Source: Azadirachta indica (taxonomy: Eukaryota > Streptophyta > Magnoliopsida > Sapindales > Meliaceae). From it: a DNA stretch of 64,000 nt. This document shows positions 1 through 64,000 of the stretch, piece after piece. A model generated the notes under the pieces. It was given only the letters and a program-made list of their open reading frames with translations, did no database searches and was not told the origin of the DNA. Where the stretch lies: NCBI GenBank assembly GCA_022749755.1, contig CM040444.1, positions 10,272,274-10,336,273 on the forward strand. The letters are read 5' to 3'. A program made the translations under genes and the position numbers. Each line of letters starts with the position of its first letter. Position 1 is the stretch's first letter.

Positions 1-1016
1 TACTAAAAGGAGGAACTCCAAGTTCTTCATTCTGAAAATTTAACATTATATGTATTAGTAACTTTAAAAAATTTACACTATGTTACTCTAAATTTCTCCA
101 TCACACTACCATTTCCTGAACTTCCTAAATGATGGTTGTACTTATACTTCCCACGTTTTTTCTTTGCCTTTTTAGTAACTTTCTATAATTAACCCAATAA
201 AACAAGTAAAGGTTTAGCTATTATAGTGAACAATAGACTATGAACTAAGCAAAAGATGAATTGCATTACCACAAAGTCTTTGGATAAAACTTTCTTCACA
301 ATGTGCCTTCGTGATGTTTGGATAATTAATGGGAGACAACTTTAATTGCTTGCGATTGTCCTTAAAAGGTCGAACAAAATCATTCATTAACGTTTATCTA
401 AAATTTCTTAAAGAAACTCTCATAAAGTGAAAGACCTGTGCTTTTTACTCTTCACATCAATCTCAAACTTGTTCTGAAAAATGATAAATTAAATATGAAA
501 ATTTTAAAACTTGTAAAAATCTAGTAATTGTAGTAAATAAATATTAATCATATTACATGAATGTAATTCACATATTTTCTTTCAATGTAATTGGAACCTT
601 TCTCTAATTATCATAGATGATTGGCACGTAATTTTTCACTAAAACTCCAATATAACTTCTTAAGTCATTGGCTCCGGAGCCTATTGGAACACCAAAATCA
701 TTATGCTCTACCACAATCTTCTTATCTTATGTTAATTTTTGCAGTTCCTTTTTCGTTGTTCATTTTCTTGTAGATTTCGCAAGTCTGATTGTAACTCTTC
801 ATCCATATTTTTATAAAAAAATAACTTTTCAATTAGTGAAACCTGCATTTTCAATTTTGTTGACTTTTATCATGGATACTATCAATCAATATATAATATA
901 AATAAAGTAAATATAATAAAAAGAGGTATATGTTGGTAGATCATAATTGAAGAATAAAAAATTGTGCATGTTGATGGAATAGAAGATAAAAAATACTTAG
1001 AAGAATTTTTTAAAAA
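1..1016. other. AT-rich sequence, no gene recognised
   Basis: I see no reading frame with recognisable protein similarity here. It lies next to the DUF4216-like end of the CACTA transposase remnant, so it may be the far part of that element. The terminal inverted repeat on this side was not found and could lie outside the window. Confidence 0.4.
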
Positions 1017-1379
1017 TTATTGTAGATCCAAATTTTTCCAAATTTCATCACAATCTGACATCTCATAAATTCCATTATCATCGTCCATTCCAAATTCACA
1101 TATTGCCAATTTGTTAGATAAATGCGTGTGTAAAACCATGCCATCACATTCATCATAATAACTATTTTTATAAACCCTTTCAACTACTGAACATAACACA
1201 AATTTAGTACTATCGATTTGATTCTTGACATAAAATACTTGTTTTGTATGTAACATTAAAACAAAACTGTCTAATTTATAACCAATTTTATTCAAATCAA
1301 CCATTGTAAAACTAAACTCATCAACATTAACAGTTGTGGTTTCAACCCCTTTGCATTTTAAAACAATTTTATTAAACAT
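1017..1379 (-). pseudogene. CACTA transposase remnant, DUF4216-like C-terminal domain
   Basis: A 120-residue open segment carries the DUF4216 signature seen at the C-terminus of plant En/Spm TNP2-type transposases: a VDEFSFTMVDLNKIGYK block followed by KQVFYVKNQIDSTKF. In the family this domain follows the transposase core and DUF4218, and that is the order on the minus strand here. It reads as one exon-like block of a decayed gene; the segments upstream in the same orientation are full of stops. Function in this copy is very unlikely. Confidence 0.7.
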
Positions 1380-1989
1380 AAAATAATCTAATTTTTATAT
1401 GTCATCAATGACCCATAAAAATTCATGTTACTGAAATGAGGATTCTTCTCCCTTACACTTAAAACCTACCTAATTTATGTAACAAGCATAACTCCACTAT
1501 TTTCAATTACACAATTATTGTCTCAATTTCTTGTTCTAAAATTGATATTGTTTACAAAATATGCTACATATTTAGTCACCAAAGATCGAGGCTTGTTTGT
1601 TAACCACCTTATTATTTCAGAAATATCTACACCTTGTTCAAGGTTATTTTGAACCTAAAATTATATATTTAGTTAACAAAACAAAAAAAATTATTTTTTA
1701 TGAAAATTAGGTGTGAACTTGAATTTTTTTAAATTAAAGAATGAAATAAGTATACTTACCTTATTCATTAGCCAACTACTAAAGGTTCATTTGTACTCAT
1801 TTTGCAACCATACTCATTGCTTGATTACTTTGGATTCGTATACCTTAAAAGCTCCTTGTGTTCCTTATGCAAATGGTTATCTACATTATTGTTACAATTT
1901 TTTTAACTGGTTTATGTTTAAATATGATACATAATAAATTATAAAAGAGCACTTACAAGGTATATGGGCAAATCTTTGGTGTGTTTGCC

Positions 1990-3977
1990 AAAATGTAAAG
2001 ATGTGCTTGATCTAGTGTTTTGGAGGTTAACTAGATTCATTTCTCTAGTACTTAAAGGGCTATCAGTAGGCAAGTTATGTTCTCATTAGTGTCATGGGTT
2101 AAAAGATGTTGAGTAGAAAAGTTTAGAGTTTCTTCATTAATATAGCTTTCAATCACTCAGGACGATTACGATTACGAACATAATCTTTATATACTTTCAT
2201 GCATTGCTCAAAAGGATACATCCATCTAAGTAAATAGGCCCACATAACCTCACTTCTTCAACAAGATAGACTGTAAAATGCACCATTATATGAAAGAAGT
2301 TGGTGGAAAAAATTGTTCAAATGTTAAAGTAACCTCAAGATCCTTTTGCAATCTATATAGACTTTCAACATCAAATACTTTGTTACACAAGCTATTGAAG
2401 AAGAAACACATCGACGTTATGGTAGCTCTAATTAGTTTCTGCAAGCAATTTCAAATTGTCAATGACAATAATTGTTGCATCAAAGTATGAAAATCGTAAA
2501 ACTTAGGACCTTGAAGACGACAATGTTCCATTGACACAATATTTCTAAAGTTAAAGCAATAGCCTTATGCCACTTTGGTTTCATGTGAGGTTTGACCAAA
2601 AATCATTTTTTGTTCTTTAGACAGTGTATAAAAGGCTGGTGGTAGATAGTTTTTACATTTTTAATCAAATACAAGTTGTGGCCTAATATCCATTCCCTTA
2701 AGGTCTTTTCTAGCATTAATCTCATCTTTTGTCTTATTCGATTGATGAAGTAATGTGCCATATCTATTATCACACACATTTTTTTTCAATGTGCATGACA
2801 TCCAACTAGTGTCGTACCTATAAATGCTACCAATACTCGAATTAAAAGAAGACTGATTTTTTCTTAAATAATTTTGACTCATTATAATTAATATACTTTC
2901 GTTTCTTACTTTTTTTAGCTTGAAATTATTTTCAATGTGTTCAACAAGTTTTAAGAATTTTTTACCATTCAACGAAACTGGAGACTCATCCAACTCTTAG
3001 TTACCATCAAATATTTTTTTTAATTTTCTATGTGGATGATTAATCGCTAAAAATTGATGATAACTCATGAAAACATTTTTTCTATTTTGTTTAAGCCAAC
3101 ATGACTTAGTATTTTTTGCACATTTTGAATAAGCATGATACCCCTTAACAATACAACGGGACAGGTTGTTATATGCAGGTAGATCACTTATTGTCCACAA
3201 TAAAATAGTCTATATATTAAACGTTTCTTTTTTCAATACATAATAGACATTTACACTTACTTCCTATACGGTTTTAAGGTCTTCAATTAAGGGTGCAAGA
3301 TAAACATTTAAGGCATTACTAGGCTATTTTGCGCCAGAAATCAACAATGATAACTTTATGAATTTCCTTTTCATGCAAAGCCATGGAAGAAGATTATAGG
3401 TTATCATTGCAACAGGCCAACAACTATCAACGGTGTTCTGTATGGATTTATCGCATTAGTTGAAAGCGTTAATCTAAGGTTCCTAGGATCTACTGGATGA
3501 CGAACTTGTCATCTTTTATTCTCTTTGTTGCACGCCAAATTATGTTTTCAGTAATGTATGGTGATTGAAACATGCGCTTAATCTTAAGAATAAGTAGAAA
3601 GTACTACAAAGTCTTAATTCGAATCCCATCTAATTTATTTTTTGGTTTGTTTTTTAGCTTTTTCCACCTATTTGGTTTACAGAAAAGGCATTCAATGTGA
3701 TTTGTGCACTCCATCCTATAAAGAATACAATTACTTCTACATATATCTATTTTCTCATATTTTAAGTCTAATCCTTTCATGATTTTTTTTTGACTTCATA
3801 AATTGATATGAGCAAAGTATTATTTTCAGGTGATACATCTCCATGAACATTCAATAAAGCTAAAAACCCTTTGTCCAAGCACCCAAAATTTCCTTTAACA
3901 TTATAAATTCTTATTAAACTAAATAGTTTTGAATGTTTAGAGCTCGGAAATAATAGTTTTTCAGTATCTTCAATCAT
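1990..3977 (-). pseudogene. CACTA TNP2-type transposase core remnant
   Basis: Several minus-strand segments in different frames match the TNP2 transposase in the expected order. 3777-3977 carries the region around LIRIYNVKGNFG and the SIYEVKK block. About 3690-3770 reads as the cysteine-containing NCILYRMEC stretch. 2997-3200 reads MWTISDLPAYNNLS, in the TNP2 'LWTINDFPAYGNLSG' block, with KSCWLKQNRKNVF after it. 2661-2993 contains KKNVCDNRYGTLL and a KTKDEINARKDLK block. Around 2090-2290 a DUF4218-like stretch (EEVRLCGPIYLDG) can be followed. Stops and frame changes separate all of these, so the gene is dead. The family cuts and pastes CACTA elements with 3-bp target duplications. Confidence 0.75.
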
Positions 3978-4111
3978 CTCCCTAAAATGTTTAGGATTTT
4001 TTCAGTGTTCATAAACATCTTCTACCATGTCAACAACATTACTAAAATCCTTGTACCTAAATTAATGACTTTCATAATGTGTCTAAGAATTTGAAATACT
4101 AGAATTATGGC

Positions 4112-4342
4112 CTATCTCTCCATGTCTATTCTAAATGGTGTATATGTTAGAAGAAAACCTTTTTCAAACAAATATGATCTCATTTGTTCAAATGTATGAA
4201 AATCGATATTGCAACATGAGTTACATGAATATCTAATTGACCTATAGTTTTCTGCATTTACCATTACAAAAGTCGAGAATTCATTGATTCTATTCTCATA
4301 TTTTGTCGATAATTTGTCACTTAATATCCAATTTTTATCCAT
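4112..4342 (-). pseudogene. Transposase-associated domain (CACTA N-terminus)
   Basis: A 76-residue segment beginning MDKNWILSDKLSTKYENRI and containing a CNSCCN cysteine cluster matches the transposase-associated domain (PF13963 type) at the N-terminus of TNP2 proteins, where the pattern is DKSWM...Y..G...F..FA......I.CPC..C. It lies upstream of the TNP2 core on the same strand, as expected for the first exon. The GF..TYTPF ending corresponds to the usual HL...GF...Y..W motif. Confidence 0.75.
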
Positions 4343-4974
4343 TTCAACTTGTCAACCTGTTTATTTGAATGTCATGTATTAATATGAAATCAATAGCATA
4401 CGCATAATATGAAATATACTATAAAACTATGTGTCTACTGTAAAATAAAAAATATAAATAATACATGTTCACATACAAAAAATAACACTTCAATATTCAA
4501 TTCAACCATAGCTACAACTATAACCCAAACTATAATTACAACCATAACCACAACCACAAGCACAACCATAACTACAGTAAAATAATAAATAAAAAAAGAA
4601 TGTCAAGACAACTTACTTGATTCACAACTTTATTCAGGCAATTTATTAATTTTTTCTTGATTCCTATGAAACTACAAAATATTAAATCAAATATATATAA
4701 TTTAGTCATAATAAGAAATAAAATGGTCTTAATAAATGTTAATTTCTAATTTCTTTTTAAAACTGTAAATATTTTTAATAACCAAAACAAGGGTAGAAAA
4801 AATCTTACATTTTTCAGTAACGATGATTAAACTACTGATCGAACCAGCAATTTCGTGATTTAATAGAGAATGGCATTGGAACGACAATTTTAGGGTAAAG
4901 GTAAGAGTTTTCGGCAATAGTCAAGGTAAGGGATAGAGTAAAGGAGATTGACTTGAATTTTGGTAAGTGTGGGT

Positions 4975-5112
4975 ATGTTTATTAAACACAAAATGGCATC
5001 GTATGGTCACTATAACATAATAAATGGGTATGGTCACTGTAGCATAAGAAGCTTGTATGGTTGCTGTAGCATAATAAGTGCAGTATTGTCGTTATAGCAA
5101 AATGATTAAAAT
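4975..5112. repeat. Subterminal repeats of the CACTA element
   Basis: Four imperfect copies of a unit of about 31 bp are tandemly arranged. Each contains a core like TGGTCACTGTAGCATAA (variants TCACTATAACATAA, TTGCTGTAGCATAA, TCGTTATAGCAAAA). Short repeated motifs just inside the ends are typical of En/Spm-type transposons, where they bind the TNPA-like protein. The position upstream of the transposase N-terminus fits. A clear CACTA terminus was not found; degenerate candidates lie up to about 5,740. Confidence 0.55.
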
Positions 5113-5277
5113 AATGTCATTTTATATGTATATATCATAAATTACTAATGCATGTCTTAGTGTCAATAAATATTGATATTTTTTTATCATTTTATAGAAA
5201 AAATATATTGTATCTATTTTTCCTAATACTTTATGTAAAGTATTAGGAGTCTAATACCAGTGATTGTCATATTTTTA

Positions 5278-5470
5278 TTAATGACACTTTTTTTTGTTCA
5301 TTTCTAACAACCGTGGAAAACTTACCATTCCTTTTTCATTCTTAACAACCATGGAAGGTTGCCTACAACAGTCATAGAAGACTGCCTTTCTTTGTTCATT
5401 CTTAAACGTCATGGAAGGCTGCTTGCAAGAGCTTGCCCAGTCATGGAAGGTTGCGTGCAATAGCAGCTAT
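5278..5470. repeat. Irregular short repeats around TCATGGAAGG
   Basis: The motif CATGGAAGGTTGC, or close variants, recurs about five times (near 5,349, 5,375, 5,410, 5,444 and, weaker, 5,310), interleaved with TTCATTCTTAA. It is probably part of the CACTA terminal region or an old minisatellite. No coding potential is evident. Confidence 0.4.
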
Positions 5471-5739
5471 ATATGAAAGAGAGATGAAGAGACAAGGGAA
5501 GAAGAAAAAAATAAAGAAAGAGAAACAAAATTAATATTGGACTCATTATAAGTTATATTGTCTTTTTACATAGCCAACGTAGTCATCTAAATAAACTGTT
5601 TAAAATAACAGTTAAAGTTGATATCAGCAGCGAAAAAATGACCTTCATATATTCTAAAACTGTGATGAAAATTATCATATTGGTCGGAGGAAATTGCAAG
5701 CTACCCTAAAGTTAATTTTATTTTCAGTAGAGCATAAAA

Positions 5740-6138
5740 TTGAGAAATACTAATTAATTTGAAAATTTTTTATATATATTTAAACAAATTTTTTTTTATA
5801 ATTAATTAAACAAAAGTGAAACTAATTAAAAGCATGCATCTATGTGTGTGTATATATCTATACACAGGGGATAACATTTTTATCCTGAATTTTGAAAAAA
5901 TAATAAATTAGGATATAGTTTGTTCCTACATTGAAGGCTATCAAAGACTGAAAATGTTAAAATGAAGCAAATCATGTACTGATTTGTCATTTCATCATCA
6001 TTCAGCGATGAAAATGTTATTAATCCAATATAAAACTATATATATAACTATAATATATGAGAATTAGTGAACATGAAGTCAATAACTGAAAATCATCATC
6101 AAAACGGCCAAAAAGTCTGAAACGCCGACGTCGCCGTC

Positions 6139-6169
<31 letters not shown>

Positions 6170-7439
6170 GTTTTACCTCACCGCGGCTGTTTTGCTCTCC
6201 CTTGAACACGCTCCTACTCCAGCCTTGAGTTAATAGAAACATAAACAGATATATAAAAGCATAAACACAAAAGCTAAAAACTAAAAGCCAAAAGCACCTT
6301 TTAAGTTGAGAGCAATTTAGACATGGGAAGCGCAAGAACTTTTCCAGAATAAATACAGCTTCATCTGCTTTCTACTACTCTTATCATCATTAGTATTATC
6401 GCCGTTGGGGTTGGCCTGTAGTATTTAATTGATTCATTAACAAAATCATCAATCAAATTCAATGTTGAAAAAATAAATAAATAAAAACAAATCATAAATA
6501 TATACATACCATTGTGCAGTTATACCAGTTTCTACTTCTGCTTTTGCACTTGGGTATTTTATTTGTTGCGAGAATCTGCTTGTTTCGTTGAAATTTTTTA
6601 TAGAAGGACTTTTTGACTTTTTACAGAGGTTTTACCACCCTTTATTTGCACCACGTTGCTTTTCACTTGAGGTTTTGCAACATGTGGCTAAATGCATGCA
6701 GGACATGTAGTGAAATCTGAGTATCCCTTGGCATTAAGCGCCAGCACATATTCTCAAGTTTGAGGTTGTGTTTTAAGGGTAAAAATCTCTTTATTTGGAA
6801 ATACATATCCGAATTAAATTTTAACTGAATATAACCCAATATATCATTAAAAGAAAAAAATGAGCAATAAAATAAAATAAATTGAAAAATTTTTATATAC
6901 CATTTAATTTTGCATACTACATATTAAATACCGGTTTATGTGAAGAGTTAGATACCTTTGAATTTTCAGAAAACATGAAAATACTAATAAATAAGAACAA
7001 ATCAAGATACTAAAATATTCATATTTCTTTTTTTTACTTTGGTGCTGGTAATCTATTATATATTGATCATAAAATTTTTACATAAAACATGTCTAACCTT
7101 TTATTTAATAAAATTTTTAAAAATTGTATTATTTTTATTATATTTTTTAAAAAATTATCAAACACAATAATTAATATAAATAAAAAAATATTAATATATA
7201 GTATATTTATTGTACATAATGATAATTGAAATTCACATCACCTAATTAAGGTAGGTTCTTAATGTTGCTCTATCCTAGCGGGAGATGGCAATTCACATCA
7301 CCTGTTTTCTTCTCAATTCAGTCCGCGTTTCGACTTGAGAAAGGAAGCCAAAAACCCGAGAGCTACCAAAATTGAAAGAGCATATAAACATAGCCGAGAG
7401 AAGGAAAAGAAACAAAAGGGAGAAAAAGAAAAAATAGCA
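5740..7439. other. Non-coding stretch with one microsatellite
   Basis: No recognisable gene. A (CA)n(TA)n microsatellite lies at 6,139-6,169. Short open stretches on the minus strand near 6,310-6,420 and 6,530-6,760 have no family resemblance I can name and are broken by stops. The right edge is the point where the minus-strand gypsy polyprotein loses similarity. Confidence 0.4.
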
Positions 7440-9960
7440 AGAAAATTTAGCAAATAAATAGCAGGAAAATTTCTCAGTAGTTTCTCTTACCAATTCAGGT
7501 CCCACAATTGATGTCTCACTAACCTCCACCTAACAAATTGAAGATTGGAATAGCTTGCCATATAATGCTTTAAAAGGAACCATTCCAACACTATTCTAAT
7601 AACTATTATTGTAGGAAAATTTGATTAAAGGTAAATGTTCAGCCCAAGACCCTTTAAAATCTAAGGTACAGGATCTGAGCATATCCTCTAGTATTTCGAT
7701 AATTCTTTCGGATTGACCATCTGTCTAAAGATGATAGGCTGTACTAAAATTCAACTTAGTGCGCATACTTTTCTGCAAACTTCTCCCAAATTGCGATGTA
7801 AACCTTATATCTCTATCGAATATAATTGATAAAGGCACTTTGTGTAATCTTACTATCTCCCGAACATACAATTTAGTCAAAGTTTCTACAGTATCAATAG
7901 ATTTGATAAGTAAAATGTGAGCAGACTTTGTTAATCTATCCACAATTACCCATACACTTTCATGATTCTTTTGGGTTTTGGGTAGCCCTTTCATATAATC
8001 TACAATTACATGTTCCTATTTCCATTCAGCTAGTAGAAGAGGTTGAAGTAATCCTGCTGGTTTCTGATATTCTATTTTACCTATTGGCATATCAAACACT
8101 TAGCCACAAATTCTCCCACGTCTTTCTTCTTCCCATTCCACTAGAAACATCTGCGCAATTTTTGGTACATTTTTATACTATCAGCATGTATGGTAAACTT
8201 GAATTTATGAGCCTCATTAAGCACGTCTTTTCTAAGAGACTCATTGATGGTACAAAAGGTCTATCAGCAAATCTTAAACCAATACACAAATCTATAGACC
8301 ACTCCTCTATAGCCTCATTATTCTTTAACTTAGCTTGCACTGACTTAGCTTTAGGATTACTTTGTTGAGCAATAATCACCTTTCGAAGGATGGTAGGTTA
8401 GGCTACTAGGTTGAATAAGAAGGGTTGGCTTCTTGATTCATTAATCCTCAAATCAAAATCTTCTCAATCACTACACATCTTCCACTTACGACAGGAAAAT
8501 CTTGCCAATACGCCCTGAGACTTCCTACTCAAAGCATCTACTACCACATTAACTTTACCTAAATGATAATGTAAGGTGAAATCATAATCTTCTAGGTATC
8601 CATCCACCTTATCTGCCTTAAGATAAGATTCTTCTAGGTAAAAAGATATTGAAGACTCATATGATCTCAGAATACTTCAAATTCTCACTGTACAAATAAT
8701 GTCTCCATATTTTTAATGCAAATACAACGGCGGTAAGTTTTAAGTCATATGTAGGATAGTTATACTCATGGGCCTCTAGTTGGTCTGAACCATACGCTAC
8801 TACTCTCCTTGATTGCATTAAAATACAACTAAGACCCACACGTGAAGCATCACAATAAACTATGTATCCTACACCCCGCTTAAGAATAATTGAAACTGTG
8901 GCTGAGGTCAAATGATTTTTTAGCTCTATCAAGGCTTGCTTATATTCATCGTTCCACTCAAATTTTGCCCATTTTCTAGTTAATTTAATCAAATGTGCTG
9001 TTATTTAAGAAAAATCTTTTAGAAATCTACAATAATATCCTGCTAGACTTAGAAAACTTCTAATCTTTAACATATTTTTTGGCCTATTCCAATTAAGCAC
9101 TGCCTCCACCTTAGCAGGATCTATAAAAATACTTTCCTTTGACACCACATGTCCAAGGAATTTAACCTCAGTAATCCAGAACTCACATTTACTCTATTTT
9201 GCATATAAATGATGCTTCCTCAACACTTGCAAATTAATATGTAAATGTTGCTTATACTTTTCCTTTGACTTAAAATATATTAAAATATCATCGACAAACA
9301 TCACCACAAACTAATCAAGGTAGGGGAGAAAAATTCTATGCATCAGATCCATAAATGCTACAGAAGCATTGGTTAAACCAAATGGCATCACTACAAACTC
9401 AAAATGTCCCCATCTAGTACGAAAAGCCGTCTTTAAGATATCTTCATCTCTAACTCTCAACTAGTGGTAACTAAATCGAATATCAATCTTCGAGAAGTAT
9501 CTAAAACCACGCAACTAATCAAACAAGTCATTAATTCTAGGTAAAGGATATTTGTTCTTCACTGTCACCCGGTTCAATTATTTATATCCACACACAACCT
9601 CAAACTCCCATCCTTCTTTTTAGCAAATAAAATCAGTGCTCCCCTATAGAGAAGTACTACGTCGAATAAACCCTTTATCTAATAACTCCGACAGCTAAAT
9701 CCTTAACTCTTGTAGTTTAACCGTTGCCATCCTATAAGGGACTACTGAAATTGGTGAGGTACCGAGATACATATCAATAGTAAAATCCACTTCTCTCTTA
9801 GAAGGTAATTTAGGTAAATCATCAGAAAATACTTCTTGAAACTCATCAATTACTGGAATAGTTAGAGTTACTAAATCACCAATATCATAACTCATCACAT
9901 TCACCACCCATCTTAAATGATCTGTATGTTCATTATACCTAATATGAACTAGTCATCTGG
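7440..9960 (-). pseudogene. Ty3/gypsy chromovirus pol remnant (PR-RT-RNaseH-IN)
   Basis: Minus-strand segments follow in pol order. 9695-9907 is the protease-RT linker (DEFQEVFSDDLPKLPSKREVD). RT lies at about 9,000-9,700 with its catalytic FVDD box near 9,283-9,303. RNase H is at 8,657-8,992 ([17 protein letters not shown]). Integrase at 7,725-7,994 has DRLTKSAH and FDRDIRFTSQF, followed by a stop and then TDGQSERIIEIL. Similarity continues to about 7,440, where the integrase tail (VEVSETSIVGPELV) is lost. Stops and frame changes are scattered throughout. The 3' LTR is missing, so the element was truncated on this side. The order PR-RT-RH-IN and the downstream primer site identify Ty3/gypsy. 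Confidence 0.85.
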
Positions 9961-10811
9961 CTCGATGTCTGCATCAGTGGTGGACACTGGTTTTGATAAT
10001 GGCCATATTCTCTACATTTGAAGCACACACCTAAAGGTATACAAAACCTCTGGTCATCTTGGGTGCTTCCCTAAACAGATCTAGTTGTTTGACCTTATGT
10101 TTACCTTAAACGCGGACACATGTTTCGATAATGACCTTGTTGCACATACTCAAAACACACACCTAGTATCTTGCAAGAATCTTGGTTGTCACAGATAAAA
10201 GGCTAACTTTTCATCTATTTCTTCTCTCCTTACTTAGGAAGCTTTTGGTTAGAACTTCTCTTCTTTGTTCCACTATTTGGTTGATCTCTTCCTTATCTTG
10301 CTCTACCATTAAAGTTTATTCAACTACTTTTGAATAGTTCTAAAGGTTCAACACTATAAGTTCATGTTGCAGCAATAGCTTTAGACCTTTCACAAACTAA
10401 GCACAAACTGCTTAGTTTTGTCTTTCTCCCTTGAAATCATTGAAGTAGTAAACTGACATAATGCTTTAAACCTTACCTCGTATTGTTCCATTAACATACT
10501 TTCCTTAGATGAATAAATTCATCTAATATGGCATCACAAAATACCTCAGGAAAATATTTACCCATGAAAGCTTCCTTGAAAGCATCCCACATCCATTTTT
10601 CTTCCTGCTTTGTAATCTTAACAGTGTGCCACCAATTGTTTGCCTGCTCAACCAATAGGAATGTTGCAAGTGCAACCCAAATCTTTTTGGGTGCTTGCAT
10701 AGCGTCTAAAATTCGGTTAATTTTCTTCACCCATTCCTTAGCAATTAATGGACCGAAATTTCCATTAAAAGTTGGAGAATTGAGTTTCTTATATTCACTC
10801 AATGCTGACAT
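9961..10811 (-). pseudogene. Ty3/gypsy gag remnant with zinc knuckles
   Basis: The start MSALSEYKKLNSPTFNG at 10,811 leads into a retrotransposon gag domain (WVKKINRILDAM, ATFLLVEQANNWW, FKEAFMGKYFP). After frame breaks, two zinc knuckles can be read. One at about 9,983-10,033 is intact (CFKCREYGHYQNQC, CX2CX4HX4C). The other at about 10,111-10,161 has lost its second cysteine (CFEYVQQGHYRNMC). Gag would form the particle and bind element RNA. The gene is interrupted and cannot make a full protein. Confidence 0.85.
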
Positions 10812-11764
10812 ATTTTGACCCCATTACCATTAACCTGGTTTTGTGAATTACTGATGATCTCGCGAAGAATAGTAATAAATTCTCTCATCGTTGGAACTCA
10901 CCAAACTCTTCCCCTCTTTGTGAAGAGGACATTTCTGTTTTCCTATTATCAAATATACTAAAACAATAGATTTCATATCATAAGAGTTAAAGTAAAGCAA
11001 CATGAAATGAATAAATTTCAATAACATAGGTAAAACAAAAGTCATATATACATATACAAATTTATAATTCTTTACAACAAAACCAACAAAGGGTACTCAA
11101 AGGATAACAAAACTTAAGTTACCCTACATAAGTATATACAAAACACTATATACATAGAAAAAGTTAGTCATTATCTAGTTTGTCTTCCCTACGCCAACTC
11201 ACCACCACTTTGCGTAAGTGTCTTCGATAACAACAAGCTCAAAAGGTTCCTCCATCCTAATAGGAAAAGGATCTAGTATTATTGATTTCTTTTCATTAGT
11301 CTCATTCGTTGTACTATTCTCACCCCTAAGACTTGTCTCACCTGCTAAACTTTCTTTTAACTTCTTCATCCAGCGCATTTTAGTCCTATATGTATTTAGA
11401 AATCTCCTAGTATAGTATAAACGTCATGCCATATGTTTATTCTGATTCACTCCCTTGTCATAGACCTTTAGACCCATCATTGTCTCATTATTCACATCTT
11501 GAGGAGTACACGAACTTGAATCAGTATCTAAATAATGTTTAATAGTCTCTGTCAAATTCTCTCTTGAGAACACTACTTAGAGCACATTACTCATTCCTAT
11601 TTATATAAGTCCACCTGTCATACTTGTACTTCCCCATACTACAAGATCAAATGTATTAAAATTAAAAATTGATATAAAATAATAAAGTGCAAGTAACAAC
11701 AAGCTAAAATATCTCTAATACTTTCCCACTATTATAAAAGATGTCTACAGAATTTTAACCTTAA

Positions 11765-11776
11765 GCTCTAATACCA
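11765..11776 (-). other. Primer binding site (initiator tRNA-Met type)
   Basis: Read on the minus strand the site is TGGTATTAGAGC, one mismatch from TGGTATCAGAGC, the complement of the initiator tRNA-Met 3' end used by many plant gypsy and copia elements. It lies about 950 bp upstream of the gag start and directly inside the presumed LTR end, fixing the direction of the element. Confidence 0.7.
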
Positions 11777-11778
11777 AT

Positions 11779-12954
11779 TGCTTTATTTTGTTACTTAACA
11801 AAATATAATCAATTTCATGACTTTTAAAATCCAAGTACAAGCATGAAAATTATATCAAAACCGTACGTTGTAAAATCATGCTCTTATAATTGCACATAGT
11901 TTCAAAACTAGTAAAATCTTTTTTTAGAGTATCCCTTATCTTCTACTTACAAATCTCCAGCATTGCCTAAATATGAAAAATAAAGATAAGTTAATGCCTA
12001 GTAAACATTTATACACAAAAGCAATTTTAAAATTTGCAATGAATAAATTTGATCATAAAAACACTTCTTAATTTCTAACGAAAAGTGTAGTAAAATATTA
12101 AATCAAATTTTCAATTTCAATATCATATAAACAACGTAAAACACATAATTCCATTATTTAAAAAAAAGAAATTTTCATAAATGTTGTGCTTGCATACTTT
12201 ACGAGCATTATTTTAAAGGATCGCCATCCCCAAATCTAGCCATATGTACTTTAGAGGCATTATTCTTAAGCATTGTCATCCCATCAAAAACGACCTTTAA
12301 GGGCATAATTCTTGGGGACCGTTGCCCCAAACATTGGTTCCACATTACAACAACAATCATGACCATCACACTTTCATATATCAAATTATTTCACAATATT
12401 TTCATACAATCATCTATATTATAAAAATACGACCCGTGTCGATACAATTTTTTTCTCTATATTCGAAAATATAACATGCAAATGAAAATTTTTATTTAAA
12501 TATGATTTTAAAGAAAATAATTAATTAGATTGACATGTGATAATTTAGGAAATTCATAAACGTTAATTAAAAAACTTTGAATGTGATAAAACACCATATT
12601 TTTCAATTTTAAATTTAAAATCTACCAGATGCATATAAATATCTACTTGTATTTCGCACAATAATCCTCACTCTCCTACTGGCTTTTCATTTTTCTCCAA
12701 ATCACTCCCTAATATCAATTTAACAACATAATAAATAATAAATCAAACTTAATTATCTAAAAAAAATACTATTCACACATATAAATATTCTAACTCAATA
12801 AAATTTTAAAACTAAATTATGTAATTTAACTTGCTAAAATTTAAAACTTTTATAACAAAATAAAAATTCTCACCGAGTTTATCCCCCCTGTTCCCTTTAT
12901 GTTTCCTTTTTTGTCTACTGCTTCTAATGATAAAAGCAAAGACTACACATACAA

Positions 12955-12998
<44 letters not shown>

Positions 12999-13194
12999 AT
13001 ATGTGCTGACCACTTTACCAAAGGCTTACGCCCTTTATTTTATTATATTTATAACATTTTTTTTTCTTTACTTACACGTTGCACACTAAAAGCTAAACCA
13101 AAAGCTAAAATTCCATCAACTTCTTCACATGGTAATGCCTAACTCCACCACCAATAATCTCAAAACATTTGTAAAAATCATTTCATTTTATTCA
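11779..13194 (-). repeat. Probable 5' LTR of the minus-strand chromovirus
   Basis: The inner end (TGCTTTATTTTG on the plus strand) sits two bases from the primer site. The outer end is placed tentatively at ...TTTTATTCA (13,194), because the same sequence in reverse begins the opposing element at 13,459. No second copy exists in the window to confirm the boundary. Contents include three imperfect tandem repeats at about 12,197-12,340 and a (TA)n(TATG)n microsatellite at about 12,955-12,998. Confidence 0.45.
12197..12340. repeat. Three imperfect ~48-bp repeats in the LTR
   Basis: Three neighbouring units share the pattern (G)GCATTATTCTTAA..GATCGCCATCCC..AAA. They start near 12,204, 12,253 and 12,300. 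Such small tandem repeats often occur in the U3 part of large plant gypsy LTRs; here they are diverged. Confidence 0.5.
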
Positions 13195-13458
13195 GTATTA
13201 TTTTATTATTTTTGCCTTTCACTTCACCGACTTAAAGAAAGCCATTTTAGACTCTGAACTTCATTCAAACCCCTCAATTTTGTCTTTTTCACTTTTTGCC
13301 TTAATAAATTCTTATTACCCAAAAATCCCCCTCTTATCAAAATGTAAATATATTCAACCATAATCAAGTAGTCCATTTCCAATAAATATACTTATTTTCT
13401 AATGTCTATGTATATGTATGCGTGTATGTGTATGCATTAATCAAAATGAATAATAAAA

Positions 13459-14023
13459 TGAATAAAATGAAATTATTTTTACAAATGTATGTGATCACTC
13501 ATTTTATCTAGTTATCGCATGTGTATTTTCAACTTGCGAATGATGACTAATTTATGCATGAGTTACAGGCATTTTATAGTAAGGCATAGAGATGTATTTT
13601 CTTATAAATTATATCCACTCATTAAGCCTCAAACTCATTATTTTTTGTATTTTCCCTAGTTTCCTCTATGTCATGCAAAATTTTGTGCAGGGTGCAATTT
13701 TCATACGTGAGGTTGGGGCTACTGCATATATATTGAATGAAATATTTTGAGTATATCATGTTTATATATGTGTGTATGTATGTATACACACATGCACACA
13801 TTAGTCAAGTATATGTGCATATGAATATGGTACAAATGATGTATATATTCTGATGAGTCATGAAGCCTCAGTGTGTGTTAATGATGAGGCTAATGCCATT
13901 TATATTATTCATGAAATTCTGTTTTGTGAGGATTATGAAAAGATTACAAGTATATAAGAAAGTATAAGTATTTAATAGGATTTGTCCTAAACCCCTAGAA
14001 GGAGTTCAAGATGGGTCCTCTCA
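13459..14023 (+). repeat. Probable 5' LTR of a plus-strand gypsy element
   Basis: The 3' boundary is supported: the sequence ends ...GGTCCTCTCA, followed by TTT and a perfect primer site. The 5' boundary is tentative, taken from the inverted match to the end of the preceding LTR (TGAATAAAATGAAATTA at 13,459). Confidence 0.4.
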
Positions 14024-14026
14024 TTT

Positions 14027-14038
14027 TGGTATCAGAGC
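14027..14038 (+). other. Primer binding site (initiator tRNA-Met type)
   Basis: TGGTATCAGAGC is an exact match to the usual plant retrotransposon primer site complementary to the initiator tRNA-Met. It is followed by gag-like sequence on the same strand, so it marks the 5' end of a plus-strand element. Confidence 0.8.
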
Positions 14039-14199
14039 ATGTTTTTGTTCTGTAGACTATTGTATGATATACGCAAATTACATGCGTCATGGCATAACTG
14101 GATTGAAATTGGCGAGAACTACCGTTATTATAAATTTACCTCCAAACAAGGAAGAAGAAAAGGAAGTTATAGAAAAAGGAGGATTTGATTTTGTACCAT

Positions 14200-14935
14200 A
14201 TCTACCTATATATCAACCCTAATTAAGTCCTAATACATGGATGGAAAACACTATCAAACATGTTTGCAGTTTGGGTGCGACAAATTTTGAGGGCATTGGT
14301 GATCTAATGGTTGCAGAGTCTTGGTCAAATATAATTGGGAGAATATTTCAAGTAATGGGGTATATAGACGAAGAAAAGGTGATCTTTGTATCGTTTTTCG
14401 ATTTGGCGTAAAGCATACTACGAGTGACATTTGTATTAAACCTATATTCAAGATATGAAGCCATTATTTAGGCTGGCTTTTAAAGAGAATTCAATGACAA
14501 ATTCTTATCATGTGTTTGTCAGGACACCAAAACGAGTGAATTCTTGACACTAGTCCAAGGGTCAATGATAGTTGAAAAGTATAAAAATAAATTTACAAAA
14601 TTATTGAGATTTGCTCCTACTGTGATGTAAGATAAGACAGATGAATATAAACGATAAAAAGTAGGCTTGTGGAAAGATATTAAGAAATTTGTGACTAGAT
14701 CTAAGTACACAAATTTTTAACAATTTAATTAAAGCTGCTATGACTGTTAAGTAATGTTCAATAAAAGCTCCAATGATCGAACCGTCAAGACATGGTCAAA
14801 GTCGAAATTGATCAGCTAGCAGATCTAGCAATAGTAGAGTTTCTAGAAGAAAAGGTAGGGAAAAAATATTCGAAAGGACGACAACAAGGTCCATCTCCTA
14901 AGATGTCAGGAGGGCTATAACCATGGATTTACAAA
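14200..14935 (+). pseudogene. Ty3/gypsy gag fragment (plus strand)
   Basis: Broken plus-strand translation matches the gypsy gag domain. GATNFEGIGDLMVAESWSN and IIGRIFQVMGYIDEEKV (about 14,270-14,380) are followed, after frame changes, by the region of EFLTLVQGSMIVEKYKNKF and TKLLRFAPTVM (about 14,540-14,630). This is the classic 'AE.WL..LE.IF..M.C.DEEKV' and 'L.QGSMTV..Y...F..LSRFAP' pair. Multiple stops show decay. The element ends or is lost after about 14,935; no pol follows. Confidence 0.75.
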
Positions 14936-15559
14936 AGTAATTGACTCCAAAATTAATTGAATAAGCAACTGCATAAAAAGGCTATAACCATGTGTCTTAC
15001 CAAAATATGAAAGAAAAATATTTTTAGTTATCTCATGATTTTAATATAATTCTAATTTTAATAATGACATGAAGTTGGAAATATCTGTCAAGTAGTTCAT
15101 CAAGAAAGCAGTGTTCATTTTATAAAAATTAAATAAATATAAGATCTTATGAACTATTACCTTAGTTGTAAATATAAGAAAGTGAGAGGATGTAAAAAAA
15201 TTATACTAGAATTTTAATTTAGAAGAACAAAAAAATGACAGATTGAGACAAATTGTTTTCGTCTAGTAGAAGTATTCACTAAAAATTGAATTGTGATTAC
15301 AAGAAGGATCATATTTATAGATGCAGTGTACCAATATATTAGTCTATGTGACTGACACTTAGCAATCAATTGTCAAATTGATTGCAATGTAACTTAGGCA
15401 AAATAAAAGGTATTCATGCATTTTAACATCATAAGACGGGGAGACCATAAACAGCATGCTGGTGGATCAGTAGGATAAGAAATTGACGTGGACAAGCAAT
15501 TCAAATGGTACTGATTTATTGGTGGAGATTCACAACTGAATTGAATAAACTATTCACAA

Positions 15560-15790
15560 CTATCTCTTTGAATATCCATTACTTCAGGATAATTGTATTT
15601 GAGCATTATTAACCACTTATACAATCCATATTTAGTTTTAAATGCTGTCTTCCATTCATCTTGTTCTTTCATGTGAATTTGATAATAGCCATTCTTTAAA
15701 TCAATTTTAGAAAATAAACAAGAACCTTATAATTCATCAAGCATATTATCTAATTTAGGGATAGATTAATGAAGATCCATTAATGGAGAT
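15560..15790 (-). pseudogene. Ty3/gypsy reverse transcriptase fragment
   Basis: Minus-strand translation gives SIPKLDNMLDEL, a stop, then [19 protein letters not shown] and [18 protein letters not shown]. This is the RT segment that precedes the catalytic box. It is the same subfamily as the RT at 63,703-63,978. Similarity ends abruptly at WLIM, so this is a truncated scrap about 230 bp long. Confidence 0.75.
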
Positions 15791-15805
15791 TAAGACACTG
15801 GCCAA

Positions 15806-16027
15806 ATGGTTCAAGCTAAAATTCCCAAATGTTTTCAAGATCCTTTGCAAGAAATCGGTGATCCAATGATTAAAGCCAGGACAAAGAAGATGAAAGAGGC
15901 TTTGCAAGGCTTAATTATGAAAGTGCATGACAAAAAAGTTATTCTACAAGATTCTAAGGCTGTTCTAGAAGTTTTCAAAGCCTCACCAAAGATAATCACT
16001 TACCTTTATGTGCAAGAAGAAAAATAG
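15806..16027 (+). pseudogene. Gypsy pol C-terminal tail
   Basis: A 73-residue open frame contains DPLQEIGDPMIKARTKKMKEALQGLI, similar to the 'GPMTRARAKK..EAL' tails at the end of many plant gypsy polyproteins. It is directly followed by LTR-like sequence on the same strand, the expected order. It is not an independent gene. Confidence 0.5.
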
Positions 16028-16039
16028 CCCTAAGCTAGT

Positions 16040-16465
16040 AAATCCTAATGCCACATGGGAAAATGAGGGCTTTAAAGATTTCTTATTTAGGTTAGATTAT
16101 TTACTTTACATAGAATTAACTTCTTAATTTGTTTAGGATTGTTATGTTTCTTAATTAGATTAGAATTTTAGTTTTCTCTTTTATTTGAGGTTTCTACTCC
16201 TATTTATGTTAGGATTTTTATTCTTACTCAATTTTAGAATAATGTTTACATGCCTATATAAAGGCTACTACTATGTAAACAAATAATCATCACATCATTA
16301 ATAATATTGAAATATTTGTTCTTGGTAGAATACAATATCCTGACTTATCAAAGGAGTGATCAACTTTTGTGGTGTCTTTAAGATTGGAATTTTAAGGATT
16401 TATTTCCTTAAGTTTTAATCTGATCATCTCAATTTGCTTTCTAGTTCTTGGGGTGCGCATAACAA
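16040..16465 (+). repeat. LTR-like fragment with TATA box
   Basis: This AT-rich stretch after the pol tail has the layout of a plant gypsy LTR: repeated TTAGATTAGAATTT-type motifs, then a TATA box (CCTATATAAAGGC, near 16,252), then a T-rich leader ending near GGTGCGCATAACAA. No partner copy is seen, so the ends are approximate. Confidence 0.45.
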
Positions 16466-16480
16466 TTAATTCAAGAGTTC

Positions 16481-16738
16481 TTAGAGCAGGTTGTCTAGTG
16501 GATTATTATCACTTTTTCTATATAAAAACTTTTTAAATATTTTCAATATAATTTGATTGATAAATAAAGATTCTAGCAAAATTTTACTCGATCTGTAGCC
16601 TGGACAATATTTAGTTTTTCCAATTTTTTTTATTTCAATTGCCCTTTTTAAATATTCAATAATACCTTGAATTTCTAAAGGACTATCTATTAAATTCAAA
16701 TCTTGAAAATATACTATTATTATAATTGTTGATGTCAA
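16481..16738 (-). pseudogene. Ty1/copia reverse transcriptase fragment
   Basis: The 85-residue minus-strand segment matches the copia RT downstream of the catalytic box: EIQGIIEYLKRAIEIKKIGK, KYCPGYRSSK and ILKIFKKFLYRKSDNNPL. These correspond to 'L..TI.YLK..FEMKDLGKTKFCLGLQIE' and 'VLKRF.MD.AHPLSTPM'. It is a short scrap with no flanking copia sequence. Confidence 0.7.
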
Positions 16739-16744
16739 ATTTCA

Positions 16745-17660
16745 TCACCTAATATCTTGGGGTAAGTTTTTTGATAGTCACATGGGGACTTGATTTTGTT
16801 TGACCGCGAGGACGATTTGTCGGTACCACAAGAGTAAGTTTTTTGGTAGTCATAGGAGGTTTAATTTTGTTAAACTATGAGGGCAGTTTTTTCAATACCA
16901 TGATGGTGTTTTATTTTCTAGTAGCCCCAAGGGACTAAGTTTCCGTGAGCATTGTGTGTCAGTATCACGGTGGTACTTAATTTTTTAATGGTCTAAAGAA
17001 ACTTAGTTTTATTTATCGCAAGGGTGATGTGTCAACACCATGATGGTAATTTATTTTCTAATAGTCTAAGAGAACTTTATTTTTTTCATTTTATCGCGAG
17101 GGCAGTGTTTCAACACCATAGTGATACTTTATTTTTTGGTATTCCTAGAGGACTTTATTTTATTTACTATAAATGCAGTGTCTGCACCATGGTAGTACTT
17201 TATTTTCTGATAGTGCAAGGGGACCTAATTTTATTTACCACAAGAGTAGTGTGTCTATACTATGGTGATACTTTATTTTCTAGTAGTTTGAAGGGACTTT
17301 GTTTAATTTAAGGCAAGGTTGGTGTTTGTACCATGGTGATACTTTATTCTTCGGTAATGCGGGGGGACTTTATTTTATTTACCGCTAGGGCGGTGTCAAT
17401 ACCATGGTGGCACTTTGTTTTCTAGTAATCCGAGAGAGCCTAATTTTATTTACCTTGAGGGCGCGATGTATCAATACCATGGTGACACTTTATTTTCCAG
17501 TGGTTCAAGAGAACTTTATTTTATTTATCGCAGGGACAGTGTCGGTACCATGGTGATACTTTATTTTTTGGCAGTTTGAAAGGACCATTTTTATTTATTG
17601 CAAGGCCGGTTTGTCGATACCATATGGTACTTTATTTTGTAGTATTCCGAGCAAATTTTG
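16745..17660. repeat. Diverged tandem repeat, ~12 units of ~72 bp
   Basis: About twelve units of 67-78 bp lie head to tail. The consensus by eye is ACTTTATTTTATTTACCGCG, AGGGCAGTGTCAATACCATG, GTGATACTTTATTTTCTGGT, AGTCCGAGAGG. Each unit holds the phrase ACTTTATTTT twice, about 36 bp apart, suggesting a dimeric unit. Copies differ by roughly 15-30 percent, so the array is old. Open stretches across it are by-products of the repeat, not genes. Confidence 0.9.
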
Positions 17661-17972
17661 CATTTTGGCACTTAGTGGTGCATTACTTGGCTCATCTTCA
17701 CTATTTTTCTCTTAGAAATGGTAAGCAGATGAAAACTTATACAATAGCATCATAAATTCATTAAACATAAACAAATATGATTTATACTCATAGCAATTAT
17801 ATAATATATAAAAAAAAAGGGCTTAGAAGATTGTACATATGAAAGTGTAAATTGAGACTAATTTGGTTACTAATAAAAAAAAAAATTCACATCATAGTTT
17901 ATTATTTCTAATTAAATTATAAGAAAATTAAATATTATTTAAAATAATCGTGCATACTAAGTAGAAATTGGC

Positions 17973-19347
17973 TAATGAATGTTTAAAAGTGTAGGTTTAT
18001 CAAGAGAAATATTATAATTTACACTTAATAATGTCCTTCTATTCCCCAATAATGAAGCATATTCCTTTATATTGAATTGTAAAATATGAATTGGACTAAA
18101 TAGTTGGTTTTGCGCAGGTTTCGTATAATGAGCGTATCTTTCAATCCAAATTATCAATTGATACGATTCTTGAGGTAGACAAACATAAACTCATCATTTC
18201 ACAACTTTGTAAGCCAAAGGTTGGACCAGTTCAAGCAATTAATGGGATGAAATTGGGCTTCAACAGAACTCAAGCGCATCTTTGAACCAGCCCAACATGC
18301 TTCCGTATTTGGGCCGTATCTCCCTAAATATGTAACGAAAAATTACGTGGTTGGGTGATCTAGAAAGCTGAGAAAGGGATCTAAATTGTTTATGTAGGTT
18401 ACCAAAAAGAGCTATCATTCTAGAAGGGCGGTGGAAAAATGCGACTTAAACATCTCTGCCTATTTTCAACACAACTCATGGTCTAAAATAGAAATAAGAG
18501 CGAGATATAGACCATTAGAAAGATGAGTCACCCACCTACAACTTTGAAGAAGGATGCTTTATGAAATTCGGTGGTTTTCATGGTCAAAGATATGTTGGAA
18601 GTTGGTAAAGTGTGATTAATTGGAAATTGACCAAATTATGTTCACACATGTGGAATGTCTTTTGTTTTACCTATATAAAGGGAGACGTGGAAGTGAGGAG
18701 GGAGATCAGTTTTGTTTTCCATTTCTATTTTATTGTTGTAATTTGAACTTTAATTAAATGATGTATTTCTAATTTCGTAATTAGGGTTAAGGTGAACTTT
18801 TGATGATTTTATAGTTTTGTTCTTTGATCCTTTGCCTTGTTCTTCATTGTTAATCTTTTTATTGATTGAGTACTATATTTTGCAAGTGATTTTGAATTGT
18901 TAGAAACCTTGATTAATTGTTAACAAATGGTACATTGAATACTTGGATATTTTCTACATATCAAGAGCATGGTAACTTATAGTTTTTCACCATCAACTAA
19001 AAGGTAAGTCTTTTGATTTCTTTGTGCTTAAACGTTTTGTTTTCATTATCCAATTAAGATCAGTTCTTTTGATTCTTAATTGTGTTTTTCTTTAAAAAAA
19101 AGGGATCAAGAATAAGTTCTATACAAATCATTAAAATGGATCCCTAATGCCCTAATATATAATAATATAGAATTTAAATTTGACAATAAACAAATTCACT
19201 CTATTAGAATATTCGGATTTATAATATTTAGACCTTTGAACTTGTAAACTTAATATAACATATTCTCTGTGGACCGACACTCGGACTTCCGAACTTTATT
19301 ACTTAAGATAACTTATACTTGAGAGTTACAACCTTTAAGTTGTAGCA
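17973..19347 (+). repeat. 5' LTR of the Athila-type element
   Basis: 1,375 bp. It begins TAATGAATGTTT, where the 3' LTR has TGATGAATGTTT, so the terminal TG is mutated. It ends ...AAGTTGTAGCA. It lacks ~27 bp that the 3' LTR has after TTTATG. A TATA box (CTATATAAAGGG) lies at 18,672-18,679 and is conserved in both LTRs; it is the probable start signal for element RNA. Confidence 0.95.
18672..18679 (+). promoter_or_regulatory. TATA box in 5' LTR
   Basis: TATATAAA within TTACCTATATAAAGGGAGAC, about halfway through the LTR, the usual place for the U3/R boundary. The same sequence lies at 28,706-28,713 in the 3' LTR. Confidence 0.65.
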
Positions 19348-19353
19348 AGTTTT

Positions 19354-19371
19354 TGGCGCCGTTGCCGGGGA
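19354..19371 (+). other. Primer binding site, tRNA-Asp type
   Basis: TGGCGCCGTTGCCGGGGA begins six bases after the 5' LTR. This is the primer site typical of Athila-type plant gypsy elements, complementary to the tRNA-Asp 3' end. It appears unmutated. Confidence 0.85.
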
Positions 19372-19716
19372 GTACAGTTTGTATAAAGTTTACTAGTTCT
19401 TGTTTAATTTTCTTTTACTAACTTTAACCTCTAACTCTAACTCTAACTTTAATATATATATTTTTTAATTTACTTGTTGTTATTTATTTTTATTGGGAGG
19501 CTCAGCCGCCTATTTATATTTACATTATGGTTGGTTTTATATATAACACCTAATTTTTGTTCATAGTAGGCTTTGCCACCTTTTTTTAATTTTTTCTATT
19601 ACGTATTGTGTTGTTATTTTCATTTACAATAATTTTATTAAGAGGAAGGTTATACCACCTCTTTTTTTTTCTTGTCTTTTTTGTTTATTTGTTTATTGTG
19701 CTAACATTTTATTGTA
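19372..19716 (+). other. Untranslated leader with three GGAGGCT..GCCRCC motifs
   Basis: T-rich leader. Three short near-palindromic motifs are spaced about 75 bp apart: GGAGGCTCAGCCGCC (about 19,497), GTAGGCTTTGCCACC (about 19,566) and GAAGGTTATACCACC (about 19,645). A run of CTAACT repeats lies at about 19,418-19,450. The motifs may be packaging or translation signals, but nothing in the sequence proves it. Confidence 0.5.
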
Positions 19717-21590
19717 TTGTGTTTTATTATTATTATTATTATTTTTATGCTTGGATGGTATCGTGATCCTCATTCTCATCGATTGGTGAAAGGTAATTCT
19801 GAAACCTCCTTTGGAAATTTGTTTGATTCATCTTCAAACTCACACACAACTAACACTATGGCTGAAAATGAAAGTATTCATGGAGAAAATGAAAATCATC
19901 ATGTTCGAACTATGCGTGAATATTTGCAACCTCCTCGAAATTCATTTCCTTCATGCTTTATTTTTCCGCTCAATGCAAATAACTTCAGATTTAAGCCCGG
20001 TATGATTCCTTTACTTCCTAATTTCCATGGCTTAGAGTCTGAGAGTCCTTATTTACATTTGAAAGAATTTGAGGAAGTATGTGCCACATTTATGGATCAA
20101 ACATGTAGTGAAAAAATAATTAAGCTAAAATTGTTTCCTTTTTCTTTAAAAGATAAAGCAAAAACATGGCTTAATTCATTAAGATTTAGATCTATAGGCA
20201 CATGACAAGAAATGCAAACCAAGTTTTTAAAGCAATTTTTTCCAATACATAAAACGAATGCTTTCAAGAGACAAATTCAAAATTTTTGTCAAAAAGGAAA
20301 TGAAACATATTTTCAATGTTTGGAAAGATTTAAAGACTTGTTGAATTCATGCCCACACCATGGTTTTGAAAAATGGCGTAGGATAAGTTTCTTTTATGAA
20401 GGGTTAACACCAGAGACAAAACAATTTGTTGAAACAATGTGTAATGGTGAATTTTTAGACAAAGACCCAGAAGAAGCTTTAGAGTATTTAGATCATTTAG
20501 CTGAGAACTCTCAATCCTGGCAAACCACTAGTTTCTCTAAAAATTCAATTAGATCTAATATGACTAGTTCTAATGAGGGTAAATATAATTTGAGTGGAGA
20601 AAATGATCTAAGTGCTAGAATTACAAATTTAACGAGAAAGATTGAAGCCATGGAATTAAGGAAAGTTAAAGAGGTCAAATCTGTGCATAATGATGAAATT
20701 TGTGAAATTTGTAAAGTCATGGGACATTCCACTCAAGATTGTCCAAATATTTCTATTTTTAAAGAAGTGTTGCATGACCAAGCAAATTCTATGAATTCCT
20801 TCAAAAAGCCTTTTTCCTCTAATTCTCCATATTCTGAAACATACAATCCTGGATGGAGAAATCACCCAAATTTTCGTTGGAGAAATGATAATCATGCCCA
20901 TCCACCACCTCAAAGACCTTCAAATTTTCCATCATACCATTCACCACATTTGAAAACTCTTGAGGAAACATTGCAAACATTCATGCAAGGGCAAACAAGC
21001 ATAAACAATCAAACATCACAAGCCATTGATGATATCAAGAATACACTTTCAACATTGACCTCAGCTTTGCGCAGTCAAGAGAAAGGTAAATTTCCTGCTC
21101 AACCACAATCAAATCCAGCGGGTCAATTTCATGTAAGTGATTCTAACTCAAATGGCACACAGCACGAGAATGCCAACTCCATCACTACTCTCCGAAGTGG
21201 TAAGGTCATTGATAAAACCATTTCTTTGAAAGAGATTGAACCTAAAGAACCATCAAAATTAGTGAGTGAGGAAAATAATGTTGAACCTAAGATGTATGAT
21301 GTTAAAAAATGCCCTATCCCTGCTCCTTTTCCTCAAAGATTGCAACCAATTCAAAAGTTGAACCAAAATTCTGAAATTTTTGAACTTTTTAAGCAAGTCA
21401 AAATTAACATTCCTTTGTTAGATGCAATTAAACAAGTTCTTTCTTATGCCAAATTTTTAAAAGATTTATGTACTGTTAAAAGGAAGCTTAATGTTCAAAA
21501 GAAAGCATTTTTAACTGAGAATGTTAATTCGATTATTCAACATAACACTCCACCAAAATATAAAGATCTTGATTGTCCCACCATTTCTTG
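19717..21590 (+). pseudogene. Gag of the Athila-type element (one nonsense codon)
   Basis: The Gag frame may start at 19,717 or at the later ATG at 19,858 (MAENESIHGEN), which fits the family better. It contains the retrotransposon gag domain (PYLHLKEFEEVCATF, LKDKAKTWLNSL, MQTKFLKQFFP, CLERFKDLLNSCPHHGFE) and one zinc knuckle, CEICKVMGHSTQDC (CX2CX4HX4C, 20,701-20,742). A TGA at 20,203-20,205 sits where family members have Trp (GTW-EMQ), consistent with TGG to TGA. The frame otherwise stays open to 21,612, but homology shifts to another frame near 21,590, where a base has been lost. Gag would form cytoplasmic particles; this copy yields only a truncated N-terminal piece. Confidence 0.9.
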
Positions 21591-23882
21591 TGTATTGGAA
21601 ACTTTAGGATAAACCATGCTTTACTTGATCTTGGTGCAAGTGTTAATTTGTTGCCATATTCAGTGTATGAGCAATTAGGTTTAAGTGAGCTTAAACCTAC
21701 TTCTACAACACTTCAACTTGCTGATCGTTCTGTGAAAATACCACGAGGAATACTTGAGGATGTGTTAGTCCAAGTAGATAAATTTTACTTTCCTGTAAAT
21801 TTTATTGTCTTAGACACACAACCTATTTCTAACTCAAGCACCCAAATTCCTGTCATATTAGAACGTTCATTTCTTGCTACATCTAATGCAATAATCAATT
21901 GTAGGAATGGAATTCTAAAATTAACCTTTGGAAACATGACATTGGAAATGAATGTGTTTAATATTTGCAAGCAACCTAGTGAAAATAATGACATGCATGA
22001 AGTTAGTTATATCGAGGAACTCGTTCATGACTACTTTAATGTTTCATCTTTTTCTGATCCCTTGGATGCTTATTTAAATGGTTGCAATGATTTCAATTTT
22101 GATGAAAATTTTGAAGTATCTCATATTTATTCTCTTTTAAAATCTTCTCAGGTTTTGGAAGTTAATGGATGGAGACCAAAATTTGAAGACTTACCTCAAC
22201 GAGCTGATAAACCGATGCCATCGAGTGTTCAACCACCAAAACTTGAATTGAAACCATTACCATCTGACCTCAAGTATGCTTTCTTGGGTGCTAATGAAAC
22301 TTTTCCGGTGATAATTTCTTCTAAACTCAGTACTCTTCAAGAATGTAAGTTGCTCAAAATTCTAAGATTGCATAAATATGCTTTAGGATGGACAATAGCT
22401 GACATAAAAGGAATTAGTCCTTTGATTTGCACACATAAGATATATTTGGAAGATAATGCCAAATCATCTAGACAAATGCAACGTAGGCTGAATCCTAATA
22501 TGAAAGAGGTAGTGAGAAATGAAGTTCTCAAGCTTTTAGATGTAGGAATCATTTATCCTATTTCTGATAGCACATAGGTAAGTCTTACACAATTTGTACC
22601 TAAGAAATCTGGAGTTACTGTAGTCAAAAATGAAAATAATGAATTAATTCCAACTAGAACAATTACTAGCTGGAGAATGTGCATTGACTATAGGAAACTC
22701 AATTCAATGACTAGGAAAGACTATTTCCCATTACCATTCATGGATCAAATGTTGGAAAGGGTAGCTGGACATGCATTTTATTGTTTCCTAGATGGGTATT
22801 TTGGGTATAACCAAATTGAAATTGCACCTGAAGACCAAGAAAAGACCACTTTCACTTGTCCATTTGGAACTTTTGCATATAGAAGGATGCCATTTGAATT
22901 GTATAATGCACCAACTACATTTCAAAGATGCATGCTTAGTATTTTTAGTGATATGGTTGAACGATTTCTTTAAATTTTCATGGATGATTTTTCTGTGTTT
23001 GGTGATTCATTTGATGATTGTTTATCTAACTTGGAAAAAGTTTTGATTAGGTGTGAAGAAAAGAATCTTGTGCTTAATTGGGAAAAATGTCATTTCATGG
23101 TCACAAATGGTATTGTGTTTGGTTACATTGTCTCATCAAAAGGAATTGAAGTAGATAAATCTAAAATTGAATTAATTGCCAATTTACCTATTCCTAAGTC
23201 TGTTAAAGATGTTAGATCATTTTTAGGACATGCTGGTTTTTATAGAAAATTTATCAAAGACTTTAATGTCATATCAAGACCATTGTGCAATCTCTTATTA
23301 AAAGATGCTCTCTTTGAGTGGACTGAGTCATGTCAAGAAGCTTTTGTTAAACTTAAAACTATGCTAACATCTGCTCCTATCATGCAGCCTCCAAATTGGA
23401 CTTTACCTTTTAAAATCATGTGCGATGCTAGCGATTATGCTGTTGGAGCTGTTTTAGGACAACGAAAGGATAAGAAACCCTATGTGATTTACTATGCTAG
23501 TAAAACCTTAAATAGTGCTCAAATGAATTATTCTACCACTGAAAAGGAATTACTTGCAATAGTATTTGCATTGGATAAATATTGATCTTCTCTTGTTGGC
23601 TCACCCATTGTGATTTTTAGTGATCATGCAGCATTAAAATATTTTCTTTCAAAAAAGGATGTTAAACCTAAATTGATTAGGTGGATTCTACTATTTCAAG
23701 AATTTGATCTCACAATTCAAGACAAAAAGGAAGTACAAAATGTGGTTGCTGATCACTTGTCAAGACTTATGTTTGAGGAATCGACTAAGACAACACCGAT
23801 TAATGACAATTTCCCTGATGAGCAACTTTTCAATGTTTCTATTTTACCTTGTTTGCTGATATTGTCAATTTTCTTGTTATAG
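21573..23882 (+). pseudogene. Protease, reverse transcriptase and RNase H of the Athila-type element
   Basis: The aspartic protease has the Athila-style active site LLDLGASVNLLP (about 21,617-21,655). RT begins after DVGIIYP, carries RMCIDYRKLNSMTRKD and the catalytic IFMDDFSVFG (about 22,975), and RNase H has IMCDASDYAVGAVLGQ and FSDHAALKYF. Lesions are TAG at 22,575-22,577 (family Trp), TAA at 22,971-22,973 (family Glu), TGA at 23,583-23,585 (family Arg) and a 1-bp loss near 23,853 that moves the frame before the integrase. YFGYNQI replaces the usual YSGYNQI. Apart from these breaks, motif residues are well kept, indicating recent inactivation. Confidence 0.9.
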
Positions 23883-23883
23883 G

Positions 23884-25144
23884 TCAAATGCCAAATCATT
23901 GGAATGCTCAAGATAAAAAGAAATTTTTAAGGGAGGTACGCAATTTCTTTTGAGATGATCCATATCTTTTCAAATATTGCCCTGACCAAATTATAAGGAG
24001 ATGTGTACCTAACAATGAAATTCAAAATATCATTTCTTTTTGTCATTCTGAAGCATGTGGTGGTCATTTTTCTTCAAAGAAAACTGCTGCGAAAATATTG
24101 CAATGTAGATTTTATTGGCCTACCTTATTTAAAGACACAAATATATTTTGTAAAACATGTGACCGTTGTCAAAAATTAGGTGAAATAACTCGTAGAAACA
24201 TGATGCCATTAAATCCTATTTTAGTCATTGAAATATTTGATTGTTGGGGTATTGATTTTATGGGTCATTTTCCATTTTCTTTTGGGTATCAATACATTTT
24301 AGTTGGAGTTGACTATATTTCTAAATGGGTAGAGGCAATTTCTTGCAAAAATAATGATCATAAAATTGTTTTGAAATTTTTGAAAGAAAACATTTTTTCA
24401 AGATTTGGAGTGCCTCGAGCCATAATAAGTGATGGAGGTTTACATTTTTGTAATAAAATTTTTGAGAATTTAATGAAAAAATATGGAATTACACATAAAG
24501 TGTCAACCCCTTATCACCCACAAACAAGTGGACAAGTTGAACTTGCCAATAGAGAAATAAAACATATTTTGGAAAAAACGGTAAAACCGAATCGTAAGGA
24601 TTGGTCTTTAAGACTAACCGATGTACTTTGGGCTTATCGAACTGCTTTTAAATCATCACTTGGCATGTCTCCTTATAGACTTGTTTTTGGAAAGGCTTGT
24701 CACCTACCGGTGGAATTAGAACATAAAGCTTTTTGGGCCATTAAAATGCTTAATTTTGACTTAGATAAAGCAGGATCATTGAGAAAACTCCAAATAGATG
24801 AACTCGAAGAAATTAGGAATGAAGCTTACGAGAATTCTAGAATTTACAAAAAGAAAATGAAGGTGTTTCATGATAAACATATCATTAGAAAATCATTTGA
24901 ACCTTCACAAAAAGTTCTTTTGTATGATTCAAGATTGCATCTATTTTCTGGCAAACTTCGCTCAAAATGGATAGGTCCTTTCATTGTTAAGAAGGTTTAC
25001 CTACATGACGCTGTTAAGATTGAAAACCCCAAAAATGGTAATGTTTTTAAAGTTAATGGACACCGTTTAAAACCATTCTTTGAGAATTTTCCAAGTGAGT
25101 TAGAGTCTATCACTTTGATTGAACCTGTTTACGATACTGGATGA
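23884..25144 (+). pseudogene. Integrase of the Athila-type element
   Basis: This follows from pol by frameshift. A TGA at 23,951-23,953 replaces the Trp before DDPYLFKYC. After it the frame is open to 25,144. The HHCC zinc-binding region is present ([11 protein letters not shown], then CKTCDRCQ). The catalytic core has Asp in WGIDFMGHF, Asp in AIISDGG and Glu in [13 protein letters not shown], the full D,D(35)E set. A C-terminal domain with [20 protein letters not shown] follows. The protein would insert element cDNA into the genome. It needs the Gag-Pol fusion to be made, and several upstream stops prevent this here. Confidence 0.9.
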
Positions 25145-25346
25145 TTTTTTTTTTTTTTGTATATACATTACTTGTTTTCTTGTGTTATTAATTTTTTTTT
25201 CTTTCCATTGTTTGTTTTCAATTAATTTCCCGGTCAAGTGGCGGATAACGGTACTTCGTGACTCTTCAAGTCGGTTCTTTCAATTGCCCAAAATTACTGA
25301 TACTCTTTTTTTTCTCTCACTTCTTTTTCTATTCTTTTCTTTCATT

Positions 25347-25895
25347 ATGGATGTCATTCTTTCTAGATTGCAAACATATTTTCCTTCTTTTCCTAAAGAT
25401 GTTCTACGAAAAATGTACCAAGCTAGGTGTGCAATATTAAGAATGCTTATGCAAAAAGGTATTCCTGAAGATGTGCGATGGATAATTGAAGTAAAGGTAC
25501 GTTTAGCAGGTGAGTTTTCTGATTCATTTGTTTCACGCATGCCTGGTTTAGGTAAGAGCTCTTTTGCAAAGAAACGAAAAGCGAAAAGGTTACAAGTGTG
25601 TCACAATTGTGTACGTTCAACCTGTAACAAGCGATGTCGTTCTCTAGGCATGGTGTCTACTAATAGAGAAGATAAAATTAAATTCATCAAGGATAGACTG
25701 AGTAAGGAGTCTTTAGATAATATCTTATTGACTCTTGAGACGCATCCTAGTGGATATGTTCAACGTGAAATTCTCAATTTGTATACATTATTTCAAAAAG
25801 AACGTGATCGTTGTTGTCTTGGGAATCTGACTTTAAAAGACCCTGTTTGCCAATTTGTAAGAAAATTGGATGCGAAGCCAATCCTCGACCCATAG
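25347..25895 (+). CDS. Extra ORF with basic stretch and Cys cluster, unknown function
   Basis: This uninterrupted 182-residue frame lies 200 bp after the integrase stop. The in-frame ATG at 25,347 (MDVILSRLQTYFPSFP) is chosen because the upstream part of the open frame, from 25,119, is low-complexity Phe/Leu-rich and overlaps integrase. Residues 75-81 are KKRKAKR, a nuclear-signal-like basic run. Residues 85-97 are CHNCVRSTCNKRC, a CX2CX4CX3C cluster that could bind zinc. The rest is predicted helical with HPSGYVQREILNLYTLF. I recognise no named domain. It sits where Athila elements keep env-like or other extra frames, but it has no signal peptide or membrane segment in the chosen form. It might bind nucleic acid; that is inference. 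It shares the element's sense strand with the LOG frame 300 bp downstream. Confidence 0.7.
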   Translation: MDVILSRLQTYFPSFPKDVLRKMYQARCAILRMLMQKGIPEDVRWIIEVKVRLAGEFSDSFVSRMPGLGKSSFAKKRKAKRLQVCHNCVRSTCNKRCRSLGMVSTNREDKIKFIKDRLSKESLDNILLTLETHPSGYVQREILNLYTLFQKERDRCCLGNLTLKDPVCQFVRKLDAKPILDP

Positions 25896-26198
25896 AGGGC
25901 GTTTAAGCCGTTACTGGATGTAAAACCAGAGGAAGATGTGAGCCACAATCACAACTATCTATAAATATTTACTTTTAGCTGTCGTTGTTGAAATTTTTAT
26001 GTTTTAAATTCCTATATTAGCTGTTATCTTTGACATTTTTACATTTTTAAATTTTAACTTTTATGACAACAGCTGGCTTACATCTATTGGTTTCATTAAT
26101 GCATTCTCTTTAAGTTGTATAAATGCAGGACCTCACTTCTTTATTTTCATAAAAAATTTGAATTACTGACGAGGGTAAAAGACTGCAAAAAAAAAAAA

Positions 26199-26849
26199 AT
26201 GAAAGGAGCTTCTGCTCATCAAATTAAAACTATTTGTGTTTTTTGTGGGTCAAGTTCTGGGAAAGGTGAAGAGTTTGTAAAAGCAGCAGACAACCTGGGT
26301 CGAGTTTTAGCTGAGCGAAAATTTAACCTAGTGTATGGAGGAGGTAGCCTTGGGTTAATGAGGTGTGTGTCAACTGCCGCACATATAGGAGGAAGTGAAG
26401 TTATAGGTATCATACCAAAGGCTTTATCGGCAGGTAACATAACTGGCAAAACAATTAGAGAAGAACAAATGGTCTCAACAATGCATAAAAGAATTGCTAA
26501 AATGCTTGATTCTGCAGATGCTTTTATTGCCTTACTAGGTGGTTTTGGGACCTTAGAAGAAATTTTTCAAATTGCATCTTGGGCACAACTCACCGTTCAT
26601 CAAAAACCCATAGGATTGTTAAATGTTAATGGTTTTTTTAACAAGTTGTTGTCTTTTCTTGATCATGCTGTAAAACAGAATTTTATTTCACAGATGGCTC
26701 GCAAACTCCTCATTTCTGCTCCGACTACTAATGACTTGATTAATCAATTGCAGAACTTTGTCTATGAACCAGATCCAACAATGGCACGATTAGAATGGTC
26801 AAGTGAAAACAGTAAAAAGCGAAAGCTGGATTTGTCGCTTCATTTGTAA
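26199..26849 (+). CDS. LOG-like cytokinin riboside 5'-monophosphate phosphoribohydrolase, captured
   Basis: A 216-residue intronless frame, the usual LOG length. LOG enzymes release active cytokinin bases from cytokinin nucleotides in the cytosol. The start at 26,199 follows a run of 13 A; the frame is open from 26,115, but those 28 residues have no counterpart in the family. Visible motifs are TICVFCGSSSG (11-21), NLVYGGGSLGLM (43-54), VIGIIPKAL (68-76), MHKRIAKM (95-102, with Arg98), LGGFGTLEE (113-121, with Glu121) and KPIGLLNVNGF (136-146). The family motif is PGGxGTxxE: Pro is Leu here. In GGGS.GLMG the last Gly is Arg55. Both changes fit C-to-T or G-to-A decay. The C-terminus ends with the basic KKRKLDLSLHL. 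It lies inside the LTR element in sense orientation, so element transcripts would carry it. Identification is firm; activity of this copy is uncertain. Confidence 0.9.
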   Translation: MKGASAHQIKTICVFCGSSSGKGEEFVKAADNLGRVLAERKFNLVYGGGSLGLMRCVSTAAHIGGSEVIGIIPKALSAGNITGKTIREEQMVSTMHKRIAKMLDSADAFIALLGGFGTLEEIFQIASWAQLTVHQKPIGLLNVNGFFNKLLSFLDHAVKQNFISQMARKLLISAPTTNDLINQLQNFVYEPDPTMARLEWSSENSKKRKLDLSLHL

Positions 26850-26993
26850 CTTTTCTTATCTCTTTTTTCTTTTACTCATTGCATTTTGTTATTTTTTTCG
26901 TTATTTTTGCTTAAGTTTGTTTCAGGTTTTACTTGTGTTTCAATAACTACTATCTTAGGTAATATTCTCTTTATTGTACCTCTTTACGTTTAA

Positions 26994-27031
26994 ACATTGG
27001 GGACAATGTTGCAATCTGGTTGGGGGGAGTG
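26994..27031 (+). other. Internal polypurine-like motif after LOG
   Basis: The stretch GGGGACAATG...CTGGTTGGGGGGAGTGTAG resembles the G-rich block found after the last gene in Athila-type elements. Its CTGGTTGGGGGG core is repeated at the true polypurine tract at 27,966-27,979. It could be a second plus-strand priming site; this is not shown. Confidence 0.5.
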
Positions 27032-27965
27032 TAGTCGACATAAGTAACCATTTTTTTTATATACAACTAAAAAAAAAATTATTAGATTCATAATTTGTAA
27101 AGATGGTAGAGTAAGGAGTAATCTTACTCCTGAGACACATCTTAGTAGGTATGCATTATCATTTGTTTTGATTTTTGAATTTCATAACAAAGAATTTATC
27201 ATTCACTTTCTTTTGAATTGATCAAATATACAAATTCTCACATCGTCATCACATAATAAATTATGCTCAAATACTCAATCAGTAAAATATTTATAAACTA
27301 TCTTTCACACACACACATTGATACATGATTGTGGATGACATATTGAAATTTTACAATATTTGATTTCTTGAATTTTGTCAAAGGTAGCAACTAAGGGTTC
27401 AAAAAAATATAATAATAATAATAATAATAAATTAAAAATAAATAAATAAATAAAAAATCTAATCAAAACTTTTACTTAGTAACCGGGCTTCTTGCCTAAT
27501 CAGTAGTGAATATTCGCGTAAAACGGTAAAGTTTTGATATAAATAAGTTCATAGTTTTAACTCGAGTAATTAAGCCCGTAGGGGTGTTTTAATACCTAAT
27601 ACCCTAAGGCCAACTGGTCTGGGAGTTATTGGCTCAAAGCTCGCTACATGGGTTAGGTTATGCACAAAAAAAAAAATGGAGATAGAAATAATCTTTACCC
27701 AAAGAAGTTTACCTTGATAAAATTTAGAATCAATGTTGTTTGATTCTAATTAAGTCCCATAACATGTATTAGTTATAAAAGCACAAAAAGAAGGTTTATT
27801 AATAATTCGACTGATGAGTATTTGGCACATATATAGTAAATTTTTAAGTGAGAGTTTGTTTATTTTGAGAAGATGAAAAGGAAAAAAATGATTTTTATTT
27901 TGAATATAAATTTTATAAATCAACTCTAAATGATATTGCTTATATTACTAGGGACTAGTTATAAG
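27032..27965 (+). other. Non-coding 3' region of the Athila-type element
   Basis: No open frame of note. AT-rich, with (ATA)n and (AAAT)n runs near 27,410-27,460. A compact less AT-rich block around 27,590-27,665 (CCTAAGGCCAACTGGTCTGG) stands out and is probably conserved 3' sequence of the element family. Confidence 0.5.
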
Positions 27966-27979
27966 CTGGTTGGGGGGTG
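27966..27979 (+). other. Polypurine tract
   Basis: CTGGTTGGGGGGTG lies immediately before the 3' LTR start (TGATGAATG at 27,980), the position of the primer for plus-strand DNA synthesis. Confidence 0.75.
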
Positions 27980-29382
27980 TGATGAATGTTTAAAAGTGTA
28001 GGTTTATCAAGAGAAATATTATAATTTATACTTAATAATGTCCTTCTATTCCCCAATAATGAAGCATATTCCTTTATATTTAATTGTAAAACATGAATTG
28101 GATTAAATAGTTGGTTTTGCGCAGGTTTTGTATAATGAGTGTATCTTTCAATCCAAATTATCAATTAATACGATTCTTGGGCTAGACAAACATAAACTCA
28201 TCATTTCACAACTTTGTAAGCCAAAGGTTGGACCAGTTCGAGCAATTAATGGGACGAAATTGGGTTTCAACAGAACTCAAGCGCATCTTTGATCCAGCCC
28301 AACTTGCTTCCGTATTTGGGCCGTATCTCCCTAAATATGTAACGAAAAATTACGTGGTTGGGTGATCTAGAAAGCTGAGAAGGGGATCTAAATTATTTAT
28401 GTTTTGTACTTTCTCAAATTTCAACTGGTAGGTTATCAAAAAGAGCTATCATTCTAGAAGGGCGGTGGAAAAATATGACTTGAACATCTCTGCCTATTTT
28501 CAACACAACTCATGGTCTAAAATAGAAATAAGAGCGAGATATAGACCATTAGAAAGATGAGTCATCCACCTACAACTTTAAAGAAGGATGTTTTACGAAA
28601 TTAGGTGGTTTTCATGGTCAAAAATATGTTGGAAATTGGTAAAGCGTGATTAATTGGAAATTGACCAAATTATGTTCACACATGTGGAATGTCTTTTGTT
28701 TTACCTATATAAAGGGAGACGTGGAAGTGAGGAGGGAGATCAGTTTTGTTTTCCATTTCTATTTTATTGTTGTAATTTGAACTTTAATTAAATGATGTAT
28801 TTCTAATTTCGTAATTAGGGTTAAGGGTGAACTTTTGATGATTTTATAGTTTTGTTCTTTGATCCTTTGCCTTGTTCTTCATTGTTAATCTTTTTATTGA
28901 TTGAGTACTATATTTTGCAAGTGATTTTGAATTGTTAGAAACCTTGATTCATTGTTAACAAATGGTACATTGAATACTTGCATATTTTCTACATATCAAG
29001 AGCATGGCAACTTATAGTTTTTCACCATCAACTAAAAGGTAAGTCTTTTGATTTCTTTGTGCTTAAACGTTTTGTTTTCATTATCCAATTAAGATCAGTT
29101 CTTTTGATTCTTAATTGTGTTTTTCTTTAAAAAAAAGGGATCAAGAATAAGTTCTATACAAATCATTAAAATGGATCCCTAATGCCCTAATATATAATAA
29201 TATAGAATTTAAAATTGACAATAAGCAAATTCACTCTATTAGAATATTCGGATTTATAATATTTAGACCTTTGGACTTGTAGACTTAATATAACATATTC
29301 CCTGTGAACCGACACTCGGACTTCCGAACTTTATTATTTGAGACAATCTATACTTGAGAGTTACAACCTTTAAGTTGTAGCA
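27980..29382 (+). repeat. 3' LTR of the Athila-type element
   Basis: 1,403 bp. It begins TGATGAATG and ends TTGTAGCA, then TTGGC. It is 28 bp longer than the 5' LTR because of a ~27-bp block (TTTTGTACTTTCTC...) near 28,402 and one extra G. Most of the ~43 differences are transitions. Confidence 0.95.
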
Positions 29383-29387
29383 TTGGC

Positions 29388-29985
29388 CTCCTTTTATTAA
29401 CGGAAACTATGTATTAAATTATAAATAGTTAAAAATTATTTAAAACTTTAGTCTTTAACATAATGATTTATTAAAATAATTCTTATATGACTATTTATAA
29501 TTTACTAGTTTCTATGCACACTACAATTATACATTGAATTAAAGATATTATGATTTTTAATTTGTTATAATATTAAAATAATTTTGAATTATCTCTATAA
29601 TTTTTTTCTATTCTCCGTTTATAATTATATTCGCTTTGCATACTAATATAATAGCACTAAGGGATTAAATTTAATTTTAAAAAAAATTCATTAGTTATTA
29701 ATACAGAGAAAACAAGATTGATATTAGTATGCAACAGATAAAGATATTTAGTTCAAAATAAAACATTAATACTAGGTCTGGATTCAAAATATATTTATAT
29801 TTGAATCTAAAAGATATTTAACCTTATACAGAATGATAGTTACTACTGAATCCGAATGTTATTTAAGTGTGGACTCAACTAATATTTACTAACCCTAATA
29901 ATATTTACAATTCAACTGGAATGATATTTTTCTGCCGAACCTAAGAATATTCTTCGTCTATTTGTTGTCATTATTTATTTATTTA

Positions 29986-30017
<32 letters not shown>

Positions 30018-30720
30018 GAAATATCATTTTTTATTTAAGTTGAACAATTTTTTTAATTTTTTAACTTTTTTAATAGTGCATTAAATTTAGATATATGTAA
30101 CATATTTATTAGGAGTTTACATATAACAATTATATTACATCTTAAATATTTACACACACGCTAAACAATTAGGTGCAATCTTTCCACAAATCGGAGCGAA
30201 AATATCCATACTTTAATATAGTGAAAAATCTCACAACATCATAGGGCATCCTATCATTAGCAAGGATTGAACATGCTCTCTCAATATTTTATCATCAAGA
30301 TCAAACTATGTATGTAATTAATATAAATAAAAACTCTAGTACACCATGAAGTTTGTCCTAAATTAATAAGAAATTAGCTTTTTATCTTTTCTCACATAAG
30401 CACCAATTGGTGATTTTAAATTTCGTTACTTAATATTAACTAATAAATTTATTTAAACATAAAAAAAGTCTTTTTCCTTTTCATCCTTTTTTTTAATACT
30501 AGTCCTATTTTATTTCTATTTATATTAGACTTCTTGTCATTTGTGTTCTGTCTTAATTCTAAGTTACATTAAAAACATAATTGGTAGATAAAACGAGTGT
30601 GAGTTTTTTTTTTTTTTTTTTTTACTCGTTGGACTCTACCCACTGAATTATTCGTGAAGAACTTTAACGATCTTTATATCATTTTTTGGGTTTTAGCTTT
30701 AATCATTATATGATAGAAAA
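29388..30720. other. AT-rich intergenic sequence
   Basis: No gene recognised. A microsatellite of TTTA units then ATT units lies at 29,971-30,018, and a run of about 21 T near 30,607. Confidence 0.5.
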
Positions 30721-31751
30721 GAGAAAATTATATCTACCCCCATTTGAAAAAAGGTATACAAAATCCCTGTATCAGTTTTTTTTATTAAAATTAACAATAT
30801 TTTTATAAGTTTACTATTTTATCCTCTACTTTTCCTACGTATTGAACCCATGCACTCAACAAAAGTGAAAGGGTTCAACAAATAGGCCAAGCTAAGATTC
30901 TAGAAATTTTGTAATTTATAATATATGTATGTTTTGAAAATAATATTGTCATACACATTAAATTAATAACTTTTTATATAAAGTTTTAACTATTAACTTA
31001 TTAGATTTAACTATTAATATATAAAACCAAATCAATTTATAAAATTATAGTTATGAAATGCATATTTAATTGTTTAAAATTATTAGATACCAAAAATTAT
31101 TAAAAGTAAATTCAAATTCATTAAAATTAATATTACAGGATAAATTTTTTTTCTATATTTTTTTTATAAATCAATATTAATTCATAAATTCATATTTAAT
31201 TTTATAATATTATAAATAATTATTAGTTTAATGTTACAAAATAAATTTTTTATAATTTTTATAAATTAATTTCGAGTTTACAAAATTCATATATAATTTT
31301 TAATATTATAAATTAATTAATTAGATTATTTTTTCTCCAATTTCTATACTAAAATTATTGATTTAATTTAAATAGAGTAGAAATATTTGTTTAAATTTAT
31401 AGAAAATAATTATTATTTTAATGTCACAAAATTTTATATATTCACTATACTTAAAATTTAATGTTACAATATAAATATAATATGTTGAGATATTATCATA
31501 TTGAAATATTTGCCTTGGTGGTTTAAACCCTTGCATTCAAGCAAAGCCACCACATTGTAATAATTTTCAAAAGAAAATTTTGGTTCAGATCAGTTAAAAT
31601 GCATCCAAAATTTGAGTCAACTTAAGGGTAAACTTGAAATTTTATAAAAAATTAATGGAAAAAATTGACAAGAAGGGATATTTGTATATTTTTTTTCACA
31701 GGAAAAAAATGTTATACGTGAAATCTAACAGGGGAATAAATATAGTTTTTC
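30721..31751. mobile_element. Foldback / MITE-like element
   Basis: The left end (GAGAAAATTATATCTACCCC) and the right end, read in reverse (GAAAAACTATATTTATTCCCC), are inverted copies. The match continues inward for about 110 bp on each side (for example ATACAAAATCCCTGTATCAG against ATACAAATATCCCTTCTTGT, and TTTTTATAAG/TTTTATAAAA before AAGTTTAC). The interior is AT-rich with no transposase. A target duplication is not evident. Confidence 0.5.
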
Positions 31752-32389
31752 ATTTATAAAAATACAAAAGTTCATTCATATATCATTTTTTTATGAGATA
31801 TTCACTTAGTTGATTATGATAAGAATCAAGTGTAGATGCTACAAATCCAAGACAATTGTTATCAAGATTGATAAATTTATTCACATGACAAAATTTTGAA
31901 TGAATCAAAATAATATTCTATCATAACTCAAAGTAATTTATTGAAACCAAAATCTTATATTTATGTAATTTTTTGATTTTTGTCTTTTTGATTTTTAAAT
32001 TTCTTTTATAAATAAAGACTTTCTAAACTTTTTTAATTATTAATAAAATATAATATTCTTTTCATTTTTCAAATTATACCTATACGTTAGATCATTTCAA
32101 TCTATACAATATTTTTATTACCTGTATGTACGTATATTAGCATCAAGAATCCCATTAAACTAGGCCATGAGTACATCTATAAGAGGCATGTCGACTTTTT
32201 CTTTATATGGTCAACTTTTATAGGAGAATTGGTATTTGATTGGTATTGGCTTATAGCAAATACAATCAACAATGTATTGTCAAATCTATGCTACGTAGGG
32301 AATAAAGGATTGATATGATAAATATTTGATTAAATGAAAATCGGGGCCACAAAGTTATCCACGATTGTCATGTAAGCTCATACTCCATC
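31752..32389. other. Intergenic sequence, nothing recognised
   Basis: AT-rich, no open frame with family resemblance and no clear repeat structure. Confidence 0.45.
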
Positions 32390-32502
32390 GGATAAAAGTT
32401 GTTTTACTCCCTGAAGCTTGGTCTAATACCCTTATAAGTCCGAATTATTTTAAAAATATTCTTAAAAATTTCAATTTAGTATAAAATAACAACTATACCC
32501 TA

Positions 32503-32938
32503 TGTTGATACCAAAAAATTGTAATTCTTAATATCACTGAAAATTATGGATTTTTCTTGTAATAGTAAAAATCATGTCTTTTTTACACAGGAGCTATTAT
32601 ATATATATATATATATAACTTTCCTTTTTCTAGAAATATTAGGAATCTAGATAATCTTGGTATATATTTTACAAAATCCTAACTTGTCTAAAATCAAACT
32701 TCCCAAAAATGATTTTCCTTGTTCCATAAGGACCACTTCTGGTTGGACTTCCTTGTGACGCATCCAAGTAGATCTCTTCCGAGCTGACCTACTCGTGACT
32801 AAGGAGACTGACCAGGCATCAAGCTTACCACCCTAATGGATCGAGTTCATCTTCTCAGGGATCCTGATGGGCTGAACTCATCCTAATCAGCCTCAAGGAC
32901 TGGGTTATGGGCCTTTGATGAACCTATCTTCCCAAACA
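32503..32938 (-). repeat. 3' LTR of the Tat-type element
   Basis: 436 bp, TGTTGATACC...CCCAAACA. It differs from the right LTR mainly in the length of a (TA)n run near 32,597-32,618 and scattered substitutions. The neighbouring TGGGGGGTTT (minus strand, 32,941-32,950) is the polypurine tract. Confidence 0.9.
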
Positions 32939-33388
32939 TTAAACCCCCCAGTTTCTAGTGAAAAGGATTTTCATTAAAAACTTTATTTCTTGGAGTGTTC
33001 AAATTTCACTCAAAGAACACCCACTCAACTAAGGCGTTCGAACATAATCTAAGATTTACTCGACCAGATAGTTCTTGTCGAGCCACTAACCATGTGGCGA
33101 GTAAGAGCAAGAACCCATTTGATGGCCGAACACAAAACGATGTTACGACTTTTGAAATTCAAAATAAGTGCCAATAATGCTGATACATGTCCGCATTTTG
33201 CCTCAATTTTTGTGTCGATAATTAATGTGTGTAAATGCTCATAATCGTTACCACCCACTAACTCCTCATCTGGCCACTATGTGTTTCAGCGCGATTGGCT
33301 CAGCATGCCTACCGAGTGATCATGCTAATAGGAAGCTTCGTGGTCGCATCTAGGCCATTCTTTTCGTTTACAACATGAACCAAGGAGG

Positions 33389-33396
33389 CTATAAAT
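33389..33396 (+). promoter_or_regulatory. Possible internal TATA box for the antisense frame
   Basis: GGCTATAAATTTC on the plus strand is followed by a CT-rich leader (CCCTTCCCTCATAG...) and a GTAAGT-like donor near 33,568 (TTGGTAAGTT). The layout resembles a plant Pol II promoter driving the plus-strand frame about 1 kb downstream, against the element's own direction. Confidence 0.4.
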
Positions 33397-34400
33397 TTCA
33401 CCCTTCCCTCATAGTTACTACTTTACTCTTCTCGCATTTTCTACCAAACCCATAAATTTCTGTTGTTCTCTACAGTTTCCTTTGCGGATTTTCATTTTAG
33501 CTCGTAGGCAAAACCTTGCCTCACCTTTAACCCCGCCTCTTGTTTCGTCGGTAGAAATCTTTACTTTGGTAAGTTTTCCTTTTTGCCAAACTCGTTTCAC
33601 TGCATTTCACTTTCTAGTACAATCCTGCCAATTATTCCACGAAGTGTTGTGTTCTTTCTATTAGTTAACTTTGTAAATAGGCATTAGTAGAAACTTATTT
33701 TTGATGCTTTAGGATACTAGAATCAACTCGAAAACTAGAATGACTTGTAGGAATCACTTTAGCATTTGACAGATGGGTTGAGCTTTCCTTATTCGAACAA
33801 AAATTTAGTTAGGTTGGAGGTGTGTTTTAGGAACCCTGTAGTAATCATAAATCTAAGCAGAACTTAATTCTTCTAAGTGAGACTAGCACTAAGACACAAT
33901 TTTGTCTAGTGGTGCACCCCAAACTGATCAGAGCACGTTGTTGTTTGCTTAGATTACCTATGACAAGACTTGTGAAATTTGACAAAAAAGACATCCCTAG
34001 TAGCCTAGGAAGTGAAATTGACACTTCATCGACAAACCCGTCTGAGACAAACTATGAGGCTTAGAGCCAACTTCTTTATAGGGTTAAGGCCACACTTGTT
34101 AGGGAACATAGATGCAACCCTTTAAGAAAAACCCAATATTTATCCATGTTTGACCCTAATGCTGAGATCCCTTTAATTGTCAGATGTCTTTGACTTCCTT
34201 TACCATGACCCGAGGTAGTAATTTTATCTGACAACTCTTTTGACCACGTATAAGGAGACATGGACCTTGAACAGACTAATGTAGGAGACCAAGAAGTTCT
34301 CCAAGACTTAGTAGACAAGACCCCCCCTTAATTAGAACCACCCATACTTTTTCTCCCAGTCTTCGAACACATATCAAAAGCAATCCCAGGTCCGAGTAGA

Positions 34401-35112
34401 TAGAGAAGTGTGAACTCGAGTGAAAAGAGCCATAAGTTTGATGATGATGAAGCAGAGTCAAACTCACAAGTAAACCCTCGCAGTAGTAAACATCTTTTGA
34501 CCCAATACCCTCCCTTTGATCTGACTAGGGAAAATAGGCCATTTAAGGCTGATAAATTCCTGTCCAGTATCACTAAGACTGACCTGGTGGCTTTCAAGAA
34601 AGTTTATCAAATTCCTAACTTTATTATCCTTAGGGTTCCAGAGGCCAACGAGTTTTCTAGCCATTTAAGAGGAGACAAAGTAGCCTTCAACGAGAAACTG
34701 TTTCTCCTTAAGGCTCAACTACTACTTCAACCATACTTTGCAACCTTGTTTCATGGCCTAAGAATTCCTGCTTACTAGCTAAATCTGAACGGGTGAAGAA
34801 CCATCACCAAGTTATACGTGATTTCGGCTATAGCCGGGCAGACCTCATCTACCATCGGTGAATTAAGTACTTATTCTTAGTTAAGAAGGGGTTCAAGAAA
34901 TGCTTCGGCTTCTACTATTTCCAAGTTCGCATCTAAGCTGATAAACTAGTTACAGGTAACCCCACCTGTAATAAGAACTAGAAGGATAGATGGTTTTTTG
35001 TGGATGGGGACTAAGGTCAATCTTCTTTAGCTGAAATGAATATGCACAACCTTATGCCTTATGCCTTCAAACCTATTGTTCCTAAGTATATCCCTTAGTG
35101 TAAGACGTAGGC
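34401..35112 (+). pseudogene. Antisense extra ORF of the Tat-type element (gypsy-type 'transposase 28'-like)
   Basis: The plus strand, opposite to gag-pol, has an open segment at 34,410-34,778 including YQIPNFIILRVPEANEFS, then after stops GFYYFQVRI and KDRWFFVDGD at about 34,910-35,020. The pattern 'I P..L.LR.P...E', then 'GW.YF', then 'SNKGWK.R.FFV.G' is that of the plant PF04195-type protein (putative gypsy-type transposon), a known extra product of Tat-group elements. Stops at several points make this copy a pseudogene. Its biochemical role is unknown. Confidence 0.65.
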
Positions 35113-35169
35113 TAGTTCCTCATTTCCCGACCCGATTAAGACTATACTAACTCCCCCACTGTGGGTATT

Positions 35170-36640
35170 TAATGCCCTATTTATGTACAGGCGCCATAAT
35201 TCTGAGCCTTCGCTTTCTTCCCTCGTGCCTTATTCGACAATGTTTCCAAACGACGGGGTACCTTTAGTTTTTGCTTCTGCTGAGCAATTTTGAGCGAAAT
35301 GTTTGACCGATCTTATGTTCTCAAGGTCCTCATGTGTTGTTAGTTCACCTACCTCATGTATCATCATTCCTTTGGAAACTAATTTTTCTGCAATGAAATT
35401 TCCCAATGCATAAGCTTTGATACCTTTGCGAGGTTGGTAGTCGATGTTGAACTTAGTAAGTTCAATTGACCACTTGACAATCTTTTCGAGATGTCTAGTT
35501 TATATAATATCTGTCATAATGGTTGATCGGTGAGAACTACTACTGAGTGCGCTCAGAAGTATGGCCGAAGCTTTCATGCTGCCACTATTAATCTTAGGGT
35601 CAGTTTTTTGGCAGGGGGTGTGGATCTCTTTTCTGCATCTAGCAGTGACTTACTCTGTACTAGATTGGTCGATGTGTCCCTTTGTCTTCTTTGGTCAGTA
35701 TTGAACTCATTACATGGTCAATTGCTGCTAAATACAAATGTAACATGTCCCCGATCAGCGAGCTGGCTAGACAAAATAGGTTTACTAGATAATCTTTCAA
35801 CTCCTGAAGACTGTTTTTGCATTTCTTCGTCCATCTTGCGTATTTTCATTTCTTTATAACCTAAAAAAATTAGAAAGATTTATCAGTGACCTTGGAAATG
35901 AATTTGTTTAGTGCGACTAACCTCTTTGTCAAGGACTACACCTCCTTAATGTGGTAAGGGATTTCATATCTAATATGGCCTAAATTTTCTAAGGATTGGC
36001 CTCTATCTTCTGCTCACTGACCATGAATCCTAAAAACTTTCCGAAACTAACTTCGAAATATTTTTCAGGGTTCAATTTCATATTGTACTCTCAGAGTAAG
36101 GAGAACGTTTCTCCAAAGTGCTGAACATGATCCTCAACTTTGTATGACTTTATAATCATGTTGTCAACGTACACCTCATTCATTTTTTCGATCAGAGGTT
36201 TGAAAACCTCTAAACCGAAGGGTATTACTTTGTAATAGTACAACCCCTAGTCAATCAGGAATACTGATTTTTCTTGATCGACCTCGTGCATCCGAATCTA
36301 ATTGTACTCTAAAAATGCATCCATAAAGCTCAATAATATATTCTCAGTCGTTGAATCCACTAGCTGATCTAACCGTAGAAATCGGAAACTATCCTTCGAA
36401 CACGCGTTATTCAAATTGGTAAAATCCACGCACATTGGCTATTCAATCAGGATAATATACTTTTTTGATGAACCGCACTGTGATCAGTTTGTTTACTTTT
36501 ACCCTAATCGCCTTCCTCATTTCCTAATTAAAACCACTTCTCTTCTGCTTAACAAGCTTGATCGCTGGGTTAACCGATAAGCGATGACAAATGACCCTAG
36601 GGTCAACCCCTAACATATCTTTATGGCTCTAGGCAAACAC
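35170..36640 (-). pseudogene. RT and RNase H of the Tat-type element
   Basis: Read on the minus strand, RT has the catalytic region NEVYVDNMIIK (about 36,148-36,180), where the family has YVDDM: the second Asp is Asn. RNase H and the tether follow (KIVKWSIELTKFNIDY, KGIKAYALGNFIAEKL, near 35,350-35,500), then the start of the next domain (LWRLYINRALN, about 35,170-35,200) where similarity stops. Stops and shifts occur throughout. Confidence 0.75.
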
Positions 36641-36932
36641 ATCTGTATGCTCTTTTAAGAAAGTGACTGGCCTTTTTTTTCTTAGCTCGGAAATCAAGAG
36701 CTAATTCTTATTACTCTTTCAGGCCTCAAGGGGTCGATAGGCACCATTTCTAGTTCCTTAGTTAGCTTGGGCATTGGTCGCATTTTCTTTGTCTTGTGCT
36801 CCTTTCAAGTTTGCCTATATTTTTCTACTGCTTAACATTCTCCTTATCCAATTTGTCGATACTCTTTGTCATTATACAATAAGATTGCTTCGGCGAGGTT
36901 GCGAAACATGCTTGGGCAACTTTCTTATCTCT

Positions 36933-37330
36933 TCATATTATGCCAATTCTCTCACCTACACAAAATTTGATCTTTAGATAATGTATGCTCCCCACCGCCC
37001 TTATCTTCCTCAAAAAAGGTTTTCTTAAGATTATGGTGTACGGTATCCTTAGATCTACAACCTGAAACTCTACCTTAGTAGTCTTCTGGTACAATTGATC
37101 CATTATTTTTAACGATAGCTGAATCAAACCTATGGAAGAATGTATAAATCACTAAATCTGTATAGGGCATTATCTGTCAGTTTTATCCTCAAATTCTCGA
37201 TCTTTAAGGAGTCCATAGTCTCCTTAAATATTATGTCAGCGGCACTCCTCGTATCCACTAAGATCTTGTTAACCTAATTTAAGCCAACTTCCAAGGTTAT
37301 TATTAAGGCATCATCATGGGAGTAGCTGAC
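36933..37330 (-). pseudogene. Protease region of the Tat-type element
   Basis: The minus strand reads KILVDTRSAADIIF near 37,240-37,275, where functional copies have D-[ST]-G-S: the Gly is Arg. It is followed by FQVVDLRIPYTIILRKPFL and FCVGERIGII (36,933-37,127), matching 'F.VVD...PYNAILGRPWL' of Tat proteases. The active-site change indicates a dead enzyme. Confidence 0.7.
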
Positions 37331-38075
37331 TCCTGCCTCATCTTTATTAGTTAACATTATTAGGACAATCGCCAATCGGGGCTTCTTTTCTATTCAGACA
37401 TCCATCACATAATGGTCTACCGATGTATTTAGCAGCAAATATCTTGAATAATTCTTCCTTACATCGTTGGAGCTACCTACCAATGTTGGTCCTCCCGATA
37501 TTATCATGTTTCTATGGACTGGAACCTATGGCCTCATTCTCTTGTGTCCTGAGCCCTCTTCTGTTCCACATGTCTTTACCCTGTACTTATCTAAGTAGTT
37601 GTTTCTTATTAGAATTTCAATCTGCTCCCTCAAATCCAACCATTAATCGGTTGTGTGCCCATTGTCTTAATTGAATGCACACCTTTTCTCTCTTTCACGG
37701 ACATTCAATGCTGACCTCAAAAAACGAGGTTCGAGCAGCAAATTCAAATCCTTAATTTCATCATAAATGCCTAACAAATGGGGCATTCAACTCTATAAAC
37801 TTTCTCTAGTCCAGAATAGAGGCAACCTTCTTAACCCCTTCTCTTGCCAAAGAAGGAAACTCCTTTCTTTGCTTTGTTCCTCTTTTGTATCTCAGGGATT
37901 GGAACCCTTGGTCTCACCTCTACTCGAATCTACCATCAGGGCAGAATTGTCGGAAGTCTTCCCTCTTCATAAAAGGCTTGGGATAGGGTTGTTGTGGCCC
38001 TTCGATTTCCCTTATCCTCATATCTCGACCTTTACTTCCGGCTCCCAGATTCTTCCAATCTTTCTTCCCTCTGTT

Positions 38076-39420
38076 TTAGTAGCATCCAGTCTCGATTTTA
38101 ATTTCTTCAAAAATCTCCTTCCGAGCTTGCTCGTACATAGTTACGGTTCGTTTATGAACAGCAAACCATCCTCTGTTCATCCTTAAACCCTTCTTGAGTT
38201 CTTCTAGCGTTAAAGGATGTGAGAAAACCTTGACTTCCATGACTTTTTCGTGACACCTTTTAATGAAATTTTTTAATGTCTCGTCTTTCCCTTGTTTTAT
38301 TAGTAGGAGCGAACTAAGACTTTTCAACATGATTAACGGTTCCTTGAACTCCTCATTGAATTGGGCATACAGTTGATCAAAGCTCTTCACACTTTTTGGT
38401 TTTAGGTTTTTATACCAATGCTGCGTTTGTCCCTTTAAAGTCAAGGCAAAAGGGTGACATATCTGCAGCTCGGTCAAGCCTTGTATCATCATTATTTCCC
38501 TGAATAAATCAATGTGTAGCATTAGATCTATCTTTCCCATATACGACGGGATTTAGGGTATCTTGAATTTTCAAGGAAGGGCTAGACTCCGTATTTCCTT
38601 AGAGAATGGAGATTTCAGAGAAAAGTTCTCCCCCTTCGAATGCAGTTTCGTTCCCCCACTTATCCTTCTCTCACTGAGTCCATAACTCTTCGATAAGCTC
38701 TTTGTTTCTCTCCTCTATTTCTTTCTTGCTCACTACCTAATCGGCCGTTAACGCTGCCTGCTCGAATGCTCTTTTGGTGGCAGCTTTTCCCCCTTCCTTC
38801 TGATGCTTTTGATTTACGTAAGCTCACATATCTGCCGAGCCCATATTGTGTTTAAATCTCTTTTTGCCATAACTCTGCTTGCGTTGATCAGGGGCCATTT
38901 TTTATCAGGTTCCTTCATATCGCAAAAAGGGATTCCCTCCTTGGGGCCTCCAGGCAGCAGTCTCTCTATTCGGGCCTTTTCATTCTACTCTAATGCTCGC
39001 TGCTTGCTTCTCATTTTTCTGGCAAGTGACCCCTTGCGGTGGCTCTTCGGTGAAGAAATGCTCTCTTCATTCCCCAAGAACCTTACCTTCACCATGTTTT
39101 ATCCTCTTCAAGCTTACACCGTCCCCTTGGATCATTCTCTTCAAGCTTTCAATCTCTCTTTCCATCACCCATGTTTTATCCTTTAGGGCCTATACTTGCC
39201 TATCCTTTTCCAAATACCTTCGCTCACTTTCTCCCTAATTGTTGAACAAATCTAGTTACGTCTGCTTCCATCTCGCACCCTGTCGTTCTCCCTTGAGACG
39301 ACTAGAATGAGGTAGGGGGGATGTTGGAATCCGACGAATCTTCTTCATAAGGCTTTTTTGACGGCAGTCTCTTGACAACTATTTTTTCCTTGATCATCGC
39401 CATAACTTTTTGTTCTCCTT
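38076..39420 (-). pseudogene. Gag of the Tat-type element
   Basis: The core at 38,076-38,540 carries DLFREIMMIQGLTELQICH, FALTLKGQTQHWYKNLKP, SFDQLYAQFNEEF and LLLIKQGKDETLKNFIKR, the standard Tat-group gag domain ('FR..M.LQG', 'LTLKG.A..WY..L', 'L..IKQ...ESLR..L.RF'). The N-terminal part, 38,541-39,420, is broken and only weakly coding. Confidence 0.8.
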
Positions 39421-39437
39421 CCCACAGAAGGCGCTAA
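39421..39437 (-). other. Primer binding site of the Tat-type element
   Basis: Minus strand TTAGCGCCTTCTGTGGG, two mismatches from TTGGCGCCGTCTGTGGG, a primer site common in Tat-group elements. It lies directly inside the right LTR. Confidence 0.6.
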
Positions 39438-39438
39438 T

Positions 39439-39532
39439 TGTTGATACCAAAAAATCATAATTCTTGATATCACTAAAAATTATGGATTTCTCTTAGGATA
39501 GTAAAAAATCATGTCTCTTTTATGCAGGAGCT

Positions 39533-39563
<31 letters not shown>

Positions 39564-39888
39564 ACAACTTTCCTTCTTCTAGAAGTAATAGGAATCTTGA
39601 TAATCTTGGTAAGTATCTTACAAAATCCTAACTTGCCTTAAACCGAACTTCCTAAAATTGATTTTTCTTGTTCCGTCAAGACCACTTCTAATCAGATTCC
39701 CTTGTGATGCGTCTGAGCAGAAACCCTTCCGAAACGACCTGGTTGTGACTAAGGAGATTGATCAAGCATGAAGCTTACCACCCTAATAGGCCGAACTCAT
39801 CTTCTCAAGGACCTTGATGGAGGGAAATCATTCTAATTAGCCTCAAGGACTAGGCTATGGGCCTTTAATGAGCGTATCTTCCCAAACA
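39439..39888 (-). repeat. 5' LTR of the Tat-type element
   Basis: 450 bp, matches the left LTR along its whole length. The (TA)n run near 39,536-39,563 is longer than in the partner. It ends CCCAAACA, followed by CCATA. Confidence 0.9.
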
Positions 39889-40492
39889 CCATATACAATT
39901 ATAGCTATTGAAAAAAACTAATAAATCTCTAAATTTTGATAAAATACAATATATTTATATAAAAATAATAATAATAATAATAAATACATTAACAAAATAA
40001 TTTTTCATTATAATTATTTGTAAGAAATTAAATAAAAGCAAATTCGTAACTATTAAAAAAAATAATATATAAATAAATATTAATTTATTAATAAATTATA
40101 GATTTATAAATCTATTTTTTTTACAACATATTATAATAAATATTTATGATTATATTATAATTTAAATAATACATATACATATATATAATATAAATAAAAG
40201 AACAAAAATAAAATATAAATAAAAATAAAAAATTATAATATATTAATAAATATTTATCATCAATGTGCTATAAAAAATAATAATAATAACATTTATTTAT
40301 TAACATATTTTATGTAAATATGTTATATTTTATCAAATTTTAGGGATTTATTAGATATTTTTAATAACTTTTATTGTTTAGGGATATAGTTGTCATTTTA
40401 TATTAAATTATGACTTTTTAATGGTATTTTTAAAACTAATAACACTTATAAGATATTAAGCCAAACTTTAGAGGCTAAAATGGCGTTTATCC

Positions 40493-41597
40493 TATTCAAT
40501 AATAAGCAAATAAGGGTTAAACCCATAAAGTATGATCTTTGTGTTAAGGAGACATTCAAATTAAAAATATTTGTTAGTTGAATCTCTTATCAGCAGGGAT
40601 TGAAGTGAAATGAGGATTGCTATCTTCGAATTTGCCTAATTTGAGACAAGTTTGTCCGTGAACCTGCTGTCTCTCCGTGAACCTGCTGTCTCTACCCTAT
40701 TTTGAATAAAACAGAACCAAGGCCAATCCATCTATGTTTCTAACCTGCCTAACCCATCCCCAACCGAACTCCATTTGATACCGTTTGACTAAGTTATAAT
40801 ATGTTACAGTATCCAAAAAACAATAAGCTACAATATCTAACTCAAATTATAAGTCCTTGTTATAGTATTAGATTAAGTTTTTGGGCAACTACATTCTTAC
40901 TACAAGAATTTTCAGGTTAAACGGAATGGAGCAGGGCAAAAAATAAAATATCCGAACCCACCCCAATTTTCAAATGGGTTGGATTTTTGGTCCTAAATTC
41001 ACTCCAATTTTTAAACGGATTAGATTTTTATGCTCTAAACTCTCTCTAAATGGGACAACACGGGACAGGGAGCCACGGGTTCGAGAACTTTTGCCATCCT
41101 TACTCTCTTACATATATATATATATATATATTAGGATTTCATAGACTTTGCCAATGTAATGATGCAGATACATCCACACAAATTTATAAGGGTATAATGG
41201 TTAATACGCCTACATTTAAAGTGTCAAATGTATCCAACTCAATGGCCAATATTGAAGGTTACCTTTGTTATTACATTGGTTAAAATATGTCAAATCCTCA
41301 TATGCACAATAGTCAAAAAATCTAATAGAAAAATTTTCATTAAAACATATTTTTAATTTAGGAATCTACTTGACACATACGTTACACTTTAAGAGTCATT
41401 TGCCCTTCAATAATTTATACAAAAAGTTTATATATCTAAAACTACTATGTTTTTAAGAAAAAAGATCTATTTTGAGAAAAAAGAATAACTTGATAAACAT
41501 AATAAATGATAAGATATTTTATCTTATCAAGAAAATATGATATAAAATGTTGACATAAATATAGTATTGGGAAATGAGGAAAATAGAAAGAATAAAC
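40493..41597. other. Intergenic, short duplication and TA repeat
   Basis: No gene recognised. CGTGAACCTGCTGTCTCT occurs twice in a row at about 40,657-40,695. A (TA)n run lies near 41,111-41,130. Confidence 0.45.
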
Positions 41598-41810
41598 GAG
41601 TAATAACATTTATTCCTAAATTTTAACAAAATAATAAATCTAAAAATATTTTTATTATTTTTAACACATTAATCCTAGATGTAATGATATTATGATATAT
41701 TGCCGCATTATAAAATTAATAAAGAAAAAATAGGGACTAAATTGTTAAAAACATATGTATCTACTATTTATTTTGCTAAAGATTAGGGATACAAACGTTA
41801 CTTTTCCAAA
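41598..41810. mobile_element. Small MITE-like inverted repeat upstream of plantacyanin
   Basis: The left arm GTAATAACATTTATTCCTAA and the right arm, in reverse, GTAACGTTTGTATCCCTAAT are inverted copies. The match continues for about 70 bp (AACAAAATAATAAAT against AGCAAAATAAATAG, and TTTTTAACA before ATT..TCC). The whole is about 213 bp with no coding capacity, and it ends 190 bp before the plantacyanin ATG. Confidence 0.5.
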
Positions 41811-41913
41811 GAATAAAATCATTCGTAAAATTAGTAATTGACAGACATATAAATCGAAACACAATCTTGCTAATTATTGTCACAATTTGAGCAAAATTAA
41901 TTGATAATTAACC

Positions 41914-41922
41914 CTATAAAAA
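41914..41922 (+). promoter_or_regulatory. TATA box of the plantacyanin gene
   Basis: ACCCTATAAAAAGG lies about 80 bp upstream of the start codon, a normal distance for a plant promoter with a leader of about 50 bases. Confidence 0.65.
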
Positions 41923-41998
41923 GGTTATTTATCTTACAAATTGCAAAACAAATTTGAAATAAACTTTTATCTAAATATAACATTATTAATCAAATATC

Positions 41999-42382
41999 AT
42001 GCCTCAGGGAAGATGCAGCGCAACATTGGCAACAGCAAAAGTGTTTTTGTTGTTGCTGCTGCTTTCAGAAAGCAGTACTGGGTCTTCTGCAAAGACTTAC
42101 AAGGTTGGAGATGAAGAAGGTTGGCGTTTTGGAGTGCAGGATTGGCCAAAAGGAAAGTGTTTTAAGGACGGGGATGTTCTTGAATTCAACTACCCACAGG
42201 GAAGGCACAACGTCGTCGTTTTAGATGAAGACGGTTACAAATCTTGCAAAGTTCCAGATGGTGCGAAGAAATTTGCGACGGGCAATGATCGGATTGTTCT
42301 GAAGAAGGGTAAAAGCTTCTTCATCTGTGGCTTCCCGACGCACTGTGATAATGGAATGAAGTTGGAAATACTCGTCGAGTAG
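41999..42382 (+). CDS. Plantacyanin (basic blue copper protein)
   Basis: The 127-residue protein has a signal peptide (hydrophobic VFLLLLLLSES, cleavage near residue 31) and one plastocyanin-like (phytocyanin) domain. Type 1 copper ligands are visible as His70 (GRHNVVV), Cys110 (FFICGF), His115 and Met120 (THCDNGM). The disulfide pair is Cys83-Cys116. There is no GPI or Pro-rich tail, which separates plantacyanins from uclacyanins and stellacyanins. Cys54 (KGKCFKDGD) is unusual, as Arg or another residue is commoner. The frame is uninterrupted by introns. The protein would be secreted to the cell wall; plantacyanins are linked to pollen-tube guidance and stress, but the reaction is not established. 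AATAAA-like signals (AAAATAAAATAAAG) lie just after the stop, near 42,411. Confidence 0.93.
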   Translation: MPQGRCSATLATAKVFLLLLLLSESSTGSSAKTYKVGDEEGWRFGVQDWPKGKCFKDGDVLEFNYPQGRHNVVVLDEDGYKSCKVPDGAKKFATGNDRIVLKKGKSFFICGFPTHCDNGMKLEILVE

Positions 42383-43052
42383 TGCGTCGAGGAAGAAGCC
42401 TTCCTTTTAATGAAAAATAAAATAAAGAAAAGATCATTTTTTATTTTCAAATTAAGGAATTATTTATTGTGAAATATGTGGTTATTATGCTGAGATGACA
42501 TAATATTTGGTCATAAAAATACTGTCAAAAAGATTTAATTAATTTGTCCATTACGATTAATTTTCCTAAAGGAAATGGGCATAATACCTTTACCTTTAAT
42601 ATTTGGTTAAATATACAATTTAGTTCTTTAGTTTTAAAAATACTCAACACAAATATTGATAAGTTAATTTAATTTGCGAATTTAAATGTAATATATTAAA
42701 CTCTTAAAATAATTACAATTAGAAAAATATTATCATAGTTATAACATGAATATAAATAAACCAGTTAAAATAGTAAAAAAAAAATCTATTCAAAGTTTAG
42801 TGGTTTATGAGAATATTTTCAAAATTAATGGGATTAAAATGTCTTATTACCAAATTTTAAAGGTGTATATACAACAACAAAAATGATAATTAACTTAAGA
42901 TATTTCTAGTAAACATATGCAAGAAGGAAGTGGATAAAATCTTTTGTTACAATTTCAAATTTTATTCAATTTCTCAAATTTTACGTTATATTTTTAAAGT
43001 TTCTTTTTTAATATAATTAAGATAATTTAGTATTTGAAAATTATTGAATAAA
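42383..43052. other. Downstream flank of plantacyanin, nothing further
   Basis: Contains the probable polyadenylation signals at about 42,411-42,425. The rest is AT-rich without recognisable features. Confidence 0.5.
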
Positions 43053-43726
43053 TGGGTTATTTTTTACCATGCCCTTATATTTATTGATATACATCATGTA
43101 GACTAACTTTAGTGAAAGTCATCAATCCAACTCAAAATAATATTAAAATGATTATTTATCCTTATTTTAATTAAAATAAAATATAACAACATTGTAGTCC
43201 CTAAACCTTGCATAAATAATAAATCATGACATAAGTTAGTCATGATTTATTTTAGCCTTTACTGTTACTTTCATCTTCTATGCTTTACCACCCTTCTTCC
43301 ATTATTTTTTCACATACAAATTTTTTCTAAATTATATAAAAAATATATGCCGATGAAAGCAACAATAACCCATCTAAGCAAATTTTTATAATCTTTGTTA
43401 TTGTTCATTGTCAAAAATTGTAAATAAAAATCATGTGTCATAACTTTAATTGGTATTTTCAGTGATTTAGAATTTTTTACTAAAATAAAATTAGGAGTTT
43501 TTACTATTACAGATAAAAGTCAATTAAACCCTCAAAAATTTTTATGAATAGTGACAAATGTAACAACACAACAAAGAGTAAAATGCTATTATCTTTTTAT
43601 TTTAATTAGAATAAGGGTAAAATGGTTATTTTATTGTTATTTGAGGGTGGAGTGATAATTTTTACAAAAATAGATCTATATTTAATATATATCAATAAAT
43701 GATGGGTATGACTGAAAATAACCTTT
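43053..43726. mobile_element. Foldback / MITE-like element
   Basis: The left arm (GGGTTATTTTTTACCATGCC, then TTATTGATATACAT) and the reversed right arm (AGGTTATTTTCAGTCATACC, then TTATTGATATATAT) match. Inward matching continues (TTATTTATCCTTATTTTAAT against CCATTTTACCCTTATTCTAA, then TTAAAATAAAA in both). Arms of about 150 bp, total about 674 bp, non-coding. Confidence 0.5.
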
Positions 43727-44918
43727 TATGTAATTATAATGATTGCACGGAGAACTTACCGCATGTGCATATCATGATGTTAGTGAACATATATTTTACA
43801 TTATTTAATCGCCCAAGTAAATCTCCAATTATTAGTACATGATTTTTCACCATTAAATACCCACAAAAATATCCAAATAGATATTAAAAAAAAAACCCAC
43901 AAAAATAAATATTTACAAATACTCCGAAGGACGAAAGAACCAAAAACAATTGCGAGCCGCAACACCGGCGCCCCATGCCATCCAATTCTCGTCATTCAAC
44001 GATCGGAGACCACCAACAAAATCCGACTACTTTGGCAACCGAGTGTCAGTCGTCCTTACCATCTTCCGTCTAAGAAATACAAATCATCGACTTTCAGAAT
44101 TCCAAAAAAAATCAAAAGTAGTGAAAATGAGGCGATAGTCGCAAAGCCGAGTGCAAGTAATGTGTGTGGTAACTTGGCATTTACTACTGCCTCCTTTTGT
44201 TAGGTTTCAAACTCAGAAATTATGGTTTTTATCTTTTATAAATTTTAATTAAAAAAATGTTACCTTTAAAAAAATATGCAAGAAAATATTGATCATTGCC
44301 CTTACACTATTAAAATTCTTTATACATACCTTTAAAATTTTTAGTTCATTGAAATAATTCAAATATTTTAGTAATGCAACATACTGTCAAAAAAATTTTT
44401 GTATTACATTAAGATCCAAGCAAAATTAGACCAACTAGTTGAAAATCTTCATTTATTAGACGAGCCGGCAGCAAACAATTATTAGACGAGATTGACTATA
44501 AAATCTTCATTTTTTTTTTCATTAAGTTACTTTTAAAAAATTAATCGAATCAATTAGTATTAATATAATATAAGAGTGGTCAATTATATATGAAATAAGG
44601 GGGTATTCTGTCATACTTGTCGTGAAAGAAATCACGACATATACATACAATTAAACTGTGCCGGGGTAAAGTAATTAACTTTAGGTTACGATACATAATT
44701 GTGATGCAACGGAAGTATATATCTGATTGCAAATATTGCTTATTAATGTATGTATATCAGAAGTATTATAACATGATACGAAAAAGAAATAAGTAAATAT
44801 CTAGAATTAAAACTTGGATAGAGCGTATTTCAATTTCAATTCCAATTCAAACGACCATTTATTTAGTAGAGTAGTAGAATGGACATTAATTTGGAGGTCA
44901 TTTGATCAGAACAACGTT
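43727..44918. other. Intergenic between the two host genes
   Basis: No gene recognised. A less AT-rich stretch at about 43,925-44,160 is open on the plus strand for short distances but resembles no known protein. The chitinase 3' end lies just to the right. Confidence 0.45.
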
Positions 44919-45848
<930 letters not shown>

Positions 45849-45887
45849 TTAATATTGTTTTGATATATGAACAGAACTGATCATTGT

Positions 45888-45895
45888 TTTATATA
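45888..45895 (-). promoter_or_regulatory. TATA box of the chitinase gene
   Basis: On the minus strand TGTATATAAAACAATG, with TATATAAA 46 bp before the start codon, implying a very short leader of about 15-20 bases. Confidence 0.65.
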
Positions 45896-45994
45896 CACAT
45901 TTTGAGTAGAGATCTCTAAGCATATTTGGGAAAAGTCAGTCAGTCAGTCAATCAATCATGTACCAGTAGTGCTACTGTTGTGAGTTGTAACCAG

Positions 45995-46896
45995 CTAGCA
46001 AGCGATGACTTGAGTCAAGTTGCTGGCCTTGTGAATACGGCACACGGCTCCTGCCACAAAAAGACGGACAGGACTGAGGACCCTGCCTGTTTTTCCACTC
46101 CTACGATATTATCGGGAAATTACCGCTAGGAATCTTTCTCATTGGTTGTTCATTTGAAAATAAATAAAATCTTAATTGCACTTATATGTTTAATTTAACT
46201 TTATCCTAATCATACATCAATTAAATAGTTTAACTTTTTATATTATTGTTAACAACACATGATATACGTATAGGAAAATAATCAATAATAACCCTTTTTG
46301 CCTTCTATTTCGACATCAATTCAATAAAAAAATGCCCAATTTTAACTTATTTTGTATAAAAATGTCTTCGTACCCACTTTGAACAAAATCTTTCTATTTT
46401 AAATTGTAATTTTAAGTTTAATCTTTACTCAAAATTATAATTTAATGCTCAAATGTTTATAACTGATCTTACTAAAAATTATAATTATTTCGAGCAAACA
46501 CCATTTTAAATATTTGAGTACTTTAAATTATAATTTTTAGCATAATTTTTACTTGGAGTCACTGTTTGACGCAACTCGAAGGTATGTAACTGTACTTACT
46601 TGAAACAACTACAATTTTGAGTAACTACCTAGCAAGCAAGTCATTGACCTTGTGAATGCAGCACACAGCTCTTGCCACAAAAAGACAAACAAGACCTCGG
46701 ACGTTACCTCTTTTTCCACTCCTACCTGACAATGAAATTCATAGGAAATTACTGCCAGTACTCTTTCCCATCAGTTGTTCATTTGAAATTAAATAAAATT
46801 TTAATTGCGCTTATATGTTTAATTTAAGTATATCTTAATCATACCTCAAACAAATAGTTAAACTTTTAATATTATTATTAACAAGACATCATGTAC
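45995..46896. repeat. Direct duplication of ~270 bp upstream of the chitinase gene
   Basis: 45,995-46,268 and 46,631-46,896 are direct repeats. Shared blocks include CTAGCAAGC, ACCTTGTGAAT/GCCTTGTGAAT, TGCCACAAAAAGAC, TTTTTCCACTCCTAC, TGTTCATTTGAAA and TTATATGTTTAATTTAA. Divergence is about 15-20 percent by eye. The copy nearer the gene begins about 150 bp from its start. Between the copies is unrelated AT-rich sequence. A GTCA/ATCA microsatellite lies at about 45,933-45,958. Confidence 0.75.
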
Positions 46897-46949
46897 ATAT
46901 ACATACATATATAAACATTTATGTGTATATAGATATATACGAATATATA

Positions 46950-47850
46950 TGCTATTATTTTTATACAATTTTTTATATTAATTATAAACTGTTAAATTTA
47001 TACATATCCAACAGTTGAAATTATATTTAATCTATGTATTAATTATGAATATATTAATTATATAGGTAATTAATTATGAATATATTAATTATATGATTAG
47101 ATGTAATTTCAACCGCTTTAAACAAATAGTTTAAAATTAATGTAAAAAAAGGGGTACTGATCCTTTATATATATATATATATATATATGGGCAAGATCAA
47201 TGCTCTTTTTTTTATTTTACATAATTTTTTACGTAAATTATAAAGTATTAGATCTAAACACATTTAACGATTAAAATTATATATGATCATATAATTAATG
47301 TATATGTCAGATATAATATCAACCGTTAGATGTGTTTAAATCTAATAATGTATAATTGATGTAAAAAATTATATAAGAAGAAAAATGGTCCTTGAGTCAT
47401 CTCCTATATATATATATATATATATATATTGAGCACCTCTCTTAATTTTTAACTCATGAACTTAAGCATATCTGATGATTGAGATTAAATCTGACCTTGT
47501 AATTAATATGTAATTAATGTATAATTAATGCACATAAATTAAATCTTAACTGTTATATGTGTCTATGTGCCTAAATTCAAAAGTTAAAAATTGATTAAAA
47601 AAATAATAAAGAAATGACCTTTTATCCTATTCTACACACACATACACACATATATATATCAGAAGGATCGAAGACCTTATGTTTTTATAAATATATTTAC
47701 ACTCATTTATAAATCGTTAAATTTCTACTCTTTCAATGATTAAGATTGAATTTAACTTATGTATTAATTATGGTGAATTAATTATGCTCAAATTCAATAT
47801 CAATCATTTGAAGTGTATAGATCCAAGGTATTTAGGAAGTGTAACCTAAC
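46950..47850. repeat. Array of four diverged foldback units (~230 bp each)
   Basis: Four consecutive units, about 46,950-47,188, 47,189-47,430, 47,431-47,660 and 47,661-47,850, share one plan: an arm with AACG.TTRARATTAAAT, a centre with TAATTAATGTATAATTA-like sequence, the inverted arm (AATATCAACCGTTAGATGTGT), and in the first three a closing (TA)n run. In unit 2 AACACATTTAACGATTAAAA pairs with ATATCAACCGTTAGATGTGT. No coding capacity. Confidence 0.65.
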
Positions 47851-47854
47851 ACAA

Positions 47855-50150
47855 AATCCATCAGTCTATAATTAGACAAGTTACAACAACCCCAAAAGGA
47901 ACTGGGCAGGAGTAGCACCTCAGAAACAACCATCAATCTTTAGGGAACACTCAAGATAAAGAAACTTACGAGAACACGAGAGAACGAGAGGTCGATTTCT
48001 GTCAGATATGCTACAGGAATGGCCATGAGGCATATAAGTGTTGGTACAAGTTTAACAAAATGTTTGTGTCCAATCAAGAAGGAAGAAGAAGCCGAAAAAA
48101 GGTATACATGGCAACCTCAGAGTTTGTCACTGATCCAGCTTGATATTGGTCAATCATTGCTTCCCGCAAACGACCAAACCATGATTTTTTAAACGCATTC
48201 TACATATTCCTAAGATCATAAAAAACCTTATTAGCATTTCTAGCTTACGAAGACATAATCAATTAATATTGTGTTTGATGGAAATATTTGCAAAATAAAG
48301 GACAAACCTCAAGAGAGGATTCTGCTGTGGGCGGTAGTTAGAGGTGGCCTCTTTTAGCTGTCAAACTATCCAGTCGTGGAACACAGTCAACTTCAGCCTT
48401 TATCTCGTCTTTTCGAGGAACAATACCCAAGAGTCTTGAGACTATGTTGCTATTTACTTCAAAATTATTAAAGTCATCTAGTGAAGAAATAAATGCTAAA
48501 AGTGACCGGGACGTATACAAGAGGAGATTAGGCCGTCTATACTATGCTTGTCTCATGAAAACTTTGAACGATTATAAATCACTAAACATCAATGAAAGTT
48601 CAGATTTATATATCATTCTGTCGAGTATGTCAATTTGGAAAAATACATAAATTAACTTTTAAATCGACTGATCTAAAACCACAAAACCTCTTCAGATCCT
48701 ATGTACAAACCCAATGGAGACCGGCACCAGTTTTGTTTAATAATGATTATAGGTATTATATAGCTTTTGTTGATGATTACACCTGTTTTGCATGGTTATA
48801 TTCCTTAACCAGCAAAGATGAAGCATTAAACACCTTTAAGACCTTTTTAAGAAATAGGTAGAAAATAAACTGAACAAGAAAATTAAAGTTCTTTATTCTA
48901 ACATAGAAGGGGAGTTTGGAATTTTTGAACATTACGTAAAGCAAGATAGAATAGAACACAAGTTTTCCTGTCGACACACACTTCATCAAAGAGGAGAAAG
49001 AAAACAGAGGCATATGGTAGAAATTTGACTCACCTTGCTTGCATAGGCTAGCATGGCTCTGCAAATCTTGTGGTAGGCTTTTAGATTTGCTACATACCTA
49101 ATCAATAGACTCTCTACACCTGCCTTGAAAGACATATCACCCTATCAAACTCTTTTCCAAACTAAACTAGACTACAGCATGCTGGAAGTGTTTAGCTGTG
49201 AATGTTACCCTCTATTAAGACCTTATAACAAACAAAACTTTGATTTTCATACTTCGAAATTTGACTTAGTACTAATCATAAAGGGCATCTACATCTTCGT
49301 CACTCAAGATGACTATACATAGCCAGACACCTGACCTTCAATGAGAGATCATTTCTCTTACATAATGATCCTAACTTCAGAATTGATAACCATCGTAAAC
49401 CTTATTAATAGATATATCTCATCACTCAATGTCTTTCTATTCCCAAAAATCCTGAAGTTGTAACAAATAACCAAAGCACAGCTGATAAGCTATCTCAAAT
49501 GCATACTCAATTAGCAGCAGAAACTTCCCCACAAGAACCTGAACATCATGCAAATAGCTTGCATAATATTAATTCAAAACTAGACTCGAACACATAGTTA
49601 ATCATTGATAGAGACGAAAACATTCAATATCAAACACCACAACCTGCCTAGAACCTATTACCAACTCATCTTATGATCACAAGGGCTAAAGCTAGAATCT
49701 TCAACCAAAAACCTACATCAGCATAATTTCCAGACCTGTTACAACTAATATTCCCATAAATGTGTTAACAGCTATGTCATATCCTAAAAAGTGTCAAGCT
49801 ATAAAGGAAGAGTTTGATGCTCTCTCTAAGAATCAAACTTCCACCTTAGTACCCTATAACATTCAAATGAAAGTGGTCAGGAATAAATAAGTGTAAAAGG
49901 TGTAGTAAAATGCTAATAGAACAGTGTCTAGATACAAGACCAGGTAGGTAGCAAAAGAGTATCACCAAACTCATAGGATAGACTGGAACGAGACCTATAG
50001 CTCTGTGGTGAAGGCCTTAAGACCAAGGTTATTCTCAGCATAGTTGTAATAAACAAATGGGAACAACACAGTACATATTGAAGAAACAATCAGCAAGATG
50101 AACAAAATTTTTGCTCTCAAAGACCTTGGAGAGCCGCATTTAATTACTAT
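47855..50150 (+). pseudogene. Ty1/copia element remnant C (gag knuckle to RT start)
   Basis: Plus-strand fragments in copia order. A zinc knuckle CQICYRNGHEAYKC (CX2CX4HX4C) is at 48,000-48,041, then MATSEFVTDPA before the missing protease. At about 48,590-48,860 the integrase region reads CQFGKIHKLTF, IAFVDDYTCFAWLYSL and KDEALNTFKTF. 49,125-49,322 has SPYQTLFQTKLDYSMLEVF and CYPLLRPYNKQ. Further decayed sequence runs up to about 50,150 with the RT start. Stops and shifts are frequent and LTRs were not found. The protease core is replaced by unrelated sequence. Confidence 0.75.
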
Positions 50151-50589
50151 AATATTACACGTTTAAGATAATTAAAAAGTGTTTAAATTATTTTTCAAAA
50201 CAATTTTTTATGTAATTCAAATAATCCTTTTCTAACATACCTTAGTATCTCACTATTATAAGAAGACAGCTTTCTTTAGTTTTTTAAATTATAAAAAGAC
50301 AGGTTTTACTATTTTTCTAAATTATAAAAAGATAGTTTTAAATAATGCTAAAATTTATAAGAGGATAATTTTTAGCATTTCTTATAACTTTTAGAAAACA
50401 ATTTATGGTGATGCATAAATTCATAAGAAGTCAATTTTTAACTGTTCTTAAATAACAATAGAAAGCAGTTATTGTAACAGTTTTCAATTAAAAAAAAAAA
50501 AATTCAATTTACTAAAATGACTAAAATTATTTCCATGCCATTTAGAAGCCATTTTCGTGTGTATATCTATACGTATACACAGTAATTTC

Positions 50590-51010
50590 ACTTGATAATA
50601 TAAACAACTCTATCAATTTTTTTAATGAATTTTTTTAAGTGGAAATAAAATATTATTGAAAAATTGGAGAAAAGAGAGTACAAGAGCAACAGGAAGTGTT
50701 AGAAAACAAACAAGAGTCAAGGTCTAAGGAAAAAAAAAAGTAGCAGCAGAAGCAAATTTCTTTGATGTGAACAAACGGCAGAAGCAGCAAGCTACAATTT
50801 TCTAAGTGGCATAATGTTGTTTGCTTTGCAACAAAAGCAACAACCAGTAGTAGCATGCAACAGCAGCAATACAACACAGCATCAGTGGAGTAATAGAAAC
50901 TGCAAAAGCAGCAAGCAGCAGTTTTCTTTGATGTGAAAAAAGAAGTCAATAGTAGAGCATTTAGAGAGATAACAGCAACAATACAAGCTTCAGTTTTCTT
51001 TACTGCCAAA
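50590..51010. repeat. Block shared with 60,640-60,930 (probable LTR fragment)
   Basis: AACTCTATCAATTTTTTTAA, AAATAAAATATTATTGAAAA, AGAAAACAAACAAGAGTCAA and later AGCAGCAAG-rich sequence all recur in the same order at 60,640-60,930. Each copy stands next to copia sequence of the same family. The Cys/Leu-rich open frames on the minus strand are by-products of the CAGCAA repeats. Confidence 0.6.
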
Positions 51011-51100
51011 ACAACAGCTCAGTGGCAGCAAAGAATAGAAACAATAACTCGAAATTGGTATGTTGTGACAAATAAAAGTATAATAATTTTTTAGTTCAAT

Positions 51101-51125
51101 ATACATACATACATACATACATACA

Positions 51126-51161
<36 letters not shown>

Positions 51162-51170
51162 TATATATAT
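51101..51170. repeat. (CATA)n(TA)n microsatellite
   Basis: About 12 perfect CATA units followed by TA units. A similar but interrupted (CATA)n lies at 60,571-60,636, next to the matching copia block. Confidence 0.9.
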
Positions 51171-51489
51171 GGTTCATCTATTAATCATACCAAGAATAGA
51201 AACAATAACTTAAAATAATTATTGGGTGAGTTAAAACTGTTGCTTGTTTTAATATTAATATATCTTTTAAAATATTCATAATATTTTCTATTCAAACTCT
51301 AGTTACTTGTAATCCAAATATGCGTAATCACTTTTAACAGAGAGAAGAACATATAAACATCTAAGGACTGGCCGCACGTATATTTCATTATCATTGGTTT
51401 GAAAATACTCATGGAAGTTTTGTTTATTAGTTTAACGGGATTTTGGATGAAAAAGAGGAAATTTGGTATATATAACCCTTAAAATGATT

Positions 51490-52743
51490 ATGATTGACAA
51501 GGTTCTATAGTAGTTATGGCAAAAAGGTGAAGTCACTTATGTAGGTTTTGAGATGTGCTGGAAATAAGGTAATTGATGATGGACTTGTCATGTTTCTCAT
51601 GGAGGGCCTAGGTTAGAGTATGACCCAATGGAGGTAAATATCACCTCTAAGGGGAAGAAACTACTTCTTCAAGAAATCTATTCCATGTTGCTCAGCCATG
51701 ATAATATAATAGAGAGAAATATGTCATTAGAAAGTGTTAACTTGACAAAATCCATCAGCCAACTACAATCAGACAAGCTACAATAACCCGAAAAGGATCT
51801 ATGCAGGAGGAGCATTTCAGAATCAACCACCAAGTTTTTAGAATTAGTCTTTAGGGAACACTAAAGGTAGAGAAACTTTTAAGAACACCAGAGAAAGAGA
51901 GGTCAATATCTTTCAGATATGCTTCAAGAATAGCCATGATGTATATAAATGCTGGTATATTTTAACAAAAAGTTTGTTCCCAAGCAAGGAGAAAGAGGAA
52001 GCCAAAGGAAGCCATATATCAACCTTAAAGATTTTCACTGATCTAGCTTGATATCTTGATGGTAGAGCCATAAATCATGTGATGAACAATATGGGAAATT
52101 TGAACATTAGAACTAAGTATAAGGGCAATGAGCAACTAGTTGTTGGGAATGGTAGTAAGTTAATCATAACTCACTAATGCTTCCCACAGTGCACCCACAA
52201 ACTATTAAACCGTTACTTAAACACATTATACTACATGTTCCTAAGATCATAAAAAACCTCATTAGTATTTTTAGCTTACTAAGAGATAATAACGTTAAAT
52301 TGTGTTTGATGGAAATATTTGCATCATAAAGGACAAACCTCAAAGGAGGATTCTGCTATGAGGAATGGCTAGAGGTGGCCTTTATTAGTTGTCAAACTGC
52401 TTTTCTAGTTAGATAACAAGAAAATTATTCATTTTGACATGGGAAGCATTAACCACTTTCAAAACCTTTAAGAAACAAATAGAAAACTAACTGAACAAGA
52501 GAAAAAAAAATTTTCTTCACTCTGACATGGGAGGGGAATTTAGAATCTTTGAACATCAACTGAAGCAAAAAGGAATAAAACATAGGTTTCTTTGTCCACA
52601 CACACATCATTAAAGTGGAAAGTAGAAAGAAAGCATAGGCATACAGTAGTACTAAACTCACCCTATTTGCGCAGGTTAGAATGCCTTTGAAATTCTAATG
52701 GAAGGCCTTTCAAGTAAAAACTAAAAAATTAAGAATTATCAAT
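51490..52743 (+). pseudogene. Ty1/copia element A, left part (gag to integrase)
   Basis: The copia gag (UBN2 type) reads EYDPMEVNITSKGKKLLLQ and EIYSMLLSHDN at about 51,615-51,710, then NMSLESVNLTKSI. The zinc knuckle near 51,915 keeps QICFKNSHDVYKC, but the first Cys is Phe. Further on, integrase-like pieces align with remnant C. The sequence breaks at 52,743, where the minus-strand copia B begins, and the next part of the same family resumes at 60,141. Confidence 0.7.
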
Positions 52744-52988
52744 TGTTCGGCTCTCAAGAACATGATGGAAAATTTTGGAAGATGAATTTGGATCTTTATT
52801 TTCTTTGTCTTAACTAACTTTATATAGCAGCTCAATATTTATACAAGGATTCTGGAGAATTCTAGGATAGTACTAACAAAAGAAAGCTTGTAATAGCATT
52901 GTAACAGACTTCAAGGGATATTTCCAGCCATGCATTCTACCAACTCTAGCATAGCATTCTTTAGCTCAATATAAGCATGGATTTGACA
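52744..52988 (-). repeat. 3' LTR of copia element B
   Basis: 245 bp, plus strand TGTTCGGCTCTC...GGATTTGACA, so it begins TGTCAAATCC on the minus strand. It directly follows the polypurine-like AGCTTGACGAGGGT on the minus strand (about 52,989-53,003). No second copy lies at the other end of element B. Confidence 0.6.
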
Positions 52989-55900
52989 ACCCTCGTCAAG
53001 CTCAACTGTCATGGAAGGACATTGAGCTTGCTACAAAAGTAGGAGAATTGAGGAAAAGAAAATGGCTTTGTGAGAACATCTGCAACTTGATCTTCACTAA
53101 GAGCATAATGAATTGCAAGCTGTTTAGCTACAATCTTATCCCTCAAAAAATACACATCAAGCTTAATGTGTTTGGTTCATAAGTCAAAGACAAGATTCTA
53201 AGCCAAAGATGCAGCACTGACATTATTACACAAAATAATAGGTGTTGTAGAGAGAAGAAAGTTGACTTCATAAAGCAAAGATTGAATCCAAGCTAATGCA
53301 AATCCAGTAGATGTGAGAGCTTGATATTCTGACTTCATACTTGATCTAGCAACAACTAGTTGCTTCTCAGAAGACCAAGACACAAGATTACCTCCTAGAT
53401 AAATGCAATAGGCTGCAATAAACTTTCTATCATCAAGATCACACCCTCATCAGCATAAAAAAATGCAGTGAGCTCCATTGTACCATTAGATATAAATTGC
53501 AAACCATAGGACAAAGTAGCTTGCAAATATCATAAAACTCTTTTACAAGCTTGCCAGTGCATAGAAGAAGGAGAAGATAAAAATTGACTAAGTTTATTGA
53601 AGGTAAATGAAATATGAGGTTTGGTAAGAGTGACATATTGTAATCCTCTAATGAGACTATGATAGAAAGAAGGTTTAGAAAATATGGTACCATCAACTTT
53701 CCTCAATTTAGTGTTAGCAACCATTGGAGTGTTATAGCCTTTACAAACAATCATATTAGCTCTAAGAAAAAGGTATCATATATACTTGGTCTGTGAAAAA
53801 TGAAGGCTTGATGAAGAGTGTGTAACCTATATACCAAGAACGTAATTAAAAAATCCCAAATCTTTAAAAGCAAACTCATGACCAAGTTGAGCAACGAAAG
53901 CTATGTAAGAGATGTATCTCAACCAGTAACTAAGATGTCATCAACATATATAAGGATTAGAAGCACAGAGGAAGATGTATGTTTAAAGAATATGAGGTAT
54001 CAGCTTAGAATTATTAAAATTTTAACTTGTCAAACCAAGCTCTTGAAGCATATTTAGTATCCGTTTGGTTTGACTTTTTCATTGGCCAAAAGGGCTTTTT
54101 TAATGATAAAAACCCTTTTCAAATTTTTTAATGTCGTTTGGTTAATAATGAAAAAGAGTTTTTGGGAATTAAAACAGTTATTTTTCTTCTATTGGAAGAA
54201 GCCTAAAATTTAGGCTTTTGGCAATAGAGCTTCTCTAGCTTTTTTAAAAGGTAAAATTATCTAAAATACCCTTACTTTATTTTAAAAATTCTACGTTATT
54301 TCTTTAAAATAAAATATTAAAAATTTGTCTATTAAAGTAATTACTCAAATTTTCTCAAAAGTCATTTGTGACAATCAAACGATTAATAAACTTTTGTTAA
54401 AAGCTCTACTCATAAAAGTTGTATGGGTAAAAGCTCTACTTTAAAAAGTTATATTTGAAAAGTTATACCAAACAGACCCTTAAAACTAGACAAAACTTAG
54501 TTAAGTTTATAGATGTGCTTCGGAAACTGAGAATCAACAAAACCTTCAAGCTAAGACATAAACATATCCTTAGAAAGCTTTCCATTCAAGAAGGCATTAT
54601 TGATGTCAATCTGTGAGACTTGCCAATTGTTCATAATAGTAACAATGAGCACCACTCTAATTGTGAAAGTTTTAGTAACAGGGTTGAATGTTTCAGAGAA
54701 ATCAACTCTTGAGGTTTAATGAAACCCTTTGGAAAGTAACCTTACTTTGTACTTAGAGATAATGCCATCAGAATTGTATTTGGTTCTGAAAATCCATTTA
54801 CTCCCTATAAGCTTCAATTAAGAAGAAAAGGGAACAAGAGTCCAAGTATTATTCTTGATGAGTGCTTGATATTCTTCTTCCATAGCCATTTCCCATTTTG
54901 GATCAGTTAAGGCATCTTTAATTGATACTAGTTCTAAAGAGAACATGGAATTCAGATAAACTTTTGACTTAAACAGTCACAGCTTTTGATTCGATCATTA
55001 TATAATGTGTATTATTGCATTAAAGAAACTAAATCTATTCTAGAAGTATGAACAATATTTACTAGGTACAATAGCATGAGAATTAGAATTTCTATCATAA
55101 TATGCTTGAGAAGCTGAATGTAAAGAACTAGAGCAGCTTAATGGTATGCTGATTTAAGGACTTTGAAGGTTACTAAGAGATTGAACTAAATGAATATGAA
55201 GTAAAAGAGTACTAGAAGGAATTGAGGAGTTATTAAAAGAAGTAGAGATGAATGTAGAATATGGAAAAAAAGCTTCATCAAATACAACATGCTGAGCTAT
55301 AAAAACTCTTCCTAAGGAGGTCAAACATATGTATCCTTTATGATGAGGGCTATAACCTATAAAAACACACTTGGTGGTATGGAATCAAACTTAAATCTAT
55401 TATAAAACCTTAAATATGGAAAGCAAGCACACCTAAAAACCTTTAGAAATGAGTCGTCAGATTTGTACTTATGCAATTTCTCAAAATGAGTGCAATAATA
55501 AAAAATGGCAGTAGGTATTCTATTTATAAGATACTAACATATGAAAGAATCTCACTAGAATTTAAGAAATAGTGAAGCTTGAGCAAACAAAGTTAATCCC
55601 ATCCCAACTATGTAACTATGCTTCTTTTCAACAACACCATTTTGGTGATGTGTATAAGGACAACTATAGTTATAGATAATACCATTGTTTTTGAGAAATG
55701 AAAGAAAGGACGCAAACTTTCCTCCAGCATAAGGTTGTATTATCTTGGTGGGTCGATCATATTGTTTTTTTCCTTATACTTTGAACTGAGCAAATGTAGC
55801 TAGTGCTTCTAACATAACTTTTAAAGGAAATATCGAGGTGTACCTTGAAAATCATCTTCAAAGCTTATATAATGCCTAAAACATACAACAAAGACTTCAA

Positions 55901-56780
55901 AAGATAGACCCCAAAGATCTGTACGTATTAGTTCTAGTGGTGCTGAAATTTTGATATCAATAATAGGAAAATGTAGCTTTATGAACATTGCCATATTGAC
56001 ATGCACTACAAAAATCTAGAAGTTGAGTTTTACTAATAGAAGAAACCTCTTTACAAGTGTTTAAGAGCTTCTTTAGAATCTAAAGATTAAGATGACCAAG
56101 TCTTTGATGAAGAACATTGAGTTTATTATTATTAGTAGTAATTGAACCAACACAAGATACAAATTTTATATTAATAGTTTTTTAGGAGATAGAATTACAA
56201 GGAAACATTGTTGATTATATACAGAAATATTTATTTCTTTGTCAACAAAAATTGGATTCATAAAGGAACAATGAGAAATCGAGAAACTAGGTTTTTAAGA
56301 TTCACAAGAAACTTGACCAGTATAAGATGAACAATTATATAGCTTGTACAAGTCTTTTTCAGCCATACCTACCAGCAGCACCATGTCCTTCTTGTCCTTT
56401 ATAAAGTAACATGATTTGGAAAATTCAACCAATAAGTTATTGTCAGATTTAAGTTTAGAAACACTAATCAAGCTCTTGTTAATATTAGGAACACATATTA
56501 TCTCCTTGAATACTGAGGTTTGTGTAACAAAATTTCGTGAAATACTTCCAAAGCATAGAGAAGCATTACCAATATGAGTAATAGTCAAATCTTGTCTATT
56601 ACCAATAATTAAGTTCTCATTACCTCTGAATTCATGATGCGTACTGAGATTGCTGACATCATTAGTAAGATGATGTGTTGCACCACTGTCAATATACCAT
56701 CCTTCATTAGCAGGTCCTTCAGTGTTGGCAATAAAATTTGTTCTAATGCCTTGTCCCTAAACTTTGCTTTTCTGAAAACA
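52989..56780 (-). pseudogene. Ty1/copia element B, pol
   Basis: Minus-strand copia pol in the order protease, integrase, RT, RNase H. The protease active site is EGWYIDSGATHHLTND at about 56,660-56,705 (DSGA kept). The pre-integrase region at 56,295-56,588 has ICVPNINKSLISVSKLKSDN. The integrase at 55,821-56,006 has APLELIRTDLWG and YISFEDDF. The RT N-part, about 54,490-54,830, reads KWIFRTKYNSDG and QIDINNAFLNGKLSKD. RNase H at 53,198-53,383 has SWSSEKQLVVARSSMKSEY, then EDQVADVLTKPFS near 53,085. Stops and shifts are present. A MITE interrupts RT at 54,057-54,479. Confidence 0.85.
54054..54482. mobile_element. Tourist-like MITE inside copia RT
   Basis: The termini GTATCCGTTTGGTTTGAC (from 54,057) and, reversed, GGGTCTGTTTGGTATAAC (to 54,479) are inverted repeats of the PIF/Harbinger (Tourist) style. 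TTA flanks both sides (54,054-54,056 and 54,480-54,482), the expected 3-bp target duplication. It is 423 bp and non-coding. Removing it rejoins the copia RT reading around YASRAWFDKLKF. Confidence 0.75.
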
Positions 56781-56998
56781 AAGTGTTGATAGAATTGCTT
56801 CAGATTGCCTTGTTGTTGTTAAGCAATGTTTGTTTTAGGAACATAGTCTGTATTATATCTACGAAAATATATTCTAGTGATATGATTGAACTTGAAACTA
56901 ATTTAACGTTGACGTTTATTATTTCCTCTATTTTTATAACCATTCTATCCTACATGGTTTATTCCTCTATTTCCACCATGAGATCCATAATTAGAGGT

Positions 56999-59400
56999 AT
57001 ATTAGCTAGGGGTGGCAATTTTGGAACCGAACCGTGAACACGCCATAAACCTGACACAAAAATTTCGGATTTGAGTTAAGGTAAGTTGACTAGATTAATA
57101 GTCGTGTTAGGTTCGTGTCACCAATTCATTAATCAAGTCATGTCTGGATTTGAACTTCTCAACCCGCCAACCCTTTTAATCAAATATCTGGGTTCATGTC
57201 AACTAGTCAACCCGTTTAATGATATAGTTATTATTCAGATAATCGTGTTGTGTCAACCCATCAACCAATTTAATGACATGGTTACTATTTAAAAAAATTT
57301 GCGACTATTAAGATTCGAACTATTACAATTTTTTAGGTCCTTTTGTACTATAATGCTAAATTATTTTTAATAGTTTTAAATTTATTTTTTTTTAACATAA
57401 TGTTAAAAATTAATAGCTACTTGTAAATACAACAAAATTAAAATATTTTTAATTTAATATCTAATAAGCATAATTTCATAACAAATAATTAATAAATTTC
57501 TTGTGATATTTTATTTAACAATAATTTAAATAAAGTTTGTATATGTAACAACCAAACTAAAATATAGGTGTGTAAAGAAAATAAAACCATCTAATAATAA
57601 ACATTTCTCCAAATAAGAGATATTCATATATTTCCTCTATTATAAATGGTAGTTCATGAAAAAAAAAGTAAAGATAAATTCATCGATTAATAATCTCAAT
57701 TTTGATAAATTTTTGATATAATCTTAATTAATATTGTATACATATTTATATTATTAAAAAATTACTGTAATTTAAACTATTGTAGTACAATTTGGATTCT
57801 TGTACATTTATTGTGGAACAATTTATCCTTTGTCATTGACGATTTAATAATTGCATGTAATTTGCTTAAAAATTTTCAAATTTAATTATCTAATACATAT
57901 TTAATTTTCAAGTTAAAGTATTGTTTAATTTTCAAACTAAAGCGTATCAACATAAATACTTAAGACATATTGCTCTTTATAATTTAATTACTTTTTATTA
58001 TAATTGGAGGCTAATTATTTTAAGAAAAAAGTAAAGATAAACTAACAAATTAATAGTATTCATTTTGATAAATTTTTGACACAATCTTAATTAATTTATG
58101 ATGAAAAACTTATTATAAATTAAGTCTATTATCACACGATTTGAATATTTGCATATCTATCGCAATTTAAGTTTATTAGTAAATAATTTAATTTTGTGAA
58201 TTGATAAATGATAATAGAGGTGACATATTAGTTAATTAGTATGTTATTTTTCTAAAACTTTTAAATTCGATTGATAACACTTATTAATTAATAATATTAA
58301 TATATGACTATTACATTAATAAGATTACGAAAATTAATAACTATTTAATATGTTATAAAATTAATAATTATGTCAAAATGATTATATTAAATATTTATAA
58401 GTATGGGAGACTCAAAAATTAGATTTTCATCTACTAAATTAACTTAATCAATAAATAATTATGCATACACCATGTTCTATATTATATAAATTCGATGGAT
58501 GATTAAATGAATAATGTTTCCAAAAAACTAAAATTATAATGAGAATAAAATTATCTAATAAAAAATAAATTTAAACCAAAAAAATGAAAAGAAAAAATTT
58601 ATTTAAACTTTTTTAAAAAATAATGCAAAAAAAATATAAAAATAAAGAACTACTTTTTATTAAGACTATAATTATTTTTATTTTTAAGAATAATTATTAA
58701 ATAATATGTTTGTAGATAATAAAAGTTTACAAAAAAACTTATCCGTAATTAGTTTTTTTATAAAACATCGTGTTCATAAACAGTTTTTTACAAGAAATTT
58801 AAATTTTTTCTATTTTCTTCTTTGATTTTATTGTAAAAATTTAAAAAAAGAAAAGAAAAAAATGCATTACATTATGATTTTAATTTTTTAATTTTTTATT
58901 GCTAGTAATTTTTTACTTTGAAAATACTTTTCATTAAATAATTTTATTTTAATTACTTGTAATAATTTAGTATTCACAACTTCAAATAATTCTATGTAAA
59001 ATAAGTTAACATTATAATATAAAAAAAACTTAAACCGCGATATAAATAAATAATATATTTATAATTTAAATAAAAATATATTTGTAACTCAGTAGTTAAA
59101 TTGTATTAAACTAAGGTCTTGGGTTTGATTCTCTACAATTACAATTTTTTTTCATTTAAATTGAACGAATTAACAGGTCAACTAGATTATCTGAATAATA
59201 AATGGATCAATTTTACACGATTATTTGATTAATAAATAGGTTAATAGGTCGTATCGTGTCACTTGTTTAATAAATGAGTCGTGTCTGGGTTAAGAACGCT
59301 TGACATGATTAATAAATGGGTCATGTTGGGGTTGAGGGATTAACTGTTTAACACGACTCAAACACGACCCATGAATTCGAATTGCCACCTAAGTATTAAC
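56999..59400. mobile_element. 2.4-kb foldback / hAT-like non-autonomous element inside copia B
   Basis: The ends TAGGGGTGGCAATT (57,007) and, reversed, TTAGGTGGCAATT (to 59,392) form inverted repeats. The flanks ATATTAGC and GTATTAAC match at six of eight bases, like an 8-bp target duplication. Long imperfect inverted arms of about 240 bp follow, for example ATTATTCAGATAATC at 57,230-57,244 and its exact reverse at 59,185-59,199, and both arms are rich in CGTGTC/TCAACCC motifs. The 1.8-kb interior is AT-rich with no transposase. The ends look hAT-like, but the long arms leave a Mutator-like origin open. Confidence 0.6.
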
Positions 59401-60115
59401 ACTTTGATTATAGTTACCACCAACATTTCCTTCATTTTTCTTTTGAAAGTAATATCTCTATGTATATTTTGCTACATAGTTTCCATGAACATTAGTTGTT
59501 ATAGCCGAGTTTTATTGCTCCAATCTACATTCATGTGTTAAAAGATTTGCATACACACCATGTAAAATTACAGAATCACCTTTTTTATCAATGTTGACAA
59601 CAATTGAGTTATACTCTACATCTAAACCTCTAAAAAGATGGAGGATTAGATCATCATTAGAGACTGCAGCTCTAATAGTAGCTAAGTTTTCGGCTATAGT
59701 TTTTAGTTTTATAAAGTAATCAGCAATTGAAATTGACTCCTTCCTAGTTGTTTGCAATTGAAATTGAAGTTGTAGTATTTTTTCCTTTTATTGTGATTAG
59801 ATTGTCTCTTAAGAGCTTTCCAAACATTCAAAAGATGTCTTACATTCAAGCACAAGACTCAGGATTGTATCAGTCACTAAAGATCTGAGCCACCTTAAAA
59901 GAAATTGATCTTGTCTTCTCTAAACACTAAAATCTAGATTTTCAACCAATTGACCATCTAATCTTCCTAAGATGTGTCGGTCTAGTGTTGATTTCTCTCC
60001 ATTAATGAAATATTCTAATCTGTTACCACAGATTGAAGGAAGAACTTGTGATCTCTAGACTAGATAGTTATTTTCGTCTAGTTTAGTTGGAACTACAAAA
60101 GAGAATAAGGTATTG
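59401..60115 (-). pseudogene. Ty1/copia element B, gag
   Basis: The minus strand has an N-terminal part FVVPTKLDENNYLV, GEKSTLDRHILGRLDGQLVE and, after frame breaks, the UBN2 gag core at 59,512-59,757 (SISIADYFIKLKTIAENLA, DDLILHLFRGLDVEYNSIVV). It continues the same element as the pol at 52,989-56,780, separated by the foldback insertion. No 5' LTR or primer site follows; at about 60,140 plus-strand copia A sequence takes over. Confidence 0.8.
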
Positions 60116-60140
60116 GTTGATCGATTGGTGAAAGAAAGAT

Positions 60141-60560
60141 TTCAACATGTTCACTAAACTACAGTATAATGTGTTGAACGTGTTTGGCTATGAATATTAC
60201 CTTTTACTTAGATCCTACAATAAACACAAATTTGATTTTTATACTTGCAAATATACCTTATTAGGACTCAGAATAAATCATAAAGGGTATCTATGTCTTC
60301 ATCACTCAAGAAGACTATACATAACCAAACGCTTAACCTTAATGAACAATACTTTCTCTTCCAAAATGATCCCAACTTCAGAATTGATAACCATTGCAAA
60401 CCTCATGAACACACAAATCTCATTACTCAATGGCTTTTTATTCATGAAAATCTAGAATTAGTAACAAATGAACAAAGCACAACTAATAATTTACTTCAAA
60501 TGCATACTTAATTATTAGAAGAAGACTACCCACAAGAACTCAAGCATTATTCGGACAACT
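60141..60560 (+). pseudogene. Ty1/copia element A, right part
   Basis: LFTKLQYNVLNVFGYEYYLLLRS and YNKHKFDFYTCKY continue the integrase C-terminal region of copia, matching remnant C at 49,150-49,260 almost position for position (VFSCECYPLLRPYNKQNFDF). This is the downstream half of the element whose upstream half ends at 52,743. It is followed by a (CATA)n microsatellite and the block shared with 50,590-51,010. Confidence 0.75.
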
Positions 60561-60570
60561 TACACAATAT

Positions 60571-60930
60571 ACATACATACATACATACATACATACATAC
60601 ATACACATACATACATACAAACATACATATATATACATAATATAAAAAAAGCTCTATCAATTCTTTTAATGAAAATAAAATATTATTGAAAAATTGTAGA
60701 AAAAAGAGTAAGAGAGCAATCGAAAGGGTTAGAAAACAAACAAGAGTCAAGGTTTAAGAAAAAAAAAAGAAAAATAATCGACAGTAAATGCACGTTCTTT
60801 TGTTGTGAACAAACAATAAAAGAAGCAAGTTGTAGTTTTCTAAGCAGTAAGCTGCAGTTTTCTTTATGTGAATAGCAGTATACAACAACAATAATACAAC
60901 AAATCATCAACATAGATAATACGAACCCCA
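60571..60930. repeat. (CATA)n and second copy of the copia-associated block
   Basis: A microsatellite at 60,571-60,636 is followed by sequence matching 50,590-50,890 (CTCTATCAATTCTTTTAATG, AAATAAAATATTATTGAAAA, AGAAAACAAACAAGAGTCAA). Confidence 0.65.
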
Positions 60931-60949
60931 AATATATTAAACCTGAGAC

Positions 60950-61748
60950 CCAATATCTTTATGCGTGGAAGCAACTCCTTGGAAAGCTAAATTAGATTTA
61001 CCCAAGTCAACTTATGAAATAAAACCTTGGAATAAAATGCTCTCAAAATAATTAGCTTTGATTCTAAGAACCTTGATTCAAGCAAGAATCAAAGTAAGAG
61101 AAAAACTCTTAATTTTTATTTCATTCAAAGAGTAATTACGTTTCCATTGGAGCAGATGACTGAATATATAAGGGTACGAGGAATAAGTAACCCTAATCGG
61201 AGTGTTTGGTACAAAACTAAACTTATTCTAACTTAAATTAAAACAAGCTAAATTTGGGCTTAATAATTAATATTAACAGTTCAAACACATAATAAACTAA
61301 ATAAAATATGTTTATAAATAAGATTAAGATAAATAATGGGCTTAAACAGCAACTTAGCCCAAATGGCAAATGGAATCCAAAACTTGCATCATGATGAAAA
61401 TCTTATTTGAATTGCAATTAAAAGACTTGAACATGCTTGCTTAGCCTCGAGACATCATTCAAATATGGCCTTGTATAGATTTGAGAATTCGATTCCCATA
61501 GAAGCTTTAATCTTCAAATTTTGCCTTCTTATACTTGTGTGAATGTTATCAAGCTTTGATTATTGTCTTGAAGTCAAAGCTTGATATTTGACACTTTCTT
61601 GCATTCCTGAATTGTTGCAAGATCATCTCACAAACCTTGAATCAACCTATTCAATGCTTACTTGTATTTCTTCGTTCTTGCTCTTGTAACGGGACTATTA
61701 GGTAGTTAACTTAGATCTTTACTTTTATGCACATCCTTATTTGCATCA
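60950..61748 (-). repeat. 3' LTR of the right-hand gypsy element (left end approximate)
   Basis: The inner boundary is clear: on the minus strand GTAGGGAGGGAA (polypurine tract, 61,749-61,760) is followed by TGATGCAAATAAGG. A TATA box (CCTTATATATTC, minus strand, near 61,163-61,172) lies within. The outer end could not be checked because no second LTR is in the window. Confidence 0.5.
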
Positions 61749-61756
61749 TTCCCTCC

Positions 61757-63005
61757 CTACTCAACATGATTCGCCCATGTATCTTTACCATCTACTATGT
61801 CAAAAGGAGAAAGATCAGCCATATTAAAAGTTGCATTCACTTTATATTCACTAGGAAGATCTAATTTATAGGCATTATCAATGATCTTCTCAACAACTTG
61901 AAAGGGACCATCTCCTCTTGGATGAAGCTTTGACTTCCTTTGAGTTGGAAACCTTTCCTTTTGCATATGTACCCAAACCTAATCACCAGGTTCGAAGACA
62001 ATGCTACTTCTTCCTTTGTTTACTTAGCCTGCAATTTGTTGATTCTTCTTTTTAATGTTCTTGCACACATCTTCATGTACTTTTCTCACTAATTCTACCT
62101 TCTTTTTCGCATTTAAGCTAGTTTTTTCATCACAAGATAAAGGAACTAAATCTAAAGGGCTAGTGGGTTAAAGCCATAAATAATTTCAAAAGGTGAAAAA
62201 CTAGTAGTAAAATGTACAACTCTATTATAGGCAAATTCAACAAATAAAATGCACTCTTCCAATTCTTCAAATTCTTTTGGACAATAGCATACAACAAAGT
62301 TCCCAAAGTCCTATTCACAACTTTTATTTGACCATCAGTTAGTGGGTTACAAGTAAGAAAATAACAATTCAGTACCCAATTTACTCCATAAAACTTTCCA
62401 AAAATGATTTAGAAACTTTACATCCCTATCACTAACAATGGTTTTTGCAATGACATGCAAACGCACTACTTCTCTAAAGAATAGATTTACAATGTTAGTG
62501 GCATTATCAATTTATTACAAGATATAAAATGTGACATCTTGGAAAACCTATCAGCCACTACAAAAATAGAATTTTTCCCCTTTTTCGATCTAGGTAAATG
62601 CAAAACAAAATCCATGAAAATATTAGTCCAAGATTCATTAGAAACAAGTAAAAAAGTATACAGACCTTGATTCAAAACTTTAGATTTAGCTGTTTTGCAC
62701 AAGACACATCTATCATAGACTCTTTGTGCATCTTTTCTTGTTTTAGGCCAATAAAAGTGTTCATTTAAAGTATCTAAAGTTTTAGTAATACCAAGATGTC
62801 CCATTAAACCACTCCCATGAGACTGTTTTACAAGCAATTCTCTCATAAAACAAATAGGTATGCACAATTTATTTTCCTTAAACAAAATCCATCCTATAGA
62901 ACTTACCATATGCAGCTTTCTCACATGCTTTACAAATGCTCGAAAAGTCATAATGATCTTCATAAAGAGTTTTAATATGTTAAAATCCAAACATTCTTGC
63001 ATCTA
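61757..63005 (-). pseudogene. Gypsy integrase remnant
   Basis: The minus strand reads HHCC zinc-binding sequence (GLMGHLGITKT, then DRCVLCKTAKS), a catalytic core with IFMDFVLHLPRSKKGKNS (Asp), then in another frame [16 protein letters not shown] (Asp). DGQIKVVN near 62,321-62,341 has Lys where the family has the catalytic Glu (DGQTEVVN). The C-terminal part at 61,757-61,966 reads RFPTQRKSKLHPRGDGPFQV and YKVNATFNMADLSPF. It is broken by stops and shifts. Confidence 0.8.
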
Positions 63006-64000
63006 AAGCATTAAGTAAAGTATACCTTCTTGAAAGTGCATCGGTTACAACATTGTCCTTACCTTACTTGTATTTAATCACATAAGGAAAAATCTCAACA
63101 AATTTGACCGATTTAGCATGTCGTTTGTTCAACTTACCTTGCCTTTTTATGAACTTCAATGATTAATGATCAGTATGAATAATTCAAAGAGTTCTTTGTC
63201 ATAAGTAGAATAATTCAATGAGGCGTCATGGAGCTTTTCACTAAAGTAGACGATTGGCTTCTTTCCCTGTATAAGAATAGCCTCAACGTTTAATCCTGAT
63301 GCATCACATTCAAGTTCAAAAGTATTAGCAGAGTTAGACAAAGTAAGAATGGGTGCCTTATAAAGCTTTTCTTTCAGTAAAGTGAATGCATGCTCTTGTT
63401 CTTTATCACACTTAAAAGTACAATTCTTTTTAATTTCCTTTGTAATGAGTGTCGCAATGGTGCTAAAATATTTTACAAGCCGTATATAAAAATTAGCCAA
63501 TCTATGAAAGCTTCTTACTTCACTTATCGATTTAGGAGTAGGCCAATTTTTTATAGTACTTACCTTTTCTTCATCAACTTTAACACCTTAAGTACTAACC
63601 ATGAAACCTAAAAACACAATTCGATCTAAACAAAAAAATCCTTTTTAAGGTTACTATATAACTTTTCTTTCCTTAAAATATCAAGTAGAGCCCTTAAATG
63701 TTCTAACGTTCATTCGAATTTTTGGCATACACAATGATATCATCAAAGTATACAACAACAAAATTTCCAATTAAATCTTTCAAAACATGGTTCATAAGTC
63801 TCATGAAAGTACTAGATGCATAAACTAAGCCAAAAGGCATAACTAACCATTCATAAAAGTCATATTTTGTTTTAAATGCAGTTTTCCACTCATCGCCCTT
63901 TCTTATGTGAATTTGATGATATCCACTTTTCAAATCAATTTTACTAAAGATAGTAGAACCATGCAATTCATCAAGCATATCATCTAACTTAGGAATAAGA
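63006..64000 (-). pseudogene. Gypsy RT-RNase H remnant, runs off the window
   Basis: RT at 63,703-63,978 starts [20 protein letters not shown], with [20 protein letters not shown] and an intact catalytic [11 protein letters not shown]. RNase H at 63,156-63,500 has FELECDASGLNVEAILIQ and LNYSTYDKELFEL. It belongs to the same subfamily as the RT scrap at 15,560-15,790. The rest of pol, gag and the 5' LTR lie beyond position 64,000. Confidence 0.85.

What the first reader, a model, noticed from the sequence alone, without database searches (positions are those of the whole stretch)
26115..26849. A full-length LONELY GUY (cytokinin-activating) gene inside an LTR retrotransposon
Seen: a 216-residue intronless LOG homologue sits on the sense strand between integrase and polypurine tract, within LTRs bounded by a perfect 5-bp target duplication. 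Known: LOG enzymes free active cytokinins and act in meristems, and the plant LOG genes I know contain several introns. Inference: the element captured a spliced LOG transcript. An element that raises cytokinin in its host cell could promote division of the cells that transmit it, which would be a hormone-manipulating selfish element. I know of no established description of such a system, but cannot search.
Basis: partly seen in the sequence, partly recalled or inferred. Interest (0 to 1): 0.93.

Follow-up and report, generated by a model that had tools for sequence, protein, structure and literature searches.

The report
Repurposed cytokinin-enzyme gene in plant retrotransposons
A family of plant jumping genes carries its own altered copy of a plant hormone-activating enzyme, with a tail that looks able to grab a master gene repressor, next to a gene resembling a plant-virus defence blocker, so these elements may carry tools to manipulate their host.

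Summary
A 216-codon open LOG-family frame (26199-26849) lies between integrase and 3' LTR of an LTR retrotransposon with a 5-bp target duplication. It is no one-off: the source genome has at least 152 matches, and the 50 best all share the same sequence on both sides of LOG. What I found beyond that: (1) LOGs of this clade kept the catalytic Arg and Glu but lost two residues proposed for the adenine/prenyl pocket (Lys to Ile/Met/Leu; Glu to Gln/His), so plain cytokinin activation is doubtful; (2) they share a C-terminal basic stretch plus LxLxL, the EAR/TOPLESS-binding consensus: 102 of 121 nearest relatives against 0 of 120 ordinary LOGs; (3) a second gene, next to LOG, belongs to the Pfam families of carlavirus-type cysteine-rich proteins, and gene models in Rhamnella and Citrus join the two. 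I read this as a two-gene host-directed cassette in which LOG was rebuilt, probably into a corepressor-recruiting effector. Function is inference. Selection tests on copies within this genome gave no clear signal; the argument for constraint is conservation between species.

The parts
17968..17972 (.). Target site duplication, left copy (TTGGC)
17973..19347 (+). 5' LTR
19354..19371 (+). Primer binding site; matches the 3' end of plant tRNA-Asp as I recall that tRNA (not tested here)
   Evidence: sequence
19747..21612 (+). gag, interrupted by an in-frame stop at 20203-20205 and continuing as the 20206-21612 frame
   Evidence: (PF03732 in the 20206 frame)
21573..25144 (+). pol: protease, reverse transcriptase, RNase H, integrase; broken in this copy by stops and at least one change of frame
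   Evidence: PF13650, PF00078, PF17919, PF17921, PF00665
25347..25895 (+). CRP: 182-aa open frame of the viral nucleic-acid-binding / carlavirus cysteine-rich families, with a basic run followed by Cx2C..C..C
26127..26128 (+). Possible splice acceptor (TGCAG) upstream of LOG; weak: no transcript evidence, and AG is kept in only 44 of 50 copies, the G being the most variable base between 26108 and 26135
26199..26849 (+). LOG-derived gene, 216 aa, open
26817..26846 (+). C-terminal tail codons 207-216: KRKLDLSLHL, basic stretch plus LxLxL (EAR-type)
27968..27979 (+). Polypurine tract just before the 3' LTR
27980..29382 (+). 3' LTR
29383..29387 (.). Target site duplication, right copy (TTGGC)

Best explanation
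Shown: an Athila-like retrotransposon lineage has two accessory genes fixed between integrase and 3' LTR: a virus-type cysteine-rich zinc-finger protein (CRP) and a LOG-derived enzyme. In this clade the LOG keeps the fold, the PGGxGTxxE motif and the catalytic Arg/Glu. It has replaced two residues of the proposed adenine/prenyl pocket and ends in a basic stretch plus LxLxL. Inferred: both proteins are host-directed effectors. The CRP would act like its viral relatives (silencing suppression, nuclear zinc-finger activity). The LOG derivative would act in the nucleus, its exposed EAR-type tail recruiting or sequestering TOPLESS-type corepressors, with a phosphoribohydrolase activity whose base preference has shifted away from ordinary cytokinin nucleotides. 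The benefit to the element would be a host cell state, or relaxed silencing, that favours transposition.
For: Multicopy and fixed: 152 matches (393 candidates, 150 scored). Of the 50 best places 49 have the CRP upstream, 47 the 3' LTR and 44 an integrase end in reach. The CRP has 150 matches in the genome (326 candidates, 150 scored). Tail: strict LxLxL in the last 14 residues in 102 of 121 query-like LOGs (window included) against 0 of 120 ordinary LOGs; 51 of 57 own-genome copies that reach it; AlphaFold gives 203-216 a pLDDT under 50. Pocket: within the subclade Lys99 1 of 115 and Glu124 0 of 115; in its 6 sister rows and in 92 of 92 ordinary LOGs both are present. Catalytic Arg98 108 of 115, Glu121 110 of 115. 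The subclade stands with the trait columns removed (FastTree support 0.984). Element linkage elsewhere: gene models join LOG to gag (Melia P0005, Xanthoceras P0002), CRP to integrase (Rhamnella P0220), CRP to LOG (Rhamnella P0225, Citrus P0237). CRP family: window protein above both Pfam cut-offs; 32 and 30 of 40 members scanned, window included, match at E 0.001. Precedents: a C-terminal EAR motif in a pathogen effector binds TPL (PMC7446885, abstract); viral CRPs are silencing suppressors, one also a transcription factor causing hyperplasia (PMC12172455, passages).
Against: No expression, binding or enzyme data. LxLxL is short, and one section heading of PMC7446885 reads that an EAR motif is not sufficient to mediate interaction with TPL. 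Within this genome dN/dS of LOG (0.72) is inside the range of pseudo-frames of non-coding sequence (0.63-0.78 and 0.40-0.76 for two stretches) and higher than LOG's own wrong frames (0.37, 0.65); CRP (0.87) is likewise higher than its wrong frames (0.48, 0.74). Depletion of shared transversions in LOG alone is not significant (p 0.095; 0.42 with a looser threshold). Only 5 of 240 relatives show a joined element protein; for the rest, element location outside this genome is inferred. The clade was drawn from the 120 best of 3776 hits, ordinary LOGs from the best 120 of 7999 scored; LOG subfamilies in between were not examined. The CgLOG residue match is by constant offset in the motifs, not by an alignment to CgLOG. 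The CRP fold could not be predicted (pLDDT 55).
Confidence: 0.45

Rival explanations
1. Plain cytokinin-activating LOG: the element raises cytokinin in its host cell and so promotes division of the cells that transmit it.
For: LOG fold and family; catalytic Arg98 and Glu121 kept in 108 and 110 of 115, Trp128 of the prenyl site in 113 of 115.
Against: Lys99 and Glu124, which correspond to prenyl-site residues said to be identical in AtLOG3, OsLOG, CpLOG and CgLOG, are lost in 114 and 115 of 115. Alanine substitutions of the AMP-binding and catalytic residues in CgLOG almost abolished activity, S19A excepted. The window copy also has Leu for Pro113 in PGGxGTxxE, where 51 of 62 copies have Pro.
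Confidence: 0.2
2. A phosphoribohydrolase with a new nucleotide substrate that serves the element directly (for example altering nucleotide pools or removing modified nucleotides), the tail being only a localisation or packaging signal.
For: Catalytic residues conserved while two base-pocket residues differ throughout the subclade from its sister rows and ordinary LOGs; the fold also matches PpnN, titled a nucleosidase.
Against: Does not explain why the last residues keep the LxLxL consensus.
Confidence: 0.2
3. Virion or integration-complex accessory protein: the tail binds Gag or import factors and the LOG domain is a dimeric scaffold.
For: Position of env/accessory genes, 3' of integrase; the basic tail could act in nuclear import (inference).
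Against: Catalytic residues would not need to be conserved. Not tested here.
Confidence: 0.07
4. Passenger: a neutral captured host gene amplified by hitch-hiking.
For: Within the young burst in this genome the substitutions look neutral; only 17 of 62 copies examined are full-length without stop or gap. In the same copies integrase did show a depletion of shared transversions (p 0.003) while LOG alone did not.
Against: Length, core motifs and tail are conserved among relatives at about 59-82% identity from several plant orders; decay after insertion is expected for any element gene.
Confidence: 0.07

Closest known systems
LOG-like extra ORFs in plant Ty3/gypsy elements (Steinbauerova et al. 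2011, abstract recalled: two Athila-like elements similar to LOGL4; PMC9289625, section read: YgdH domain in Citrus sinensis, C. clementina, Populus trichocarpa)
   Same: LOG-family domain inside Ty3/gypsy LTR retrotransposons; Citrus and Populus relatives were also met here
   Different: What I saw of that literature gives presence only; the tail, the pocket changes, the adjoining CRP and the single-clade tree are not in the passages I read
Plant LOG cytokinin-activating enzymes (AtLOG3, AtLOG8)
   Same: Fold, PGGxGTxxE, catalytic Arg and Glu, Trp128
   Different: Lys99 and Glu124 replaced, no intron, C-terminal basic + LxLxL tail
Carlavirus/allexivirus-type cysteine-rich proteins (PF01623, PF05515)
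   Same: Above both Pfam cut-offs; has a basic run and a zinc finger, the two motifs named for viral CRPs (PMC12172455 passages)
   Different: Encoded in an LTR retrotransposon; about 180 aa; not aligned here with any viral protein directly
Pathogen effectors with a C-terminal EAR motif (HaRxL21, PMC7446885, abstract)
   Same: C-terminal EAR-type motif
   Different: Different carrier protein, encoded by a genome-resident element; binding not shown here
Gypsy-encoded AlkB m6A demethylase in Phalaenopsis elements (PMC9289625, abstract)
   Same: A captured enzyme family fixed in a gypsy lineage
   Different: Different enzyme; theirs was assayed, this one was not

Membership tests
LOG (cytokinin riboside 5'-monophosphate phosphoribohydrolase) | PF03641 domain and LOG fold | tested here: met
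LOG (cytokinin riboside 5'-monophosphate phosphoribohydrolase) | PGGxGTxxE motif and catalytic Arg/Glu | tested here: met
   Arg98 108 of 115, Glu121 110 of 115 in the subclade; this copy reads LGG instead of PGG
LOG (cytokinin riboside 5'-monophosphate phosphoribohydrolase) | Adenine/prenyl pocket residues Lys100 and Glu125 of CgLOG | tested here: not met
   1 of 115 and 0 of 115 (residues from PMC4979012 passages). So: LOG homologue, not filed as a cytokinin-activating LOG
LOG (cytokinin riboside 5'-monophosphate phosphoribohydrolase) | Release of cytokinin base from the nucleotide | not testable with these tools
   needs an enzyme assay
Athila lineage of Ty3/gypsy | gypsy order protease-RT-RNase H-integrase, 5-bp TSD, extra ORF 3' of integrase | tested here: met
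Athila lineage of Ty3/gypsy | No second RNase H (aRH), which marks the Tat clade | tested here: inconclusive
   no such Pfam hit in the nine frames scanned, but shorter frames and 23585-23954 were not scanned; definition from PMC6317226 passages
Athila lineage of Ty3/gypsy | Athila ORF-1 domain PF03078 | tested here: not met
   no hit in the nine frames scanned; found in only 16% of Athila elements
Athila lineage of Ty3/gypsy | RT/RH/INT phylogeny | not tested
   hence written Athila-like
Viral CRP / nucleic-acid-binding protein (PF05515, PF01623) | Pfam gathering scores | tested here: met
   24.1 against 23 and 22.3 against 20.9; 32 and 30 of 40 members match at E 0.001. The longer stop-to-stop frame scored 22.8 for PF05515, just under its cut-off; of six relatives scanned singly, P0225 had no CRP match at E 0.01
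Viral CRP / nucleic-acid-binding protein (PF05515, PF01623) | RNA silencing suppression | not testable with these tools
   needs a bench assay
EAR-motif TOPLESS recruiters | LxLxL consensus in an exposed position | tested here: met
   (tail pLDDT under 50)
EAR-motif TOPLESS recruiters | TPL/TPR binding | not testable with these tools
   needs yeast two-hybrid or pull-down

The most novel reading that the evidence does not exclude
A retrotransposon lineage spread through rosids and at least one asterid carries a conserved two-gene host-manipulation cassette: a plant-virus-type silencing-suppressor-like zinc-finger protein, and a LOG enzyme that after capture lost its cytokinin pocket and gained a nuclear, TOPLESS-recruiting tail on one branch of its tree.
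Probability: 0.33. Interest if true: 0.92.

Novelty: new variant of a known kind. Interest (0 to 1): 0.74.

Why it matters
Extra ORFs of plant retrotransposons mostly have no known role. Here are two with testable predictions: a virus-type silencing-suppressor-like protein beside a rebuilt host enzyme carrying a corepressor-binding motif. If confirmed, plant retrotransposons would use virus- and pathogen-style effectors against their host. A practical point does not depend on the mechanism: gene models of this clade that databases name 'cytokinin riboside 5'-monophosphate phosphoribohydrolase' (Melia P0005, Parasponia P0088, Populus P0086 and P0097) should not be read as ordinary cytokinin genes without a test.

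Tried and rejected
Later insertion of LOG into one copy: rejected, flanks are shared by 50 of 50 copies. Retroposition poly-A: rejected, the A-run is upstream of the ATG. dN/dS on the young copies as evidence of purifying selection: rejected; LOG 0.72 and CRP 0.87 do not fall below pseudo-frames of non-coding sequence or their own wrong frames, and shared variants include stops, so recurrent transitions dominate (45 of 50 copies after dropping near-duplicates). Shared against single transversions: LOG p 0.095, CRP p 0.24, LOG+CRP p 0.037, integrase p 0.003 at three or more copies; at two or more only integrase (p 0.013) (39-45 rows per region, badly aligned rows dropped). Integrase dN/dS is unreliable because of poor alignment. 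The decline of dN/dS over dS bins is a binning artefact and is not used. A splice acceptor before LOG: position plausible, but its G varies (44 of 50). Viral contig scans with the LOG and CRP alignments gave 12 and 15 pattern matches, none confirmed. CRP fold prediction was too weak to search with. The Melia model that joins gag start to LOG residue 23 is used only as evidence that both lie in one locus; as a protein it would lack the first strand. Species: probably a Meliaceae, perhaps neem, from the Melia hit, the 281-Mb genome and recalled chromosome number; one search did not settle it. Papers: PMC9289625 (abstract, passages, section 12), PMC7264820, PMC4979012, PMC12172455, PMC11593424, PMC6317226 (passages), PMC7446885 (abstract and headings); Steinbauerova 2011 was not held and is cited from recall and through PMC9289625. 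My statement that tail, pocket and CRP are not in print rests on the listings (open-access library only; 20 of 347, 15 of 19, 15 of 118 and 20 of 350 papers were listed).

Full report
What is there. The frame at 26199-26849 encodes 216 residues from an ATG, matches PF03641 and is closest to AtLOG3 among solved structures by sequence and by fold. It lies after integrase and before the 3' LTR of an element with LTRs 17973-19347 and 27980-29382 and TTGGC target duplications. The LTRs differ by K2P 0.032. In this copy gag and pol are broken by stops and at least one change of frame, while LOG and the frame before it are open.

It is a family trait. The source genome (281 Mb, 21 contigs) has 152 matches to the LOG; 393 candidates arose and 150 were scored, so this is a lower bound. 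I examined the 50 best places with 1.5-kb flanks (L001-L030, L061-L080, the window's own copy included). The stretch before LOG and the non-coding stretch after it were found in 50 of 50, the CRP frame in 49, the start of the 3' LTR in 47, and an integrase end within reach in 44. LOG is therefore part of the element. Of 62 copies, including 12 more diverged ones that I chose partly because they were open or far apart, 17 are full-length with no stop or gap.

A second gene. The frame 25347-25895 scores above the curated cut-offs of PF05515 (24.1 against 23) and PF01623 (22.3 against 20.9), the nucleic-acid-binding or cysteine-rich proteins of carlaviruses; of 40 members scanned (the window and 39 of the 120 relatives listed, picked by me) 32 and 30 match, best E about 1e-8. 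It has a basic run followed by a Cx2C..C..C finger; a nuclear localisation signal and a zinc finger are the two motifs named for viral CRPs (PMC12172455 passages). It has 358 relatives in the protein collection; named ones among the 120 listed come from Populus, Xanthoceras, Acer, Rhamnella and Citrus. Gene models join CRP with integrase (Rhamnella P0220) and CRP with LOG (Rhamnella P0225, Citrus P0237). The same paper summarises viral CRPs as silencing suppressors, and CVB p12 as also a transcription factor that induces hyperplasia. Whether the retrotransposon CRP does either is unknown. Its fold could not be predicted with confidence.

The LOG has been rebuilt. I aligned the window LOG and its 120 best relatives (of 3776) with ordinary LOGs found with AtLOG3+AtLOG8 (best 120 of 7999 scored; the 92 under 230 aa in the tree, all 120 in the tail count). 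The query-like LOGs form one clade (FastTree support 1.0). Within it, 115 form a subclade that stands at 0.984 when the tail and four pocket-region columns are left out. Six rows fall outside this subclade: four Xanthoceras models and two unnamed records (P0098, P0118).

Pocket. PMC4979012 (passages) gives CgLOG Arg99 and Glu122 as proposed catalytic residues, Met96, Lys100 and Glu121 as the adenine site, and Met96, His97, Lys100, Glu125 and Trp129 as the proposed prenyl site, identical in AtLOG3, OsLOG and CpLOG. Window numbers are one lower; I matched them by the spacing of the motifs, not by an alignment to CgLOG. In the 115: Arg98 108, Glu121 110, Trp128 113, Met95 91, His96 69, but Lys99 only 1 (47 Ile, 47 Met, 19 Leu, 1 Thr) and Glu124 0 (85 Gln, 24 His, 6 other). 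In the six sister rows Lys and Glu are present in 6 of 6, and in ordinary LOGs in 92 of 92. So the catalytic pair is kept while the base pocket changed, most simply on one branch. In this genome 60 of 62 copies have Ile99 and 60 of 62 Gln124. The window copy has, in addition, Leu in place of Pro113, where 51 of 62 have Pro; that looks like damage to this copy.

Tail. The last residues are a basic stretch and LxLxL, usually LxLxLxL. The strict pattern occurs in the last 14 residues of 102 of 121 query-like LOGs and 0 of 120 ordinary ones. Of the 19 without it six are the sister rows and 13 are truncated or altered members of the subclade. In this genome 51 of 57 copies that reach the end keep it. 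The host LOG exon on C19 and the degraded host-like copies on C7 lack it. AlphaFold models the LOG core well and gives 203-216 a pLDDT under 50, as expected of an exposed linear motif. LxLxL is the EAR consensus (abstracts in the listing), and a C-terminal EAR motif of a downy mildew effector binds TOPLESS (PMC7446885 abstract). That paper also has a section headed 'An EAR motif is not sufficient to mediate interaction with TPL', so binding must be tested. Calling the basic stretch a nuclear signal is my reading.

Spread. Named species among the 120 query-like LOGs are Melia, Xanthoceras, Diplodiscus, Reevesia, Populus, Parasponia and Paulownia: rosids and one asterid. Reevesia alone fills 45 of the 120 rows, with gene names from 17 chromosome labels, counted by eye; I take that as a mobile-element pattern. 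Direct proof of element location outside this genome is limited to five joined gene models among 240 relatives, from Melia, Xanthoceras, Rhamnella (two) and Citrus.

Selection. Within this genome I could not show it. LOG dN/dS 0.72 lies within the range of non-coding pseudo-frames (0.40-0.78) and above LOG's own wrong frames (0.37, 0.65). Inherited transversions are fewer in LOG than in non-coding parts but not significantly (p 0.095), whereas integrase shows the depletion (p 0.003). The case for constraint rests on conservation between species. Among 41 of the 120 relatives, picked by me for the alignment (whole, not joined models), at 59-82% identity, 35 columns are invariant, among them Arg98, Glu120, Glu121 and Trp128. 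In all 120 Arg98 is kept in 112 and Glu121 in 115. Relatives from databases are mostly predicted genes, which favours open frames.

Reading. I think the LOG became an effector that keeps a nucleotide-hydrolysing core but acts through its tail on TOPLESS-type corepressors, beside a CRP that may counter silencing. The anatomy, the linkage, the residue changes and the tail are shown; subcellular site, partners, substrate and benefit are inferred.

Prior art. LOG-type domains in plant Ty3/gypsy elements are in print (PMC9289625, section read, citing Steinbauerova et al. 2011). In the open-access library a search for the names and numbers of the two CRP families found two papers, by title on other subjects; none of the 15 papers listed of 118 is by title about a LOG or a retrotransposon EAR tail; and a 2024 paper on LOG evolution in plants holds neither 'EAR motif' nor 'retrotransposon' in its main text (PMC11593424, term counts). 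Subscription papers were not searched.

On re-reading my calls I corrected the range of the non-coding controls, the count and choice of rows behind the invariant columns, and the named examples of database annotation, and I added the poor conservation of the possible splice acceptor. Of the odds only that of the passenger rival was raised, from 0.06 to 0.07, for the wrong-frame result.

Noticed in passing
L031 and L032 (G000 C7:771342-771911 and C7:5951041-5951610, minus strand): Two near-identical intronless LOG-like frames, 68% identical to AtLOG3, with a degraded motif (PGGYGIPEE) and no EAR tail; probably a host LOG retrocopy duplicated 5 Mb apart.
   Followed up: partly
window 32503-32938 and 39439-39888: Direct repeats 82-88% identical, about 6.9 kb apart: probably the LTRs of an older, separate element, with an unidentified 124-aa frame at 34404-34778 inside.
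   Followed up: no
window 16886-17599: Array of ten copies of a roughly 72-bp unit (61-80% identity to the reference copy) that ends about 370 bp before the element's 5' LTR.
   Followed up: no
window 26997-27029: A second polypurine-like stretch (TTGGGGACAATG..GGTTGGGGGGAG) about 0.9 kb before the true one; possibly an internal priming site.
   Followed up: no
Xanthoceras proteins P0002, P0004, P0041: Lys-type, tail-less LOG pieces occur twice in each gene model, in P0002 separated by an Athila-like gag fragment; they may represent the stage of capture before the pocket and tail changed.
   Followed up: partly
window 25896-26198: The 300-bp stretch between CRP and LOG is the least variable part of the region among copies (median pairwise difference 0.040; CRP 0.043, LOG 0.051) although it is non-coding; a translation or processing signal is possible.
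   Followed up: partly
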